From contig NZ_JAJNCU010000008.1 in the NCBI RefSeq assembly GCF_021026095.1, positions 1 to 64,000 on the forward strand: DNA of 64,000 nucleotides. Reading direction: 5' to 3'. Source of the DNA: Salinicoccus halitifaciens (lineage in GTDB: Bacteria > Bacillota > Bacilli > Staphylococcales > Salinicoccaceae). Both the position numbers and the translations under genes were made by a program. Under the pieces are notes generated by a model. The model ran no database searches. It saw nothing but the letters and a program-made list of their open reading frames with translations, and was not told the origin of the DNA. This document shows positions 1-64,000 of this stretch, piece by piece. Numbering within the stretch: position 1 is the first letter of the stretch; the number at the start of each line of letters is the position of its first letter.

Positions 1-80
1 GGCCGGGGGAGGAAAACCCAAAGTGATCTCACTCGCATGAGGTACTATATACCTTATTACACAGGATTCTGGACTTGACA

Positions 81-230
81 CGTTTTTCGGCATAACTCCC
101 TTCTTTGCGGTCAACTTATGTCACGGGAAGGCGTTTTGTGGCATAACTTCACTCTTCGCGGCCGTTTCGTGTCACGGGAAGGCGTTTTTCGGCATAACTT
201 CACTCCTCACCACCGACTTATGTCACGCCA
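81..230. repeat. 51-bp tandem repeat, 3 copies, upstream of pgi
   Basis: Three units begin at 81, 132 and 183, each opening with a cgttttnnggcataact motif and carrying an acttatgtcacg-like motif about 30 bp later. The period is exactly 51 bp. CATAA and TTATG arms inside units 1 and 3 can form a hairpin; unit 2 pairs poorly. The gene to the left is outside the window. Unlike the other arrays in this window, this one lies 5' of a gene rather than in a convergent gap. No credible gene is seen in positions 1-332; the first 80 bases hold only a short AGGTA/TACCT inverted repeat near 41-55. Confidence 0.85.
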
Positions 231-271
231 CGGCGCATCGCGCCCATGACACCACCCCAAAGGGATATCAG

Positions 272-300
272 TTGATTTCCTGTCTGTACATTTCTACAAT
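272..300 (+). promoter_or_regulatory. sigma-A promoter of pgi
   Basis: TTGATT at 272-277 and TACAAT at 295-300 are separated by 17 bp. Transcription would begin near 307, about 26 bases before the pgi start codon. Confidence 0.7.
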
Positions 301-332
301 TAATTAAAAGATATTTGTAAAGGGATGGTTTG

Positions 333-1661
333 ATGACTGAGAATTTTATCCGGCTGGATCTTGAGCATACCCGGCATTTTGCGGGCGATCATGAAATCGG
401 CATGCTGGAGCCGTACATAGAAGCGGCGCACGAAGCAATCGAGAAGAGGACGGGTGCGGGCAGCGAATTCCTCGGCTGGACGGACCTGCCGGAAACTTAT
501 GACAAGGATGAGTTCGAAAGGATCAAAGAGGCGGCACGGGCAATCAACGGCCACTCGGATGTGCTGGTCGTGATCGGCATCGGCGGTTCCTACCTCGGTG
601 CGAAGGCGGCCCTCGAGATGCTGAACCCGACTTTCAAAAAAGAAGGGCCGGAAGTGATCTTCGCAGGGCATCACCTCTCCGCACATTATATGAACGAGCT
701 CAAAGATCACCTCAGGGACAAGGATTTCTCCATCAACGTCATCAGCAAATCAGGCACGACGACGGAGCCGGCGATCGCCTTCCGCATCTTCAAGCAGCTG
801 CTTGAAGAGAAGTATGACGATGTACGGGACCGGATATACGTCACGACCGACCGCAGCAAAGGCGCGCTGAAGCAGCTTGCGGATACGGAAGGTTATGCGA
901 CGTTCACAGTGCCGGACGACATCGGCGGCAGGTATTCAGTCCTGACCGCGGTGGGCCTTCTGCCGATGGCCGCTTCAGGTATCGACATCGATGCCGTGAT
1001 GGCAGGCGCACAAGATGCAAAAAAAGAACTTTCACATAAAGACGTCTCCGAAAACCCGGCCTACCGGTATGCGGCAATCAGGAACATCCTGTACAAAAAA
1101 GGCTATCACACGGAGCTTTTTGCGAATTATGACGAACGCCTGAAATATTTTGCGGAATGGTGGAAGCAGCTGTTCGGCGAAAGTGAAGGTAAGGACAATA
1201 AAGGCATCCTGCCGCACAGCGCGAATTTCACGACCGACCTCCATTCACTGGGCCAGTATATCCAGGACGGACAGCGCGGCCTGTTCGAGACGGTGCTCTC
1301 CGTCGAGGCACCGATGAGCGACATCACAATCGAGGAGGATAAAGAAAATCTCGACGGCCTGAATTACCTCTCCGGCATGACGATTGATGCCGTCAATAAG
1401 AAAGCGGTCGAAGGCACGATGCTCGCCCATGTGGACGGCGGTGTGCCGAATATCCTCATCACCGTCCCGGACCTCTCGGCGCGGACATTCGGCAGCCTTG
1501 TGTACTTCTTTGAGCTCGCCTGTGCGATGAGCGGTTACCTGCTCGGGGTCAACCCCTTCGACCAGCCGGGTGTCGAGGCATACAAGAAGAACATGTTCGC
1601 ACTGCTCGGCAAACCCGGGTTCGAAGCATTGCAGAAGGAATTGAATGACAGACTCCGTTAA
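333..1661 (+). CDS. pgi: glucose-6-phosphate isomerase
   Basis: Cytoplasmic enzyme interconverting glucose 6-phosphate and fructose 6-phosphate in glycolysis and gluconeogenesis. The 442-residue product has the usual length for Firmicute Pgi. The sugar-phosphate isomerase core is visible: GIGGSYLG near residues 82-89, the phosphate-binding [10 protein letters not shown] at 138-147, and a [14 protein letters not shown] block. A TTG codon lies immediately upstream in frame, but the ATG at 333 is chosen because family members begin with one Met and the AAAGGGATGG element is better placed for it. The gene has its own promoter and terminator, so it looks monocistronic. Confidence 0.97.
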
Positions 1662-1688
1662 AAATTATATAATTAAATGTAATCTTGG

Positions 1689-1728
1689 AATAGGCTATAT
1701 TATTGCAATATAGCCTATAATCTTTTTT
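1689..1728 (+). terminator. rho-independent terminator of pgi
   Basis: A 12-bp stem (ATAGGCTATATT with its complement) around a 5-base loop is followed by TCTTTTTTT. Confidence 0.9.
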
Positions 1729-1743
1729 TGCGGGGTCATTTCA

Positions 1744-2343
1744 TTGGAGCGTTGGATAGAATTATTCACAACCGAGGAAGGGATACGATCGATCTTCGAA
1801 CAGTTCGAGCAATTCGGCCTGCTGGCGGGCTTTCTTCTGGTCATATTGGAAGCTTTCATTCCGGTATTGCCGCTGTTTGCCATCGTCATTTTAAATATCA
1901 ATTCCTACGGCTTCATCGTCGGCTTCATAATGAGCTACTCGGCAACGGTGACAGGCAGTTTCCTTGTCTTCCTGACGGTCAGGTTCCTGTTCCGGAATGC
2001 AGCACAGCGGTACATCCACAAAAGGGAGAACCTTGAAAAACTGCTCCGCTTCGTCGATGAACGCGGGTTCACATTCGCATTCATCATGCTGGCGCTGCCC
2101 TTCACCCCGACCTCCGTCGTGAACGTGATTGCGGCCCTGTCAAATATGAGGAGTGAAGTGTATCTGCTGATACTGGTCGCCGCCAAACTGATCATGATCG
2201 GCTCGATGGCGCTGGTCGGCTATGACATCACGGAATTCTTCAACTCGCCGGTGCGGCTTGCCGTCTCCCTTATATTATTGGCGTTATTATACTTTTTCTC
2301 GAAATGGTATCAGCGTTATTTGAATAAGAAATTGAAAAAATAG
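1744..2343 (+). CDS. DedA/VTT-domain (TVP38/TMEM64-type) membrane protein
   Basis: A 199-residue integral membrane protein with about five hydrophobic segments. The VTT-type core (FIPVLPLFAIVILN... near residues 38-60, then a GSFLVFLTVRFLF block and an FTPTSVVNVIAA loop) places it in the SNARE-associated/DedA superfamily, whose members are linked to lipid translocation and membrane homeostasis. The start is the TTG at 1744 with GGGGT 8 bases upstream; no ATG gives a full-length VTT domain. It lies between pgi and spsB, the position of an equivalent gene in staphylococci, 12 bp from spsB. The precise substrate cannot be told from sequence. Confidence 0.8.
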   Translation: MERWIELFTTEEGIRSIFEQFEQFGLLAGFLLVILEAFIPVLPLFAIVILNINSYGFIVGFIMSYSATVTGSFLVFLTVRFLFRNAAQRYIHKRENLEKLLRFVDERGFTFAFIMLALPFTPTSVVNVIAALSNMRSEVYLLILVAAKLIMIGSMALVGYDITEFFNSPVRLAVSLILLALLYFFSKWYQRYLNKKLKK

Positions 2344-2355
2344 AGGTGCATCCCA

Positions 2356-2886
2356 GTGAAAAAAGAAATTCTGGAATGGGTGATGGCGATTGCCATCGCC
2401 ATAATGTTAATCGTGGTGATCAGGACCTTCTTCTTCGTCACCTATACGGTCGACGGACTCAGCATGGATCCGACACTGCAGGACGGCGACCGCGTCGTCG
2501 TCAACAAATTCATGGATAACTTCACCGATTATGAATACCCGGAAGTCGTCGTATTCGATTCTGATATGGGTCCGGCGTATGTGAAGCGTGTCATCGGCAC
2601 GCCGGGTGATGAGGTCGAGATGCGGGATCAGCAGGTCTACGTCAACGGGGAGCCGCTCGAAGAGGATTACGTGGTGCACACCGGGGAATCGTACATGGAC
2701 AACTTCACACTGAGTGACCTCGGGGTGGAAGGGGATGTGATCCCGGAAGACCATTATCTGGTGCTCGGCGACAACCGTCCGGTTTCAAGGGATGGCCGCG
2801 ACTTCGGGCTGATCCATGAAGACAGCATCGTCGGCGAAGTCCAGCTCAGATTCTGGCCGCTGAACGAGATCACAGTCAATTTTTAA
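2356..2886 (+). CDS. spsB: type I signal peptidase
   Basis: Membrane-bound serine protease that removes signal peptides from secreted proteins. The 176-residue product has one N-terminal transmembrane helix (about residues 8-28), the nucleophile in the DGLSMDPT motif (Ser36), the general base in YVKRVIGTPGDEV (Lys77) and the C-terminal GDNRPVSRDGRDFG box. Both catalytic residues are present, so this is the active SpsB type rather than the inactive SpsA paralogue that precedes it in S. aureus; no such paralogue is found here. It starts at GTG 2356 with GAGGTG 7 bases upstream. The DedA-type gene and spsB probably share a transcript. Confidence 0.95.
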   Translation: MKKEILEWVMAIAIAIMLIVVIRTFFFVTYTVDGLSMDPTLQDGDRVVVNKFMDNFTDYEYPEVVVFDSDMGPAYVKRVIGTPGDEVEMRDQQVYVNGEPLEEDYVVHTGESYMDNFTLSDLGVEGDVIPEDHYLVLGDNRPVSRDGRDFGLIHEDSIVGEVQLRFWPLNEITVNF

Positions 2887-2892
2887 CCATAT

Positions 2893-2922
2893 TAAGACAC
2901 CTTTTTTCAGGGTGTCTTTTAT
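2893..2922 (+). terminator. rho-independent terminator of spsB
   Basis: Stem AAGACACC / GGTGTCTT with loop TTTTTTCA, followed by a T-rich tail. Confidence 0.85.
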
Positions 2923-2944
2923 TTACTTATAAAGGAGTGGGACC

Positions 2945-5900
2945 ATGAGAGTCAATATTTGGACGGGCGTCAGCGGTACGGGCAAGACGGACCAGATGTT
3001 CAAGGAGATCGAAGCGATAACGCTGGATGAGCCGCTCGGATCGAGCATCTACATCATCACGCCGACCCAGAACACACTGCAGTATGAACGCATACTCACC
3101 GCCGGCAGGAATGAAAACCTCACCGGCAGCCTCCGGGCCGGCGTGTTCAGCTTCCAGAGGTTCATCTGGCATATATTCAACGAAATCGGCGGGAACAGCC
3201 GTGAGACGCTGAGTGAAAGCGGCCAGGTGATGCTCCTGCATAAGCTGATGGATGATATGAAGGACAGCTTCAAATATTATCAGGATTCGAGCCAGTACAT
3301 CAGATTCTCCAAAAAGGTGCTCGATATGCTGAAGGAATTTAGGACATACCAGGTGTCGGTCGACGACATCGGCAGCGTCAGATCCGAAAAGGAGCGCTAC
3401 CAGGACAAACTTTACGACCTGACGCGGATTTATGAGAACTGGCTCGAGCTCATCGGAGAGCTTAATATAGAAGATCTGAACATCATCAATACATTCATGA
3501 CGGCACTGGATATGAATCCCGACATCAAAGTGCTGAAGGACGCCGTGATCTACATCGACGGTTTCCACAACTTCACGGAAAGCGAGTTCCAGCTGATTGC
3601 GGCACTGGCGAAGCGGGTTAAGGCGATCAATATACTCCTCACCCACAAGGGTGAGAATAAAACCCTCTTCAGAAAGACGGATGCGAGCATCACACGCCTT
3701 CAGGAGCTGCTCGGCAGCGCGGTCAACATCGTCCATTTCGAGGACGAGTTCAGGCGCTCCGGGAAGATGGGGCTGATCCAGCTCGAGGAATACTTCTCGA
3801 AAGGAAAACCCATGACCCTCTATGACGGCATCACCATCACGGAAGCACCGAACATCATCGATGAGGTGACGAATGTCGCACGTGAAATCGAGCGGCTGAC
3901 AGCAGACGGCATCCATTACAGGGAGATCGGGATACTTTACCGCGACGAGTCCTATATCCGTCATATCGAATCGATATTCCGGAGGTTCGACATCTCCTAC
4001 CATGTGGACCAGAAGGTGCCGATGCACTCCCACCCGTTCGTCCAGTTCATCATCTCGGTGCTGGAATGCTACATGCGCAGGTTCGAATTCACCGCCCTGA
4101 TGGATGTGCTGAAGGCGGAATATATGACAGGACCCGAAGAGCGTGACTTCATATTCCAGTTTGAAAACTTCGCACTGGAGCGCGGACTGACAAGAAGTGC
4201 ACTTTTCAAAGATGAGCTCTTCACCGTGAGGCGGTTCAGGGACGGCGAAGGTGAGATCAGGGAGATCGATGTAAGTGATGAGGTGGCGGACCTCCTCGAC
4301 TTCAAAAATGACGTGCTGGGCCGGCTGTCCCGCCTGTTCGACCGGTTCGACGAAGCGGAGAACGTCCTACAGTACATTACGATCATCCATGAGTTCCTTG
4401 CAGAAGAGGGCATCATGGAGAAGGTCGAAGCGGAAATCCATGCGCTTGAGGAGACCGGCGACATCGTGAAGCGTGATGAGACGGAGCAGGCATTCAACCA
4501 TTTCGTGAAGATGCTGGATGATGCATACATCGTCTTCAAAGAGGAGCCCGTCTCATTTGAAATCTTCCATGAAACGTTCAAGGACGGCCTTTTGAATGCG
4601 GAATTCAGCCTGCTCCCGTCGACGATCGACCAGGTCATCATCGGCAACCTCGACCTCGCCAAAGTCGAAAATAAGAAGCATGTCTTCATCATCGGCATGA
4701 ACCGCAATGTGATGCCGAGGGAGACGCGGAGCAACGCGCTCATCAGGGAAGAGGAAAAAGAACTCTTCGAAGCCCACGACATCATCCTTTCGCCGAGCGC
4801 CAAAGTGCTCGCACAGGATGAGCGGTTCGTCTTCTACCACGGGGCGACCCGGGCAAGCGAGGGGCTCCACATCAGCTTTTCCAACATGCTGCAGGGCGGG
4901 GAGCCGACCAAGATCAGCCCCTTCGTCGAAGAGATCATCCCGCAGCATGACTACCAGAGGGATCTGGTGTACCGCCGGACGTCCCTGTACGGGAAGTTCG
5001 AGCCTGAAAAACTGGTGTCATCGGCACGCAGCATGGAGGCGCTGATCCATCTGAAGCTCAGGGAGCTGCTCGGCATACACAACGTTCCGATCAGTGAACT
5101 CGCGCGCTATCCGGAGTATGCGACATGGATCCGGCTGTACCAGATCATCAAAAGCCATGATACGACCGGCATGTACAAGAGGCTGAACCTGAGCCTCACC
5201 GATGACAACCGCGCGACCCCGATCACCCCGGCCACCGCCGAAGCACTTTACGGCGAATCGATGCATGCCAGCGTCTCGAGGTTCGAGTCGTTCAACCGCT
5301 GCCAGTTCCAGCACTTTGCGAATTACGGCCTCAAGCTGAACGTCAGGCAGCCTTACAAGGTGGCGCCGCTCGACCTCGGTAACCTCTACCACCATGTGCT
5401 TGAAAATGTGACGCGCAAGCTGGATTTCACATTCCAGCATGAGGATGCACACATCGAAACAGTCACGGAGACGGCGATCGACGAGGAAGCACAAGCGATA
5501 CAGCACGGCATCTTCAATGATTCATATTACAATGCCTCGCTTAAGCGGAGGGCAAAAGATGCGCTGACCCGGCTGATTTATTTCATGCGGGACATCGAGC
5601 GTCTCGGCGAGTACAAAATTGCCCATGTCGAACTCGGATTCGGCAAATCACGTGATTCCCTCGGCGAAGTCACCTTCGAAAGCGATGCCGGCAGGAAGAT
5701 TTCCTTGAGGGGTAAGATCGACCGCATCGATGTATATGAGAGCGGCGGCAATGCCTATGTCAACCTGATCGACTACAAATCGAGCACGAGGAAGATTTCG
5801 CGTGCAGGGATACTGAACGGCCTCGAGCTGCAGATGATCACTTACATGCATGTGCTGACAACGAACGGCACCGATCTGTTCGAAGGCGAAGTGCGGCCGA

Positions 5901-6436
5901 ACAGCATGCTCTTCTTCCCGGTGAAGGACCCCGTACTCAATCTGAAAGCGGAGGCCGAACCCGCCGAAATACTGAAGGAGCAGAATAAACAGCTCAAGCC
6001 CGACGGCGCCTTCATCAATGAACATCCCGAGTACGATGAATATATGGACGAGTCCTCGATCGGCCTGACGGGACTGCTGTCATCGGTGGAGGAGTATAAG
6101 GACTACAGCGAATTCTACCCGATCACGGTGAGCGCCAAAGGCAAGATCAACGGCATGACGAAAGGGCGGTATTTCAGCCCGGCACTGTTCCGCCATTATG
6201 CGGATTATGTGATTGAAATGTATAAGAAAGTGACGGATGAAATTTATTCAGGGGCGAATGAAGTCAACCCGATGTCGACGGGGGATGTGCTGCCGTGCAG
6301 CTTCTGCGACTTCAAATTCGCCTGCCGGGTGGACTATTTGATGAATGCCCGCGAGATGCGGGAGAACAAAGTGGAAGAATCGGAAATTGAAGCGTTTGAA
6401 AGGGAGGTGGCCTCTGATGGTGACCTGGACGGATGA
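2945..6436 (+). CDS. addB: ATP-dependent helicase/nuclease subunit B
   Basis: Second subunit of the AddAB (RexAB) enzyme, which resects double-strand DNA ends for RecA-dependent repair. The 1163 residues match the length of Bacillus AddB. A Walker A motif GVSGTGKT lies near residues 8-15. The C-terminal nuclease has the LIDYKSS motif and the four cysteines typical of the AddB iron-sulfur cluster: one in NRCQFQHFANYG, three in PCSFCDFKFACR. The ATG at 2945 follows AAAGGAGTGGG. The 3' end overlaps addA by 20 bp, implying coupled translation. Confidence 0.96.
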   Translation: MRVNIWTGVSGTGKTDQMFKEIEAITLDEPLGSSIYIITPTQNTLQYERILTAGRNENLTGSLRAGVFSFQRFIWHIFNEIGGNSRETLSESGQVMLLHKLMDDMKDSFKYYQDSSQYIRFSKKVLDMLKEFRTYQVSVDDIGSVRSEKERYQDKLYDLTRIYENWLELIGELNIEDLNIINTFMTALDMNPDIKVLKDAVIYIDGFHNFTESEFQLIAALAKRVKAINILLTHKGENKTLFRKTDASITRLQELLGSAVNIVHFEDEFRRSGKMGLIQLEEYFSKGKPMTLYDGITITEAPNIIDEVTNVAREIERLTADGIHYREIGILYRDESYIRHIESIFRRFDISYHVDQKVPMHSHPFVQFIISVLECYMRRFEFTALMDVLKAEYMTGPEERDFIFQFENFALERGLTRSALFKDELFTVRRFRDGEGEIREIDVSDEVADLLDFKNDVLGRLSRLFDRFDEAENVLQYITIIHEFLAEEGIMEKVEAEIHALEETGDIVKRDETEQAFNHFVKMLDDAYIVFKEEPVSFEIFHETFKDGLLNAEFSLLPSTIDQVIIGNLDLAKVENKKHVFIIGMNRNVMPRETRSNALIREEEKELFEAHDIILSPSAKVLAQDERFVFYHGATRASEGLHISFSNMLQGGEPTKISPFVEEIIPQHDYQRDLVYRRTSLYGKFEPEKLVSSARSMEALIHLKLRELLGIHNVPISELARYPEYATWIRLYQIIKSHDTTGMYKRLNLSLTDDNRATPITPATAEALYGESMHASVSRFESFNRCQFQHFANYGLKLNVRQPYKVAPLDLGNLYHHVLENVTRKLDFTFQHEDAHIETVTETAIDEEAQAIQHGIFNDSYYNASLKRRAKDALTRLIYFMRDIERLGEYKIAHVELGFGKSRDSLGEVTFESDAGRKISLRGKIDRIDVYESGGNAYVNLIDYKSSTRKISRAGILNGLELQMITYMHVLTTNGTDLFEGEVRPNSMLFFPVKDPVLNLKAEAEPAEILKEQNKQLKPDGAFINEHPEYDEYMDESSIGLTGLLSSVEEYKDYSEFYPITVSAKGKINGMTKGRYFSPALFRHYADYVIEMYKKVTDEIYSGANEVNPMSTGDVLPCSFCDFKFACRVDYLMNAREMRENKVEESEIEAFEREVASDGDLDG

Positions 6437-9400
6437 ACAATATGAAGCGATCCATTACACGGGCTCGGACATACTGATTTCCGCCGCAGCAGGCAGCGGA
6501 AAGACGACCGTGCTCGTCGAGCGGATCATACAGAACATCGTGGGCGGCAGGTATTCTGTGGACGAACTGCTCGTCTCCACCTTCACGAACATGAGTGCAA
6601 GGGACATGAAGGAAAAGATCGAAAAAGAGCTGCGCAAAAAGCATGCGGAGACGGGGGACCCGAGGCTGAACGAGGAGATACTGAAGCTGAACGGGGCGCA
6701 TATCTCGACGCTCCACAGCTTCTGCCTCTACCTTATACGGATGCACTACAACGTCATCGGCATCCCGCCGGATATGCGGACGCTGTCGGATATAGAAGGC
6801 CAGATCAGGCTGGACGGGGTCATCGACCGGGTGCTTGAGGACTACTATGCGGAGGGGACGGATGTCTTCACGGACTTGACGTTCATGACATCTTCGGATA
6901 AGAACAACAGCGGCCTGGTTGAAATCATCAAAAACCTCTATTTCACCGCGGTGGCGAGCCCCGATCCGCTCAGTTTTCTCGAAAGCCGGCTTGACCAGTA
7001 CGAGGACGCATCGCATCTTGAGGCCATCGTCGATTCATATAATGAAATCATCAGGCATAAGCTGATTGCACTCGAAACGTCGCTCGATGAACTGCATAAG
7101 GGGTACAACGCCGTCTACCATGAAGACATCAAGGAGACGCAGAAGCGCGATGCATTTGATGCGCTTTCCGACCTGATGCGTGCGGTGGAGCGGGCCCGGG
7201 AGGCGAACCTCCGGGGCGAAGCCGTCGATCTGCCGCCCTTTGCCCTGAAGGACGGGCGAACGGCATTCTTCAAAAAGATCGCGGATCCCTATGAGAAGAA
7301 ACACCTGACCGACACCCAGAATAAAGTCAAGCAGTCCTATAATGAACTGCTGTCACTCCCTGCCTACACCGTGGAGGATGCGGCGGATGAACTGTCGCCG
7401 ATGAATGAGATGAACAACACCCTCATCCGCATCGCCATCAATGTGCTGGAGAGTTTCAGACATCAGAAGAACCTCCGGAATGAAATGGATTTCTCCGATT
7501 ATGAGCACTATGCCCTCGCGATACTGAATGCGAATGACCAGGAAGTGGCTGAAATTTACCGGGAACAGTTCAAGGAGATCATGATAGACGAATATCAGGA
7601 CATCAACCGGGTGCAGGAGGCGATCATCTCGCTGATCAAGACCGGGGATGAGAAGGACGGCAATTTGTTCATGGTGGGGGATGTGAAGCAGTCCATCTAT
7701 AAATTCAGGCAGGCGGACCCGTCGCTCTTCATCGAAAAAGCGAACCGCTTCAAGGGACCGGGCAGCGGGAAGATCATCAATCTGAACCACAACTTCAGGT
7801 CGAGGGGTGAAGTGCTGGATCTGACCAACAGCCTGTTTGAAAGGATCATGGACGAAACGGTCGGTGAAATCGAATATGATGACACCCAGAAGCTCGTCCA
7901 GGGCAACTACTTGGATGCACCGGAAATCAGACAGGAGCTCCATGTGATCGAAGAAGCCGATGAGATCGAAGGGAATGCCGAAATCAGGCACATCATCGAT
8001 GTCATCAAGGATAAAGTGTCACGCGGGGCGGATTACAGGGACATCGTCATCCTGACACGCAATACGACGGATAATGAAGACTACCGGAAAATGCTGAGTG
8101 AAGCGGGTCTGCCGGTTTACGTCAACAACCGCACCGGGTACCTCGACACCCTTGAGGTGCGTTCGCTCCTGAGCATACTGTCGATCATCGACAACCCGCT
8201 GCAGGACGATCACTTCACCGGCACGATGCGCCTGCCACAGTTCGATTTCAACGAGGAGGATATCGCGAAGATCCGTGCCTGTTCGGATGCGGTCTATATG
8301 TATGAGACCGCCCGGGAATATGAGGCGGAGGACGATCTTAAGAAGCGGCTGGACGGCTTCTTCACGGTGCTCGATGAACTGCGCACACAGGAGCGGTATT
8401 TGAGCGTACCCGAACTGATCGATGAAATTTATTACCAGTTCAATCTTCTGGAATATTTCTCAGGGCTGCCGGGCGGGCAGAACAGGCGGGCGAACCTGAA
8501 CGGGCTCGTCGAGAAGGCGATGGAATTCGAGGAGATGTCGCATATCTCCCTCTACCAGTTCATCACGACGATCACAAGGATGATCGCGGACGGTCAGGAC
8601 TTCGGCGAAGAGAACACCGTGTCGCCGGATGACGACATCCTCCGGGTGATGACGATCCATGCATCGAAGGGGCTCGAGTTCGACCATGTCATCTATGCCG
8701 GCATACACAGGAACCTGAACTTCAGGGACCTGCATGCCAGGGTGATCGTCCATGCGGACTACGGCATCGGCTTCAAGCGTTTCAACAGCCGTGACAATAC
8801 GATCCTGCCGAGCATCCATTCAATCGTCATGCAGGAATACATCAAGAAGGAGACGATTTCAGAGGAGATGCGCCTGATCTATGTGGCGATGACGCGGGCG
8901 GTGGAGCAGCTGACGATCCCCGTCGTCTTCAAGAAGGAACAGAAGGAGAAATACCTCTACAACGGCGGTATGGTGCTCGCCGATTACAGGCTGAACATCA
9001 ACAGCGTGCAGGAACTGATCTTTCCGGTCCTGAAATACTTGATCGATTCGGAGTATGATTTCCTTGAACTCATCGATGTTGAAATCAAGGATGTGGCTGA
9101 AGAGGAGAAGATGTATCATCTGTCTCCGGAGACGCTTTTGAATGTGGAAGCGGGACGGGGGGAATCCCTGTATGAGAAGTTCAGCCACCGCTACCACAGT
9201 CCGGGGCTCACGGACCTCGTCCATAAAGAGTCCGTCACGGAAATCAAGCGCAAAAACAGTACGCATCCGGATGATGCCAAAATCGTCCGGCATACGAGGA
9301 ACGTCAACCTGCGGGAGCCGGAATTCCTGAACCGGGGTGTTGAAGCACCGATCTTCGGTACGGTCATGCACGAAGTGATGATGCACCTGATGAATGACTG

Positions 9401-9869
9401 GGCCACACTCTCCGCACTCGGCGCCGCCGAAGCGGAAGCGTACATCGACCGGCTGATCTCAACGATCCGCGAGAGGGAGACGTTTTTGACCGACGTCCAT
9501 GTGTACAGGATAAAGGACAACATCTCGAGGTTCTTCAATGATCCGGTCATGATGGACCTGCTTGAAAACCAGAAGCAGATCCATACGGAGATCCCCTTCA
9601 TAATGAACCAGCGGGCGATCGGCTACTCGGAGCATGAAGCCCAGATCGTCCAGGGGATCATGGACTGTCTTCTGGAAATCGACGGGCATTACACGATCAT
9701 AGACTATAAGACGGACTGGGTGCCGCCCGGTGCGGATAAGCGGGAACTTGCGGAACGTTACAGGACACAGATGGATATTTACCGCCGCTCGGCTGAAAAA
9801 GCACTCGGCAGGGAAGTGGAAGTATATCTGTATTTCTTTTTATATGGAGCGATAAAAGTTGAAGACTGA
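6417..9869 (+). CDS. addA: ATP-dependent helicase/nuclease subunit A
   Basis: UvrD-family helicase and nuclease subunit of AddAB. Motifs in order: Q-motif TDEQYEAI at the N terminus, Walker A AAAGSGKTT near residue 23, Walker B DEYQD, GDVKQSIYKFRQADP, MTIHASKGLEF, VAMTRA, and the C-terminal nuclease motif IIDYKTDW. The frame stays open upstream to 6345, but the ATG at 6417 is preceded by AGGGAGGTGG and gives the family N terminus MVTWTDEQ, so it is preferred; the product is then 1150 residues. It overlaps both addB (20 bp) and the next gene (11 bp). Confidence 0.96.
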   Translation: MVTWTDEQYEAIHYTGSDILISAAAGSGKTTVLVERIIQNIVGGRYSVDELLVSTFTNMSARDMKEKIEKELRKKHAETGDPRLNEEILKLNGAHISTLHSFCLYLIRMHYNVIGIPPDMRTLSDIEGQIRLDGVIDRVLEDYYAEGTDVFTDLTFMTSSDKNNSGLVEIIKNLYFTAVASPDPLSFLESRLDQYEDASHLEAIVDSYNEIIRHKLIALETSLDELHKGYNAVYHEDIKETQKRDAFDALSDLMRAVERAREANLRGEAVDLPPFALKDGRTAFFKKIADPYEKKHLTDTQNKVKQSYNELLSLPAYTVEDAADELSPMNEMNNTLIRIAINVLESFRHQKNLRNEMDFSDYEHYALAILNANDQEVAEIYREQFKEIMIDEYQDINRVQEAIISLIKTGDEKDGNLFMVGDVKQSIYKFRQADPSLFIEKANRFKGPGSGKIINLNHNFRSRGEVLDLTNSLFERIMDETVGEIEYDDTQKLVQGNYLDAPEIRQELHVIEEADEIEGNAEIRHIIDVIKDKVSRGADYRDIVILTRNTTDNEDYRKMLSEAGLPVYVNNRTGYLDTLEVRSLLSILSIIDNPLQDDHFTGTMRLPQFDFNEEDIAKIRACSDAVYMYETAREYEAEDDLKKRLDGFFTVLDELRTQERYLSVPELIDEIYYQFNLLEYFSGLPGGQNRRANLNGLVEKAMEFEEMSHISLYQFITTITRMIADGQDFGEENTVSPDDDILRVMTIHASKGLEFDHVIYAGIHRNLNFRDLHARVIVHADYGIGFKRFNSRDNTILPSIHSIVMQEYIKKETISEEMRLIYVAMTRAVEQLTIPVVFKKEQKEKYLYNGGMVLADYRLNINSVQELIFPVLKYLIDSEYDFLELIDVEIKDVAEEEKMYHLSPETLLNVEAGRGESLYEKFSHRYHSPGLTDLVHKESVTEIKRKNSTHPDDAKIVRHTRNVNLREPEFLNRGVEAPIFGTVMHEVMMHLMNDWATLSALGAAEAEAYIDRLISTIRERETFLTDVHVYRIKDNISRFFNDPVMMDLLENQKQIHTEIPFIMNQRAIGYSEHEAQIVQGIMDCLLEIDGHYTIIDYKTDWVPPGADKRELAERYRTQMDIYRRSAEKALGREVEVYLYFFLYGAIKVED

Positions 9870-10959
9870 CAATAGACAACACATATTTTTTGTAATCGGT
9901 GCCGCAATCTTTCTGCTGGCAATTTATAACGGGATGAGGTTTTCAGTGCCGCTTGATGTCATCAACCCTTATGAGTATTTCCACGGCTCGGAAAGGACGA
10001 ACTACCAGATCATGAACATGTTCATCGGCGGGGCGGTGGTCCCGCTCATAGCAATCGCTGCAGGCTATCTGCTGATGACATTCAGGACGCACCGGCCGGC
10101 GGACGTCATCCTGACGCTCGTCGTCATGCTGTTCTTCATCTTGATATCGACGGTGTTTTTCTTCGGATTCGACGTGCTGCCGGGGATCATCATCATGAGC
10201 ATCATCGCAGCACTTTTCCTCAGGCTCGATTGGAAGATCATACTTGCATCATTCGGTTTTTTATTCGCCCTGCATCTGCTCTTCAACGGCCTGATCATAT
10301 TGTGGAGCGGATTCGGCTCGCCGGGTGACATCATCTACTCGAGCATCCAGCAGGTGAACCGCTTCAGCAGCGTCTTCGGCGGGTCGGATTACTTCGCGAT
10401 CATCGGGCTGAACATCGAGGTGTTCATGACTTACCAGCTGGGCAGTTGGTTCATGTGGACATTGACCATCCTGCCGTGGATCTTCCTCGGCATGGTGCTC
10501 CATCATTTCGATATCGGCAGGCTCATCCAAGACAATACGGGCATGATGATTGCGGTGGCGGCGGCGCTCATCACGGGCGGCATCATGATAAAGATCATCG
10601 AGATCCTCTCACTCGGCTCATTTGCAGCGACGACGTTCGCGGTTTACTTCGGCGGGCCGCTGCTCGGTGCCGGTTACTTCATGGCACTCTTGCTCGCGGG
10701 CCTGTACCTGCCGGGCAAAGTGCGTGCATTATTTGCCGCCGCAGGGGAGAAGGGGCTCACACTGTACATCGTCTTCAATTTCGTGATGGTGGTTTTATTC
10801 TACGGTCCGGGCTTCGGCCTGTTCGGTGAAGTATCGATCATGACGACGGTGCTCATAGTGCTTGCGGTGTACGCAGCACTGCTCGTGCTCGGCGTCATTT
10901 TGAAACGTTATGAAATAAAAACCCTGGAACAATTGAGTGTTGTGAATATTAAGAAATGA
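9859..10959 (+). CDS. polytopic membrane protein, possibly DUF418-like
   Basis: A 366-residue protein with about nine or ten hydrophobic segments and few charged loops. The pattern (an N-terminal helix, a GAVVPLIAIAAGYLL helix, then a late EKGLTLYIVFNF segment followed by YGPGFGLFG) resembles DUF418/YeiB-type proteins of unknown function; I hold this loosely. The start is TTG at 9859, with GGAG 9 bases upstream, overlapping the 3' end of addA. This start would make it the last gene of the addB-addA operon. No enzymatic motif is evident. Confidence 0.6.
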   Translation: MKTDNRQHIFFVIGAAIFLLAIYNGMRFSVPLDVINPYEYFHGSERTNYQIMNMFIGGAVVPLIAIAAGYLLMTFRTHRPADVILTLVVMLFFILISTVFFFGFDVLPGIIIMSIIAALFLRLDWKIILASFGFLFALHLLFNGLIILWSGFGSPGDIIYSSIQQVNRFSSVFGGSDYFAIIGLNIEVFMTYQLGSWFMWTLTILPWIFLGMVLHHFDIGRLIQDNTGMMIAVAAALITGGIMIKIIEILSLGSFAATTFAVYFGGPLLGAGYFMALLLAGLYLPGKVRALFAAAGEKGLTLYIVFNFVMVVLFYGPGFGLFGEVSIMTTVLIVLAVYAALLVLGVILKRYEIKTLEQLSVVNIKK

Positions 10960-10982
10960 AAGAATTAAGCATCGATGTTTGA

Positions 10983-10988
10983 TATAAT
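10983..10988 (+). promoter_or_regulatory. probable -10 box of the fah-family gene
   Basis: TATAAT lies 31 bases before the start codon; no convincing -35 box is visible. Confidence 0.45.
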
Positions 10989-11019
10989 ATATTCAAATAC
11001 AATTTAAGGAGAGAATTCC

Positions 11020-11922
11020 ATGAAATTTTTGACTTTTGAATATCAGGACAGCACTTATTATGGGGTAAAAGTGAAACGTGAGGAAAGTGCATGGATCTTG
11101 CCGAAATTGTTTGCAGATTTTGGGGAAGAGGAAAACTATCCGAAAACTTTGCTCGAGGGGATCTCGACTTATCATACACTCGATTTTCAGGAAATCGTGA
11201 GAAAACTGGTTGAAAAAGCAAGAGGATCGTCAGATCCGGACAAATACAAAGCACCATTCAACGAAATAAAATTCCTGGCGCCGGTCACGCCGCCGAACAA
11301 TGTCATCGCGCTCGGCCGCAACTACAAGGCTCACGCCGAAGAGATGAAGAGCAAGGTGGAGAGCCTCTACGTCTTCACAAAGGCCGCTTCAAGCCTGGAA
11401 GGTGACGGGGCGGTGATCCCGAACCACCAGGACATCACGAAGGAGCTGGACTACGAAGGTGAGCTCGCCGTGGTCATCGGTAAAGAGGCATGGAAGATAG
11501 ACAGCAGCATGGCGCTCGACTATATATACGGCTACACGATTTTAAACGACATCACCGCACGTGAGTTGCAGAGGGAGCATGCACAGGCGTTCCTTGCCAA
11601 AAACCTGAAAGGCTCGGCACCGATGGGGCCGTTCATCGTAACGAAGGATGAGCTTCCGAATCCGGAATCGACTTCCATCGTGACTAAAGTGAACGGGGAA
11701 ATCAGGCAGGACGGTTCGACGAGCGACATGGTGCTGAAACTGGACGAACTCATCGCGGAAATTTCAAAGTACATCACGCTGCAGCCGGGCGACGTGATCG
11801 CAACGGGGACGCCGAGCGGTGTCGGGGCAGGCATGAACCCGCCGCAGTTCCTCAAGCCGGGTGATGAAATCCGGGTTTCCGTCAACGGAATCGGCACATT
11901 AACGACATATATTGAAAAATAG
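11020..11922 (+). CDS. fumarylacetoacetate hydrolase (FAH) family protein
   Basis: A 300-residue cytoplasmic protein of the FAH superfamily, which includes 2-hydroxyhepta-2,4-diene-1,7-dioate isomerases and acylpyruvate hydrolases. The N-terminal 90 residues form a family-typical domain. The catalytic domain shows [15 protein letters not shown], the metal-binding acidic residues in [21 protein letters not shown] and the closing [13 protein letters not shown]. The substrate cannot be assigned. The ATG follows TTAAGGAGAGAA. The first 250 bp are more AT-rich than the rest. Staphylococci carry an equivalent gene after rexA. Confidence 0.88.
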
Positions 11923-11947
11923 ACCCTTAAAATCTTGTCGCAATCGG

Positions 11948-11956
11948 TGTTATAAT
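11948..11956 (+). promoter_or_regulatory. extended -10 promoter element of yisL
   Basis: TGTTATAAT is an extended -10 box (TGnTATAAT) 43 bases upstream of the start codon. Confidence 0.5.
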
Positions 11957-11998
11957 TGATGCGTATGATTTTAAACTGAACAGGAAAGGAAAGAACGG

Positions 11999-12385
11999 AT
12001 GATACACTTACATTTGACAACCATTATCCTGGCAGTGATCCTGTATGTCATCGCCCTCGTACTTTATTTGAGGGACAGCCCGAATAATGCAGGGAAGATG
12101 ACGCATATGATCCTCAGGGCGGACTACATCTTTCTGATATTCAGCGGATTGCTCGTCTACATTCAGAATATGGAAGGCATCAGCGCATCCGACGGCCATA
12201 TGATGTACGGCCTTAAAGTATTGTTCGGCCTTGCAGCGGTGGCACTGATGGAAATCAGCCTCGTCAGGGCGAACAGAAGTGCACCGGCCGCAAAAGGCCT
12301 GACGATCGCAGCGGTCGTAATCGTCATCATCACTATCGGCCTCGGCATCTATTTGCCGCTTGGACCTTTAAGCTCAATGTTTTAA
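11999..12385 (+). CDS. yisL: YisL family (DUF1516) membrane protein
   Basis: A 128-residue protein with four hydrophobic helices (about 5-22, 40-58, 68-86 and 98-118) and short loops. The layout, including LRADYIFLIFSGLLVY and a KVLFGLAAVALMEISL helix, is that of the YisL/DUF1516 family, which is conserved in Bacillales but of unknown function. The ATG follows AGGAAAGG. It is bounded by its own promoter and terminator. Confidence 0.8.
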   Translation: MIHLHLTTIILAVILYVIALVLYLRDSPNNAGKMTHMILRADYIFLIFSGLLVYIQNMEGISASDGHMMYGLKVLFGLAAVALMEISLVRANRSAPAAKGLTIAAVVIVIITIGLGIYLPLGPLSSMF

Positions 12386-12397
12386 TTTGCAATCCAT

Positions 12398-12430
12398 ACT
12401 GCAGATCATCTGAGATCTGCAGTTTTTTTA
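12398..12430 (+). terminator. rho-independent terminator of yisL
   Basis: A 10-bp perfect stem ACTGCAGATC / GATCTGCAGT is followed by seven Ts. Confidence 0.92.
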
Positions 12431-12521
12431 TCGAATTTATGAACTTTTGACGAAAACCGACCGAACGATTCACTAATCTAGTATACTGGTGAAGATATGA
12501 AACTAAAGGCAGGCATAGACA

Positions 12522-13952
12522 ATGAAAATATTTAAAACAGTAATGTCAGCGCTGATTCTCGGCATGGCACTATATACACCTTCTACATATATATCGGCGA
12601 ATACAACAGTGAACGATACGGACCGGATCTACAGCATCGTGGTGGACCGCTTCCTGAATGCGGACACTTCAACGGATGAATCGGTGCCGGAGGATGAAAA
12701 CCCTGAGCTTCGTTTCGGCGGGGACTTCACCGGAATCGAGCAGAACCTCGAATACATCAGTGACATGGGCTTTACAGCCATCCACTTATCACCGGTGTTC
12801 GCATTTGCACCGGATGACTACCTCGGCTATGATGTTGAAAGCTATGAAGAAATCGACGCGGGCCTCGGCGGGGCCGAAGGACTGGAGAGCCTCGTCGAAG
12901 CGGCACATGATATCGGCCTTGAGGTCATCGTCGATGTCCCTGCGGTATCCGTCGACGGCGCAGGCGCAGCGGATGAATTGACCGTGAACAGCATATACGG
13001 TGATTACATCGATGATAAAGACCTTGCGATGCTGGACTTGACTGATGCGGAGATCCAGAGTGAATATCAGGAAGTCATCGGGAATTTCGTGGATGAGTTC
13101 AATATAGACGGGCTGTCCATGATGATTGCACAGGATGGCGTCGATGCAGGCGAAGTGCTGCCTGAAGATGTGAAGACATATGGTTTCGCCACGACGGAAG
13201 GTCTGACGGCGGAAGGGTTCGACCATATCGCGGATGAGACGATGCGGCAGACGCTCGCCGAAGCCTATGCCACGGTGAACCGTGAAATCCCGGAAATCCC
13301 GGAATCGGAGCATATGCTGCTTGCGGACCACTGGTTCAGCGAGCGGTTCACATCGCATGCCGTGGAGGAGAACATGTTCCCCGGCACACGCGTCAAACAG
13401 CTTATGACCTACCTGTACAGCCACACCGGACCGATCAGCATGCTGTACGGGACGGAAGTCGCATTGAACGGTGAGACGATACCGGAAATCCATCCGCAGA
13501 TGGACCTGTGGACCGACCAGGAAGTGGTCGAGTACATCGAACACATCAGCAGGGTCTACAATGACCATAAGAACGCCTTCACCGGCGACCTTGAAACGCT
13601 GCATCAGAGCGACGGCCATTACATCACCCGGTATCATACGAACGACGTGGACTTTATTCTCAATGTCAATGATACAAGCGAGACGAACGGCGTGAACCTG
13701 AACCTCGATGACGTGGATGAAGGTAAAGTGCTGAGCGGCATGCTGATCGGCGATATGATCCGCGCCACAGCGCCCGGCGAATACATTGTGGTGCTCGACC
13801 GTGAAGAGACCGAACTCTATGCGATCGTGGAGGAGAGCGGCTTCAACAACGGCTACGTCATTGCGAGCGTCATCATCTTCGGCGGATTTGCACTCTTCAT
13901 CTTCCTTGCAGGACGGAAAAACAAAAAATACAGAGAGAGTCAGAACAAATAA
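12522..13952 (+). CDS. GH13 alpha-amylase-like protein with degenerate catalytic motifs, membrane-anchored
   Basis: A 476-residue protein with an N-terminal signal peptide (about 1-26) and a C-terminal transmembrane helix (about 444-463) followed by a basic tail, so the bulk should face outside the cell. Residues 36-140 follow the GH13 amylase pattern closely: RFGGDFTGIEQNL, DMGFTAIHLSPVF, YDVESYEEID, GLEVIVDVPAV. Catalytic regions are eroded. Region I ends in PAV instead of PNH. Region II reads NIDGLSMM near 194-201 and lacks the Arg and nucleophile Asp of GFRxD. Region IV reads LLADHW near 266-271 in place of a NHD motif. A Glu at about 226 may correspond to the general acid. It is therefore probably not a normal amylase; a carbohydrate-binding or structural role is possible. 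Confidence 0.8.
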   Translation: MKIFKTVMSALILGMALYTPSTYISANTTVNDTDRIYSIVVDRFLNADTSTDESVPEDENPELRFGGDFTGIEQNLEYISDMGFTAIHLSPVFAFAPDDYLGYDVESYEEIDAGLGGAEGLESLVEAAHDIGLEVIVDVPAVSVDGAGAADELTVNSIYGDYIDDKDLAMLDLTDAEIQSEYQEVIGNFVDEFNIDGLSMMIAQDGVDAGEVLPEDVKTYGFATTEGLTAEGFDHIADETMRQTLAEAYATVNREIPEIPESEHMLLADHWFSERFTSHAVEENMFPGTRVKQLMTYLYSHTGPISMLYGTEVALNGETIPEIHPQMDLWTDQEVVEYIEHISRVYNDHKNAFTGDLETLHQSDGHYITRYHTNDVDFILNVNDTSETNGVNLNLDDVDEGKVLSGMLIGDMIRATAPGEYIVVLDREETELYAIVEESGFNNGYVIASVIIFGGFALFIFLAGRKNKKYRESQNK

Positions 13953-13959
13953 ATGACTG

Positions 13960-13986
13960 AACCCCGGGGGACCGGGGTTCTTTTTG
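13960..13986 (+). terminator. terminator of the GH13-like gene
   Basis: GC-rich stem AACCCCGG / CCGGGGTT followed by CTTTTTG; it is the left boundary of a repeat array. Confidence 0.9.
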
Positions 13987-14010
13987 ATTTGTAGGGGGAG
14001 GATGTTCGCG

Positions 14011-14112
14011 GAATCCGATTTGAAGAGGGATAAAAAGCGGCGCAGATCGGAAAAGTATTCCGAATCCGATTTGCAGGGGAATAAAAAGCGGCGCAAATCG
14101 GAAAAGCACCCG
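14011..14112. repeat. 51-bp hairpin repeat, 2 units, in a convergent gap
   Basis: Units start at GAATCCGATTTG motifs at 14011 and 14062, exactly 51 bp apart. Each holds a hairpin with left arm CCGATTTG and right arm CAGATCGG (unit 1) or CAAATCGG (unit 2), around a near-identical loop containing ATAAAAAGCGG. The array sits between the terminators of the two convergent neighbours. Confidence 0.85.
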
Positions 14113-14117
14113 GGCGC

Positions 14118-14150
14118 ACAAAAAACCACGACCCATCCAGGGCCGTGGTC
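14118..14150 (-). terminator. terminator of cdr
   Basis: On the minus strand, ACCACG and CGTGGT arms enclose a GC-rich loop and are followed by a run of Ts. Confidence 0.88.
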
Positions 14151-14158
14151 CTTTATTC

Positions 14159-15505
14159 TCAGTATAATCCGCGCTTTTTCATCTCTTCGATCGCTTTGTA
14201 ACCGACCATGTTCAAGTCGCTTTTCGGGCTCGAGAACGGCGGGGAATATGCGACTTCGATATTGATGAGGTCCTGCGCTTTTCCGCCGGCCCGGATGTGG
14301 GCGGCGAGGGTATCGAGCCGCTTGTCGACGCCGCTCTTTGAAATCATCGCTGCCCTTAAGATCGTGCCGTCGTTACCGACATACATTTTAATCCGGATCT
14401 TCGATGCGCCTTCCATATAACCTGCCTTGAAATTCTGCTGGTTATCGATGACGAAATGCTCAATGCCACGGACGTCTTTCCGCTCGAGTCCTATTGCGCC
14501 GATTTCATATTCGAAGAGCCGCATGATGTTCGTGCCGAGCAGGCCTTCAAACTTCACGTCATACTCACCGTGGATATGGTTTGCAATCGTGTAGGCCATG
14601 CGGTGTGCGGGCCATGCAAGCTTGATGTTGGCACGTATTTCCGGTGCGTGCAGGTAGTTCGTCTCCATGATGTCACCGAGGGCGTAGACATTCTCAATAT
14701 TGGTCTGCCCGTATTCATTCACCGGGATGAGGCCGCGGTCGGTGACGTCCACCCCGGAATCCCTTAAAAACTCGGTATTCAGCGTCAGGCCGATGCCCTG
14801 GATGATCATCGGGGCCGGTATTTTTTCATTCGTCGTCAGATGGGCATATCCATCGGCGACGCGGTCGATTTCGGAATTCATCTTCAAAGTGACCCCGTGG
14901 TCTTCAAGCGTCTGCTGTAGGACGGCGGCCATCTCCTCTTCGATATGGCCGTAAAGGTGGCCGTTCCTGTGGACGAGTGTGACATCGATGTCACGCATCC
15001 TCAAGTTTTCCGTCACTTCCATGCCGATGAACCCGGAACCGACGACGACCACTTCCTGTATACCTTCATCATCGATATACTTCATGATTTTATCCATATC
15101 TTCAAGCGTGTGGAGGACATGGTTTTCCGGGACGCCGGCAAGCGCCGGGACGATCCGCGGCCTGCCGCCCGGGGAGAGGACCAGATGGTCATATGATTCT
15201 TCGAAAATCTCACCGGACTTCAGATTTTTGACGGTGACGAAGTTTTCGGAAGTATTCACTTCAATGACTTCATGATAAGTACGGACAGTGACATCCTTTT
15301 TGCCGAAGCTTTCGGGAGTGGCCGCAATCAGCTGGCTGCGTTTTGCCACTTCACCGCCGATGTGGTAGGGCAGGCCGCAGTTGGCAAAACTGATATCGCG
15401 GTCTTTTTCAAAGATGACAATCTCACACTCCGGATTGAGGCGCCTCAGCTGTGATGCGGCCGTGGCGCCTCCTGCAACGCCGCCCACAACAACGGTTTTA
15501 CCCAT
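14159..15505 (-). CDS. cdr: CoA-disulfide reductase
   Basis: FAD-dependent pyridine-nucleotide reductase that keeps coenzyme A reduced with NADPH; staphylococci use CoA as a major low-molecular-weight thiol. The 448 residues include the FAD motif GGVAGGATAA at 8-17, the single redox cysteine in SFANCGLPY (Cys43, the residue used in S. aureus CoADR), a second dinucleotide fold VVVGSGFIGMEV and the FAD-contact VYALGDIME. It starts 3 bp after the degV-type gene, so the two are cotranscribed. The other alternative, a rhodanese-fused persulfide reductase, is unlikely because no rhodanese domain follows. Confidence 0.93.
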   Translation of the reverse strand: MGKTVVVGGVAGGATAASQLRRLNPECEIVIFEKDRDISFANCGLPYHIGGEVAKRSQLIAATPESFGKKDVTVRTYHEVIEVNTSENFVTVKNLKSGEIFEESYDHLVLSPGGRPRIVPALAGVPENHVLHTLEDMDKIMKYIDDEGIQEVVVVGSGFIGMEVTENLRMRDIDVTLVHRNGHLYGHIEEEMAAVLQQTLEDHGVTLKMNSEIDRVADGYAHLTTNEKIPAPMIIQGIGLTLNTEFLRDSGVDVTDRGLIPVNEYGQTNIENVYALGDIMETNYLHAPEIRANIKLAWPAHRMAYTIANHIHGEYDVKFEGLLGTNIMRLFEYEIGAIGLERKDVRGIEHFVIDNQQNFKAGYMEGASKIRIKMYVGNDGTILRAAMISKSGVDKRLDTLAAHIRAGGKAQDLINIEVAYSPPFSSPKSDLNMVGYKAIEEMKKRGLY

Positions 15506-15508
15506 TTC

Positions 15509-16351
15509 CTACACCCCTTCGTTGAAATAAAACAACGCCACTGTACCGTTGCCGGTATGGCTTGAAATCGTCGGGCCGATCATGCTGATGTTGACTTCTT
15601 CAAGCCCGGTCTCGGCGAGCAGCTTCTCTTTCAACTGTTCTGCACTTTCGAGCGCATTCGCATGGACGATGTGCGCCCTGCCTTTGACGTTGTCTTCATT
15701 CAGGTGATTGACCATGCTGCTGAAGACCTTTTTTATGCCGCGGTGTTTCTCGAGCGGCACCAGTTTCCCGTCTTCCATATGAAGCAGCGGCTTGATGTTC
15801 AGGAGCCCGCCGAGGAAGGCACTCCCCTTGGAAAGCCTGCCGCCCTGAGCAAGATAATCCAGGTCATTTACAGTGAAGAAATGACGGATGTTCCTGACAT
15901 TCTTTTTGACATTTTCAATGACATCCTCTTTCGATAAGCCGTTCTGGATATCATCGCTTGCCCGCTCGACGATCATGCCGAGGCCGTAGCTCGCCGCTTT
16001 CGTATCGATCAGTGTGATGTCCGCCTCGGGATATTCATCCATGATGGTATCCTTAGCGATGACCGCACTCTGGTAAGTGCCGGATAATTCACTTGAAAAG
16101 GCGATATATAATATCGATTCCCCCTTTTCCACATAAGGCGTGAATTTTTCCACGAAATTTTCAGGGTTCGCCTGGGAAGTCGTCGGTCTTTTACCGTCCC
16201 TGATCGCCTGCAGCACTTCTTCGCTTGAGATGTCGAGCTGGTCCCTGTAGTTTTCGTCATCGATGGTGATCGTCAGCGGCAGCACTTCGATCCCTCTCCG
16301 TTTTGTTTCCTCGAGTGTCATGTCCGAACAGCTGTCGGCAAATAGTTTCAT
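15509..16351 (-). CDS. DegV family fatty acid-binding protein
   Basis: A 280-residue DegV-fold protein. Relatives bind a fatty acid and, in the FakB subgroup, present it to the kinase FakA for phosphorylation. The family landmarks are seen: N-terminal DSCSDMT, PTTSQANPENF near residues 56-66, IAFSSELSGTYQSA, the IDTKAASYGLGM segment, and a C-terminal TISSHTGNGTVALFY. No fakA is in this window, so a role as a FakB is only possible. It lies between the HAD-family gene (20 bp upstream) and cdr (3 bp downstream). Confidence 0.9.
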   Translation of the reverse strand: MKLFADSCSDMTLEETKRRGIEVLPLTITIDDENYRDQLDISSEEVLQAIRDGKRPTTSQANPENFVEKFTPYVEKGESILYIAFSSELSGTYQSAVIAKDTIMDEYPEADITLIDTKAASYGLGMIVERASDDIQNGLSKEDVIENVKKNVRNIRHFFTVNDLDYLAQGGRLSKGSAFLGGLLNIKPLLHMEDGKLVPLEKHRGIKKVFSSMVNHLNEDNVKGRAHIVHANALESAEQLKEKLLAETGLEEVNISMIGPTISSHTGNGTVALFYFNEGV

Positions 16352-16371
16352 AATGTATCAACCTCCTGGAT

Positions 16372-17184
16372 TTATATCTTCAGGCTGAAATAATCAGCCA
16401 GAAATTTTCCGACTCCATCATCATTATTTGAATCTGTGACGTAATCCGCCACACTTTTGATGTCGTCGATGGCATTGTTCATGGCAACACCATGTGCCAC
16501 ATACTGGAGCATCTCCGTATCATTGTCCTCATCCCCGAAGGCGATGGTATTCCTGCGGTCGATTCCCAGGTAGCCGCGCGCATAATCCACGCCGACCGCC
16601 TTGTTGATCCCTTTTTTGATGATCTCAAGAACCGGGTAGGGTGCACCCCAGCGCCTGTGCTCGATCGCCTCGGCGAACAGGTCGTCGAGTTCCTGCCTGA
16701 TTGCGGGTATCTCTTTTTCCTCCGCCTGTATCAGGATCGTCGTCGGCCCTTCCTCCATCGTCTGGGTCAGCTCACCGACCTTGACGACCGGCTCCCCCAT
16801 GCTGAACGCGTCAAATAAAACTTCGTCATGATAATGAAGGTAGACCGTGTCCTTTATTTCCGCGATGACGTTTTGTATATTGAGGGCCGGGATCCTCCTT
16901 GCGATTTCAATCGCGACTTCAAGGTCGAGTTCCTCATGCACCGTCCTGAAATTGAAATCATGCGGATGGTGGACGAAAGCACCGTTGAAATTGACGATCG
17001 GTGTGTCCATGCCGAGTTCTGTATAATAGGGCTCGCTCGCACGGTAAGGTCTGCCGGTCGAGATCATCAGCTCATGCCCTTTATTTTTCAATGTATTTAA
17101 AACTTCTTTTGTATACGGACTGATGCTTTTATCATCCGTAAGTAGTGTGCCGTCTAAATCCAAACATATCAAATGCTTCTCCAT
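16372..17184 (-). CDS. Cof-type HAD-IIB family phosphatase
   Basis: A 270-residue haloacid-dehalogenase superfamily hydrolase. Motif I DLDGTLL with nucleophile Asp is near residues 9-15, motif II STGR near 42-45, a conserved Lys sits in the C-terminal part of the IIB cap region (KKGINKAVGV), and motif III FGDEDNDTEML is near 216-226. Such proteins dephosphorylate sugar phosphates, flavin precursors or nucleotides; the exact substrate is not predictable. It is the first gene of a three-gene leftward operon with the degV-type gene and cdr. Confidence 0.88.
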   Translation of the reverse strand: MEKHLICLDLDGTLLTDDKSISPYTKEVLNTLKNKGHELMISTGRPYRASEPYYTELGMDTPIVNFNGAFVHHPHDFNFRTVHEELDLEVAIEIARRIPALNIQNVIAEIKDTVYLHYHDEVLFDAFSMGEPVVKVGELTQTMEEGPTTILIQAEEKEIPAIRQELDDLFAEAIEHRRWGAPYPVLEIIKKGINKAVGVDYARGYLGIDRRNTIAFGDEDNDTEMLQYVAHGVAMNNAIDDIKSVADYVTDSNNDDGVGKFLADYFSLKI

Positions 17185-17293
17185 AATTCTGCTCCTCTAT
17201 AAAAGTTCACAATTCCATGATAGCATTTATATTTAAACCTTGTTAATAATTTGTTATGATATACGTAACTAAAACTCTAAAGGAGTGAGATGA

Positions 17294-17602
17294 ATGGATA
17301 AAGAAATGGAAGAAAGCATGATGGGCGCGTTGGAAAACGTGATTGACCCTGAACTCGGCATAGATATCGTCAACCTCGGCCTCGTCTACGGTGTGCACCT
17401 TGACGAAGACGGCAACGCAGGTGTTGAAATGACATTGACTTCAATGGGCTGCCCGATGGGACCGCAGATCGTGGACAGCGTTAAGCAGGCACTGGCAGAA
17501 CTGCCGGAAGTTAAGGATACTGAAGTGAACATCGTCTGGAACCCGCCTTGGGACAAAGATAAAATGAGCCGCTATGCAAAAATTGCACTCGGCGTCAGCT
17601 AA
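17294..17602 (+). CDS. sufT: SufT/MIP18 family (DUF59) iron-sulfur maturation factor
   Basis: A 102-residue single-domain DUF59 protein. The defining DPELGIDIVNLGLVYGV block is at 19-35, the conserved cysteine is in MGCPMG near 52-57, and the domain ends in VWNPPWDKDKMS. In S. aureus the SufT protein helps mature iron-sulfur proteins when demand is high and lies between cdr and clpB, the same neighbourhood as here. The ATG follows AAAGGAGTGAG. It stands alone between its promoter region and a strong terminator. Confidence 0.9.
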   Translation: MDKEMEESMMGALENVIDPELGIDIVNLGLVYGVHLDEDGNAGVEMTLTSMGCPMGPQIVDSVKQALAELPEVKDTEVNIVWNPPWDKDKMSRYAKIALGVS

Positions 17603-17615
17603 ATAATGGATTTAT

Positions 17616-17645
17616 GAACCGCCCGGGAGGGCGGTTTTTTGTTTT
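17616..17645 (+). terminator. terminator of sufT
   Basis: Stem AACCGCCC / GGGCGGTT followed by TTTTTGTTTT. Confidence 0.92.
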
Positions 17646-17689
17646 GTGGAGTAATTATTGGCGGGTGTGATTAAGCGGGGAGCGGTTCT

Positions 17690-17740
17690 ATCGCTCACTG
17701 GATTGGTTGATTGAGCGATAGACGGCTCCCATCGGCCAAA
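17690..17740. repeat. 41-bp hairpin repeat, one full unit plus a half unit
   Basis: A CTC-type unit at 17690 (ATCGCTCA ... TGAGCGAT arms) is followed exactly 41 bp later by the left arm ATCGGCCAA of a GCC-type unit at 17731, which then decays. This is the minimal form of the arrays at 37.8, 47.5 and 54.7 kb and lies between two convergent terminators. Confidence 0.85.
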
Positions 17741-17757
17741 CAGAAGTTGATACATAC

Positions 17758-17789
17758 ATAAAAAAACAGGCGACATCAGTCGCCTGTTT
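17758..17789 (-). terminator. terminator of pcp
   Basis: On the minus strand, AACAGGCGAC / GTCGCCTGTT with a 4-base loop precedes seven Ts. Confidence 0.93.
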
Positions 17790-17794
17790 CAAGA

Positions 17795-18436
17795 TCAATG
17801 CAGCTCGCCCATCGGGCGGGTGATATCTTCATCACCTTCAGAAAGCGCGCGGACTGCAGCGCTCAAACCCGTAACGATATCTTCAAGCGGCATCGACGGC
17901 ACACCCTCTCTATCATCAACCTGCTCCGGAATAAACGGCACGTGGATGAAGCCATACTTCAATCCGGGAAATTCTTCCTCCGCCATGAATCCGAGCTGAT
18001 ACAGGACATGGTTGCAGACGAATGTACCGGCGGTGTTCGACAGCCGGGCGGGCACGCCCGCATCCGCCACCGCAGCAACCATCCGCTTCACCGGCAGATT
18101 AGAAAAATACGCCGCAGCACCGCCGGGCTGTATCGTTTCATCGATGGGCTGCCTGCCGGCATTATCAGGGATCCGGGCATCATCAATGTTGATGCCGACC
18201 CGCTCGACGCAGATTTCACTGCGCCCGCCGGCCTGGCCGACCGCGATCACGCAGTCGAACGCGCCATCAACCAACAAACTGCGCATGACTTCAGCCGACC
18301 GGTGGAAGATCGTCGGTATTTCGGTTTTCTTTATTTCCATACCTTCAATTTCATCCGGCAGCCGCTTCACGGCTTCAAGCGCCGGGTTGATGGACTCCCC
18401 GCCGAACGGTTCAAAACCGGTGATGAGTATCTTCAT
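17795..18436 (-). CDS. pcp: pyrrolidone-carboxylate peptidase
   Basis: Cytoplasmic cysteine peptidase (family C15) that removes N-terminal pyroglutamate from peptides. The 213 residues carry the catalytic triad in family context: Glu79 in ICVERVGIN, Cys141 in AGTFVCNHVLY and His165 in GFIHVPFIP. The N-terminal ITGFEPFGG signature is intact. Its start is 14 bp downstream of the uppP stop, suggesting joint transcription with that gene. Confidence 0.95.
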   Translation of the reverse strand: MKILITGFEPFGGESINPALEAVKRLPDEIEGMEIKKTEIPTIFHRSAEVMRSLLVDGAFDCVIAVGQAGGRSEICVERVGINIDDARIPDNAGRQPIDETIQPGGAAAYFSNLPVKRMVAAVADAGVPARLSNTAGTFVCNHVLYQLGFMAEEEFPGLKYGFIHVPFIPEQVDDREGVPSMPLEDIVTGLSAAVRALSEGDEDITRPMGELH

Positions 18437-18450
18437 ACAAATTCACTTCC

Positions 18451-19275
18451 TTATGCGATGAACAGCTGGTAAAGGATCGAGAGCGACCCGATCGTAAAGC
18501 AATAGTACGAGAATATGACCAGGTTGCCGCGCTCCATGACGCCCTGCAGCCATCTCAGCGCAAAATAAGTCGCAATGACCGACGCAACGAATGCGAGCAG
18601 ATAGCCGATCCACAGCGTATCAATGTTCGGGTCGTTCACGATGTCGGGTATGCCGATCAGCGCAGTACCGAGTGATACGGGTATGTACAGCAGGAAGACG
18701 AACCGGAGTGCGTTCTTCTGGTTCAGCCCGACGGCCATCGCACCGACGAGTGCGGCACCGCTCCGGCTGACGCCCGGCGTGAGTGCGACCACCTGGGCGA
18801 GTCCGACGATGATCGAATCCTTGACGGTGAGTTCCCCGTCGCGCTTCTCGCCGCGTTTATTTTTGATGAACCACAGTGCAAGACCCGTCACAAGGAGCAT
18901 CAGCCCGACGAATCCGACAGAGATATTGTCCCCGATCACATCCTTGAGCAGAATTCCCATAATGCCGACCGGAATCGTCGCGATGAGCAGGTACATCGTA
19001 TACTTCGCGTCATCTACCGCATCCGCGTCCCTTGAGCCCCGGAATAAAAACCGGCTCAAGTTTCCAAGAATGGATAAAATATCATATCTGTAAATGAATA
19101 AGACAGCAAGCAGTGAAGCAGTGTTCAAAAATATTTCAAAAGACAATCCCTGCGCTTCAATCCCGAAAATCTCCCGGACAATCACAAGGTGACCGCTGGA
19201 TGATACCGGAATCGGTTCAGTGAACCCCTGAAGCAGACCTAAAAACAAGTATTTGATGAGTTCCCATATTTCCAT
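18451..19275 (-). CDS. uppP: undecaprenyl-diphosphatase
   Basis: Integral membrane enzyme (BacA/UppP) that dephosphorylates undecaprenyl pyrophosphate, recycling the lipid carrier for peptidoglycan synthesis and conferring bacitracin tolerance. The 274 residues have about eight membrane helices. The two conserved catalytic boxes are GFTEPIPVSSSGH near 17-29 and LTPGVSRSGAAL near 164-175. The ATG follows TTTAGGAGG on the minus strand. It is followed closely by pcp. Confidence 0.94.
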   Translation of the reverse strand: MEIWELIKYLFLGLLQGFTEPIPVSSSGHLVIVREIFGIEAQGLSFEIFLNTASLLAVLFIYRYDILSILGNLSRFLFRGSRDADAVDDAKYTMYLLIATIPVGIMGILLKDVIGDNISVGFVGLMLLVTGLALWFIKNKRGEKRDGELTVKDSIIVGLAQVVALTPGVSRSGAALVGAMAVGLNQKNALRFVFLLYIPVSLGTALIGIPDIVNDPNIDTLWIGYLLAFVASVIATYFALRWLQGVMERGNLVIFSYYCFTIGSLSILYQLFIA

Positions 19276-19340
19276 TCTCCAAGCCTCCTAAAATCTAAAC
19301 TTCAGTATAAAATAAAAGTCTTCCAAATGCGATAAATAAC

Positions 19341-19368
19341 TTGAAATAAGGGTAAAAAGTAGTATAAT
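19341..19368 (+). promoter_or_regulatory. sigma-A promoter of clpB
   Basis: TTGAAA at 19341-19346 and TATAAT at 19363-19368 with a 16-bp spacer. Confidence 0.8.
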
Positions 19369-19376
19369 TGAACTAT

Positions 19377-19393
19377 GGTCAAAAAAGGTCAAA
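19377..19393 (+). promoter_or_regulatory. CtsR operator
   Basis: GGTCAAA-AAA-GGTCAAA is an exact tandem heptad CtsR box (consensus RGTCAAANANRGTCAAA). It starts 8 bases after the -10 box, covering the transcription start, so bound CtsR should block clpB transcription until heat or protein stress. The ctsR gene itself is not in the window. Confidence 0.92.
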
Positions 19394-19420
19394 CTCTAAA
19401 AATCATGCGAGGTGACGGTA

Positions 19421-22012
19421 ATGGATATCAACAAGATGACCTATCAGGTGCAGTCGATCATCGAACGTGCCCAGAGCATATCGATCGACCTCAAGCTTCA
19501 GTCGATAGAGGCCGAAGCGGTGGTGAAGGCGATGCTTTCAATCGACGACAGCATGGCCCGCGATATATTGGAGCGCGTCAATGTCGATGTGGATGCACTG
19601 ATCCGGGAATATGATGAAAAACTTGAAAAATATAACGTGGTGACCGGCGAAAATGTGCAGTACGGGCAGTATATGTCGAACGGCTTCACGGCAATCGTGA
19701 ACCGTGCCGAGAAGTACATGTCCGAAATGGGGGATGCCTTCATCTCCCAGGAGCATATGCTGCTTGCCGCAATTGAAAATGAAACAATCATGAAAGAAGC
19801 CGTCGGAAATAAAAAAGACATCGTCAAAGAAGTGATCGATAAAGTCAGAGGAGGGAATAATGTGACAACACAAAATCCTGAAGTGCAGTATGAAGTTTTG
19901 GAAAAATACGGCCGCGATCTGGTCGAGGAGGTCAGGCAGGGGAATGTCGACCCTGTCATAGGCCGTGATGAGGAAATCAGGAACGCGGTGCGGATACTCA
20001 GCCGTAAAAGGAAGAACAACCCCGTCCTGATCGGGGAGCCGGGTGTCGGGAAGACGGCGATCGTCGAAGGCCTGGCGCAGCGGATCGTGCGGCGTGACGT
20101 GCCGGACAGCCTGAAGGATAAGACTTTATTCGAACTGGACCTCTCCGCACTCGTCGCAGGGGCGAAATACCGCGGGGAATTCGAGGAGCGCCTGAAGGCG
20201 GTGCTGAAGGAAGTGAAGGAGTCGGACGGGCAGATCATCCTGTTCATCGATGAGATCCATATGCTTGTCGGTGCCGGCAAGACGGAAGGTGCCATGGATG
20301 CAGGCAACATGCTGAAGCCGATGCTTGCACGCGGTGAGCTGCACTGCATCGGTGCAACGACATTGAATGAATACCGTGAATATATCGAGAAGGACTCCGC
20401 ACTCGAGCGCCGCTTCCAGAAGGTGCAGGTGCCCGAGCCGGATGTCGAGGATACGATCTCCATACTGCGCGGACTGAAGGAGCGCTACGAAGTGCACCAT
20501 GGTGTGAGGATCACCGACCGTGCACTCGTTGCCGCTGCGGAATTATCGGACCGTTACATCACGGACAGGTTCCTGCCGGACAAGGCGATCGACCTGATGG
20601 ACCAGGCGAGCGCGACGATCCGCACGGAGATGGGCTCGAACCCGACTGAACTGGACCAGATCAACCGCCGCGTCATGCAGCTTGAAATCGAGGAGCAGGC
20701 ATTGAAGAATGAAGAGGATTCAGTATCGCGCCTGCGCCTTGACGAACTGCAGAAGGAGCTTGCGGAAGCGCGTGAAGCGCAGGGCAGCCTGGCCCAGCGC
20801 GTCGAAAAGGAAAAAGAGCAGATCAACCGTGTGAACGAAAAGCGTGCCGAAGTGGACAAGGCACGCCAGGAGCTCGAAGAAGCGGAGAACAACTATGAAC
20901 TAGAGCGTGCAGCCGAGCTCAGGCACGGCCGCCTGCCGCAGCTTGAAAAGGAGCTCGCCGAGTATGAAGCGAACCTTCAGGAGGCGAGCGCCGGTGAGAA
21001 CCGCATCATCCGTGAAGTGGTGACCGAGGATGAGATCGGCTATATCGTCAGCCAGTGGACCGGCATACCGGTGAGCAAGCTGGTCGAGACTGAAAAAGAT
21101 AAGCTGCTGAAACTCTCGGATATTCTGCATGAACGGGTGGTCGGCCAGGATGAGGCCGTCGACCTCGTTGCCGATGCAGTCATCCGTGCACGGGCTGGCA
21201 TCAAGGATCCGGACCGTCCAATCGGGAGCTTTTTATTCCTCGGACCGACGGGTGTCGGCAAGACGGAACTTGCGAAGACGCTTGCCGCGACGATGTTCGA
21301 CTCCGAGAAGCATATGATCCGCATCGATATGAGTGAATACATGGAGAAGCATGCGGTGTCACGCTTGATCGGTGCGCCGCCGGGATACGTCGGCCATGAG
21401 GAGGGCGGACAGCTGACGGAAGCCATCCGCCGCCAGCCGTATTCGGTCATCCTGCTGGATGAGGTGGAGAAGGCGCACAGCGATGTGTTCAACATCCTCC
21501 TGCAGCTGCTGGACGAAGGGCGCCTCACGGATTCGAAGGGCCGCTCGGTCGATTTCAGGAATACGATCATCATCATGACGTCGAACATCGGCTCCGGCCA
21601 TCTGCTTGACGCCGTCGAAAACGAAGGCGAGCTGACGGAGGACGTCAAAAATACGGTGATGGGCGAAGTGCATATGCATTTCAAGCCTGAAATCATCAAC
21701 CGTATGGATGACATCGTGATGTTCAGCCCGCTGTCACGGGACAATATGACGATGATCGTCGATAAGCTCGTCTCTGAACTGAACCGCAGGCTCGAATCAC
21801 AGCACATGAGCGTGGAAGTGACGGAGGCCGCCAAAAAATGGATCGCCGATGAATCGTATGAGCCGCAATTCGGCGCAAGGCCGCTCAAACGCTTCATACA
21901 GCGTCATATTGAAACGCCGCTCGCACGTAAAATGATCGAAAGCGACCTCGTTGAAGGGCAGAACTTCAAAGTCGACTTTGCGGACGGCGAACTGAAATTC
22001 GAAACGGTTTAA
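19421..22012 (+). CDS. clpB: ATP-dependent disaggregase ClpB
   Basis: Hsp100 chaperone that threads aggregated proteins through a hexameric pore with help from DnaK. The 863 residues contain an N-terminal Clp repeat domain, first AAA domain with Walker A GEPGVGKT, a long coiled-coil middle domain rich in Glu, Arg and Lys (about residues 400-520), second AAA domain with GPTGVGKT, and a C-terminal D2-small domain. The middle domain separates it from ClpC and ClpA. A GTG 9 bases upstream is in frame, but the ATG at 19421 lies 6 bases after GAGGTG and gives the better start. The gene has its own promoter, a CtsR box and a terminator. Confidence 0.96.
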
Positions 22013-22022
22013 AATGAAATGA

Positions 22023-22057
22023 AGAAGAGGCTGGGACAGATGTCCCAGCCTCTTTCT
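22023..22057 (+). terminator. terminator of clpB
   Basis: Stem GAGGCTGGGACA / TGTCCCAGCCTC followed by TTTCTGTT. Confidence 0.88.
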
Positions 22058-22102
22058 GTTGGCCGGCGTCTGAGTGTGCAGATGGCAATAAAAATCCTCC
22101 CA

Positions 22103-22272
22103 ACTAAACGTTTTGGGGGTCCTGCCGTTTAGATAGCTGCTGAAATCACCGTAACTAAACAGCCAAAGGACCTTACTGTTTAGATAACGCCAAAAATCTC
22201 CCTAACTAAACGTTTGAAGCTCCTTACTGTTTAGATGACGCCGAAAATCCCCTTATCTGAACAGCACAAAAT
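22103..22272. repeat. 51-bp hairpin repeat, 3 units plus a degenerate fourth
   Basis: Units start at ACTAAAC motifs at 22103, 22154 and 22205 (period 51), with a degraded unit near 22256. The hairpin arms change together: CTAAACG pairs with CGTTTAG in unit 1, CTAAACAG with CTGTTTAG in unit 2, CTAAAC with GTTTAG in unit 3. The sequence is unrelated to the other arrays, but length, organization and setting between two convergent terminators are the same. Confidence 0.88.
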
Positions 22273-22281
22273 CGAAAACGG

Positions 22282-22318
22282 CAAAAAAGGAAGGAAGCCC
22301 GGCAACAGGCTTCCTTCA
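22282..22318 (-). terminator. terminator of the ferredoxin-NADP reductase gene
   Basis: On the minus strand, a GAAGGAAGCC / GGCTTCCTTC stem is followed by CTTTTTTG. Confidence 0.9.
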
Positions 22319-22320
22319 CT

Positions 22321-23316
22321 TTAAGGGAACATTGCCGTGCTGTGGCGCGGCTGGACGCGGGCGTCCGGATCCATGTAGACTTTGGCGTTATTGACTGCGG
22401 TCGGCCCTTCGCCGAAGCCTGTGACGATCAGGTCGACTTTGCCGTCATATGTGCATATGTCACCTGCGGCGTACACACCGGGGATGTTCGTCTCCTGCTT
22501 TGTATTCACGACGATGGAGTTCTTTTCGATTTCAAGCCCCCAGTCAGCGATTGCGCCGAGGGAGGACACGAAGCCATAGTTGCAGATGACAGCATCGACA
22601 TCGAGCACTTCCTGCCTCTCGGTCTTCGATTCTTCAATGACGACTTGACTGATTGCCTCGCCGTCCCCGATGAGCGATTCGGGGACGAAGGATGTCTTCA
22701 TGGTGACATCCGATTGTTTCAGCATCTCCACGCTGTGTTCGTGTGCCCGGAATTTGTCCCGGCGGTGGATGATTGTCACTTCCTCTGCGATTTCCTCAAG
22801 CATGAGCGCCCAGTCCACAGCGGAATCCCCGCCTCCGAACAGTGCGACCCGCTTTCCGGCGAACGTATTGATATCATCTATGAAGTAATGGAGGTTTTTC
22901 CCTTCATATTCCTCCGCATTTTCAAGTTTCAGGCGGCGCGGCTGGAATGCCCCGTTGCCGGCGGTGATGATGATGGTTTTGGAATGATGGACCTCGGAAT
23001 CGGTGACGATGCGGAAAGTCCCGTCCGCCTGCTTTTCCAGCTGTTCGACGGACTGGCCGAGCACGACGGTCGGATCGAACATATTCATCTGCTCCGTCAG
23101 GTTATCTATGAGTGCCTGCGCCCGGATCTTCGGAAAACCCGCGACGTCGTAAATATATTTCTCGGGGTAAAGTGCGGTCAGCTGGCCGCCGAGTTCCGGC
23201 AGGCTGTCCATGATTTTCACTTTCGCCTGGCGCATTCCGCCGTAGAAGGCTGTGAACAGTCCGGTCGGGCCGCCGCCGATGATGGTGATATCGTACATTT
23301 CTTCTGTATCGTTCAT
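22321..23316 (-). CDS. ferredoxin/flavodoxin-NADP+ reductase, thioredoxin-reductase type
   Basis: A 331-residue FAD/NADPH flavoprotein of the YumC type found in Firmicutes; it resembles thioredoxin reductase but lacks the CxxC active site. It moves electrons between NADPH and ferredoxin or flavodoxin. Visible motifs: [16 protein letters not shown] at the N terminus, [22 protein letters not shown], the NADPH motif [11 protein letters not shown] and [11 protein letters not shown]. An in-frame GTG lies 9 bases upstream, but the ATG at 23316 is correctly spaced from AGGAGTGGAG. Monocistronic. Confidence 0.92.
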
Positions 23317-23428
23317 TATCTCCACTCCTGTTAATGATGATCATCGTAAATAAAGGTCTCCCTTCATCATAATCAAATACAGGCACTCCTGTCATCCATC
23401 CCGCGCCGGATACACGCAATCCGGCCAT

Positions 23429-23454
23429 GAAAAAACCCCGCCCGGAGGCGGGGT
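23429..23454 (-). terminator. terminator of the glpFKD operon
   Basis: On the minus strand, ACCCCGCC / GGCGGGGT stem followed by TTTTTC, directly after glpD. Confidence 0.92.
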
Positions 23455-23459
23455 GGCGT

Positions 23460-25121
23460 TTATTTTACTAAATATCCGACTGCATTCCGGAGGGCGAGGT
23501 CAAGCTCTTCTGCCATCTCATCCCTCACACTGTCACTCCAGCCGAGTGTATGCTGCATGAGTGCAAGCACACCGTCTTTGTGTTTTTCGACTTCACGGAC
23601 GTTGAAATAAAGATCCCCCGTGCGGCGGACGAAGTAGTCGGTCGGTTTTGCGACCATCTCATTCTGTATGCTGTAGATGACTTTGGCGTACTCGACGGGA
23701 GGGAGGCCGTAAGGGTTCTCATCCGTTACGACGCTCGCGAGCTTATAGATCTCCTCTGCATTGCTACCGTAAGTCCGGGCGATTTCCCGGCCTTCCTCGT
23801 AGCTCAGGCCGAATGCACCAGCTTTGGCTGCAGTGGTTTCCACGAATGTTTCGAAGTTGTCGCTGCCGCCGACATCACCGCCGGAAATCACCTGATTTTC
23901 CGTATCGCTCGGCTTGAATTTCAAGCCATATTCTTTCTTCAGTTCATCTGCGACGAGGTCGACGATCTCTTCGGCCATATGGCGGTACCCGGTCAGTTTC
24001 CCGCCTGCGATGTTGATCAGCTTGCTGTCGGAGACCCATATCTCATCTTTCCGGGAGAGCTCCGACGGCCCCTTGCCCGGCTCCTGTATGAGCGGCCGGA
24101 TCCCCGCCCAGCTGGATTCTATATCCTCATCCTTCAGGTCTAGCCCCGGGAACATATAATTGACGTTGGCAAGGAGGTAATCCCGGTCCTCCTGTGTGGC
24201 GATCGGTTTTGCGATGTTTTCGTCATAGAACGTATCGGTCGTACCCACGTACGTCTTGCCGTTACGCGGTATGGCGAACATCATGCGCCCGTCGTTTTCC
24301 GTATCGAAATAAACGGCCTGGCGGAGCGGGAAGTCCTCACCGTCGAAGACGATATGAACGCCTTTGGAGAGGACGATGTTCTTTTTGATCTCCTTAGAGG
24401 CCGGATCGTTCTCACGCACTTCATCGACCCAAGGCCCGGTCGCATTGACGACGCGGCGGCCGAGTATCTGGTATTCTCTGTCATCGAGCAGGTCATGTGC
24501 ACGTATGCCGACGACCTGGCCCTTATCATAGACGAAGCCGGTGGCCTTCATATAATTGACCGGATCGGCACCGAACTCGGCCGCTTTCTTCATGACCTCG
24601 ATTGTAAGACGTGCATCATCGGTCTTGTATTCAACGTAATACCCGCCGCCGAGCAGCCCGTCGGTTTTGACGAGGGGCTCCTTTTCCTTGACGTCGTCGA
24701 CGGAGAGCATCTGCCGGCGCTCGCCTTTTTTCACCCGGGCGAGGAAATCGTATGCTTTCAGGCCGATGCTCGTCATCATCTCGCCGTATGTGCCGCCTTT
24801 ATGGAACGGCAGCAGCATCCATTCCGGTGTGGTCACATGCGGTCCGTTTTCATAGACGATGGCGCGCTCGACCCCCGTGGCCCTGACGACACCGATCTGC
24901 ATCTGCTTCAAATAACGCAGTCCGCCGTGCACGAGCTTCGTGCTCCGGCTGGAAGTGCCTGCAGCAAAATCCTGCATTTCCACCAAAGCGACTTTCATGC
25001 CGCGTTTTGCCGCATCCAGTGCGACTCCGGCGCCGGTGATCCCACCGCCGACGACAACGAGGTCATAATCGACTTTCTCCATATGTTCCAGCTGATCTTT
25101 TCTCGTTAACGTATTTAACAT
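23460..25121 (-). CDS. glpD: aerobic glycerol-3-phosphate dehydrogenase
   Basis: Membrane-associated FAD enzyme oxidizing glycerol 3-phosphate to dihydroxyacetone phosphate and passing electrons to the quinone pool. The 553 residues have the usual length. The FAD-binding [20 protein letters not shown] is near residues 22-41, followed by [32 protein letters not shown] and the [15 protein letters not shown] block. It is the last gene of glpF-glpK-glpD, 46 bp after glpK. In Bacillus subtilis glpD has its own GlpP-controlled leader; no leader terminator is visible in the short gap here, so glpD probably depends on the glpF promoter. Confidence 0.97.
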
Positions 25122-25167
25122 TACTACTCCTCCTAAATGATCGGTCTGTCTCTTTGAATCACATCAT

Positions 25168-27520
<2,353 letters not shown>

Positions 27521-27552
27521 TACTTTTCCCCCTTTGTTTTTGCCAACAGTTA

Positions 27553-27597
27553 CTAAAAAAGCCCGCACTTATAGTAGGAACACTATAAATGCGGGCT
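27553..27597 (-). promoter_or_regulatory. GlpP-controlled leader terminator of glpFKD
   Basis: In the untranslated leader, about 25 nt after the predicted start of transcription, a long hairpin (arms GCCCGCATTTATAGTG / TACTATAAGTGCGGGC on the minus strand, loop TTCC) is followed by TTTTTTA. It lies 33 bases upstream of the glpF start. This matches the established arrangement in which GlpP bound to glycerol 3-phosphate prevents termination. The glpP gene lies immediately upstream. Confidence 0.9.
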
Positions 27598-27627
27598 CTG
27601 CTTCTCCGTAACTATTAACTTGTTTAA

Positions 27628-27656
27628 AATATAACCTCGCTGCCGTAAAATGTCAA
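27628..27656 (-). promoter_or_regulatory. sigma-A promoter of glpFKD
   Basis: Minus-strand TTGACA (27651-27656) and TATATT (27628-27633) with a 17-bp spacer lie just after the glpP stop codon. Transcription would start near 27621. Confidence 0.9.
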
Positions 27657-27664
27657 ACCCGAGC

Positions 27665-28207
27665 TTACCTGAACCAGAGATCCTTTTTCGATGTCGTCAC
27701 AAACTTCGCACCTGCCTGGAGGGCATGCTCCACTTCCTGGGTGGTTTCTATCAGTCCGCCTGCAATTACGTCGACATTTTGTACATTGCTGAAGAAATGG
27801 ATCATCTTCGGTACGGTGCCGGGGAGAACCTCTATCAGATCGGGCTCCGTCTGTCTGATCAGATCGATGCTTTTTTCAACCGAAGCGGAATCGATCAGGA
27901 ATACGCGTAGTATCGTCTTCATCTTAAGTGATTTCGCCTTGCTGATCATCTTCCCACGGGTGGTGATGATGCCGTACGGCTTGAATTTCTGCTGGATGAA
28001 TTCAAGCGCTTCGGTGCTGACGGAAAGCCCTCTGATCAGGTCCAGATGGATGTATACTTTGAAGCCGTGGTCATGCATCGTCTTCATATGGCTTTCAAGA
28101 TGGCCGATATGGATGTCGAGCAGCACGAGCTCCTTGTAGGGACTGTCTATGAGTTTCTCGAAATCTTTAAGTGAACGTACCGCCGGCAGAATGTTTGTCA
28201 TGTTCAA
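27665..28207 (-). CDS. glpP: glycerol uptake operon antiterminator
   Basis: RNA-binding regulator that, with glycerol 3-phosphate, stabilizes the glpF leader against termination. The 180-residue TIM-barrel protein shows the family N terminus ILPAVRSLKDFEK, LLDIHIGHLES, VYIHLDLIRGLS, IITTRGKMISKAK and the phosphate-site segment IAGGLIETTQEV. It is followed within 10 bases by the glpFKD promoter. Equivalent gene order (glpP, glpF, glpK, glpD) is known from Bacillus and Staphylococcus. Confidence 0.95.
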   Translation of the reverse strand: MNMTNILPAVRSLKDFEKLIDSPYKELVLLDIHIGHLESHMKTMHDHGFKVYIHLDLIRGLSVSTEALEFIQQKFKPYGIITTRGKMISKAKSLKMKTILRVFLIDSASVEKSIDLIRQTEPDLIEVLPGTVPKMIHFFSNVQNVDVIAGGLIETTQEVEHALQAGAKFVTTSKKDLWFR

Positions 28208-28225
28208 CCTCTGTTTAGTTTATTT

Positions 28226-28262
28226 TTAAATAAAATCCCCTGCCGAAGAGGGCAGGGGATCA
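28226..28262 (-). terminator. terminator of the yjzD-like gene
   Basis: On the minus strand, GATCCCCTGCC / GGCAGGGGAT stem followed by TTTATTT. The tail is interrupted, so some readthrough into glpP is possible. Confidence 0.75.
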
Positions 28263-28272
28263 TCCACTGCTG

Positions 28273-28458
28273 TCATTCAGCAGTCTCGTTGGGGTCTTTC
28301 ATCATGAAATCAAGTATGAAGACAGTCAATGTGATCAGTACGGCAAGCAGGATTCCGCTCATGAAGCTGTACGGGCCGCCGCCGGCAAGACTGTTCAGTA
28401 TGAAGTTGATCATTTGTGTCAGCATGAGTGCCCAGACGAATGTAACGATATATTTCAT
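28273..28458 (-). CDS. yjzD: YjzD family (DUF2929) small membrane protein
   Basis: A 61-residue protein with two hydrophobic helices (about 3-22 and 32-52) and an acidic tail. Short two-helix proteins of the DUF2929/YjzD family lie near fabH in Bacillus and staphylococci; here fabH is 7 kb away with opp in between. AGGAG is 11 bases upstream of the ATG, longer than usual. Function unknown. Confidence 0.7.
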   Translation of the reverse strand: MKYIVTFVWALMLTQMINFILNSLAGGGPYSFMSGILLAVLITLTVFILDFMMKDPNETAE

Positions 28459-28928
28459 GGAAGTGACAACTCCTAAACATATTTAGCTAGTTTATATCAT
28501 AATATAAAACGGCTGAAAAGTATACATGCCGCAATGTAAAAACTTCAGATAAATATTAATTTCACAATATCTTTGTGAAACGTTGAAATACAGGCGTATT
28601 CATGCAACCGTTTTCAACAGCTGAACTTCCAGCGTGAATAAGAGATTGAAAATAAATATACGGTGGTGTATATTGGAGTCGGATGTATATACAAACAGCG
28701 CCAGCGGGCGGCGTTGAAAATATGGATTCGAACCACTATGCTATACATAAACCAGATGATTTTAGAATAATCGGCCAATTCCAAAATCACATAGTTCCAG
28801 GAACATTGTGAAATGCGGGATAAGGGTGTGTTCAAGTATGAAATACTGTAAAATAATACAGGGGAAATTATTGGAATATTCCAATTTTTAAATGCCCGAA
28901 CCAAGTAATGTTGAAAGAGGGATGAGGA
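28459..28928. other. 470-bp divergent intergenic region with two palindromes
   Basis: An AT-rich gap between the yjzD-like gene and oppD. It holds an inverted repeat at 28560-28580 (TTTCACAA / TTGTGAAA, 5-base loop) and a perfect 16-bp palindrome ATTGGAATATTCCAAT at 28870-28885, about 44 bp before oppD. A third short inverted repeat CTGTA/TACAG is at 28846-28861. No array repeats and no convincing gene are seen. Confidence 0.6.
28870..28885. promoter_or_regulatory. candidate operator upstream of oppD (16-bp perfect palindrome)
   Basis: ATTGGAATATTCCAAT reads identically on both strands and lies in the promoter-proximal part of the opp leader. I cannot tie it to a known regulator; it is not a CodY, CcpA or FapR consensus. 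Confidence 0.45.
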
Positions 28929-29978
28929 ATGTCTGAATATCTGTTGGAAGCGAACAATTTAACGACTTCATTCAAAATAGATGGCGAATATTATCCGGCC
29001 GTGGATGATGTCAGCATAAGGATCAGGGAAAATGAAGTGCTCGCGCTTGTCGGGGAATCCGGATCGGGAAAAAGTGCGACAGCCTTTTCCCTGATGGGGC
29101 TGCACCGCCATGCCCGGGTGACCGGGGAGGTTTTATTCCAGGGAAAAGATATACTGAAAAACAATGAGCGCCAGATGAACAAAATCCGCGGCGGGGATAT
29201 TGCGATGATTTTCCAGGATCCCATGACCGCACTGAACCCGTTGATGAAGATCAAGCATCAGATCCAGGAGACGCTGAAGATCCACGGCACGGTCAGGAAA
29301 AGCGAGCGAGAGCCGTACACGATCGAACTATTGGAAAAAGTCGGCATCCCGCGCCCGGAGAGGGTCGCTGAAAACTATCCGCATGAACTTTCAGGCGGGA
29401 TGCGCCAGCGTGTGGTGATCGCCATCGCCATCGCCAACCGGCCGAAGCTCCTCATCGCGGATGAACCGACGACGGCACTCGATGTGACGATCCAGGCACA
29501 GATACTGGATTTGATCCGCGAACTGCAGGATGACCTCGGCTCCGGTGTTTTGCTCATCACCCACGACCTCGGCGTCGTCGCTGAAATGGCGGACAGGGTT
29601 GCAGTGATGTATGCCGGGCAGATCGTGGAAGTCGCGCCTGTGAGGGAACTGTTCAAGAACCCGAAACATCCGTACACACGCTCGCTGTTGAACTCGCTGC
29701 CGTCGGAAGAACAGCTCGGCAGCAAGCTGCATGTGATCCAGGGGGTGGTTCCGGCGCTGAACAAGATGGACCGGGACGGCTGCAGATTTGCACCGAGGAT
29801 CCCGTGGATACCGGAGGAAGCGCATGAACATCAGCCGAAACTCCGTGAAGTCGAGCCCGGGCACCTCGTGAGGTGCACATGCTATCAGGATTTCTACCTT
29901 GATACGTCCATGGACCACGGGGAGATGGAGAAACGGGTCGAAGCACATCAGATGGAAGAAGGGGGCGTCGGACGATGA
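28929..29978 (+). CDS. oppD: oligopeptide ABC transporter ATP-binding protein OppD
   Basis: Cytoplasmic ATPase energizing peptide import. The 349 residues show Walker [10 protein letters not shown] near 42-50, Q-loop FQDP, signature LSGGMRQR, Walker [13 protein letters not shown] and switch His in [12 protein letters not shown]. The C-terminal oligopeptide-family extension (DGCRFAPR) is present, with more cysteines at CTC. First gene of oppD-F-B-C-A; its ATG follows GAGGGATGAGGA and its stop overlaps the oppF start by 4 bp. Confidence 0.94.
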
Positions 29979-30910
29979 ACGGCAATCTGCTGGAAATCAA
30001 TGATTTGAAAGTGCATTTCCCGATCAAGGGCGGCTTCTTCAACACGGTGAAGGATTATGTGAAAGCCGTCGACGGGGTAAGCATCGCAATACCAAGAGGA
30101 ACGACTTATGGACTGGTCGGCGAGTCCGGATCGGGCAAGACGACGACGGGCAAGGCCGTAATGGGGCTGAACGAAATCACTGAAGGGGATATTTATTTCC
30201 AGGGGGAGAAATTGAGCGGCAAGGGGAAGAAAATCGGGGTCCACAGGGACATACAGATGATATTCCAGGATCCGTACTCTTCATTGAATGTGCGGAAGCG
30301 GGTGTTCGACATCGTCGCCGAGCCCTTGAAGAACTATGGGAAATTATCGAAGAGCGATTTGATTGAAGAAGTGCTGAAGCTGCTGGACAGGGTGGGGCTC
30401 CCGCCGGGATCGCTGTATAAATTCCCGCATGAGTTCTCGGGCGGCCAGCGCCAGAGAATCGGGGTCGCACGTGCGATTGCACTGAACCCGAAACTGATCA
30501 TCGCCGATGAGCCCGTATCGGCGCTCGACGTCTCCGTCCAGGCACAGGTACTGAACTTCATGCAGGAGATCCAGCAGGACATGGATTTGACGATGCTCTT
30601 TATTGCACATGACCTCGGGGTTGTGCGGCATATGTGCCAGCATATCGGCATCATGTACCAGGGGCGCCTCGTCGAGGAGGGCACCGCCGAAGAGATATTC
30701 AACAATCCGCAGCACATTTACACCAAGCGCCTGATCGCCGCGATTCCAGATACGAATGTTGACAAGGTGGAGCGTAACATGCAGCTCCGCAGGCAGATCA
30801 AAGAGGAGTACGACCAGCATTTCGCCGAATATCTGGATGAAGACGGCCGTGTTTTTCCGCTTAGGGCAATTTCCGAAACGCATAAAGTTGCGTTGCCGGT
30901 GAAAGGTTGA
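29975..30910 (+). CDS. oppF: oligopeptide ABC transporter ATP-binding protein OppF
   Basis: Second ATPase of the peptide importer. The 311 residues contain Walker A GESGSGKTT near 49-57, FQDPYSSLNVRK, signature FSGGQRQRIGVARA, Walker B LIIADEPVSALDVSVQ and HDLGVVRHM. It is coupled to oppD by an ATGA overlap and ends 6 bp before oppB. OppD and OppF heterodimerize in known systems. Confidence 0.94.
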   Translation: MNGNLLEINDLKVHFPIKGGFFNTVKDYVKAVDGVSIAIPRGTTYGLVGESGSGKTTTGKAVMGLNEITEGDIYFQGEKLSGKGKKIGVHRDIQMIFQDPYSSLNVRKRVFDIVAEPLKNYGKLSKSDLIEEVLKLLDRVGLPPGSLYKFPHEFSGGQRQRIGVARAIALNPKLIIADEPVSALDVSVQAQVLNFMQEIQQDMDLTMLFIAHDLGVVRHMCQHIGIMYQGRLVEEGTAEEIFNNPQHIYTKRLIAAIPDTNVDKVERNMQLRRQIKEEYDQHFAEYLDEDGRVFPLRAISETHKVALPVKG

Positions 30911-30916
30911 TGAGCC

Positions 30917-31879
30917 ATGATTAAATTTACTTTGAGAAGATTACTGATCACTTTTCCGCAGCTCGTCCTGCTGAGCATCCTTGTCTTTTTCCTGGGCTCG
31001 CTGATGCCGGGAGATGCATTGTCCGGACTGATCGATCCATCAATTCCTGCAGAGGCCATCCAGGCGCGCCGGGAAGCACTCGGGCTTGATAACCCATGGT
31101 ACATACAATACAGGGACTGGGTCGTAGCGATGTTCCAGGGGGATTTCGGCAACTCGATCTTCCACCAGCGGCCGGTGCTCGATGTCATCGGCGACCGTCT
31201 GATGAACACGGTCTGGCTGTCATTGTTCTCTGTGATCATCATCTATCTGATCGGGATTCCTCTCGGCCTCATTTCCGGCCGCTACAAAGACTCCCTTCTG
31301 GATTCCGTGATCACAGGCTACACATATTTGGGCTTCGCGACGCCGACGTTCGTCTTCGGCCTCGTGCTGCTGTGGATCTTCGGCTACCATTTCGGGGTGT
31401 TTCCGACCAATGGCAGCGTCGGGGCGGGGCTTGAACCCGGCTCCATCGATTATATACTCAGCAAAATAAACCACCTGATACTGCCGAGCTTCTCGATCGC
31501 CCTGATCGGCCTCGTCGGCACCGTGCAGTATCTCAGAAGCGGCGTCATCGAAGCGCAGCAGAAGGACTATGTCATGCTCGCCCGCGCCAAAGGCGTGAAA
31601 TCGACTGCATTGTACCTGAAGCACATTTTCAGGAATGCCATCATCCCGATCGCTGCATTTTTCGGGTATGAACTCGTCGGACTGCTCGGGGGTTCGATCT
31701 TCATCGAGTGGGTCTATGCGTATCCGGGAATGGGCGCATTGTTCCTCGAGTCGATATCGACGCGTGACTTCAGTGTCGCAAACGTATTGATCTTATTTTA
31801 CGGATTTTTGACAATCCTCGGTGCATTGCTGTCTGATATCATTTTGAGCATCGTCGATCCAAGGATCAGGATTAAGTAG
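30917..31879 (+). CDS. oppB: oligopeptide ABC transporter permease OppB
   Basis: Inner permease subunit of 320 residues with six membrane helices. It has the N-terminal signature of the family (LRRLLITFPQLVLLSILVF), a PGDAL segment after the first helix and the EAA-type cytoplasmic loop AKGVKSTALYLKHIFRNA that contacts the ATPases. It pairs with OppC. It lies 6 bp after oppF and 15 bp before oppC. Confidence 0.94.
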   Translation: MIKFTLRRLLITFPQLVLLSILVFFLGSLMPGDALSGLIDPSIPAEAIQARREALGLDNPWYIQYRDWVVAMFQGDFGNSIFHQRPVLDVIGDRLMNTVWLSLFSVIIIYLIGIPLGLISGRYKDSLLDSVITGYTYLGFATPTFVFGLVLLWIFGYHFGVFPTNGSVGAGLEPGSIDYILSKINHLILPSFSIALIGLVGTVQYLRSGVIEAQQKDYVMLARAKGVKSTALYLKHIFRNAIIPIAAFFGYELVGLLGGSIFIEWVYAYPGMGALFLESISTRDFSVANVLILFYGFLTILGALLSDIILSIVDPRIRIK

Positions 31880-31894
31880 GGAGGGGGATGTAAA

Positions 31895-33010
31895 ATGAGT
31901 CGGAAAGATCAAGATTTGAATAAAGAAGAACACGAAGCTCAGACTGAAGCATCTCGCAAAGAGGATGCCCGGAGGAACCGTGCGGCCAGTGCCGAACAGA
32001 GCACGAGCCGCGATTCGGGCAGCGCCGATCCTTATGGAAACAGACGGGATGACAGGATATACGGCGGAACGGAAATGTCGACGCATATGAAATCCGATAT
32101 GCCGCCGGGCGCGGGGGATCACGGTGGTCTGGATTACAAGACGCTGCCGAAGAGTACGCCCGGATGGAAAGTGATTGTCCAGGAGATGATAGCGGACAAG
32201 CTCGCTCTATTTTCACTGATCCTGTTCACTGCAATCACGGCTTATGTATTCGGCCTGACGATGTTCCTCGACCAGGCGCAGATCGTATTCGTCGACCTGT
32301 TTGCAATCAACCAGCCGCCGAATGAAGAATTCAGGCTGGGGACCGACTACGGCGGCCGTGATATATTCGGACAGCTGATCATCGGCACCAGGAACTCGCT
32401 TGCCATAGGATTCCTCGTGACACTCATGAGCGTCGGCTTCGGGATCGTCTACGGCCTCGTTTCAGGATACTTCGGCGGCCAGCTCGACAACGCCCTGATG
32501 CGTGTCGTCGACTTCTTCCTGGTACTGCCGTTCCTGATGATCGTCATCGTATTTGTCACGATCGTGCCGTCCTATGACATCTGGACGTTCAGTGCGATCA
32601 TGGCGGCATTCCTGTGGATGGGTACGGCAAGGCTGATCCGTTCACTGGCACTGCAGGAAAAGGAATTGGATTACATCAATGCATCGAAGACGCTCGGCAG
32701 TTCACCTGTCAAAATCATCTTCAGCCAGCTCATGCCTAACCTGGTGGGGATCATCATCGTGAACGCCACGCTATCACTTGCAGCAAACATCGGCATCGAA
32801 TCGGGTCTGTCGTTCCTCGGCTTCGGCTTCCCGGAAGACTATCCATCGCTCGGCACACTGCTCGCCTATGCCACGCAGACGCAGACACTGCAGAACAGAT
32901 GGTGGATCTGGCTGCCTGCGGCACTGATGATTTTGCTGCTGATGCTGTGCGTACGCAACATCGGTGAAGCACTGAGACGTGCAGGGGATGCAAGGCAGAG
33001 GCAGGCCTGA
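31895..33010 (+). CDS. oppC: oligopeptide ABC transporter permease OppC with long hydrophilic N terminus
   Basis: Second permease subunit, 371 residues. The core has the expected six helices, a GTDYGGRDIFGQLIIGTRNSL entry segment and the EAA loop NASKTLGSSPVKIIFSQLMPN. Unusually, about 95 mostly charged residues rich in Glu, Arg, Asp and Gly precede the first helix (starting near 103); most OppC proteins have 20-40. The ATG at 31895 has a very strong AGGGAGGGGG ribosome site, so the extension looks real, although internal Met codons near residues 61-69 could be alternative starts. Confidence 0.9.
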   Translation: MSRKDQDLNKEEHEAQTEASRKEDARRNRAASAEQSTSRDSGSADPYGNRRDDRIYGGTEMSTHMKSDMPPGAGDHGGLDYKTLPKSTPGWKVIVQEMIADKLALFSLILFTAITAYVFGLTMFLDQAQIVFVDLFAINQPPNEEFRLGTDYGGRDIFGQLIIGTRNSLAIGFLVTLMSVGFGIVYGLVSGYFGGQLDNALMRVVDFFLVLPFLMIVIVFVTIVPSYDIWTFSAIMAAFLWMGTARLIRSLALQEKELDYINASKTLGSSPVKIIFSQLMPNLVGIIIVNATLSLAANIGIESGLSFLGFGFPEDYPSLGTLLAYATQTQTLQNRWWIWLPAALMILLLMLCVRNIGEALRRAGDARQRQA

Positions 33011-33097
33011 TCAATTGGGAAATGGCGGCGGCTTCCCGCCATTTTCCGCATCATGCCGGATGTTCCATTATTTTGAAAATTATTTAAGTAAAAACAT

Positions 33098-33112
33098 TGA
33101 AAGCGCTTTACA
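33098..33112 (+). promoter_or_regulatory. cre-like (CcpA) site overlapping the oppA promoter
   Basis: TGAAAGCGCTTTACA has the perfect core AAAGCGCTTT of catabolite-responsive elements, but the right flank carries one extra base relative to TGAAAGCGCTTTCA. It overlaps the -35 box, a typical repression position. Confidence 0.45.
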
Positions 33113-33135
33113 TACAAATTATAACAATTTATAAT
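33107..33135 (+). promoter_or_regulatory. sigma-A promoter for oppA
   Basis: TTTACA at 33107-33112 and TATAAT at 33130-33135 with a 17-bp spacer. It would let the binding protein be made independently of oppDFBC. Confidence 0.75.
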
Positions 33136-33470
33136 GGTTATAAGCTGTATCCACTGAAAGTTCAAAAAATCTGAATTCAATCAATCACGGTGCACAAATA
33201 TAATTTTACAAAAATTTAGATCGCATCCGGATGGTCATGCTTGCCAATGGCATAAATGACCGCCTACATAATGGTGTAATATTATATTTATAAGGCAAAA
33301 ATGGTGAATGGCATATTGTTTTTTCAGATAATTGTGATAACATTATTTTTACAAAGGTTTCATAATCAGAAAATCAACATGAAATTATTAACCGATTTCT
33401 GGTACTGAGATTCAGGGGACTGAACTTTTAGTATATATTCAGTTTAATCTTATAATGGGGAGGAAATATG

Positions 33471-35369
33471 ATGGCGAAACTTTCGTGGTCAAGATTAATG
33501 TTTCTAACGATGCTGGTTTTCGTCCTGGCTCTTGCGGCCTGCGGCAACGGAGGGGACTCGGGGGAAGATTCCGGGGACTCTGATACATCGACTGAAGAAG
33601 GCACCGAAGAGGGTGCTGAAGAAGGAACTGAAGAAGGGGAGGACGGTGAGTCTGCGGATGAAGGATCGGCGGACGGCAGCCAGGTCTACAACTATGAAGA
33701 TTTCCCACAGGTTGTATCCAATGATTCCGAACCGACAGGGGAAGGTACGCTTAACGTCGGTTACAGTTCCGATACACCTTTTGAAGGTACATTGAACTGG
33801 GCATTCTACTCAGGTGCACCGGATGCTGAAATGATCGAGTTCTTTGACGAGTCGGTCTTCACATTCGATGAGAACCAGATTGCGACGAATGACGGCGCGA
33901 TCACATACGAGATGAACGAAGAGGACAATACAGTCACATTCACAGTGCGCGACGGCGTGACATGGCATGACGGGGAGCCTTTGAAGATCTCCGACTATGT
34001 CGCTTCCTATGAAGTGATCGGTCACCCGGATTATGAAGGTGTCCGCGGTACGACGGACGGCTTCACACTGATCGAAGGCTACAACGAATACAAAGCCGGT
34101 GAAGCGGATGAAATCTCGGGCATCGAGATCATCGACGATCAGACGGCGGTATTCACTTATACAGAACTTGCACCTTCACTGACAAACGGTGGTTTCTGGT
34201 TCTATGCATTCCCGGAACATCACTATGAAGGTGTGGAAGTGGCGGATATGCCAAACGCAGAGCAGACACGTGAAAACCCGATCGGAATCGGTGCATACCA
34301 GGTCGAATCCATCACACCGGGTGAGGCGATTGTCCTGACGAAGTTTGAAGATTACTGGAGAGGCGAGCCTCAACTGGACGGCATCAATGTAGAAGTTGTT
34401 CCACCTTCATCAATTGCCAATGCTGTGGAATCCGGCAATATCGATGTGGCACTTTCATTCCCGACTGACCAGTATCCGGATGTTGCGGATATGGACGGTG
34501 TGGAATGGCTGGCACAGCTTGATGCAGCTTACACTTACATCGGGTTCAAACTCGGTGAATGGGATGCAGAAGAAAACAGGGTGAACTACATGCCTGAAGA
34601 TATGAAGATGGGCGATGTTGAACTCCGCCGCGCAATGTGGCATGCAATGGACAATGACGCAGTCGGCGAGCAGTTCTACAACGGTCTGCGCTGGAAAGCG
34701 ACTTCACTGATCACGCCATATCATGCAGCATTCCATAAGGACGATCTCGACGTGCCTGAATATGATCCGGAAGAAGCGGAGCGGATTCTCGATGAAGCAG
34801 GTTATGAAGATGTCGATGGCGACGGACTCCGCGAAGATCCAAACGGCGAGCCGCTTGAAATCCAGATGGCATCAATGAGCGGCGGCGACGTTGCTGAACC
34901 GCTCGCAAACTACTACATCCAGTCATGGAGAGAAGTCGGCCTGAATGTTGTCAAAACGAACGGCCGCCTGATCGAGTTCAACACATTCTATGACATGGTT
35001 GAAAATGACGACCCTGCAATCGATATCTACCAGGGTGCATGGGGCGTAGGAACGGATGTTGATCCTGCCGGCCTGTACGGCCCTGAGGCACCATTCAACT
35101 ATCCACGTTACGAAACTGAGGAGAGCACTGAGCTGATTGAAAGAGGCAACTCCGAGGAAGCACTCGATACTGATACCCGTACAGAAATTTACCACGAGTG
35201 GCAGGAACTGATGGTCGAGGAAATCCCGGTTGCACCGACACTTTACCGTGCATATGTCACACCTGTACGTGAAAACGTCGTCGGCTGGAGTGAAGAATTC
35301 GGACATGATCCTGAAGGCTTCAACCCTAAATCCAGTGGCGGACTGTACCAGGTAGGTCTCTCTGAATAA
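33471..35369 (+). CDS. oppA: oligopeptide-binding lipoprotein OppA
   Basis: Extracytoplasmic peptide-binding lipoprotein of SBP family 5, 632 residues. A signal peptide ends in the lipobox LAAC (Cys near 24). It is followed by an unusually acidic linker of about 45 residues (mostly Glu, Asp, Ser, Gly and Thr), which fits a halophile-type surface protein. The binding domain includes TFTVRDGVTWHDGEPLKISDY and a C-terminal YRAYVTPVRENVVGW segment. Two adjacent ATGs exist; the second is better spaced from GGGGAGG. It has its own promoter and closes the opp cluster. Confidence 0.93.
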   Translation: MAKLSWSRLMFLTMLVFVLALAACGNGGDSGEDSGDSDTSTEEGTEEGAEEGTEEGEDGESADEGSADGSQVYNYEDFPQVVSNDSEPTGEGTLNVGYSSDTPFEGTLNWAFYSGAPDAEMIEFFDESVFTFDENQIATNDGAITYEMNEEDNTVTFTVRDGVTWHDGEPLKISDYVASYEVIGHPDYEGVRGTTDGFTLIEGYNEYKAGEADEISGIEIIDDQTAVFTYTELAPSLTNGGFWFYAFPEHHYEGVEVADMPNAEQTRENPIGIGAYQVESITPGEAIVLTKFEDYWRGEPQLDGINVEVVPPSSIANAVESGNIDVALSFPTDQYPDVADMDGVEWLAQLDAAYTYIGFKLGEWDAEENRVNYMPEDMKMGDVELRRAMWHAMDNDAVGEQFYNGLRWKATSLITPYHAAFHKDDLDVPEYDPEEAERILDEAGYEDVDGDGLREDPNGEPLEIQMASMSGGDVAEPLANYYIQSWREVGLNVVKTNGRLIEFNTFYDMVENDDPAIDIYQGAWGVGTDVDPAGLYGPEAPFNYPRYETEESTELIERGNSEEALDTDTRTEIYHEWQELMVEEIPVAPTLYRAYVTPVRENVVGWSEEFGHDPEGFNPKSSGGLYQVGLSE

Positions 35370-35378
35370 CGGAATACA

Positions 35379-35412
35379 TGAGCATCCACAGAAATGTGGG
35401 TGCTTTTTTTAT
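35379..35412 (+). terminator. terminator of oppA
   Basis: Stem GAGCATCCAC / GTGGGTGCTT followed by TTTTTTATT. Confidence 0.9.
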
Positions 35413-35437
35413 TGTGGAAAATGTGAATTTATGATAA

Positions 35438-35456
35438 ATTAGTACCTAGTGATAAT
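35438..35456 (+). promoter_or_regulatory. FapR operator upstream of fabHF
   Basis: ATTAGTACCTAGTGATAAT is an imperfect inverted repeat matching the known FapR-type site (ATTAGTA...TACTAAT). FapR represses fatty-acid genes until malonyl-CoA accumulates. A closer match precedes fabI. The fapR gene is not in this window. Confidence 0.8.
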
Positions 35457-35483
35457 ATGAGATTATAAATAAGGTGTGGTCAA

Positions 35484-36449
35484 ATGAAGAATGTAGGCGT
35501 GTTGGGACTGGGCACTTATGTCCCTGATAAAGTGTTCACGAACTTTGATTTCGAAAAAATTCTGGATACTTCAGATGAATGGATTACTGAAATGACCGGC
35601 ATAAAAGAGCGCAGGTTTGCTGAAGATGATATGGACACTTCCGATATGGCGGTGATTGCGGCAGAACGTGCACTTGAAGATTCCGGCGTCGGCAAAGAGG
35701 ACATAGACCTGGTCATCGTCGCGACATCCACAGGCGACCACCGTTTCCCGGCAGTTGCCAATATCATCCAGGACAGGCTCGGATTGAACAATGTACCGTC
35801 CATGGATCAGCTGGCAGCATGCACCGGGTTCATTTACAGCATGGTGACGGCGAGCCAGTTCATCCAGGCAGGCACTTATAAGAACGTACTGGTGGTAGGC
35901 GTCGATAAACTCTCTAAAATCACGGATTTCACGGACCGTTCGACGGCAGTCCTCTTCGGTGACGGGGCAGGTGCTGCCGTACTGGGCGAAGTGGCTGAAG
36001 GATTTGGCATCAAGTCCTTTGAACTCGGCAGCAAAGGCAGCGGCGGACAGTATCTTTACGACCATAAGGATGACGGTAAGCTGCGCATGAACGGCCGTGA
36101 AGTGTTCAAGTTCGCGGTGCGCCAGATGGGCGAATCCAGCGTGAACGTCACCGAAAAAGCAGGCTTTACGAATGAAGACATCGATATGCTCGTACCGCAT
36201 CAGGCAAACATCCGCATCATGGACGCTGCAAGGGAACGGATGAAGATGCCGAAAGAGCGGATGAGCTGTACAATAGATAAATATGGAAATACTTCTGCAG
36301 CTTCCATACCTCTCAGTATTCAACATGAGCTGAAAAATGGTAAAATAAAGGCAGGAGACAACCTCGTGCTGGTCGGTTTTGGCGGCGGACTGACATGGGG
36401 GGCAATTTGCTTAACTTGGGGTAAGAATAAGGAGGAGACACATGACTAA
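35484..36449 (+). CDS. fabH: 3-oxoacyl-ACP synthase III
   Basis: Condensing enzyme that starts type II fatty acid synthesis from an acyl-CoA primer and malonyl-ACP. The 321 residues include Cys113 in [11 protein letters not shown], the His of [11 protein letters not shown] and the Asn of [11 protein letters not shown], giving a complete Cys-His-Asn triad. It overlaps fabF by 8 bp. A FapR site lies 28 bp upstream of the start. Confidence 0.97.
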
Positions 36450-37680
36450 GCGAAGAGTCGTAATAACAGGTATCGGTGCGTTGACGCCGATTGGAAATAC
36501 AGCAAAAGAGACATGGGAAAATGCACTGAAAGGTGTTAACGGGATTGATAAGCTCACCCGATTCGACAACAGTGAGTTCAACGTTCATGTTGCCGGTGAG
36601 TTGAAGGATTTCAATATCGAGGATTACATCGATAAAAAAGAATCCAGGAGGATGGACCGCTTCACACAGTATGCGGTCGTGGCATCCGACGAAGCGGTCA
36701 AGGATTCCGGACTTGAAATAAATGATGAGAATGCAGAACGCATCGGTGTATGGATCGGATCCGGCATCGGCGGCATCCAGGCTCTGCAGGACGGTTTTAA
36801 AGTATTGTACGAAAGAGGACCAAGAAGGGTGAGCCCGTTCTTCGTACCGATGATGATACCGGATATGGCAAGCGGCCAGGTATCCATCCGCCACGGTGCA
36901 AAAGGCCCGAACGGTGCAACGGTGACGGCTTGTGCCACAGGCACGAACTCGATCGGCGATGCTTTTAAAATCATTGAGCGCGGCCAGGCCGACGCAATGA
37001 TCACAGGCGGTACAGAAGCGCCGATCACTGAAATGGGCATGGCTGGATTCCAGTCGAGCAGGGCGCTCTCCACTTCAGAAGACCGGGATAACGCATCCGT
37101 ACCTTTCTCAAAAGACCGTGACGGTTTCGTCATGGGCGAAGGTGCAGGCGTTGTTGTGATTGAAGAATTGGAGCACGCACTCGCACGCGGTGCAAACATC
37201 TATGCAGAAATCGTCGGCTACGGCATGACGGGAGATGCATACCACATCACCGCACCGGCTGAAAACGGCGAAGGCGGTGCCCGTGCGATACAGGAAGCAC
37301 TGAAAGATGCAGGCGTCGAGCCTGAAGAGGTCGACTACGTCAACGCCCACGGTACAAGCACGGCGTACAATGACCTTTACGAGACACTGGCATTGAAGAC
37401 GGTGTTCGGCGATCATGCGCACAAGCTGCTCGTCAACTCGACTAAATCCATGACCGGCCACCTGCTCGGTGCAACCGGCGCAGTCGAAGCGATCATCTCG
37501 TCACTGAGCCTGCAGCACGGCAAAGTGCACCCGACGATCAACCTGCGCAACCCGGATCCGGAATGTGATCTGAACTACTTACCGGACGGTGTCGCGGAAG
37601 GCGACTTCAAATACGCACTGAGCAACAACCTAGGCTTCGGCGGCCACAACGCATCACTGCTTTTCAAAAAGTACGAGTAA
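36442..37680 (+). CDS. fabF: 3-oxoacyl-ACP synthase II
   Basis: Elongation condensing enzyme of fatty acid synthesis. The 412 residues include the nucleophile Cys164 in [13 protein letters not shown], His in [11 protein letters not shown] and His in [16 protein letters not shown], and the C-terminal [15 protein letters not shown]. The ATG is 11 bases after AGGAGGAGA, inside the end of fabH, so fabH and fabF are translationally coupled. Confidence 0.97.
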
Positions 37681-37697
37681 TTGATTGATAGATGAGG

Positions 37698-37732
37698 GCC
37701 TCCTCCCGTTTTTGCGGGAGGAGGTTTTTTAT
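37698..37732 (+). terminator. terminator of fabHF
   Basis: Stem CCTCCTCCCG / CGGGAGGAGG followed by TTTTTT; left boundary of a repeat array. Confidence 0.94.
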
Positions 37733-37752
37733 TTGGGTGAATAAAGTGCCCC

Positions 37753-38036
37753 ATCGCTCACTGAGTGCGTGGTTTGGCCGGTAGGTTGCCCCTATCGGCC
37801 AAGTGTGCGCTGGTTCGGCCGATAGACTGCCCCTATCGGCCAAGTGTGCGCTGGTTTGGCCGGTAGACCGACCCTATCGGCCAAGTGTGCGCTGGTTTGG
37901 CCGGTAGACCGACCCTATCGGCCAAGTGATAGCTGGTTTGACCGGTAGACCGACCCTATCAGCCAAGTGATAGCTGGTTTGGCCGATAGAACCCCCAACA
38001 GCTCATCGCACATCCCTGGACGGTCCGTTAACCAGC
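37753..38036. repeat. 41-bp hairpin repeat array, 7 units
   Basis: Units start at 37753, 37794, 37835, 37876, 37917, 37958 and about 37999, exactly 41 bp apart. The first has a CTC-type left arm (ATCGCTCA) joined to a GCC-type right arm. The next five are GCC-type hairpins (ATCGGCCAA ... TTTGGCCGAT or GGCCGGT). The last is the distinct terminal module (CAACAGCTCATCGCAC ... GGACGGTCCGTTAA). Flanked by the fabF and trpS terminators. Confidence 0.92.
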
Positions 38037-38055
38037 ATCACACTCCCACAACGCA

Positions 38056-38085
38056 TAAAAAACCGCACACCATCCGGTGTGCGGC
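38056..38085 (-). terminator. terminator of trpS
   Basis: On the minus strand, CCGCACACC / GGTGTGCGG stem followed by TTTTTTATG. Confidence 0.93.
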
Positions 38086-38111
38086 CCCCACATATATAAT
38101 ATAGTAGAAAC

Positions 38112-39399
<1,288 letters not shown>

Positions 39400-39798
39400 A
39401 TGGTAACACTGTTTACTTCTCCAAGTTGCACGTCTTGCCGGAAAGCTAAAGCGTGGTTGCAAGAAAATGAAATTCCTTATACTGAAAGAAATATATTCTC
39501 CGAGCCGCTGACTCTGGAAGAGGTCAAGGCAATCTTAAGAATGACTGAAGATGGCACGGATGAAATCATCTCAACCCGTTCAAAAACTTTTCAAAAGTTG
39601 AATGTGGATATCGAATCTTTACCTATGAAAGAATTATACACATTAATCATGGAAAATCCAGGTCTTTTGAGAAGGCCGATCATAATGGACGAAAAACGTC
39701 TGCAGGTTGGTTATAACGAAGATGAGATCCGTCGTTTCCTTCCACGTAAAGTGAGAAACTTCCATCTTCTTGAAGCAAAAAGACTTGCAGAGATGTAA
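39400..39798 (+). CDS. spxA: redox-sensitive transcriptional regulator Spx
   Basis: ArsC-like protein that binds the RNA polymerase alpha subunit and redirects transcription during disulfide stress. The 132 residues begin [10 protein letters not shown] and carry the CxxC switch Cys10/Cys13, the RSKTFQKLN segment, the GLLRRPII loop and a C-terminal [17 protein letters not shown] block. A GTG 9 bases upstream is in frame, but family members start at MVTL. Its proteolytic adaptor YjbH is encoded at 48.9-49.6 kb. Confidence 0.96.
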
Positions 39799-39865
39799 TC
39801 AACCATTCAATAACTTTTAAATTCAGTTTGTTCCCCCCTTATATAAACTGATATATTCTACACGA

Positions 39866-39899
39866 GCCTGCGGATTTCTTGAAATCCACAGGCTTTTTG
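39866..39899 (+). terminator. terminator of spxA
   Basis: Stem GCCTGCGGATTT / AAATCCACAGGC followed by TTTTTG. Confidence 0.92.
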
Positions 39900-39928
39900 A
39901 CTATACTTTATTGAACGAAACAATGTAT

Positions 39929-39958
39929 TTGTTTTATTTTCGTAAATGAAGGTATACT
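39929..39958 (+). promoter_or_regulatory. promoter of mecA
   Basis: TTGTTT at 39929-39934 and TATACT at 39953-39958 with an 18-bp spacer. Confidence 0.6.
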
Positions 39959-39995
39959 ATAAGTAATAAGTCTCTTGTGAGAGGAAGTGAAATCA

Positions 39996-40655
39996 ATGAG
40001 GATAGAACGTGTCAACGAATCGACGATAAAATTCTTTATGACTTACGCCGACATCGAGAAGCGGGGTTTTGACAGAGATGAACTCTGGATGAACAGGAAG
40101 CGCGGCGAAGAGTTTTTCTGGTCTGTAATGGATGAAGTCAATGTGGAGCACGGGGAAGGCTTTGGAATGGAAGGTCCGCTGTGGATTCAGGTTCATGCAT
40201 ATGACCGGGGCATAGAAGTGATTGTATCAAAATCTCAAAACGGTGAGGAAGATTATGCTATGGACCAATCCAACATGAACATTAATGATAACGACATTGA
40301 ATCATTCTTAAACGATGCGGTCGAAGGCGCCACCGGGACAGAAAAGCGTGAGCCTGTAGTGGAATCCGCTATGGTGAAGTTTGATGATTTTGAAACATTG
40401 ATCGAATATGCTCACCAGATCGAACAGGATGAGACAGTGTATGAAGATCTGCTGCATGTATACAGCGGTGAGTACTACTATGAAATCATTTTCGACCACC
40501 GCCTGACGAGGGACGAAGTCCAGGGCGTGATGGCATCATTGACAGAGTACAGCAATCCGGCGGAAGTCGCGCCGGCATTGATTGAAGAATATGGTGAAAT
40601 CATCATGAGTCATAACGTACGCGCACAAGTAAGAAGATTTTTTCAGGAAAAATAA
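39996..40655 (+). CDS. mecA: ClpC adaptor protein MecA
   Basis: Adaptor that delivers proteins such as ComK and unfolded substrates to ClpCP (unrelated to the methicillin-resistance gene of the same name). The 219 residues start MRIERVNESTIKFFMTYADIEKRGFD, matching the family N-terminal domain, then an acidic linker and a C-terminal ClpC-binding domain beginning near residue 120. An in-frame GTG 9 bases upstream is rejected because the ATG matches relatives and follows GAGGAAGTG. It ends in a terminator that overlaps the coiA ribosome site. Confidence 0.95.
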   Translation: MRIERVNESTIKFFMTYADIEKRGFDRDELWMNRKRGEEFFWSVMDEVNVEHGEGFGMEGPLWIQVHAYDRGIEVIVSKSQNGEEDYAMDQSNMNINDNDIESFLNDAVEGATGTEKREPVVESAMVKFDDFETLIEYAHQIEQDETVYEDLLHVYSGEYYYEIIFDHRLTRDEVQGVMASLTEYSNPAEVAPALIEEYGEIIMSHNVRAQVRRFFQEK

Positions 40656-40678
40656 TTTATCTGACAATAAAATAAATG

Positions 40679-40720
40679 AAAAACCCCCTTTTCCGGCATA
40701 TATAGGAAAGGGGGTTTTTA
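40679..40720 (+). terminator. mecA terminator whose 3' arm carries the coiA ribosome-binding site
   Basis: Arms AACCCCCTTTTCC and GGAAAGGGGGTT (12-13 bp) enclose a 10-base loop and are followed by TTTATTTT. The 3' arm at 40705-40714 is also the only ribosome-binding sequence ahead of coiA. Confidence 0.9.
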
Positions 40721-40722
40721 TT

Positions 40723-41715
40723 TTGATATTAGCTGTAGATGAAAACGGCGGCCAGGTGCTTGCCGAAAACGCCGAAAAGGGCCGGCAATATTTCTGTCCG
40801 GTCTGTGATTCACGTGTCACTTTGAAGCAGGGCCCGGTGAAGACTGCGCATTTTTCGCACCATCATATACTCGACTGCATGAGGTACCTCTACAAGAGGG
40901 AGTCGGTGGAGCATCTCGAACTGAAACATGATCTTTATCTTGCACTCTCGCCGCATTACCCGGTTGCTATGGAATATTACCTTCGGGACATAGAGCAGAT
41001 TGCGGATCTTCTGATCGGGAAAAGTCTCGCACTCGAAATCCAGCTGTCCACAATTTCCCCGCAGCTGATCATCGACCGAACCGAAGGATATGCCTCGATC
41101 GGCATCGATGTGATCTGGCTGCTTGATGATGCCGCAATCAGGAGGGCCGGCCCTTACATCCGGCCGACACATTTCCAGCTTTCGACACAGAAGGAAGGGA
41201 AGCTATTCACGATCGACATGAAATCGAAGCAGGTGTTCATTCTGCATATCCGCCACCACGCAGGCGGAGACAGGTTTTATTTCAAAAAAGAGCGGCTGGA
41301 TGTGAAATCGCTGGCCGGACGTATCCCGGTGGAGAATCTCGTTCCGCACAGGCTTTCCAACCATGAACTTGAAGCCATCGTCAGCCGGGAGCGCAGCAGG
41401 CGCACGGTGCAGAACCTGACGTTGACTTTCCTCTATCATACAGGCCTCACTGTCGAAACGCTGCCCGGGTATTTGAAATATACAACGCCGGCCGAGCGCC
41501 TGATCATGAACCCGCCGCTCGAGTGGAAGCTGTTCATTTACTACCACCTTGACCGGGGGACGTTCAATATGGAGCTGTTCAAGGAGATGCTGAAGGCCAG
41601 GCAGATTTACGGTGCGCCCGCAAAGGCGCAGCTTGCGAAAGATCTGATCAAAGACTATTTAATGTTATATAATTCACATAAAGGTTCGAAACTTGAAATT
41701 TCCAATAAGAATTGA
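40723..41715 (+). CDS. coiA: competence protein CoiA family
   Basis: A 330-residue CoiA-like protein, a competence-associated nuclease-fold factor that promotes recombination of incoming DNA. The N-terminal module has CPVCDSRVTLKQG near 25-37 and FSHHH, followed by a HLELKHDLYLAL helix and the ALEIQLSTIS nuclease-like strand. The start is TTG at 40723, 8 bases after GGAAAGGGGG; the residues after it align with the usual N terminus, and no ATG is available. That ribosome site is buried in the mecA terminator, implying low or conditional expression. Confidence 0.88.
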   Translation: MILAVDENGGQVLAENAEKGRQYFCPVCDSRVTLKQGPVKTAHFSHHHILDCMRYLYKRESVEHLELKHDLYLALSPHYPVAMEYYLRDIEQIADLLIGKSLALEIQLSTISPQLIIDRTEGYASIGIDVIWLLDDAAIRRAGPYIRPTHFQLSTQKEGKLFTIDMKSKQVFILHIRHHAGGDRFYFKKERLDVKSLAGRIPVENLVPHRLSNHELEAIVSRERSRRTVQNLTLTFLYHTGLTVETLPGYLKYTTPAERLIMNPPLEWKLFIYYHLDRGTFNMELFKEMLKARQIYGAPAKAQLAKDLIKDYLMLYNSHKGSKLEISNKN

Positions 41716-41750
41716 GAAAATTGGACTATCAAACATTTGGAGGGGTTTAC

Positions 41751-43550
41751 ATGGCGGAACTTATTACAAGAGATGAGCAGAAGCTTGAAAATACTTGGGA
41801 TCTCACGACGATCTTCGAAAGCGATGAGGCGTTCGAGGCAGAGTATGAAAAGCTTGAGGCACATCTCGGCGATGAAGAGAAATTCAAAGGCAATATAAAT
41901 TCAGCGGAATCGCTGCTGGAAGCGCTCGAGACGGAACGCGCGCTCGGTGAACGACTCGGCCGGCTGTTCGTCTATGCGCATCTGAAACATGACCAGGATA
42001 CATCGAATGATACTTACAGTGCACTGGAAAGCCGTGCCCGCACGCTTGCGGTGAAATTCAACTCGGCATGGAGCTTCCTTGTCCCTGAAATATTGAAGCT
42101 CGACGAAGAGACTTTAAAGGCATACATGGAAGACGAGCGCCTGAAAGAGTTCAAGTTCGACCTTGAAATACTGAACAATGAACGCCCTCATGTCTTGAGC
42201 GATAAAGAGGAGAAGCTGATCGCCCAGGCGGGGGAGGTCATGTCGACGCCGTCATCGGTATTCGGCATGTTCAACAACGCAGACCTTGAATTCGAACCGG
42301 CAGTCGACTCCGAAGGCAATACCCACACGCTCACGCAGGGGACGTATGTGGATCTGTTGAAATCAACAGACCGCACCCTCAGAAAATCTGCCTACGAAAA
42401 TTTGTATACGGCATATGAGGCATATAAGAACACCTTGAGCCAGACACTCTCCGGCGTCGTCAACACACACATCTTCAGTGCGAACGTGAGGGGCTACGAG
42501 TCGAGCCGCCACCAGGCGCTGTCGAACAACCACATCCCTGAAAGTGTGTACGACCAGCTTGTGGAGACGGTCAATGACAATCTGCACCTGCTGCACCGCT
42601 ACACTGAACTGCGCAAAAAGGTCCTCGGGCTCGATGAATTGAAGATGTACGACATCTACACACCGCTCGTCGGGGACGTGGATTTTGAAGTGACTTACGA
42701 AGAGGCGAAGGACTGGCTGAAATCCGGGCTCTCCCCGATGGGTGAGGACTATCTGTCCATACTCGATGAAGGCCTGAACAACCGCTGGGTGGACGTCTAC
42801 GAGAATAAAGGGAAGCGCAGCGGCGCGTATTCCTCCGGCACTTACGGCACCAATCCTTTTATTCTGATGAACTGGCAGGACAACGTGGACAACCTGTTCA
42901 CGCTTGCGCATGAGTTCGGTCATTCGGTCCACAGCTACTACAGCCGGAAGCACCAGACTTCAAACCAGGCGGGCTATTCGATCTTCGTCGCCGAAGTTGC
43001 GAGCACATTCAATGAGGCGCTGCTTGCGGACTATATGTATGAAAACCTGGATGACACGAAGAAGAAGCTGTACCTCTTGAACGAGCAGCTCGAAGGTTTC
43101 AGGGGCACCGTGTTCCGCCAGACGATGTTCGCGGAATTCGAACATGAAATCCACACATTGAAAGAAAGCGGCGTGCCACTCACGGCATCAAAGCTGAGTG
43201 AAGTGTACGGGGAACTGAACAAGAAGTATTACGGGCCGGCCGTGGATTACGATGAGCATATCGAAGTCGAGTGGGCGCGCATCCCGCACTTCTATATGAA
43301 TTATTACGTCTACCAGTACGCCACGGGCTATGCTGCGGCGGCGACGCTGTCGAAGCAGGTGCTTGAAGGCGGGGAAGACGTGCGGGACCGTTACATCAAC
43401 GAATTCCTGAAGAAAGGCTCCTCGAATTATCCAATCGAGATTCTGAAGAATGCAGGCGTCGATATGACAACTCCTGAGCCGATTTCAAACGCGATGAAAG
43501 TCTTTGAAAGCCAGCTGGACGAATTTGAAAAACTGCTGGAAGAGGCGTAA
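41751..43550 (+). CDS. pepF: oligoendopeptidase F
   Basis: Cytoplasmic M3-family zinc metallopeptidase that degrades medium-length peptides, such as those imported by Opp. The 599 residues have the zinc motif HEFGH at 387-391 with the downstream Glu in EVASTFNEALL, and the family C-terminal HFYMNYYVYQYATGYAAA. The frame extends 39 bases upstream, but the ATG at 41751 follows TTTGGAGGGG. It is 35 bp after coiA. In S. aureus pepF is likewise followed by the small RNA RsaE. Confidence 0.96.
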   Translation: MAELITRDEQKLENTWDLTTIFESDEAFEAEYEKLEAHLGDEEKFKGNINSAESLLEALETERALGERLGRLFVYAHLKHDQDTSNDTYSALESRARTLAVKFNSAWSFLVPEILKLDEETLKAYMEDERLKEFKFDLEILNNERPHVLSDKEEKLIAQAGEVMSTPSSVFGMFNNADLEFEPAVDSEGNTHTLTQGTYVDLLKSTDRTLRKSAYENLYTAYEAYKNTLSQTLSGVVNTHIFSANVRGYESSRHQALSNNHIPESVYDQLVETVNDNLHLLHRYTELRKKVLGLDELKMYDIYTPLVGDVDFEVTYEEAKDWLKSGLSPMGEDYLSILDEGLNNRWVDVYENKGKRSGAYSSGTYGTNPFILMNWQDNVDNLFTLAHEFGHSVHSYYSRKHQTSNQAGYSIFVAEVASTFNEALLADYMYENLDDTKKKLYLLNEQLEGFRGTVFRQTMFAEFEHEIHTLKESGVPLTASKLSEVYGELNKKYYGPAVDYDEHIEVEWARIPHFYMNYYVYQYATGYAAAATLSKQVLEGGEDVRDRYINEFLKKGSSNYPIEILKNAGVDMTTPEPISNAMKVFESQLDEFEKLLEEA

Positions 43551-43567
43551 AACAGGCTAAAATCACT

Positions 43568-43592
43568 ACTTGTCTATAATTTATAGACAAGT
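43568..43592. promoter_or_regulatory. 25-bp perfect inverted repeat after pepF
   Basis: ACTTGTCTATA and TATAGACAAGT form a perfect 11-bp inverted repeat around ATT. There is no T-run on either side, so it is not a standard terminator. It lies 18 bp after the pepF stop and about 55 bp upstream of the rsaE promoter; it could be an operator. Confidence 0.55.
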
Positions 43593-43646
43593 AAGTATGT
43601 GAATACGTTTACATTATGAACAAATTGTGAAAAGCTGTTCAAAATG

Positions 43647-43675
43647 TTGCTTGAAGCCTTGCGGGATGTTATATT
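43647..43675 (+). promoter_or_regulatory. promoter of the RsaE small RNA
   Basis: TTGCTT at 43647-43652 and TATATT at 43670-43675 with a 17-bp spacer. A TTGTGAA...TTCAA element at 43625-43642 resembles half of a Rex or SrrA/ResD-type site; this is inference. Confidence 0.7.
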
Positions 43676-43683
43676 TTATACAT

Positions 43684-43789
43684 GAAAATTTTATCACTGA
43701 AAAACATACCCCTTTGTTAAAACAGTGAAAAATTTCTCCCATCCCCTTTGTTTGAGCAGCACACTATAGAAGGTGTGCTGCTTTTTTTA
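43684..43789 (+). ncRNA. rsaE: RsaE/RoxS small regulatory RNA
   Basis: A 105-nt independent transcription unit between pepF and the oxidase operon. It carries the RsaE hallmarks in order: ACATACCCCTTTGTT near 43704-43718, then GTGAAAAATTTCTCCCATCC near 43725-43744, then CCCCTTTGTTT, and a terminator hairpin (AGCAGCACAC / GTGTGCTGCT) followed by TTTTTT. The C-rich single-stranded motifs pair with ribosome-binding sites of target mRNAs. In S. aureus RsaE lies next to pepF and represses central metabolism and opp genes; in B. subtilis its homologue RoxS is controlled by ResD and Rex. Identification is from remembered sequence and position, so it should be confirmed by a covariance search. Confidence 0.92.
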
Positions 43790-43844
43790 TGCCTTCATTT
43801 AACTGAAAATTCAGTTATAAAACTCCTGAAAAATCCCTTCATGA

Positions 43845-43860
43845 TGTGACCAGGATCACA
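43845..43860 (+). promoter_or_regulatory. Crp/Fnr-type operator upstream of the ba3 oxidase operon
   Basis: TGTGACCAGGATCACA is a perfect TGTGA-N6-TCACA palindrome. A TATACT -10 box at 43882-43887 would place the start near 43894, so the site centre (43852.5) would be at -41.5, the classic class II activator position. No recognizable -35 box is present, consistent with activator dependence. A Crp-family regulator is encoded just beyond this operon. Confidence 0.8.
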
Positions 43861-43932
43861 ATGGCGCTCCCGTATTGGTTATATACTTGAATCAGATCAA
43901 AGAACGGAAATGAATCGACGGGAGGGATATCC

Positions 43933-44091
43933 ATGAAAAAGAGACTGAGAGAAGAGGAAAAGCCGGTTGAAAGAAGCACGGAGGAGCAGTTGTCCCTGAA
44001 GGGCACACTGTTCTCCACAATATTCTTCGTGGGCGGATCGATCGTCCTGTGGACCGGTGTACTGCTCGTTTTATTCATCATGCGCTTTTAA
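43933..44091 (+). CDS. cytochrome c oxidase subunit IIa-like small protein
   Basis: A 52-residue protein too short for many gene callers. A charged N terminus (MKKRLREEEKPVERSTEEQ) precedes one transmembrane helix (about 27-50) ending IMRF. Small single-helix subunits of this form accompany ba3-type oxidases (subunit IIa, stabilizing subunit II). The ATG follows GGGAGGG with good spacing. First gene of the oxidase operon, 27 bp before subunit II. Confidence 0.75.
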   Translation: MKKRLREEEKPVERSTEEQLSLKGTLFSTIFFVGGSIVLWTGVLLVLFIMRF

Positions 44092-44118
44092 AAAGGATGG
44101 GAAAGGGGTTTACAAAAC

Positions 44119-44589
44119 ATGAAAATGAACAGGATGGAAGAAATATGGATGATCATCGCAATCGGCATCATCATCATCGCGATGGGCATCACAGGCTACC
44201 AGGCTTTCGCACTCGGCATGGCGCCGCCTTCACACCAGGAACACATCGATCCCCAGACGGTCGAGGAACATCCGGAATTCTCCGAGCCCGGTGTTTATGA
44301 GACGGGGGAGAACCAGTATGAGGTAATCATGACGTTGCAGGCGTTCCAATTCGAGCCCGGTGAAATCACGGTGCCGGAAGGTGCGGAAGTGACATTCAGG
44401 ATGGCGACGAAAGATGTCGTGCATGGTGTCAATGTGCCGCATACGAACTTGAACACGATGGTCGTGCCGGGGTATATCCAGGAGATCACACAGACATTCC
44501 ACGAAGCGGGCGAGTACATCATGGTATGCAACGAATACTGCGGCGTCGGCCACCAGACGATGTCCGCAACGATCACGGTGGAGGAGTGA
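44119..44589 (+). CDS. ba3-type cytochrome c oxidase subunit II
   Basis: Membrane-anchored copper subunit, 156 residues. One N-terminal helix (about 9-30) is followed by a cupredoxin domain with a complete CuA site: His102, Cys137, Cys141, His145 and Met148 (CNEYCGVGHQTM). The single helix and short length fit ba3/caa3-B-type enzymes rather than the two-helix A-type subunit II. CuA accepts electrons from cytochrome c. The leader GGATGGGAAAGGGG is complementary to two C-rich motifs of RsaE. Confidence 0.93.
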   Translation: MKMNRMEEIWMIIAIGIIIIAMGITGYQAFALGMAPPSHQEHIDPQTVEEHPEFSEPGVYETGENQYEVIMTLQAFQFEPGEITVPEGAEVTFRMATKDVVHGVNVPHTNLNTMVVPGYIQEITQTFHEAGEYIMVCNEYCGVGHQTMSATITVEE

Positions 44590-44594
44590 AGAGA

Positions 44595-46238
44595 ATGAAT
44601 AGACCACTTAAAATCGTCACAGCAAACAAGCTTGCATTGACGAACTTCGCAACAGCTTTCGTGCTCCTCCTAGTCGGGGGATTCCTCGGCCTCATCCAGG
44701 GGCTGAACCGTGCCGGTGTACTTGAAATCGTCGGCGGCATCAACTACTACGAAGTGCTGACGCTTCACGGAATTTTCCTGATACTCGCTTTCACGACGCT
44801 TTTCATGAACGGCTACTTATGGTCGGCGACGGACTATGTCCTCGGCGGACTGACCAGGGGCATACGGATGATGGGGTGGGTCGCATACGGGCTGTTCATG
44901 TTCGGTGCACTCCTCGTCACCATCATGGTGCTCGCGGGTGAAGCGACGGTGCTGTACACGTTTTATGCACCGATGGCTGCAAATCCGTGGTTCTATATCG
45001 GACTGGTCTTCGTCGTACTGAACATCTGGCTCTCAGGCCTCGGCGTGTTCATCAGCGCATTCCGCTGGAAGCGGCGGAATAAGGGTAAGCACCTGCCGCT
45101 GTTCGCATTCTTCGCGGTCGGCGTATATATCCTCATAACTTTTGCGACGTTGTTCGTCGCGGCGGAAGTGTTCTACATCATCCCATGGACGTTCGGCTGG
45201 ATCGATACAATAAATGTCATGCTGACGCGTACTTTATTCTGGGCATTCGGTCATACACTCGTCAACGTCTGGTACCTGGTCGCGGTCTCGGCATGGTACA
45301 TGGTCACACCGAAAGTCATCGGCGGCAAGCTGTTCAGCGATTCGCTCGCGAGGGCCGTCGTCATACTGATCGTCGTCCTGAACGTGCCCGGCGGTTTCCA
45401 CCATCAGATCGTGGATCCGGGCTTCTCGGAAGGATTGAAGTTCATGCATCTGTTCATGAGCCTTGCGATCGCCGTACCGTCGCTTCTGACTGCTTTCGCA
45501 TTGTTCGCCATGCTTGAACGGACGGGCCGCCGTCGCGGCGGTAAAGGCCTGCTCGGCTGGTTCTGGACACTGCCGTGGCATGACGTGCGGTTCCTCACCA
45601 TCATGCTTGCGATGATTTCATTCATCTTCGGCGGTGCCGGCGGGATCGCGCAGACCAACAACCAGCTGAACCAGGTCGTCCACAACACCCTGTGGGTGGT
45701 CGGGCACTTCCATGTAACCGTCGGTGTCGCGGTCGTGCTGACATTCTTCGGCCTGGTTTACTGGCTCATCCCGCATCTGTCGGGCAGGGTGCTGACCAAA
45801 AAGATCCATAACCTCGGCATCTGGCAGACGATGCTCTGGACTGTCGGCATGCTGTTCATGACACTGTCGATGTCCTACGTCGGTCTGATCGGCTCCCCGC
45901 GCCGTACGGAATACACGACTTACGGCGGCAATGCCACGGCGCTCGAATGGGACCCGTACCTGCTTTTCGTCGGGGCCGGAGGCATACTACTTTTTGCCGG
46001 TGTCGTATTGATGGTCTATATCGTCTATCACCTGATGTTCCTCTCTCCGAAAGGCTATACACCGTTCATGGTCGTCGAAGAGGAGGAGGAAGATGCGCAT
46101 AAAACACCGAAATGGACGGAAAATTGGGGACTCTGGGTCATCGTTGCTGTGCTGATCATCTCCATGGGTTATCTCGTGCCGCTTGTCGATCTGATCGGCA
46201 ATGCGCCGCCGGGCTCCCCGCCGATCCGGACGTTTTAA
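44595..46238 (+). CDS. ba3-type cytochrome c oxidase subunit I
   Basis: Catalytic haem-copper subunit with about 13 membrane helices, 547 residues. Ligand motifs: LTLHG with the low-spin haem His58, FGHTLVNVWYLVAVSAWY carrying a CuB His and the crosslinking Tyr position, HHQIVDPGF with the paired CuB histidines, and GHFHVTVGVA with the haem-iron histidines. B-type oxidases reduce oxygen with high affinity. The ATG at 44595 follows GGAGTGAAGA just after subunit II; the open frame further upstream overlaps subunit II and is rejected. Confidence 0.94.
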   Translation: MNRPLKIVTANKLALTNFATAFVLLLVGGFLGLIQGLNRAGVLEIVGGINYYEVLTLHGIFLILAFTTLFMNGYLWSATDYVLGGLTRGIRMMGWVAYGLFMFGALLVTIMVLAGEATVLYTFYAPMAANPWFYIGLVFVVLNIWLSGLGVFISAFRWKRRNKGKHLPLFAFFAVGVYILITFATLFVAAEVFYIIPWTFGWIDTINVMLTRTLFWAFGHTLVNVWYLVAVSAWYMVTPKVIGGKLFSDSLARAVVILIVVLNVPGGFHHQIVDPGFSEGLKFMHLFMSLAIAVPSLLTAFALFAMLERTGRRRGGKGLLGWFWTLPWHDVRFLTIMLAMISFIFGGAGGIAQTNNQLNQVVHNTLWVVGHFHVTVGVAVVLTFFGLVYWLIPHLSGRVLTKKIHNLGIWQTMLWTVGMLFMTLSMSYVGLIGSPRRTEYTTYGGNATALEWDPYLLFVGAGGILLFAGVVLMVYIVYHLMFLSPKGYTPFMVVEEEEEDAHKTPKWTENWGLWVIVAVLIISMGYLVPLVDLIGNAPPGSPPIRTF

Positions 46239-46266
46239 TGATTAATATCAAGGGAGGTCATGATGG

Positions 46267-46899
46267 ATGAAAAAAGAACTCATAATCAGCGGAGTCATTT
46301 TATTCCTGGGCGGCCTCCTCATATTTTTCTCGACAAGCGGTTTCTCGGCATTCACGATCGAGCAGCAGAGGCTGAATGAACTGAAAGAGCGGCCGCCTGA
46401 ATTTCCGAACATTGAAGTCGTCGACAATAAAGGACGCGCCTACAATTTCGATGAATTCGAAGGTAAGCATATGCTGATGACGTTCATCTACACTTCATGT
46501 GCCACCGCTTGCCCTGAGATGTCATCGAATATGAAATATATCTACGATATGATCGATGCAGGGCAGTATCAGGATGATTTGGTGTTCCTCAGCATCTCAT
46601 TCGATACGGAAAGGGATACGGTTGAAGTGCTGGACCGCTATGCCGGATACTTCGAGGCGGACGGCGAAACGTGGCGGATGCTCCGTGTGCCGGATGAGGA
46701 CGATTTGTCCGGAATCCTTGAGATGTACGGAGTCACGGTCATCCCGGAAGGTGATACGGATTATCAGCACAACACATCGTTTTATCTGATAGAGCCGGAC
46801 GGCAGGCTCGGCGAGGTGCTCGATTACCGCGATGTCGACCATGCTGCGGAAACCGTCGTGCGAGCGGTTGAAACAGACGGGGAGGTGGGGCTGAGATGA
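46267..46899 (+). CDS. SCO1/SenC family copper chaperone
   Basis: Thioredoxin-fold membrane-tethered protein, 210 residues, that delivers copper to the CuA site of oxidase subunit II. An N-terminal helix (about 7-24) is followed by the redox/copper motif TSCATACPEMS (Cys78, Cys82) and the distal His168 in YQHNTSFYL. All three copper ligands are present. It is 28 bp after subunit I and overlaps the next gene by 4 bp. Confidence 0.93.
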   Translation: MKKELIISGVILFLGGLLIFFSTSGFSAFTIEQQRLNELKERPPEFPNIEVVDNKGRAYNFDEFEGKHMLMTFIYTSCATACPEMSSNMKYIYDMIDAGQYQDDLVFLSISFDTERDTVEVLDRYAGYFEADGETWRMLRVPDEDDLSGILEMYGVTVIPEGDTDYQHNTSFYLIEPDGRLGEVLDYRDVDHAAETVVRAVETDGEVGLR

Positions 46900-47474
46900 A
46901 ACAGTTCTGGTACGGCCTTGCGCTCCTCGTGTTCCTCGCGCTGCCCCCGGTCCGGGAGTTGCTCGAATCGGTGATGGCCTTCCACATGCATATGCAGATG
47001 ATGCTTTTATTCGTCTCCGGATTGCTGATGGCCCCATTCTTCCAGAAACGATTCGGCCATATATTCGACGGTTTCAATAAAACCGGCCTCCCGGGCGTTG
47101 TGATCTTCCTCGTCATCGTGGTCTACTGGATGATGCCGCGGGCGATGGATGAGGCACTTGAAATCTGGTATGTGGAGCTGTGGAAATTCATATCACTGCC
47201 GTTCCTTGCCGGCGTGCCGCTCCGCGACAGCTGGAAGAAGATCTCGAAAACTTTCGAAGTCATGCTCTTTCTGGTGCTGATGACGGTATTCTCGGTGATG
47301 GCGTACTTGTATATATTCGCAGAAAGCACATTATGCAACAACTACCTGATAATCGACCAGCAGACCGTCGGCTGGGGCTTTGCCTTCTTCACACTGTGCA
47401 TCATCATGTATATACTGCTCGTCCTGTTCACCGACCAGAGCCAGTACTTTGGCGACGATTCCGAAACTTCATGA
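46896..47474 (+). CDS. membrane protein of the ba3 oxidase operon, possible assembly factor
   Basis: A 192-residue protein with five or six hydrophobic helices. An early FHMHMQMMLLFVSGLLMAPFF segment has His and Met residues spaced as in metal-handling membrane proteins, and VYWMMPRAMDEAL follows. This resembles CtaG/DUF1404-like proteins encoded beside cytochrome oxidases; the match is by pattern only. ATGA overlap with the SCO gene and the downstream terminator make it the last gene of the operon. Confidence 0.65.
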   Translation: MKQFWYGLALLVFLALPPVRELLESVMAFHMHMQMMLLFVSGLLMAPFFQKRFGHIFDGFNKTGLPGVVIFLVIVVYWMMPRAMDEALEIWYVELWKFISLPFLAGVPLRDSWKKISKTFEVMLFLVLMTVFSVMAYLYIFAESTLCNNYLIIDQQTVGWGFAFFTLCIIMYILLVLFTDQSQYFGDDSETS

Positions 47475-47478
47475 AATA

Positions 47479-47516
47479 AACCCCGCATACCTTGGATGGT
47501 GTGCGGGGATTTTTCG
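47479..47516 (+). terminator. terminator of the ba3 oxidase operon
   Basis: Stem CCCCGCATAC / GTGTGCGGGG followed by ATTTTTCG. Confidence 0.9.
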
Positions 47517-47537
47517 TTTTGCTGATGGATCGTCTCC

Positions 47538-48028
47538 ATCGCTCACCGGGATCGCTGCTTGAGCGATAGACGGCTCCCATCGCTCACCGGGATCGCTGCT
47601 TGAGCGATAGACGGCTCCCATCGCTCACTGGGGTCGCTGATTGCGCGATAGACCCTTCCCATCGGCCAAGTGGGGATTGGTTTGGCCGATAGACTGCCGC
47701 CATCGGCCAAGTGGGGTGTGGTTTGGCCGATAGATTGCCGCCATCGGCCAAGTGGGAGTTGGTTTGGTCGATAGATTGCCGCCATCGGCCAAGTGGGGTG
47801 TGGTTTGGTCGATAGATTGCCCCCATCGGCCAAGTGGGAGTTGGTTTGGCCGATAGACTGCCCCCATCGGCCAAGTGGGAGTTGGTTTGGCCGATAGACC
47901 GCCGCCATCGGCCAAGTGGAGATTGGTTTGGCCGATAAATTGCCTCCAACAGCTCATCGCGTACGCCGGGACGGTCCGTTAAACGCCCAACAGCTCATCC
48001 CGCATCCTGGGACGGTCCGTTAACCACA
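47538..48028. repeat. 41-bp hairpin repeat array, 12 units
   Basis: Units start every 41 bp from 47538. Three are CTC-type (ATCGCTCA ... TGAGCGAT; the third has a TTGCGCGAT right arm), seven are GCC-type (47661-47907; ATCGGCCAA ... TTTGGCCGAT or TTTGGTCGAT) and two are terminal modules (from about 47947 and 47988; CAACAGCTCATC ... GGGACGGTCCGTTAA). Order and polarity match the arrays at 37.8 and 54.7 kb. The array is open in all three minus-strand frames but has no ribosome site or promoter. Flanked by two terminators. Confidence 0.95.
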
Positions 48029-48051
48029 AAAACGCGCCTGCCCCGGCGCGT
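48026..48051 (-). terminator. terminator of the Crp-family regulator
   Basis: On the minus strand, ACGCGCC / GGCGCGT stem followed by TTTTTG. Confidence 0.9.
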
Positions 48052-48065
48052 CTCGTATTAAAAGC

Positions 48066-48743
48066 CTAAAGATAAGATTCCAGCTCTTCAAGATCGACGA
48101 TCATCAGGCCCGTGCTGCCGATTTCCAGTATGCCGAGCTTCCGGAATATGGAGAGGTTGCGGCTCACCGTTTCGCGGGTGAGCCCGATCATGCTCGCCAT
48201 CTCCTGCTTCGTCAGTTTCAAAGTAATTTCACGCCGCCCGTCGTCAAGTACAAGCCCATGTGCGTATGCAAGCCTGCGGATCAGCAGGAGGACCTGTTCA
48301 TCGGTCGGCTTCAGTATCTTCTCCTGGAGCCGGTGCTGCAGGTCGATGATGAGTTCACCTATGTAATGAAACAGCTTCACCGCAATCTCGGGCTCGCGCC
48401 GTATGACGTCTTCGAAATCCTTCTTGCTTATGAAGATCACTTCGGAATCCTCAGTCGTGACGGCACTGGCGGGGTACGGGTCCTTCCTGAAGACCGCGTG
48501 GTGGGGGAACATTTCACCTTTACCGAAGAAGTTGATGATCTGCTCGCGTCCCTCCTCATCAATCCGGTATATCTTCACATTTCCGCTCACCACGAAGTAG
48601 AAGTTGACCATCTCCTCACCCATATGGAACAGATGAGACCCCCTCTCGACGTTCCTGTGATGGGCGATTCCCGCGACGGCGGATATTTCTTCATCATCCA
48701 GCGCTTCAAATATCTTCATTGAGGATAAGTATTCTTTCAGCAA
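48066..48743 (-). CDS. Crp/Fnr family transcriptional regulator
   Basis: A 225-residue regulator with an N-terminal cyclic-nucleotide-binding-like beta barrel (VERGSHLFHMGEE, YFVVSGNVKIYR), a dimer helix and a C-terminal helix-turn-helix (TKQEMASMIGLTRETVSRNLS). The recognition helix RETVSR keeps the Arg/Glu/Arg pattern that reads TGTGA half sites. No cysteine cluster is present, so it is not an iron-sulfur Fnr. Start: an open frame begins at ATG 48764, but a perfect AAGGAGGTGA lies inside it, 8 bases before TTG 48743, which I prefer. It may activate the neighbouring oxidase operon through the site at 43845. Confidence 0.88.
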   Translation of the reverse strand: MLKEYLSSMKIFEALDDEEISAVAGIAHHRNVERGSHLFHMGEEMVNFYFVVSGNVKIYRIDEEGREQIINFFGKGEMFPHHAVFRKDPYPASAVTTEDSEVIFISKKDFEDVIRREPEIAVKLFHYIGELIIDLQHRLQEKILKPTDEQVLLLIRRLAYAHGLVLDDGRREITLKLTKQEMASMIGLTRETVSRNLSIFRKLGILEIGSTGLMIVDLEELESYL

Positions 48744-48796
48744 AAGGCTCACCTCCTTCATCATCCACTATACCATCCCAGCAGAATAAAAAAATC

Positions 48797-48832
48797 CTGC
48801 AGAGTGCGAAATGTACCCTGCAAGAAAAAATG
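48797..48832 (-). terminator. weak terminator after yjbH
   Basis: On the minus strand, TTGCAGG and CTGCAGG-containing arms with a 13-base loop precede ATTTTTTT. The stem is short, so partial readthrough into the Crp-family gene is likely. Confidence 0.5.
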
Positions 48833-48849
48833 ATTAATAAGAATGTAAT

Positions 48850-49644
48850 TCAATTGGCGCTCAATACTTCGGTACCGCCGCGGATCTGGTAGTAGGTGGT
48901 CTCATCGATCTCGATCTCCTCAATCAGGCGCTTCAGCTTCAGCTTCTTCAGCTCGTTCAGAAGCAGCCCTGTGCGCCATTCGAAGACGGTCTTCAGCTCA
49001 TGGAAGCTGACGACTTCAAATGATTCGATGTAATCATAGATGCCGGGCAGCGGTTTCTTCTCCACTTCGAATTCAAGCAGTTCATTGATGATGTAAGTGA
49101 ATATGTGGTAGGGGTAAGCCCCTTCGACTTTGATGCCTTCCTCATGGATGTCGCCGCTGAAGAAGACCATCGCCGGGAGTTCCTGGATGTCCATTTCACG
49201 GTACACCGCAAGGTCCCGCTTCAGCATGCTCTTGACGTTGCTGGAGTTTATTTCCTCAAAGAAGCTCTGTACATCGAGTCCGGCAAGCTCTGCACTTTTC
49301 AGCATATGGTCGTATGTGCACACGCTCTTCGTCGGGACGATGCGGTTCAGTATATAGCGCATGAATGCGCGGGCTTTATTTCGACCTTGTATTTCCGCAG
49401 CTTTGTAGGCAAGTGCAAGATTATCCTGATCAGAGGTGGACTGGGCCTGACACTTCGTTAAAACTGTGAGCGACGGTGCGAGTATTTTCTGGATGGTGAC
49501 ATATCCCCTGTATTCAATAATCAGCTTATTGATGATGGGTTCCATCTCGCGGCAGACGTCGGAAAACGGGTCGAAAAAGTAGAAGATTTCAACCTTCTGG
49601 TCGAGCGGCTCAACCGCCGGCCATTGGTGTATCACACGGTCCAT
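48850..49644 (-). CDS. yjbH: ClpXP adaptor YjbH (SpxH)
   Basis: DsbA-fold adaptor that binds Spx and presents it to ClpXP, keeping Spx low in unstressed cells. The 264 residues have the thioredoxin-like start IFYFFDPFSDVCREMEP with a single retained cysteine, a helical insert and a long C-terminal helical region. The ATG follows TTAAGGAGGAG. Third gene of a leftward operon after yjbK and the globin gene. The partner spxA lies 9 kb away in this window. Confidence 0.93.
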   Translation of the reverse strand: MDRVIHQWPAVEPLDQKVEIFYFFDPFSDVCREMEPIINKLIIEYRGYVTIQKILAPSLTVLTKCQAQSTSDQDNLALAYKAAEIQGRNKARAFMRYILNRIVPTKSVCTYDHMLKSAELAGLDVQSFFEEINSSNVKSMLKRDLAVYREMDIQELPAMVFFSGDIHEEGIKVEGAYPYHIFTYIINELLEFEVEKKPLPGIYDYIESFEVVSFHELKTVFEWRTGLLLNELKKLKLKRLIEEIEIDETTYYQIRGGTEVLSAN

Positions 49645-49679
49645 CTAAGCTCCTCCTTAAATCTCACTAATACGAAAAC

Positions 49680-50066
49680 TCAGTCGGGTGTATTGACCAT
49701 ATGGTTGGCAGTCATCGTATACCTTTTGAATAAAAATTCCCTCAAATCTTCAGGGATCTCCACATCAAGCATGGCCTGGTATATGTTTTCAAGCCACGCA
49801 TCCCGGGCCGCGGGCGTGATGACGAAAGGCATATGGCGCGCCTTCATCATCGGATGGCCGTACTCCTGGATGTAGAGGTTCGGCCCGCCGAGGAACTGCA
49901 CCTGGAATAATTTCTGCTTGAAGGCGGTCTCCTTGAAATCACCGGGGAACAGGTGGTTGATGCGGTCGTCGCGTTCGACGTAGTAGTAGAAGCGGTCGAC
50001 CATGGCATAGAGCTTTTCCGTGCCGATCGCTTTATATGGGTTCGAGAGCGGGTTCTTTTTCACCAT
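49680..50066 (-). CDS. yjbI: group II truncated hemoglobin
   Basis: A 128-residue two-on-two globin. The proximal haem His lies in EYGHPMMKARHMPF; FYYYVERDD holds the distal-pocket Tyr cluster and PGD the CD-region turn typical of group II. Relatives bind oxygen or nitric oxide and are placed beside yjbH in Firmicutes, where they may modulate nitrosative stress responses. It overlaps the yjbK stop by 7 bp. Confidence 0.93.
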   Translation of the reverse strand: MVKKNPLSNPYKAIGTEKLYAMVDRFYYYVERDDRINHLFPGDFKETAFKQKLFQVQFLGGPNLYIQEYGHPMMKARHMPFVITPAARDAWLENIYQAMLDVEIPEDLREFLFKRYTMTANHMVNTPD

Positions 50067-50650
50067 TTTGCATCATCCTTCTCTTTTCTTAAAACACGGT
50101 AGAAACGTTCGCTTTTCGTCACTTCATCCCGGCGGTCGATGTCATGCTCTGCCATCAGCCGGTTGAATATCGTTTCACCTTTATCGTAATCGCTGACTTC
50201 ATATTCGATTTCATAGTCGGTCGTGTCGAGATATGCGCATTTATCAAGGACGAGCAGCCCGCCCTTATACTCCGTTTCACGGCGTTCGGTGGCGAGGCGC
50301 CCGTAGATTCTCAAGTCTTCCACCCGGATGCCGCGCTTTTCGATTTCATGGGCGATGACTTCCGGGATTTCCGCCTCACCGATATGTTTCATGTTGTCCA
50401 GGTCATAATCCACTTCCGCGTGGAACTCGAGCACGCCTTTTATCGTCGGCGCCTTCAGTGTCATGACCTGCTTCCCGGAGGTGAGGCGCACCCTGAGCAG
50501 CAGTATGTTGCGCCTCAGTTCAAGATCCGGGGTATCTATGTAATAGTTGACCAGCGAATGGCCTTCTGTATTTTCAAAGAAAGTATGATACAGCGTACTA
50601 TATTCGTTTTCGTTCAGCAAATTTTTAAATTCAATCTCAAGTTCCGGCAT
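50060..50650 (-). CDS. yjbK: CYTH domain protein (YjbK type)
   Basis: A 196-residue CYTH/triphosphate-tunnel protein. The signature ELEIEFK is at the N terminus, and further tunnel residues lie in LRRNILLLRVR, MTLKAP, ATERRETEYKG, LVLDKCAYLDTTDYEIEYE. Family members hydrolyse triphosphates or bind polyphosphate and nucleotides; the substrate of YjbK is not settled. It starts after GGAGTGAGAG and leads the yjbK-globin-yjbH operon. It lies divergent from relQ across a 230-bp gap that holds a GGGCATGCC/GGCATGTCC stem-loop near 50799-50822. Confidence 0.88.
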   Translation of the reverse strand: MPELEIEFKNLLNENEYSTLYHTFFENTEGHSLVNYYIDTPDLELRRNILLLRVRLTSGKQVMTLKAPTIKGVLEFHAEVDYDLDNMKHIGEAEIPEVIAHEIEKRGIRVEDLRIYGRLATERRETEYKGGLLVLDKCAYLDTTDYEIEYEVSDYDKGETIFNRLMAEHDIDRRDEVTKSERFYRVLRKEKDDAKW

Positions 50651-50880
50651 TCTCTCACTCCTTATATAGTATTATCCGAAATTTAAAAACGGCTGTAAAG
50701 CAAACAGATTTAAGACATTATCAAAAGGATGGCGATATGGTAAAATTAAAAGCGTCGACAGTGCGCATGCACTGCAAAATGTTATACTGGATTTGATCCG
50801 GGCATGCCTTTGCCGGCATGTCCGATATTGGAAGCATTGAAATTCAAATATCCGGACCAGATATAAATGGAGGCGTTTAG

Positions 50881-51501
50881 ATGGATGGATGGGATAAATT
50901 TCTTGCGCCCTATCAACAAGCTGTGGAAGAGCTCAAAATCAAGCTCAAGGGGATCCGCAAAGATTATCAGCTGAACCGCCAATACTCACCGGTCGAGTTC
51001 GTGACCGCCCGTGTAAAGCCGGTGCAGAGCATCATTGAAAAAGCGAACACACGCAACATCCCTTACGACAGGCTGCGTGAAGAGATGTACGACATTGCAG
51101 GCATCCGCATCATGTGCCAGTTCGTCGACGACATTGAGATGATCTGCAGCCAGATCCGTCTGCGCGAGGATATGGAAGTCGTCGAAGAAAGGGATTACGT
51201 GGAAAACACGAAGGAGAGCGGCTACCGCTCCTACCACCTGATCATAAGGTACCGCGTCGAAAGTATCGACGGGCCGGTCCATATACTCGCAGAGATCCAG
51301 ATCAGGACGCTCGCCATGAATTTCTGGGCGACGATCGAGCATACACTGAACTATAAATATTCCGGGGAGTACCCGCCCGAGATCAAGAGGCGCCTGCAGA
51401 ACGCTGCGGAAGCGGCGTATCTTTTGGACCAGGAAATGTCCGAGATCAGGGAAGAGATACAGGATGCACAAAAATACTATTCCAAGAAACGCAACATTTA
51501 G
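50881..51501 (+). CDS. relQ: small alarmone synthetase RelQ
   Basis: Single-domain (p)ppGpp synthetase of 206 residues. The RelA/SpoT synthetase motifs are present: YDIAGIRIMCQFVDD, ESGYRSYHLIIRY and AEIQIRTLAMNFWATIEH. Without a hydrolase or regulatory domain, it is a SAS1/RelQ-type enzyme that is controlled by expression and by RNA or pppGpp binding. It lies 21 bp before nadK, as in Bacillus and staphylococci. Confidence 0.94.
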   Translation: MDGWDKFLAPYQQAVEELKIKLKGIRKDYQLNRQYSPVEFVTARVKPVQSIIEKANTRNIPYDRLREEMYDIAGIRIMCQFVDDIEMICSQIRLREDMEVVEERDYVENTKESGYRSYHLIIRYRVESIDGPVHILAEIQIRTLAMNFWATIEHTLNYKYSGEYPPEIKRRLQNAAEAAYLLDQEMSEIREEIQDAQKYYSKKRNI

Positions 51502-51522
51502 AGGATGAAAGGAGGGCATTCC

Positions 51523-52326
51523 ATGAGATTTGTCATCGTCTCCAAAGGGGACACGAAGTCGAACGCCTTGAAAGACCGGATGCTCCATTATATGGCGGAT
51601 ATGGGGATGGAGCATGATGAGAAGGATCCGGAAATGGTGATCTCGGTCGGCGGGGACGGCACCCTGCTGCAGGCCTTTCACCGCTTCCAGCACCTGCTCG
51701 ATACGGCGTCCTTCGTCGGCGTGCACACCGGGCACCTCGGATTCTACGCGGACTGGCTGCCGCATGAGGTGGAGCGGCTGGTCATATCGATACAGAACGA
51801 CGAATACCAGCTGATCGAGTATCCGCTGCTCGAGATCATCATCACATACGAAAACTTCGGGACGGAATCGAGGTACCTTGCGCTGAACGAGTCGACGCTC
51901 CGCACCGAAGACGGCACGACGCTCGTCAGCGACATCGACATCCGCAACCAGCACTTCGAACGCTTCCGCGGGGACGGCATATGTGTATCGACCCCTTCGG
52001 GCTCGACCGCATACAATAAAGCCCTCGGCGGTGCGATCATACATCCGTCGATCGAGGCGCTGCAGCTGACCGAGATCGCCTCGATCAACAACAGCGTGTT
52101 CAGGACCGTCGGCTCGCCGCTCGTGCTGCCGAAACACCATACGACCCAGGTCCACCCGGTCAACAGCGAAGTGTACAAGATGACCGTCGACCACATCAAC
52201 CTGGTACATAAAGGTGTGCGGCAGATCCAGTTCAGGGTGGCGGATGAAAAGGTGAAGTTCGCAAGGTTCAGGCCGTTCCCGTTCTGGAAACGGGTGCATG
52301 ATTCATTCATTTCAGACAGAAACTAA
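51523..52326 (+). CDS. nadK: NAD kinase
   Basis: Phosphorylates NAD to NADP. The 267 residues have the diagnostic [13 protein letters not shown] near residues 43-55, [20 protein letters not shown] and the [15 protein letters not shown] motif. An ATG 18 bases upstream is in frame, but the one at 51523 follows AAAGGAGGG and matches relatives. Confidence 0.95.
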
Positions 52327-52344
52327 CTTTAGGGGGTGGGCTTG

Positions 52345-53721
52345 ATGCCGGAGATCGAAGAGATGACAGAGATAGAAATTGAATACGATGCATTGCTCAC
52401 CCAGCTTCGGGACAATGATATAGACGGCTTCAGGGAAGCCTTCCTCGATCTGCACACTTATGAGCAGAGCGAGTTTTACCTGGGCCTCGATGAAGCGGAC
52501 AGGAACCTCCTGTACGAGATGCTCTCACCGGAAGAAGTCTCTATGTTCTTCGATACGATGGAGATCGATGATGACGAGAGCTACGATGAACTGTTCGAGA
52601 CGATGGATTCCCACTATGCCGCGGAAATGATCGGGAAGATGCAGTATGACAACGCGGCCGACATCTTAAACGAATTGCCGAAGTCGAAAGTCACGACATT
52701 CCTTACATTGATGGACAGGGAGGATGCGTCACAGATCCGCAGCCTCCTGAACTACGAGGAGGACACAGCCGGCGGTATCATGACGACGGAATTCGTGAGC
52801 CTCGATTCGACGATGACCGTCCGGGAGGCCATGCGCCATCTGAAGGAAGTCGCCCAGTTCTCGGAGACGATCTATTATGTATTCATCGTCGACGAGCGCC
52901 GGAAGCTCGCAGGCATCATGTCCCTCCGGGAACTGATCGTCGCCGATGATGATGAGTACATCGGCGACATCATGAACGAACGTGTCGTTTCGGTCCTCGT
53001 ATCGGACGACCAGGAGGAAGTGGCGCAGATCATGCGTGACTACGACTTCCTGGCACTGCCGGTGCTGGATTACCAGGACCACCTCGTCGGCATCATCACC
53101 GCCGATGACATCATGGACGTCATCGATGAAGAGGCAAGCGAAGACTACTCCCGCCTTGCGGGTATGAGTGAATCCGAAAGCACTTCGGACACCTCGTGGC
53201 AAACGGCGAAAAAACGCCTGCCCTGGCTGGTCGGCCTGACTTTCATGGGCATGATCACAGCGGGGATGCTGTCATTCTTCGAAGACACGCTGGCGCAGGT
53301 CGTCCTGCTCGGCGCCTTCATCCCGTTGATTGCAGGCATGGCGGGCAACACCGGGACCCAGTCGCTCGCCGTCGTGGTGCGGGGCATCGCGACCGGTGAA
53401 GTGAGTGCCTCATCCAAGGTGAAGCTCGTATTCCGGGAAGTCGGTTCCGGCGTGATCACCGGCCTGACCTGCGGTGTACTGATCTACCTCATCATCGTGG
53501 TGCTCTACCAGGAGCCGGTCCTCGGGATGATCGTCGCCTTCAGCCTGTTTGTCGCCATGACTGTTGCGACATTCATCGGCACCGTCGTGCCTATGTTCAT
53601 GAACAAAGTGGGCATAGACCCGGCAGTCGCGAGCGGTCCGTTCATCACGACGGGTAATGACATCGTGAGCCTGATGATTTATTTCGCCCTGGCGAATACA
53701 TTCATGGCAGCATTGATGTAA
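52345..53721 (+). CDS. mgtE: magnesium transporter MgtE
   Basis: A 458-residue homodimeric Mg2+ channel. An acidic N-terminal helical domain (1-130) and a tandem CBS domain (about 131-255) act as the cytosolic Mg2+ sensor; five membrane helices follow from about 285, with the pore motif AGNTGTQSLAVVVRG and the Asp of TGNDIVSLMIYF. In-frame GTG and TTG codons lie just upstream, but the ATG at 52345 is best placed after GGGGGTGGG. It follows nadK by 18 bp. The rluD-type pseudouridine synthase gene usual between nadK and mgtE in S. aureus is absent. Confidence 0.94.
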   Translation: MPEIEEMTEIEIEYDALLTQLRDNDIDGFREAFLDLHTYEQSEFYLGLDEADRNLLYEMLSPEEVSMFFDTMEIDDDESYDELFETMDSHYAAEMIGKMQYDNAADILNELPKSKVTTFLTLMDREDASQIRSLLNYEEDTAGGIMTTEFVSLDSTMTVREAMRHLKEVAQFSETIYYVFIVDERRKLAGIMSLRELIVADDDEYIGDIMNERVVSVLVSDDQEEVAQIMRDYDFLALPVLDYQDHLVGIITADDIMDVIDEEASEDYSRLAGMSESESTSDTSWQTAKKRLPWLVGLTFMGMITAGMLSFFEDTLAQVVLLGAFIPLIAGMAGNTGTQSLAVVVRGIATGEVSASSKVKLVFREVGSGVITGLTCGVLIYLIIVVLYQEPVLGMIVAFSLFVAMTVATFIGTVVPMFMNKVGIDPAVASGPFITTGNDIVSLMIYFALANTFMAALM

Positions 53722-53802
53722 GTGGGCGATCACGGTTGTGATGGTTTTATTTTTCAGTGATGCATTATGATAAGTGTTGCATTTTGGTGTCATTATTAGT
53801 AA

Positions 53803-53821
53803 ATTAGTAGTAGGTACTAAT
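53803..53821 (+). promoter_or_regulatory. FapR operator upstream of fabI
   Basis: ATTAGTAGTAGGTACTAAT has a perfect 7-bp inverted repeat (ATTAGTA / TACTAAT), a stronger FapR match than the site at fabH. It ends 43 bp before the fabI start codon. Confidence 0.88.
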
Positions 53822-53864
53822 AACAAGCGATAAAAACATTCGTTTCAATAAAGGAGACTTGACC

Positions 53865-54632
53865 ATGAATTTAGAAGGCAAAACTTATGTCATCATGGGT
53901 GTTGCGAACAAGCGCAGCATCGCATGGGGCGCAGCACGTGCACTGGACAGCATGGGTGCAAAACTCGTATTCACGATACTGAACGAGCGTTTCCGCAGGG
54001 AGCTCGACAAGCTTCTCGGCGACCTTCAGGGCGACCATGACATCATCGTCGAGTGCGATGTGTCGAAGGATGAGGAAGTCGAGCGTGCGTTCGACGAAAT
54101 CAAGGAGAAGACCGGCGGCGTCGACGGTGTCCTCCACGCGATCGCGTATGCGAACAAGGATGAGCTGCAGGGCGGCTACAGCGAAACTTCACGTGAAGGA
54201 TTCGCGCTGGCACTCGATATCAGTGCATACTCACTTGCGATCGTTGCGAAGCATGCGAAGAAGGCATTCAATCCGGGCGCGAGCCTTGTGACGATGACTT
54301 ACCTCGGCGGCGAACGCGCAATGCCGAACTACAACGTCATGGGCGTTGCGAAGGCGGCGCTCGATGCGAGCGTACGCTACCTGGCGCTCGACCTCGGTGA
54401 AGACGGCTACCGCGTGAACGCGGTGTCCGCGGGACCGATCCGTACACTGAGCTCTTCCGCAGTCGGCGAGTTCAAGACGATTTTGAAAGAAATCGAACAG
54501 CGTGCACCATTGAAGCGCAACGTCGACCAGCTTGAAGTCGGCAACGCCGTCGCCTTCCTCTTGAGCGACCTCGCTTCCGGCATCACGGGCGAAATCGTCC
54601 ACGTCGATTCCGGCGCAAACATCATGGCATAA
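53865..54632 (+). CDS. fabI: enoyl-ACP reductase
   Basis: NADPH/NADH-dependent last step of fatty acid elongation and the target of triclosan-type inhibitors. The 255-residue short-chain dehydrogenase has the GVANKRSIAWG cofactor loop, Tyr146 and Tyr156 with Lys163 in the YLGGERAMPNYNVMGVAKAALD block, equivalent to S. aureus Tyr147/Tyr157/Lys164. A TTG 6 bases upstream is in frame; the ATG fits AAGGAG spacing better. It is controlled by its own FapR site and ends in a strong terminator. Confidence 0.97.
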   Translation: MNLEGKTYVIMGVANKRSIAWGAARALDSMGAKLVFTILNERFRRELDKLLGDLQGDHDIIVECDVSKDEEVERAFDEIKEKTGGVDGVLHAIAYANKDELQGGYSETSREGFALALDISAYSLAIVAKHAKKAFNPGASLVTMTYLGGERAMPNYNVMGVAKAALDASVRYLALDLGEDGYRVNAVSAGPIRTLSSSAVGEFKTILKEIEQRAPLKRNVDQLEVGNAVAFLLSDLASGITGEIVHVDSGANIMA

Positions 54633-54643
54633 TAGTGAAAATA

Positions 54644-54684
54644 AAACCGGTACCCTCGCAAGAAGCGGGGGACCGGTTTTTTTG
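54644..54684 (+). terminator. terminator of fabI
   Basis: Long stem AACCGGTACCC-CGC / GCG-GGGACCGGTT followed by eight Ts; left boundary of the largest repeat array. Confidence 0.94.
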
Positions 54685-54720
54685 ATTTTGCAGGGGGTAA
54701 GGTGTGCGTGCGTGGGTCCT

Positions 54721-55294
54721 CCATCACTTATTGAGTGGGTTGAGTGAGCGATGGGGGCTGTCTACCGCTCATTGAGTTGTGTGAGTGAGATGGGGTCCCC
54801 ATATCGGCCAAGTGGGCGTTGGTTTGGCCGATGGACGACTCCCATCGGCCAAGTCGAGTCTGGTTCGGCCGGTAAACGCTCCCCATCGGCCAAGTGGATA
54901 TTGGTTTGGCCGATAGACGGCCCCCATCGGCCAAGTGGATATTGGTTTGGCCGATAGACGGCCCCCATCGGCCAAGTGGGCGCTGGTTTGGCTGATAGAA
55001 GTCCCCCATCGGCCAAGTCGAGTCTGGTTTGGCCGATAGACGGTCCCCATCGGCCAAGTGGAAGCTGGTTTGGCCGATAAGATCCTCCAACCGCTCATCG
55101 CACGCGCCGGGACGGTCCATTAAGCGCCCAACAGCTCATCGCGCGCGCCGGGACGGTCCGTTAAACGTGCAACAGCTCATCGCACGCGCCGGGACGGTCC
55201 GTTAAGCGCCCAACAGCTCATCGCACGCGCCGGGACGGTCCGTTAAGCGCCCAACAGCTCATCGCACGCGCCGGGACGGTCCGATAACCACCGA
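54721..55294. repeat. 41-bp hairpin repeat array, 14 units
   Basis: A continuous 41-bp register runs from 54721 to 55294. Two degenerate CTC-like units (about 54721 and 54762) are followed by seven GCC-type hairpins (54803 to 55049; ATCGGCCAA with TTTGGCCGAT, GGCCGGT or GGCTGAT right arms) and five terminal modules (55090 to 55254; AACAGCTCATCGCACGCGCC then GGGACGGTCCGTTAA). It lies between the fabI and yjcG terminators. No credible gene is present between 54633 and 55380; apparent minus-strand repeat proteins are a by-product of the period. Confidence 0.95.
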
Positions 55295-55334
55295 CCGACA
55301 CACCGCCGCGCACCCCGCACCCCCCTCACAAAAG

Positions 55335-55366
55335 CAAAAAACCCACAATCTCCATGATTGCGGGCG
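55335..55366 (-). terminator. terminator of the yjcG/yjcH pair
   Basis: On the minus strand, GCCCGCAATC / GATTGTGGGT stem followed by TTTTTG. Confidence 0.92.
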
Positions 55367-55380
55367 TAACTGATCGCTAT

Positions 55381-55893
55381 TTATCCTTCGCCGAGTCTGA
55401 ATGTCTCGGAAACCTGCCACATGCCGTTTTCGAGCTGGTAGGCGAGGCTGATTTTATTCACCGTTTCCTTGTGATGGATGCCGGCCATGCTCAGGTGGCT
55501 GAATGTGTCTTCGAATTCCTGCGAAGTCGTACCCTGTGCGAGTGTGAAGTGCGGGACGAAGCTGTGTTTACTCTCGCCGTAGAAGTCGCCGCTGTTCAGG
55601 GCATCATGTATTGAAGTCAAAGTTTCGTTCGGCTCGACTTTGAAATAAATCACCGGTGAAGTCGGGGCGAAGCTTGAAACTTTTTTGATTTCTATTTCAG
55701 TCGGCTGATGTTCTTTTGCGACCTGCTTCAAATATTTGACGATCTCTTCCTTCTCGCTTGCATCCGCTTCGAATTTCTCCTTCAGCGTAATATGCGGCGG
55801 GATGAGCGCATAGTGCGGGTCATATCTTTTTCTGTAACTGTTCACTTTGTCCTGCAATTCTTTTGATGGAAATAAAGCTACACCAAATATCAT
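55381..55893 (-). CDS. yjcG: 2H phosphoesterase family protein YjcG
   Basis: A 170-residue 2'-5' RNA ligase/cyclic phosphodiesterase-like protein. Its two HxT catalytic motifs are PPHITLKEKF near 39-48 and VPHFTLAQG near 119-127, as in YjcG-type proteins. The in vivo substrate is unknown. The ATG at 55893 follows GGGAGG. It lies 72 bp after yjcH, a pairing known in Bacillus and staphylococci. Confidence 0.9.
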   Translation of the reverse strand: MIFGVALFPSKELQDKVNSYRKRYDPHYALIPPHITLKEKFEADASEKEEIVKYLKQVAKEHQPTEIEIKKVSSFAPTSPVIYFKVEPNETLTSIHDALNSGDFYGESKHSFVPHFTLAQGTTSQEFEDTFSHLSMAGIHHKETVNKISLAYQLENGMWQVSETFRLGEG

Positions 55894-55965
55894 GGTAATT
55901 CCTCCCAATGTCATTTCTTCGATTATTTCGATTATATCAGATTGTTCAAAAATTTCATACAGAAG

Positions 55966-56691
55966 TTAGGCCAGATAATGCCTGAGCACCTGCTCAAGCT
56001 CCGGCTTCCAGGTCTTCCATATATGGCCGCCCTCGAGTTCACGGTATTCGTATTCAAGCGGCTCGGTTTCAAGGAATTCATTCAATTTCCGGTTCGGTGT
56101 GAGGAAATCGGCCTGCTCCCCCATGATCGTCTCAAAATCATCTTCCTCGAGCCCGATGGTGTGATAGAGATTGAGCTGCATCAGGTTCGGCTGATTTTCA
56201 AACCGCTTGATGAAGTCATCATCCACAAACGGGCTGAAAGCCACCGCATTCGGGAATGTGGTCGGATACTGGAGTGCCACGCTGAAGGCGAAAGTGCCGG
56301 CGAGGGATTCCCCCATGAGCACACGCGAATTGGCCATCTCCAAAGTCTTGAAATTGCTGTCGATCCATTTGATCAGCTCGCGGCCGACGAAGGTCACCAT
56401 GTTTTCATGATGTTTTCCGTTCGGACTGAAATAGTGGTTCCGCCATTCGACGTCCGGGTAGGGCACCCCGACGATGATCGCCCGGTCGATCTCCTCATTT
56501 TCACGAAGCTTCTGATAGAGCCGCTCGATCTGGCCGTACCTGAAGAAATCCTGGGAATCGAATGTGATGATCACATTATACCTGTACAGATCACTGAAAT
56601 TCTTCGGCAGATAATATTGCACTTCGAACGTTTCCCCGCACACTTCGGACTCCACTTCCGCGGTGTGGATCTTTCCTGCAGTCATATCCAT
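55966..56691 (-). CDS. yjcH: alpha/beta-hydrolase esterase family protein YjcH
   Basis: A 241-residue predicted esterase of the enterochelin-esterase-like superfamily. The nucleophile elbow GESLAG is near residues 126-131, an oxyanion/strand segment VIITFDSQDFF precedes it, an Asp is in SPFVDDDF, and the candidate catalytic His is in ELEGGHIWKTW near the C terminus. No signal peptide is seen, so it should be cytoplasmic. Substrate unknown. It starts 7 bases after AAGGAGG and is followed by yjcG. Confidence 0.88.
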   Translation of the reverse strand: MDMTAGKIHTAEVESEVCGETFEVQYYLPKNFSDLYRYNVIITFDSQDFFRYGQIERLYQKLRENEEIDRAIIVGVPYPDVEWRNHYFSPNGKHHENMVTFVGRELIKWIDSNFKTLEMANSRVLMGESLAGTFAFSVALQYPTTFPNAVAFSPFVDDDFIKRFENQPNLMQLNLYHTIGLEEDDFETIMGEQADFLTPNRKLNEFLETEPLEYEYRELEGGHIWKTWKPELEQVLRHYLA

Positions 56692-56873
56692 GCTAACCCC
56701 TCCTTATGTAATATTGTAACAATTCCGGCCCCGGATGAACATAGGGGTACAATATTGATTATCCCCTTTATTTCATGAAACAAAACGGAAAAGGGGGAGA
56801 AATGTTTTTTGAATACCGAAATTTTATGATACACTTTATAAAAATACTTACTAATTTTTAAGGAGAAGTGCAG

Positions 56874-57983
56874 ATGGCGAATAAAGCATGGTTTCAGTCA
56901 GGCGTGGCGATCATCATCACACTGTTGATCATAATGCTGGTCATACAGGTGCAGGTGGTGTTCGAGCCGCTGTTCACAATTATTGCAACGATCTTCATCC
57001 CTGTATTGCTTGGCGGGCTGCTGTATTACATCACACAGCCGATCCAGAGCTTTTTGGAAAAAAGGAAAGCCAAGAGGCTGACGGCGATCCTCGCCGTATT
57101 CCTGATCATCCTGATCGTGATCAACATACTCGTGATGGTCATCGTCCCGGTCATTTCTGATCAGATCCAGAACCTGGTCCAGCGCATGCCGGCACTGCAG
57201 CGTGATTTCCAGAACATACTCGCATTCCTGTCATCCCAGAGGGAGGAACTGCCATTCGATGTCGATATCGAAGGATTCACCGAAAACCTGCTCGACCAGA
57301 GTGGTGAAATCGTCAGCAACATCGCGAGCAACGCCATCTCCATCCTGACGAGCACGGTCAGCGTGATACTGACACTGGTCCTTGTGCCGTTCTTTTATTT
57401 CTTCATGCTGAAGGACCATGAGAAATTCGTCCCGGCGATGGTGTCACCGTTCTCCGGCACTGTAAAGCAGTTCCTGACCGAGTGGCTCTACGACGTCGAC
57501 CGCACGCTCCGTTCATTCATACAGGGGCAGGTGCTGGTCAGCTTCATACTCGGCGTCATACTCTACATCGGCTATACGATCATCGGCCTTGAATACGCAC
57601 TGCTCCTCGGGATGCTCGCACTCTTCCTGAACGTCATACCGTTCATCGGACCGTGGCTTGCATTCGCACCGGCGGGGATACTCGCCCTGATACAGAGTCC
57701 GATCATGTTCGTCTGGGTCGCGATCATCACATTGATCGCCCAGCAGATCGAAAGCAACCTGATCACACCGAACGTCATGGGGCAGTCACTGAAACTGCAT
57801 CCGCTCACAGTCATCGTCGTGGTGCTCGCAGCAGGGAACATCGCCGGATTCATCGGCATGCTCGTCGCGATCCCGACATACGCCGTGATCAAGACAAGCA
57901 TCCAGAACATCTGGCGCTACCGCAAGGCGCTCCAGAATACGCTGCTGACCGACGTCCAGCCGCATCTGAAAAAACATGACTGA
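56874..57983 (+). CDS. AI-2E family transporter
   Basis: A 369-residue membrane protein of the TqsA/YtvI/PerM family (AI-2 exporter-like). Eight membrane helices are visible, with a hydrophilic loop at about 105-165 and the signature block FLNVIPFIGPWLAFAPAGILAL followed by ESNLITPNVMGQSLKLHPL. Members export diverse small molecules or ions, including Na+(Li+)/H+ antiport in some halophiles, so the AI-2 label should not be taken literally. The ATG at 56874 follows AAGGAG. A CCCCTTT/AAAGGGG stem-loop at 56763-56797 lies in its upstream region. Confidence 0.88.
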   Translation: MANKAWFQSGVAIIITLLIIMLVIQVQVVFEPLFTIIATIFIPVLLGGLLYYITQPIQSFLEKRKAKRLTAILAVFLIILIVINILVMVIVPVISDQIQNLVQRMPALQRDFQNILAFLSSQREELPFDVDIEGFTENLLDQSGEIVSNIASNAISILTSTVSVILTLVLVPFFYFFMLKDHEKFVPAMVSPFSGTVKQFLTEWLYDVDRTLRSFIQGQVLVSFILGVILYIGYTIIGLEYALLLGMLALFLNVIPFIGPWLAFAPAGILALIQSPIMFVWVAIITLIAQQIESNLITPNVMGQSLKLHPLTVIVVVLAAGNIAGFIGMLVAIPTYAVIKTSIQNIWRYRKALQNTLLTDVQPHLKKHD

Positions 57984-57991
57984 TAAAAAGG

Positions 57992-58023
57992 AACCCGGGC
58001 CGCAGCAGCGGTCCGGGTTTTTC
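57992..58023. terminator. bidirectional terminator between convergent genes
   Basis: AACCCGGGCCGC / GCGGTCCGGGTT stem with a T-run on the right and an A-run on the left serves both strands. This 50-bp convergent gap is the only one in the window without a repeat array. Confidence 0.88.
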
Positions 58024-58033
58024 ATGTCCAAAA

Positions 58034-59608
58034 TCAGCCGAGGTCACGTTTCCTGTAAAGAAACAGCCCTGCGGCAAATAAAACCACCGCTGCGATGAAG
58101 ACACCGCCCGCAGCCACCCAGTCCATCTCATTGACCGTCACATTCTCCAGATAATGGAACGGCGTCGCCATATGGAGCATCTCCGGCAGCTCGACCAGGT
58201 TCCCGAGGTATGCCACGAAGAACATATAGCCGACATAGAGCCAGATCAACTTGAACAAACCGTTCGACAGCCCGAGCAGCAGTACACCGATGCCGACGGC
58301 CGCCGCGATGGCGGTGAAGTAGTTCAGGCTCGCAAGCATATAATCACCGAGCGTCACGCCGATGTCATCGACATTCATGCTCGCAAGATGCATGCCGAGC
58401 GTCGTGAGCACCATACCGATGAGCGCGACCAGCAGGCTCAGGATCCAGTGCGTGACGAGCACCAGGGTGCGTGAAAACCTGCTTTCAAGCGTCCCGGAAT
58501 CCACCACTTCAAGCCGGGCCGTATTCTCCTCGCGCAGCACCCTGCCGATGATCATCACAGCGGGTATCGCCGTGATCACCGTCGTGATGATCAGTATCAT
58601 ATTGATGAAGAACATCACAGGATCATCGATGGCACCCGCTTCAACGGCGGCCGAAAGCATTTCATTCCCGGAAATCATCTCCTCGAGATCCCCGAAAATC
58701 GAACCGTACGTCAGCCCGATCACGAACATGCCGGCGAGCCACGAAATGATCATCGTCCGCATGTTGCGGAGCGCAAGCCCCGGATACGATCCGATGTTCC
58801 GCGTCCGCCTGTCGCCGCGCCCCTTCAGGTATGCGCCGCCGAGGTCCCTCCGGGAGAATAAAAACCATCCGGCCAAAGCGAAGACGGCGACCAGCAGGAA
58901 CGGAAGCAGCCATGTGAAATCATTCTCGGCATACGGGTACATCCGCGTCAGCCAGTTGTACGGCGAGATGACGGAATAGGCCATATCCGCGACATCCGTG
59001 ACCGCCCGGTACAGGAACATGATGACAAGTATCGAAAGCGTGATCCCGAACGTCAGGTCGGCGGATGAAAGAAGTGCACCGAAGAACAGTGTCAGCATGT
59101 AGAACAGCATGCCGAACAGTGCAAGCCCTGCACTGTAGAGCAGGTTCCCCTCATTATTGAACGACTCCAGGCCGAGGAGGGAGAGCCCTGCATAGTTGAT
59201 GACAAAAGCAATCAGGTTGATCAGCACCCCGAGCATCACCTGGTTGACGTAGAGCGTACGTTTGCTGACGCCGCCGCTGATGAGGTATTCGGTGAGGCCG
59301 TCATCTTCTGCCTTCCTCCCGACGGAATTTGCGATCAGTATGCCGAAGATTCCGTGGAGGAGCGCCATGAAGAGCAGCATCTGATGGCTGAATGAAACGG
59401 CGGTCGTATACGCCGCATCCGGGAGGGGGCCGATGAGTGCGACCATCGCCGGGTTGTCAAGCGTCGCTTCGATCGAGCGCAGTTCCTCCTCTGTTGAGTA
59501 CAGGTCGTCGAAGACCGGGGCAAAGCCCACAGACATGCCGCATAGGATGATGAGCCACATGATCACCCTGAAGCGGACCTGCTTTGCCAGAAGTCTGAAG
59601 TGGGTCAT
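58034..59608 (-). CDS. ABC-2 type exporter permease
   Basis: A 524-residue protein with about 12 membrane helices in two similar halves, the layout of the large single-chain permeases annotated as putative exporters of polyketide antibiotics (COG3559 type). A large extracytoplasmic loop follows the first helix. It overlaps the ATPase gene by 4 bp. Together with the TetR gene it forms a self-contained drug-efflux-like operon; the exported compound is unknown. Confidence 0.88.
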   Translation of the reverse strand: MTHFRLLAKQVRFRVIMWLIILCGMSVGFAPVFDDLYSTEEELRSIEATLDNPAMVALIGPLPDAAYTTAVSFSHQMLLFMALLHGIFGILIANSVGRKAEDDGLTEYLISGGVSKRTLYVNQVMLGVLINLIAFVINYAGLSLLGLESFNNEGNLLYSAGLALFGMLFYMLTLFFGALLSSADLTFGITLSILVIMFLYRAVTDVADMAYSVISPYNWLTRMYPYAENDFTWLLPFLLVAVFALAGWFLFSRRDLGGAYLKGRGDRRTRNIGSYPGLALRNMRTMIISWLAGMFVIGLTYGSIFGDLEEMISGNEMLSAAVEAGAIDDPVMFFINMILIITTVITAIPAVMIIGRVLREENTARLEVVDSGTLESRFSRTLVLVTHWILSLLVALIGMVLTTLGMHLASMNVDDIGVTLGDYMLASLNYFTAIAAAVGIGVLLLGLSNGLFKLIWLYVGYMFFVAYLGNLVELPEMLHMATPFHYLENVTVNEMDWVAAGGVFIAAVVLFAAGLFLYRKRDLG

Positions 59609-60486
59609 GATTTATCCTCATAATAGCGCATGAATATGTCCTCAAGTTTGGGTGGCTCGGTGACTAGGTAGGTGATCCTCTTACTGCTGATGTCCGACAT
59701 GAAGTCCGCGACCTTGTCGTTGTCGACCATGAGATGCGTATTGCCGCCCTCGGTCCTGAAATCATGGGCATAGCTTTTCCCTTCAAGGAAGGAGAGGTCG
59801 TCCTCCGAAGACAGTATATATTCGATCCGCGTGATATGGCTGAGGTCTGCGAGCTTCCCGGTCTCGATGATCTTCCCTTCGCGTATGATGGCGATCCTGT
59901 CCGCGAGCTTCTCGACTTCTGACAGTATATGACTCGACAGCAGCACGCTCTTGCCGGCATCGCGTGCGGCAAGGATCTCCTGGTGGAACACGCGCTCCAT
60001 CAGCGGGTCGAGACCGGTCGTCGGTTCATCGAATATTAAAAGGTCCGCATCCGATAACAGCGCGCTGATCAGTGCCACTTTCTGGCGGTTGCCCTTTGAG
60101 TAGGTCTTGCACTTTTTCCTGGCATCCAGCCGGAACTTTTCGATGAGCGCATCACGCATCTCAACATCCTTGAACCCGCGCATCTTCATGAAGAAGTTGA
60201 TCACTTCCATCCCGGTCAGGTTGGGCCACAGATTGACGTCCCCAGGCACATAGCTGATGTTTTCGATGTAGCGCCTGCTTTTCTTTATATCCTCGCCCTT
60301 GAAGTAGATCGTCCCCGACGTCTCCTTCAAGGCGCCGATGATCATCCGGATCGTCGTCGACTTGCCGGCGCCGTTCGGCCCGATGAAGCCGAAGACTTCG
60401 CCTTCCCGTATGTCGATGGACACGTTCTCCGCCGCACGGACCTTCCCGAAATGTTTGGAGACGTTCTCCAGTGTCAGTATGCTCAT
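59605..60486 (-). CDS. ABC transporter ATP-binding protein
   Basis: A 293-residue ATPase: Walker A GPNGAGKSTT near 38-47, Q-loop YVPGDVNLWP, signature YSKGNRQKVAL, Walker B LLIFDEPTTGLDP and switch His in SSHILSEVEKLAD. The signature SKGNR is a DrrA/NodI-type variant common in exporter ATPases. The ATG at 60486 begins MSILTLENVSKHFG and overlaps the tetR stop by 4 bp; the longer open frame upstream runs through tetR in another phase and is rejected. Confidence 0.93.
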   Translation of the reverse strand: MSILTLENVSKHFGKVRAAENVSIDIREGEVFGFIGPNGAGKSTTIRMIIGALKETSGTIYFKGEDIKKSRRYIENISYVPGDVNLWPNLTGMEVINFFMKMRGFKDVEMRDALIEKFRLDARKKCKTYSKGNRQKVALISALLSDADLLIFDEPTTGLDPLMERVFHQEILAARDAGKSVLLSSHILSEVEKLADRIAIIREGKIIETGKLADLSHITRIEYILSSEDDLSFLEGKSYAHDFRTEGGNTHLMVDNDKVADFMSDISSKRITYLVTEPPKLEDIFMRYYEDKS

Positions 60487-61100
60487 TGGTATTCCTCCTT
60501 GTAATAGAGTTTCTTCATCGCATCGAGGTAGACTTCGAACTCCTCGAAATATTTTTCGAAATCCCCGGCGCTGCGCGTCGAATCGTCCTCGATGTACTTC
60601 GAATAGCCGTCGAACGTCCACATGATGAGCTTCATCAATGTCTCATGGTCGATGTCCTCCCTGAAGTAGCTGTAGTCGATGTCCGCATAGGCGGCCTTGT
60701 AGCCTTCTGTGACGAGCTTCTGCTGCAGCTCGCGGTATTTTTCCGGCACGGTGTCCTCAAGATAGACATGTGACAGGAACATCGAAATTTCCGGATGCTT
60801 CTCATAATATGCATGCTTCCGCTCCGCAATCGCCGCCGAGCGCTCGATGAACCCCTGACGCGGCAGATCCCAGTCGAGCAGCTCCTCCTGCACTTTCTTC
60901 AGCGTATACTCAGTGCACGTGTAATAAACATCTTCCTTATTCTCGAAATAGTAGTACAGCATCCCCTTCGACATCCCGGCATCTTTTACGATCCTGTTGG
61001 TCGAGGCATCCTTGTAGCCGTAGTTCGCGAACTCGTTCAGCGCCGCATTCAAAATCTCCGCCTGCCTTGCGGGATCCAGTTTCCTAAACGCTTCCTTCAT
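60483..61100 (-). CDS. TetR family transcriptional repressor
   Basis: A 205-residue regulator. The N-terminal TetR helix-turn-helix spans about 12-58 (ILNAALNEFANYGYKDASTNRIVKDAGMSKGMLYYYF core), followed by a helical ligand-binding domain rich in Tyr and Phe. It is first in the operon tetR-ATPase-permease, and two near-identical operators sit across its promoter, so it very likely represses its own operon until a ligand binds. Confidence 0.93.
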   Translation of the reverse strand: MKEAFRKLDPARQAEILNAALNEFANYGYKDASTNRIVKDAGMSKGMLYYYFENKEDVYYTCTEYTLKKVQEELLDWDLPRQGFIERSAAIAERKHAYYEKHPEISMFLSHVYLEDTVPEKYRELQQKLVTEGYKAAYADIDYSYFREDIDHETLMKLIMWTFDGYSKYIEDDSTRSAGDFEKYFEEFEVYLDAMKKLYYKEEYQ

Positions 61101-61115
61101 ACCGGACCTCCTTCA

Positions 61116-61134
61116 TTGACCGGTGTGGTCAATT
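61116..61134. promoter_or_regulatory. TetR-type operator 1
   Basis: ATTGACCGGTGTGGTCAAT, with perfect ATTGACC / GGTCAAT arms, lies between the predicted -10 box and the tetR start. Repeated 34 bp further on. Confidence 0.88.
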
Positions 61135-61135
61135 A

Positions 61136-61168
61136 CATATTACTCCATGTTGACCAGTGTGGTCAATA
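61136..61168 (-). promoter_or_regulatory. tetR promoter with TetR-type operator 2
   Basis: The second operator, TTGACCAGTGTGGTCAA at 61151-61167, differs from operator 1 by one loop base. On the minus strand its own TTGACC acts as -35, with TAATAT (about 61137-61142) as -10 after 18 bp. Repressor bound here would cover the -35 box. Confidence 0.82.
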
Positions 61169-61223
61169 ACTTTATTCACATTTTCCACGATATATGGAAT
61201 ATGACTTTTAAAGGGGAGATTAT

Positions 61224-61961
61224 ATGAATCCGATAGACTATCTTGTTTCAAAAGGTTTCAGGATCACGTCCGATCCGACGAAATATGCGTCGAAAATCTG
61301 GGGGAAGCGGGATTACACCGTGAACGGCCACAACTATGACGGCTACTGCGGCGGCTACCACCGCGCCTATGATTTGTCGAAACGTCACTTAGCGCCTGTG
61401 CCTTCGGTGTGCGACGGCATCGTTTCAGCCGGTACGAAAGCCTACGGCAACTTCGGCGGCACCGTCGTCGTTGCGAATAAAGACCTCGGCATCCAGGTGA
61501 TCTACGGCCATCTGGCACGGAACTTACCCGTCAGGGTCGGACAGAAGGTGAGGGCCGGTGAGACGATCGGCCGCCAGTCCAATACGAACAACCAGGGCGT
61601 CCATATGAACTCGCACCTCCATATCCAATTCCAGAACTACGGCTTCATCCGGGGTGAGCGGAATTTCGTCTGCACGGGCATCGATCCGCTGAAGCTGGTG
61701 CTCCATGATGTATGGCCTGAAAATGGAAAGATTGTTACGGACCGGCGGATCAACATGCGCACCTTCCCGAACGTGTGTGCAGCGCGTGCGGGTGTGCTGC
61801 CGGCAGGGTCCGAGGTCGCCTTCGACCGGCTGTATGCCGCAGACAGCTACTGGTGGGTGAGGATGCGGTACAAAAAAGCGGTCCGGTTCATGGCGGTGGG
61901 GCCGAAAAAGGGTAGCGCTTTCAGGAAAACACCGCTTTGGGGAAGTTTGTTGAAAAATTAG
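61224..61961 (+). CDS. M23 family metallopeptidase with C-terminal SH3b-like domain, no signal peptide
   Basis: A 245-residue predicted peptidoglycan endopeptidase of the LytM/lysostaphin type. Zinc and catalytic residues are intact: His46 and Asp50 in GYHRAYDLS, His96 in YGHL, His131 and His133 in NSHLHIQF. Residues about 175-240 (RRINMRTFPN ... YWWVRMRY) look like a bacterial SH3 wall-binding domain. There is no secretion signal: the protein starts MNPIDYLVSKGF, right at the enzymatic domain, as in phage endolysins. No holin or phage gene is nearby. The ATG follows AAAGGGGAG. Confidence 0.88.
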   Translation: MNPIDYLVSKGFRITSDPTKYASKIWGKRDYTVNGHNYDGYCGGYHRAYDLSKRHLAPVPSVCDGIVSAGTKAYGNFGGTVVVANKDLGIQVIYGHLARNLPVRVGQKVRAGETIGRQSNTNNQGVHMNSHLHIQFQNYGFIRGERNFVCTGIDPLKLVLHDVWPENGKIVTDRRINMRTFPNVCAARAGVLPAGSEVAFDRLYAADSYWWVRMRYKKAVRFMAVGPKKGSAFRKTPLWGSLLKN

Positions 61962-61983
61962 TAATATTCTTTCGATTTATCTC

Positions 61984-62011
61984 TTTAAAATATATGGAGA
62001 TGGTGTACAAT
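61984..62011 (+). promoter_or_regulatory. candidate promoter of the dehydrogenase genes
   Basis: TTTAAA at 61984-61989 and TACAAT at 62006-62011 with a 16-bp spacer, 47 bases before the subunit 3 start codon. Confidence 0.55.
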
Positions 62012-62058
62012 GAAGTTATATTTATCAGAATAATAAAACATGCAGGGGAGTGGGGTAA

Positions 62059-62829
62059 ATGAGCAATGATGAGAAGCGTTTTTCCAGGCGTGATTTTCTG
62101 AAGACGACGGGCGTTGCGACCGGCGGCATCCTCGGCGGCTCGCTGCTCGGCGGGTTCATCGGCTACAACTTCGACCAGAGTCCGCCGGCGACCGAGCCGG
62201 AGACGGCTGAACACGGGGAGGAGGCATCGGGCGGCGATAACCACCACACCGGTTATATGTTCTTCACGAAGCACTCCGACAGGGAGACGATCGAAGCGGC
62301 GATGGAGCGCATATTCCCGGAGGATGACCTCGGGCCGGGTGCGGCGGCACTCGGTGCGGCATATTTCCTGGACGGCCAGCTTGCGGGCGACTACGGCAGC
62401 AACACAAAGGAATATATGCAGGGTCCCTTCTATGAAGGGTCTGCGACACAGGGGTACCAGTCGAGGCTGAACCGGCGGGAGTATTTCACGCTCGGCATAC
62501 TGAAGCTGAATGAGGTGGCGAACGAGGAATTCGATGCGGACTTCAGGGCACTCGAGCCGGAACAGATGGACGAGATATTGACCCTTTTCCAGGAAGGGGA
62601 TGTGGACATGGGGGTGCCGGCCCATACAGCGACGGCGCCGGAATTTTTCGGGCTGCTCAGGACGGCGACGCTCGAGGGGGTTTATTCCGACCCGATCTAC
62701 CGCGGCAACCGCGGCATGGAAGGCTGGAAGATGAAGAACTTCCCGGGGCACCAGATGGCATACATCGAACAGATCGACGACGGGGAGTTCCATGAAATAG
62801 ATCCGCAGTCGGTCGCTGCAGGACATTAA
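62059..62829 (+). CDS. gluconate 2-dehydrogenase subunit 3 family protein with Tat signal
   Basis: A 256-residue small subunit of a membrane-bound flavin dehydrogenase. The N terminus has a twin-arginine signal, FSRRDFLKTTG at 8-18, followed by a hydrophobic GGILGGSLLGGFIGY stretch. The remainder contains AMERIFPEDDLGPGAAALGAAYFLD and HTATAPEFFGLLRTATLEGVYSDPIYRGNRGMEGW, both characteristic of this family. The subunit escorts the folded, FAD-loaded large subunit through the Tat pathway. It is 17 bp before the large-subunit gene. Confidence 0.92.
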   Translation: MSNDEKRFSRRDFLKTTGVATGGILGGSLLGGFIGYNFDQSPPATEPETAEHGEEASGGDNHHTGYMFFTKHSDRETIEAAMERIFPEDDLGPGAAALGAAYFLDGQLAGDYGSNTKEYMQGPFYEGSATQGYQSRLNRREYFTLGILKLNEVANEEFDADFRALEPEQMDEILTLFQEGDVDMGVPAHTATAPEFFGLLRTATLEGVYSDPIYRGNRGMEGWKMKNFPGHQMAYIEQIDDGEFHEIDPQSVAAGH

Positions 62830-62846
62830 GGACGGGGGAGAAAATT

Positions 62847-64000
62847 ATGGCAGAAACATTGGATAAAGTGGATGTCGTGACAGTCGGGGTCGGCTGGACC
62901 GGCGGCATCGTCGCGGCGGAAGCGGCAAAGGCGGGTTTGTCGGTCGTCGGCCTGGAGCGCGGTAAGAACCGTGGCACGGAAGATTATCAGCATGTGCATG
63001 ATGAGTACAGGTATGCGATCAGATATGAACTGATGCAGGACACTTCGAAGGAGACGATCACTTTCAGGAACACGCGGGATGAACGCGCGCTGCCGATGCG
63101 GCGCATGGGCTCCTTCCTGCTCGGTGAGAACGTCGGCGGTGCGGGGACGCACTGGAACGGGCAGACGTGGCGTTTTTTGCCGTATGATTTTGAAATCCGT
63201 TCGATGACGGAGGAGCGCTACGGGGAGGACAAGCTTGGGGATGACAAAGGGTACAGATGGCAGGACTGGGGCATTACATACGATGAACTGGAGCCATACT
63301 TCACCCAATTCGACTTGACGATCGGCCTTGCAGGCGAGGAAAACCCGCTCGGCGGCCACCGTTCGGAACCGTTCCCGACGCCGCCGATGATCGAGACACC
63401 GATGCTCAAGCTCTTCAACGACGCGGCGAAGGGGATGGGGCTGCATGCCCATATGATGCCGTCCGCGAACATGACCCAGCAGTACACCAACCCGGACGGA
63501 CAGACGCTGCAGCCGTGCCAGTACTGTGCGTTCTGCGAAAGGTTCGCATGTGAGTACGACGCCAAATCCTCACCGGAGACGACCGTCATCCCGACGGCGC
63601 TTGAGACGGGGAATTTCGATATCAGGACGCATGCGAACGTCGTGGAAGTGCTGACGGATGAGGATGACGACAGCCTGGTCAGCGGCGTGCGCTACATCGA
63701 TACGCTGAGCGGTGAGGAATTCATCCAGCCGGCGGATATCGTCGTCCTGAACAGTTATGTATTCAACAACTATAAATTGCTGCGAGTTTCCGATATCGGC
63801 GAGCAGTACGATCCGGAGACCGAGGAAGGCACGCTCGGCAGGAATTACGGCTACCAGACGTTCGGCGGTGCAAGGGGCTTCTTTGACACCCAGTTCAATA
63901 CGTTCATGGGCGCAGGTGCACTCGGTGCGGGACTTGATGATTACAACGGGGATGAGTTCGATCATTCGGATCTTGATTTCCTGCACGGCGGGAACATCGC
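62847..64000 (+). CDS. GMC-type flavin dehydrogenase large subunit, truncated by window end
   Basis: The first 384 codons of an FAD oxidoreductase of the gluconate 2-dehydrogenase/glucose dehydrogenase large-subunit type; no stop is reached. A dinucleotide motif (VGVGWTGGIVAAEAAKAG) is near residues 13-30, and a GMC-type GENVGGAGTHWNG is near 92-104. A cysteine cluster CQYCAFCERFAC is near 223-234, in the region where FAD-glucose dehydrogenases bind a 3Fe-4S cluster. It has no signal of its own and is expected to travel with the Tat-bearing subunit 3. Likely oxidizes a sugar or sugar acid outside the cell and feeds the quinone pool; the substrate is unknown. Confidence 0.9.
   Translation, partial: MAETLDKVDVVTVGVGWTGGIVAAEAAKAGLSVVGLERGKNRGTEDYQHVHDEYRYAIRYELMQDTSKETITFRNTRDERALPMRRMGSFLLGENVGGAGTHWNGQTWRFLPYDFEIRSMTEERYGEDKLGDDKGYRWQDWGITYDELEPYFTQFDLTIGLAGEENPLGGHRSEPFPTPPMIETPMLKLFNDAAKGMGLHAHMMPSANMTQQYTNPDGQTLQPCQYCAFCERFACEYDAKSSPETTVIPTALETGNFDIRTHANVVEVLTDEDDDSLVSGVRYIDTLSGEEFIQPADIVVLNSYVFNNYKLLRVSDIGEQYDPETEEGTLGRNYGYQTFGGARGFFDTQFNTFMGAGALGAGLDDYNGDEFDHSDLDFLHGGNI

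Follow-up and report, generated by a model that had tools for sequence, protein, structure and literature searches.

Which enzyme is encoded by the operon at 43933-47474, and how might its transcription be switched on? The operon lies in a window of 64,000 nucleotides (the whole stretch of DNA that was analysed) from Salinicoccus halitifaciens, between a Crp-type palindrome and the gene of a Crp/Fnr-family regulator, here called Crp-A (Table 1).

Table 1. Features at the operon and their positions in the window
Feature	Position	Strand	Basis or remark
RsaE/RoxS-like small RNA, upstream neighbour, outside the operon	43682..43785	+	RF01820, 69.1 bits, E 2.1e-11
Crp-type palindrome TGTGACCAGGATCACA, TGTGA-CCAGGA-TCACA	43845..43860	+	centre 43852.5; 0 mismatches
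-10 box TATACT	43882..43887	+	predicted start 43894
Small membrane subunit, cbaC-like, 52 aa	43933..44091	+	same-place homologues in the order; one hydrophobic segment
CuA subunit II, cbaB-like	44119..44589	+	COX2 and cupredoxin Pfam matches; CNEYCGVGHQTM in the translation
Heme-copper subunit I, cbaA-like	44595..46238	+	PF00115; Asn224 at the position of ba3 tyrosine 237
SCO1/SenC copper-insertion protein	46267..46899	+	PF02630
Membrane protein, cbaD-like	46896..47474	+	PF07185 (DUF1404), 29.1 bits, cut-off 29.4
Crp-A, Crp/Fnr-family regulator	48066..48743	-	recognition helix RETVSR; lacks Cys; TTG at 48743 the likely start

Identity of the enzyme

The five genes stand in the order cbaC-cbaB-cbaA-senC-cbaD, in which cbaD is assigned by its place and by a DUF1404 score that falls slightly short of the cut-off. 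The motif CNEYCGVGHQTM in subunit II is taken here to be the CuA motif. The closest solved structures to subunit I are those of T. thermophilus ba3, and the metal histidines, H220 among them, are retained; however, N224 aligns with Y237 of that enzyme (1ehk), so that the catalytic, cross-linking tyrosine of the ba3-type O2 reductases is replaced by asparagine, the combination that marks the CuA nitric oxide reductases. Within the order (157 genomes), Asn occupies this position in all 16 aligned members of group A (16 rather than 17, because the G003 subunit I falls into two separate matches), and Tyr in all 17 aligned members of the paralogous group B. The same substitution and the same cluster order are described for the purified qCuANOR of B. 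azotoformans in excerpts of PMC3475470, from which, together with a table of PMC8756737, the defining features of bNOR/qCuANOR were taken. Therefore, given N224 in the place of the catalytic tyrosine and the qCuANOR/bNOR gene order, the operon is probably not one for an O2-reducing ba3 oxidase, and the label 'ba3 oxidase operon' used in the first-pass annotation is not retained.

The SCO1 gene and the cbaD-like gene share 4 nt. A rough hydropathy count gives three hydrophobic segments for the cbaD-like product, and six are predicted for cbaD in a passage of PMC3475470.

NirK was considered as an internal source of NO, and no match above the cut-off was found in the 157 genomes; an internal source is thus not evident. 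Weak NirK matches occur in 29 genomes. Among the 35 of these matches listed, 32 lie in open frames of at least 477 aa, longer than the NirK model (326 positions), and are therefore probably other multicopper oxidases.

The palindrome and the promoter

The gap between the end of TGTGACCAGGATCACA and TATACT is 21 nt, and the centre of the palindrome would be at -41.5 if transcription begins at the predicted start. The best candidate for a -35 box, 16-18 nt 5' of TATACT, agrees with TTGACA in one of six positions. The geometry of a class II Crp-type promoter is thus present at the sequence level, both in the window and in relatives. The placement at -41.5 and the missing -35 box had both been proposed beforehand and hold up, and the genome-wide search for TGTGA-N6-TCACA that had been suggested as a check returned this single exact copy.

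Such a site in one sequence should not, however, be taken as significant by itself, because, by our own arithmetic with equal base frequencies, two to four matches of each kind are expected. In the window, palindrome matches with up to two mismatches number 24, against 27.3 expected. In the whole genome, 79 places have at most one mismatch, one of them exact (41 in the reversed control), and the combined pattern of site and box has one match (none in the reversed control). As judged from the sequences compared, it is conservation among relatives, rather than the single sequence, that decisively carries the case for the putative site.

The small RNA next to the promoter scores below the Rfam gathering score of 79, and at the gathering threshold Rfam gives no match in the window. 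A one-mismatch palindrome at 43598-43613, considered as a second site of the operon, was rejected as such because it is upstream of the RsaE/RoxS-like RNA, and it more likely belongs to the promoter of that RNA.

Further exact or class II places were also inspected for additional candidate targets of Crp-A (25 regions fetched, neighbours viewed for 24, with L208 left out). Several further palindromes fall inside genes. In Aliicoccus (G006) there is an exact site ahead of a radical SAM gene (TIGR04053) that is related to the heme b and d1 synthases, an observation counted in favour of the control proposed below. In G022, G027, and G028, a palindrome upstream of a gene for a 172-aa membrane protein abuts TATAAT, which is not a class II position; in G004, G007, and G013, one is next to the gene of a short-chain dehydrogenase, and the G004 copy falls within an upstream frame. 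The mostly AT-rich centres of the two recurring places would fit Rex at least as well.

Conservation within the order

The site is present as [TC]GTGA-N6-TCAC[AG] in all 17 group A cassettes among the 157 genomes, a pattern that was fixed only after 13 of the 17 had been inspected; nine of the sites start with CGTGA. Across the arms the commonest base is shared, on average, by 10.2 of 11 sequences; the corresponding means are 6.3 for the centre and 5.5 for the flanks. The best -10 box is 20-21 nt from the site in 13 of the 17 promoters. For this one statistic near-duplicate promoters were also removed (17 to 9 in group A and 17 to 10 in group B), after which the spacing is seen in 7/9 group A promoters (shuffles: mean 0.48, maximum 4 in 2000) and in 5/10 group B promoters (shuffles: mean 0.52, maximum 4).

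In the other four group A promoters the best-scoring -10 box is elsewhere, and TACACT or TACAAT is still found at 20-21 nt. For example, three Macrococcoides-type promoters have a better box, TATTAT, at 42 nt, with a -35-like TTTACA 18 nt upstream. If TATTAT is the promoter there, the site would be near -62, which is the class I place.

Crp-A and group A subunit I occur in the identical 17 of the 157 genomes, and at E ≤ 1e-25 no Crp-A match is found in genomes that have group B without group A. The genomic context of Crp-A varies: it is situated between pepF and yjbH in 11/17, and these neighbours are lacking in the L083, L217, and L218-L220 stretches. In G013 Crp-A is interrupted while the site and the enzyme remain, and in the draft genome G003 Crp-A is split into two matches. 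Group B, in which Tyr is kept, likewise has a Crp-like neighbour of its own (Crp-B) and a site; hence this is not an NO-specific arrangement.

Loci in other Bacilli

At the level of the class there are 23 matches, of which 20 were fetched (the window, G054, and G234 were left out). Outside the order, the site stands exactly 21 nt from a TANNNT hexamer in 10/13 Asn-type loci and in 1/7 Tyr-type loci, and the background rate of this pattern is 0.02 per 700 nt, as counted on all fetched DNA with the found loci included. The hexamer at 21 nt shares only three to four of the six TATAAT positions in 5/9 loci listed, and the site is absent from 3/13 Asn-type loci. A Crp-A-like gene is present in 5/13 Asn-type and 0/7 Tyr-type stretches, and five of the ten site-bearing loci have none within the fetched stretch. 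Genes for SCO1 and DUF1404 follow downstream in only 7/13 Asn-type loci.

The regulator

Crp-A belongs to the Crp/Fnr superfamily, having a cNMP-binding-like domain and a Crp-type HTH (PF00027, PF13545, PF00325), and its nearest folds are GlxR and MtbCRP. The likely TTG start, which agrees with the end coordinate of the first-pass annotation, is preceded by AAGGAGG, and an ATG at 48764 is the alternative (frame 48066-48764). Two proteins of the genome match HTH_Crp_2 over the cut-off; Crp-A is the better, and the other, Crp-C, has PETLAR instead of RETVSR. There is no cysteine in any of the 11 rows of alignment A1 or the 10 rows of A2 (compiled without L149, a partial contig, and L154, with an interrupted Crp-A), and the 4Fe-4S cluster cysteines of FNR proper are thus lacking. 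Hence two further statements of the first-pass annotation stand, namely that a Crp/Fnr gene with the RETVSR helix adjoins the operon on the other strand, and that its product is without the Fnr cysteine cluster; both features are found again in relatives.

In CRP proper, a glutamate and an R-S/T pair bind the phosphate and have a role in cyclic-nucleotide binding. At these positions Crp-A has the invariant residues P87-H88 and Y97-P98. Cyclic AMP was rejected as the signal on this account, and cyclic nucleotides in general appear unlikely for the same reason.

Crp-A has three invariant histidines, His44, His88, and His89. H89 aligns with H77 of CooA, which we take to be a heme ligand, and this is suggestive of heme ligation through H89; in the counterparts outside the order, however, that position is V in 5/6 and A in 1/6, and in the six Crp-A-like proteins beside reductases there the H88 position is H in two, N in three, and Y in one. 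Because both positions vary, ligation through H89 is kept only as part of a wider reading, in which Crp-A would belong to a new subfamily as a gas sensor devoid of cysteine, binding heme or a metal via His44/His88/His89 and serving as the dedicated NO-responsive activator of CuA nitric oxide reductases by the same class II scheme across the Bacilli. This wider reading is speculative and, taken as a whole, rather improbable.

Proposed control and alternatives

The observations are best accounted for if Crp-A is the dedicated class II activator of a CuA-type NO reductase operon, acting via the palindrome at -41.5, and the probability of this reading is put at about 0.75. The operon would encode a CuA-type nitric oxide reductase (bNOR/qCuANOR), the NO-reducing activity being predicted from its genes, with the senC and cbaD products as copper-insertion and membrane accessory proteins. 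On a promoter that would consist of a good -10 box without a -35 box, a Crp-A dimer may bind the palindrome and recruit RNA polymerase by class II activation, and NO reduction would be switched on when the signal of Crp-A is sensed. By analogy with DNR and NnrR, this signal is most likely NO, an associated N-oxide, or a low-oxygen condition.

The alternative that carries the most weight overlaps with this reading: Crp-A may be a class II activator whose signal is not NO but low oxygen, the redox state, or some metabolite. The group B oxidases, with Tyr intact, have the same arrangement with Crp-B, and a suggestion that the B. azotoformans bNOR reduces NO in microoxic environments appears in part of PMC11388526; however, among the 157 genomes Crp-A tracks the NO reductase and not the O2 reductase, and the odds are somewhat against a signal other than NO. 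Far less probable is class II Crp-type control of an operon for an O2-reducing ba3 oxidase, to which the closest structures and the Pfam COX1 and COX2 matches might point, but which is at variance with the asparagine in all aligned group A members and with the cluster order of qCuANOR.

Equally improbable is that the palindrome is a Rex operator, by which an NADH-responsive repressor would control the operon. A rex gene is present in the genome, and according to excerpts of PMC2883068 both Rex and the Crp/Fnr protein ArcR of S. aureus bind motifs like TGTGA-n6-TCACA. Nevertheless, the window site differs from the Rex operator TTGTGAAW4TTCACAA at 6 of 18 positions and those of relatives at 4-8, for which reason Rex is ranked low as the binder; more than half of the sites (9/17) begin with CGTGA, the spacer has G or C in 4/6 positions while S. 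aureus Rex prefers an AT-rich one (same excerpts), and the placement, at -41.5 with no -35 box, is in keeping with an activator. A shade less probable still is that Crp-A represses the operon, or that it regulates another target and is linked by chance. Some site-bearing loci without a neighbouring Crp gene would agree with this, but the occurrence in the identical 17 genomes and in several genomic contexts, the single exact site in the genome, and the missing -35 box speak against it.

If the proposed control is correct, the conserved site of fixed spacing, together with a dedicated regulator in several lineages, would offer a simple handle on the timing of N2O production or NO resistance in these bacteria. 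The site and the regulator would also serve as a marker that helps to separate CuA NO reductases from true oxidases; KEGG annotates the former as cytochrome c oxidases, as stated in part of PMC11388526. No paper on the transcriptional control of CuA nitric oxide reductases was found among the matches listed from the open-licence literature.

Comparison with known systems

The nearest likeness is to the qCuANOR/bNOR cluster of B. azotoformans, cbaC1-cbaB1-cbaA1-senC1-cbaD1, whose five-gene order is that of the window operon. Shared with the published description of that cluster are the small membrane peptide, CuA subunit II, Asn-type subunit I, SCO1, and membrane protein (excerpts of PMC3475470). 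The regulation passages of the literature examined name no regulator of that cluster.

DNR and NnrR, the NO-responsive nor activators of Proteobacteria, are, like Crp-A, Crp/Fnr proteins linked to an NO reductase. They use FNR-type half-sites, in contrast to TGTGA here; the class of the linked enzyme also differs, and in the sequence search with Crp-A, DNR (3dkw) ranks below the GlxR, FNR, and CRP entries. NnrR also resembles Crp-A in having no iron-sulfur cluster cysteines (a passage of PMC8139620). Bacillus licheniformis fnr2 adjoins qnorB (part of PMC4719734), as Crp-A adjoins its reductase, a likeness of gene neighbourhood to a qNOR, which differs from the CuA type here. ArcR of S. aureus, likewise of the Crp/Fnr family, binds a motif like that of Crp according to excerpts of PMC2883068, and it affects the arginine deiminase pathway. 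CooA, the heme-based CO sensor, shares the Crp fold and the alignment of H77 with H89, and Crp-A is set apart from it by the absence of cysteine and by the V or A at the H89 position outside the order.

Promoter geometry and the regulator

Features of the promoter region and of the regulator gene
Feature	Position	Strand	Location	Basis or remark
RsaE/RoxS-like small RNA	43682-43785		between pepF and the operon	69.1 bits, under the Rfam score of 79
Crp-type palindrome TGTGACCAGGATCACA	43845-43860		upstream of the operon	sequence inspection and motif search
-10 box TATACT	43882-43887		21 nt 3' of the palindrome	sequence inspection
First start codon of the operon, ATG	43933			
Crp-A gene	48066-48764	minus		likely start TTG at 48743, preceded by AAGGAGG

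The site, the -10 box and the Crp/Fnr regulator beside the operon (Crp-A), as observed in the first-pass annotation, are confirmed. When six bases are placed between TATACT and the start, +1 is predicted at 43894, and the centre of the palindrome falls at -41.5, as had been proposed. The -35 hexamer, also said to be missing, is absent from the operon promoter, the best candidate among three spacings having 1/6 matches. At the level of sequence, the class II reading of this promoter is strengthened. In other Bacilli, the bNOR promoters of L266, L267, L272 and L273, which lie ahead of subunit II, carry a Fur-like box (TGAGAATNATTATCA or TGATAATCATTATCA) in the interval from the Crp site to the -10 box; none was seen at the corresponding place in the window.

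TTG 48743, with AAGGAGG ahead of it, is the likely start of Crp-A; the end coordinate of the earlier annotation and the alignment of most homologues are consistent with it. Pfam matches in the protein mark a cyclic-nucleotide-binding domain along with an HTH of Crp type, and its AlphaFold model (mean pLDDT 88.3) is closest to GlxR and M. tuberculosis CRP. The nearest named relative found is Salinicoccus kekensis (94% for Crp-A). The RETVSR helix is conserved throughout an 11-row alignment (A1) save for one RETVNR, and no cysteine occurs in any row of A1 or of a 10-row alignment (A2); the earlier description of an opposite-strand neighbour with RETVSR and without the Fnr cysteines thus holds. 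In HMMER alignments, P87-H88 and Y97-P98, invariant in the family, face the G-E and R-T of M. tuberculosis CRP, presumably its cAMP contacts. H44, H88 and H89 are invariant among Crp-A of the order Staphylococcales, and H89 aligns with H77 of CooA. The idea of a heme in Crp-A is weakened, because in six counterparts outside the order the H89 position is V (five) or A (one), and the H88 position is H (two), N (three) or Y (one). Between the operon and the Crp-A gene lie arrays of 41-bp tandem repeats (47536-48023) with inner palindromes (e.g. ATCGGCCAA ... TTGGCCGAT).

Conservation within the order

Of 157 genomes searched, 17 have a subunit I with at least 62% identity (G000-G007, G013, G022, G027, G028, G030, G033, G049, G054 and G056), and Crp-A (at least 44%) was found in exactly those 17, as two separate matches in the draft G003; the 17 are not independent events, since the genomes are related. 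The cassette is flanked by pepF and yjbH in 11 of the 17. Neither flank lies in the fetched stretches L083, L217 and L218-L220, where Crp-A is still present, and L075 ends at a contig end.

A [TC]GTGA-N6-TCAC[AG] site precedes the first gene in all 17 cassettes; in 11 representatives, the commonest base has a mean count of 10.2 in the arms, as against 6.3 over the six positions of the centre and 5.5 for the flanking bases. In 13/17 promoters, and in 7/9 after removal of near-duplicates (mean 0.48 and maximum 4 in 2000 shuffles), the -10 with the best score is found 20 or 21 nt downstream of the site. In the remaining four (G006 and three of Macrococcoides type), another hexamer outscores the TACACT or TACAAT found at 20-21 nt. 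The better box in the Macrococcoides-type promoters is TATTAT with TTTACA 18 nt upstream, and use of this pair would put the site near -62.

The Crp-A frame is interrupted in G013 (L077:8239-8912), with enzyme and site intact, which is either a natural mutant or a draft error. G028 has, besides an intact Crp-A 50% identical to that of the window, an interrupted copy (L221:6085-6984) that is 67-79% identical and adjoins a yjbH tail fragment; this is probably a transfer relic. In G014, a remnant (L205, about 4110-5403) keeps the small first gene along with the site and the -10 box, with yjbH directly after it; neither group A (Asn-type) subunit I nor Crp-A was found in that genome. In the Jeotgalicoccus-type genomes G013 (L077, about 4644-4680, plus) and G007 (L078, about 8072-8109, minus), the operator is enclosed in a larger perfect hairpin with a T run after it, and therefore also resembles an intrinsic terminator for upstream transcripts.

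Chance expectation and loci outside the order

Palindromes with at most two mismatches occur at 24 places in the window against 27.3 expected. The genome-wide search for TGTGA-N6-TCACA suggested in the first-pass annotation gave the operon site as the sole exact match, among 79 places that have one mismatch or none (control, 41). GTGA-N6-TCAC with TANNNT at 20-22 nt occurs once in the genome, at the operon promoter (reversed control, 0), two to four matches being expected by our own arithmetic with equal base frequencies. Taken alone, the single genome falls within chance, and the case rests on relatives.

A search of 398 Bacilli genomes with subunit I gave 23 matches at E ≤ 1e-170, and 20 regions were fetched, comprising 13 Asn-type and 7 Tyr-type loci. 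In 10/13 Asn-type and 1/7 Tyr-type loci, the 700 nt ahead of subunit II contain the site with TANNNT; in those ten the gap is always exactly 21 nt, with 20-22 allowed. Over all fetched DNA, these matches included, the pattern occurs 15 times in 502,960 nt, or 0.02 per 700 nt. Agreement of the hexamer with TATAAT, in nine loci, is at six positions in one, five in three, four in four and three in one. The Asn-type loci L269, L270 and L276 have no site in the 700 nt upstream of subunit II. Crp-A-like genes are present in the stretches of 5/13 Asn-type and 0/7 Tyr-type loci, and SCO1 and DUF1404 matches in 7/13 Asn-type loci.

Alternative binders and signals

The palindrome might instead be bound by Rex, which is encoded in the genome and whose S. 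aureus counterpart binds TGTGA-n6-TCACA (PMC2883068); however, the window site has six mismatches to the Rex 18-mer, and the sites of relatives four to eight. The other Crp-type protein above cut-off in the genome, Crp-C, has the recognition helix PETLAR. Further sites recur elsewhere. Three genomes have one 5' of a gene for a 172-aa membrane protein, without class II spacing: exact TGTGA-N6-TCACA with an AT-rich centre abuts the gene's TATAAT at L189:2601 (G022), L199:2506 (G028) and L202:2466 (G027), looking more like Rex-type repressor sites. A second recurrent site lies beside a dehydrogenase gene, again in three genomes, and both places may be Rex sites. In G006 (Aliicoccus), an exact site (L186:2589-2604) lies ahead of a radical SAM gene (TIGR04053) whose relatives include the heme b and d1 synthases; the reductase is encoded on that contig too.

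A second, similar system accompanies the tyrosine-bearing paralogous subunit I (group B; L085-L090, L222-L232), found in 17 of 33 genomes of the family. A counterpart regulator (Crp-B) matches near it in 17/17, partially in G004, and the class II pattern, with the site form TGTGA-N6-TCACT, matches the promoter in 17/17, the best -10 being at 21 nt in 9/17. By this predicted architecture, dedicated Crp-type control is common to tyrosine-bearing and tyrosine-lacking members, and anatomy alone therefore cannot fix NO as the signal of Crp-A. Since NirK above cut-off was found in none of the 157 genomes, denitrification is no likelier a role than the detoxification of NO that arises elsewhere.

Upstream of the RsaE/RoxS-like RNA, at 43598-43613, is a conserved palindrome with one mismatch, which may belong to the promoter of that RNA. 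The S. epidermidis rsaE gene is likewise reported downstream of pepF (PMC6435200), and RoxS/RsaE is described as responsive to NO via ResDE/SrrAB (PMC4409812). No published description of the regulation considered here was found in searches of open-licence literature.

Comparison with known reductases

The earlier name 'ba3 oxidase operon' is not borne out. In alignment to the ba3 oxidase 1ehk, H220 of the window lies opposite H233 and N224 opposite Y237, and the active-site motif is HTLVN in 16/16 aligned members of group A and H[AP]LVY in 17/17 of group B. Oxidases are reported to have Tyr at this position and NO reductases E, Q, D or N, and the genes encoding the purified B. azotoformans qCuANOR specify Asn (PMC3475470). 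The operon enzyme is thus a probable CuA nitric oxide reductase, as judged from sequence. Its last protein scores just below the Pfam cut-off for DUF1404 and has three hydrophobic segments by a rough hydropathy count, as against the six helices predicted for cbaD (PMC3475470). The gene order in the window (52-aa membrane peptide, CuA subunit II, subunit I, SCO1, membrane protein) is identical to that of the B. azotoformans cluster, cbaC1-cbaB1-cbaA1-senC1-cbaD1 (PMC3475470).
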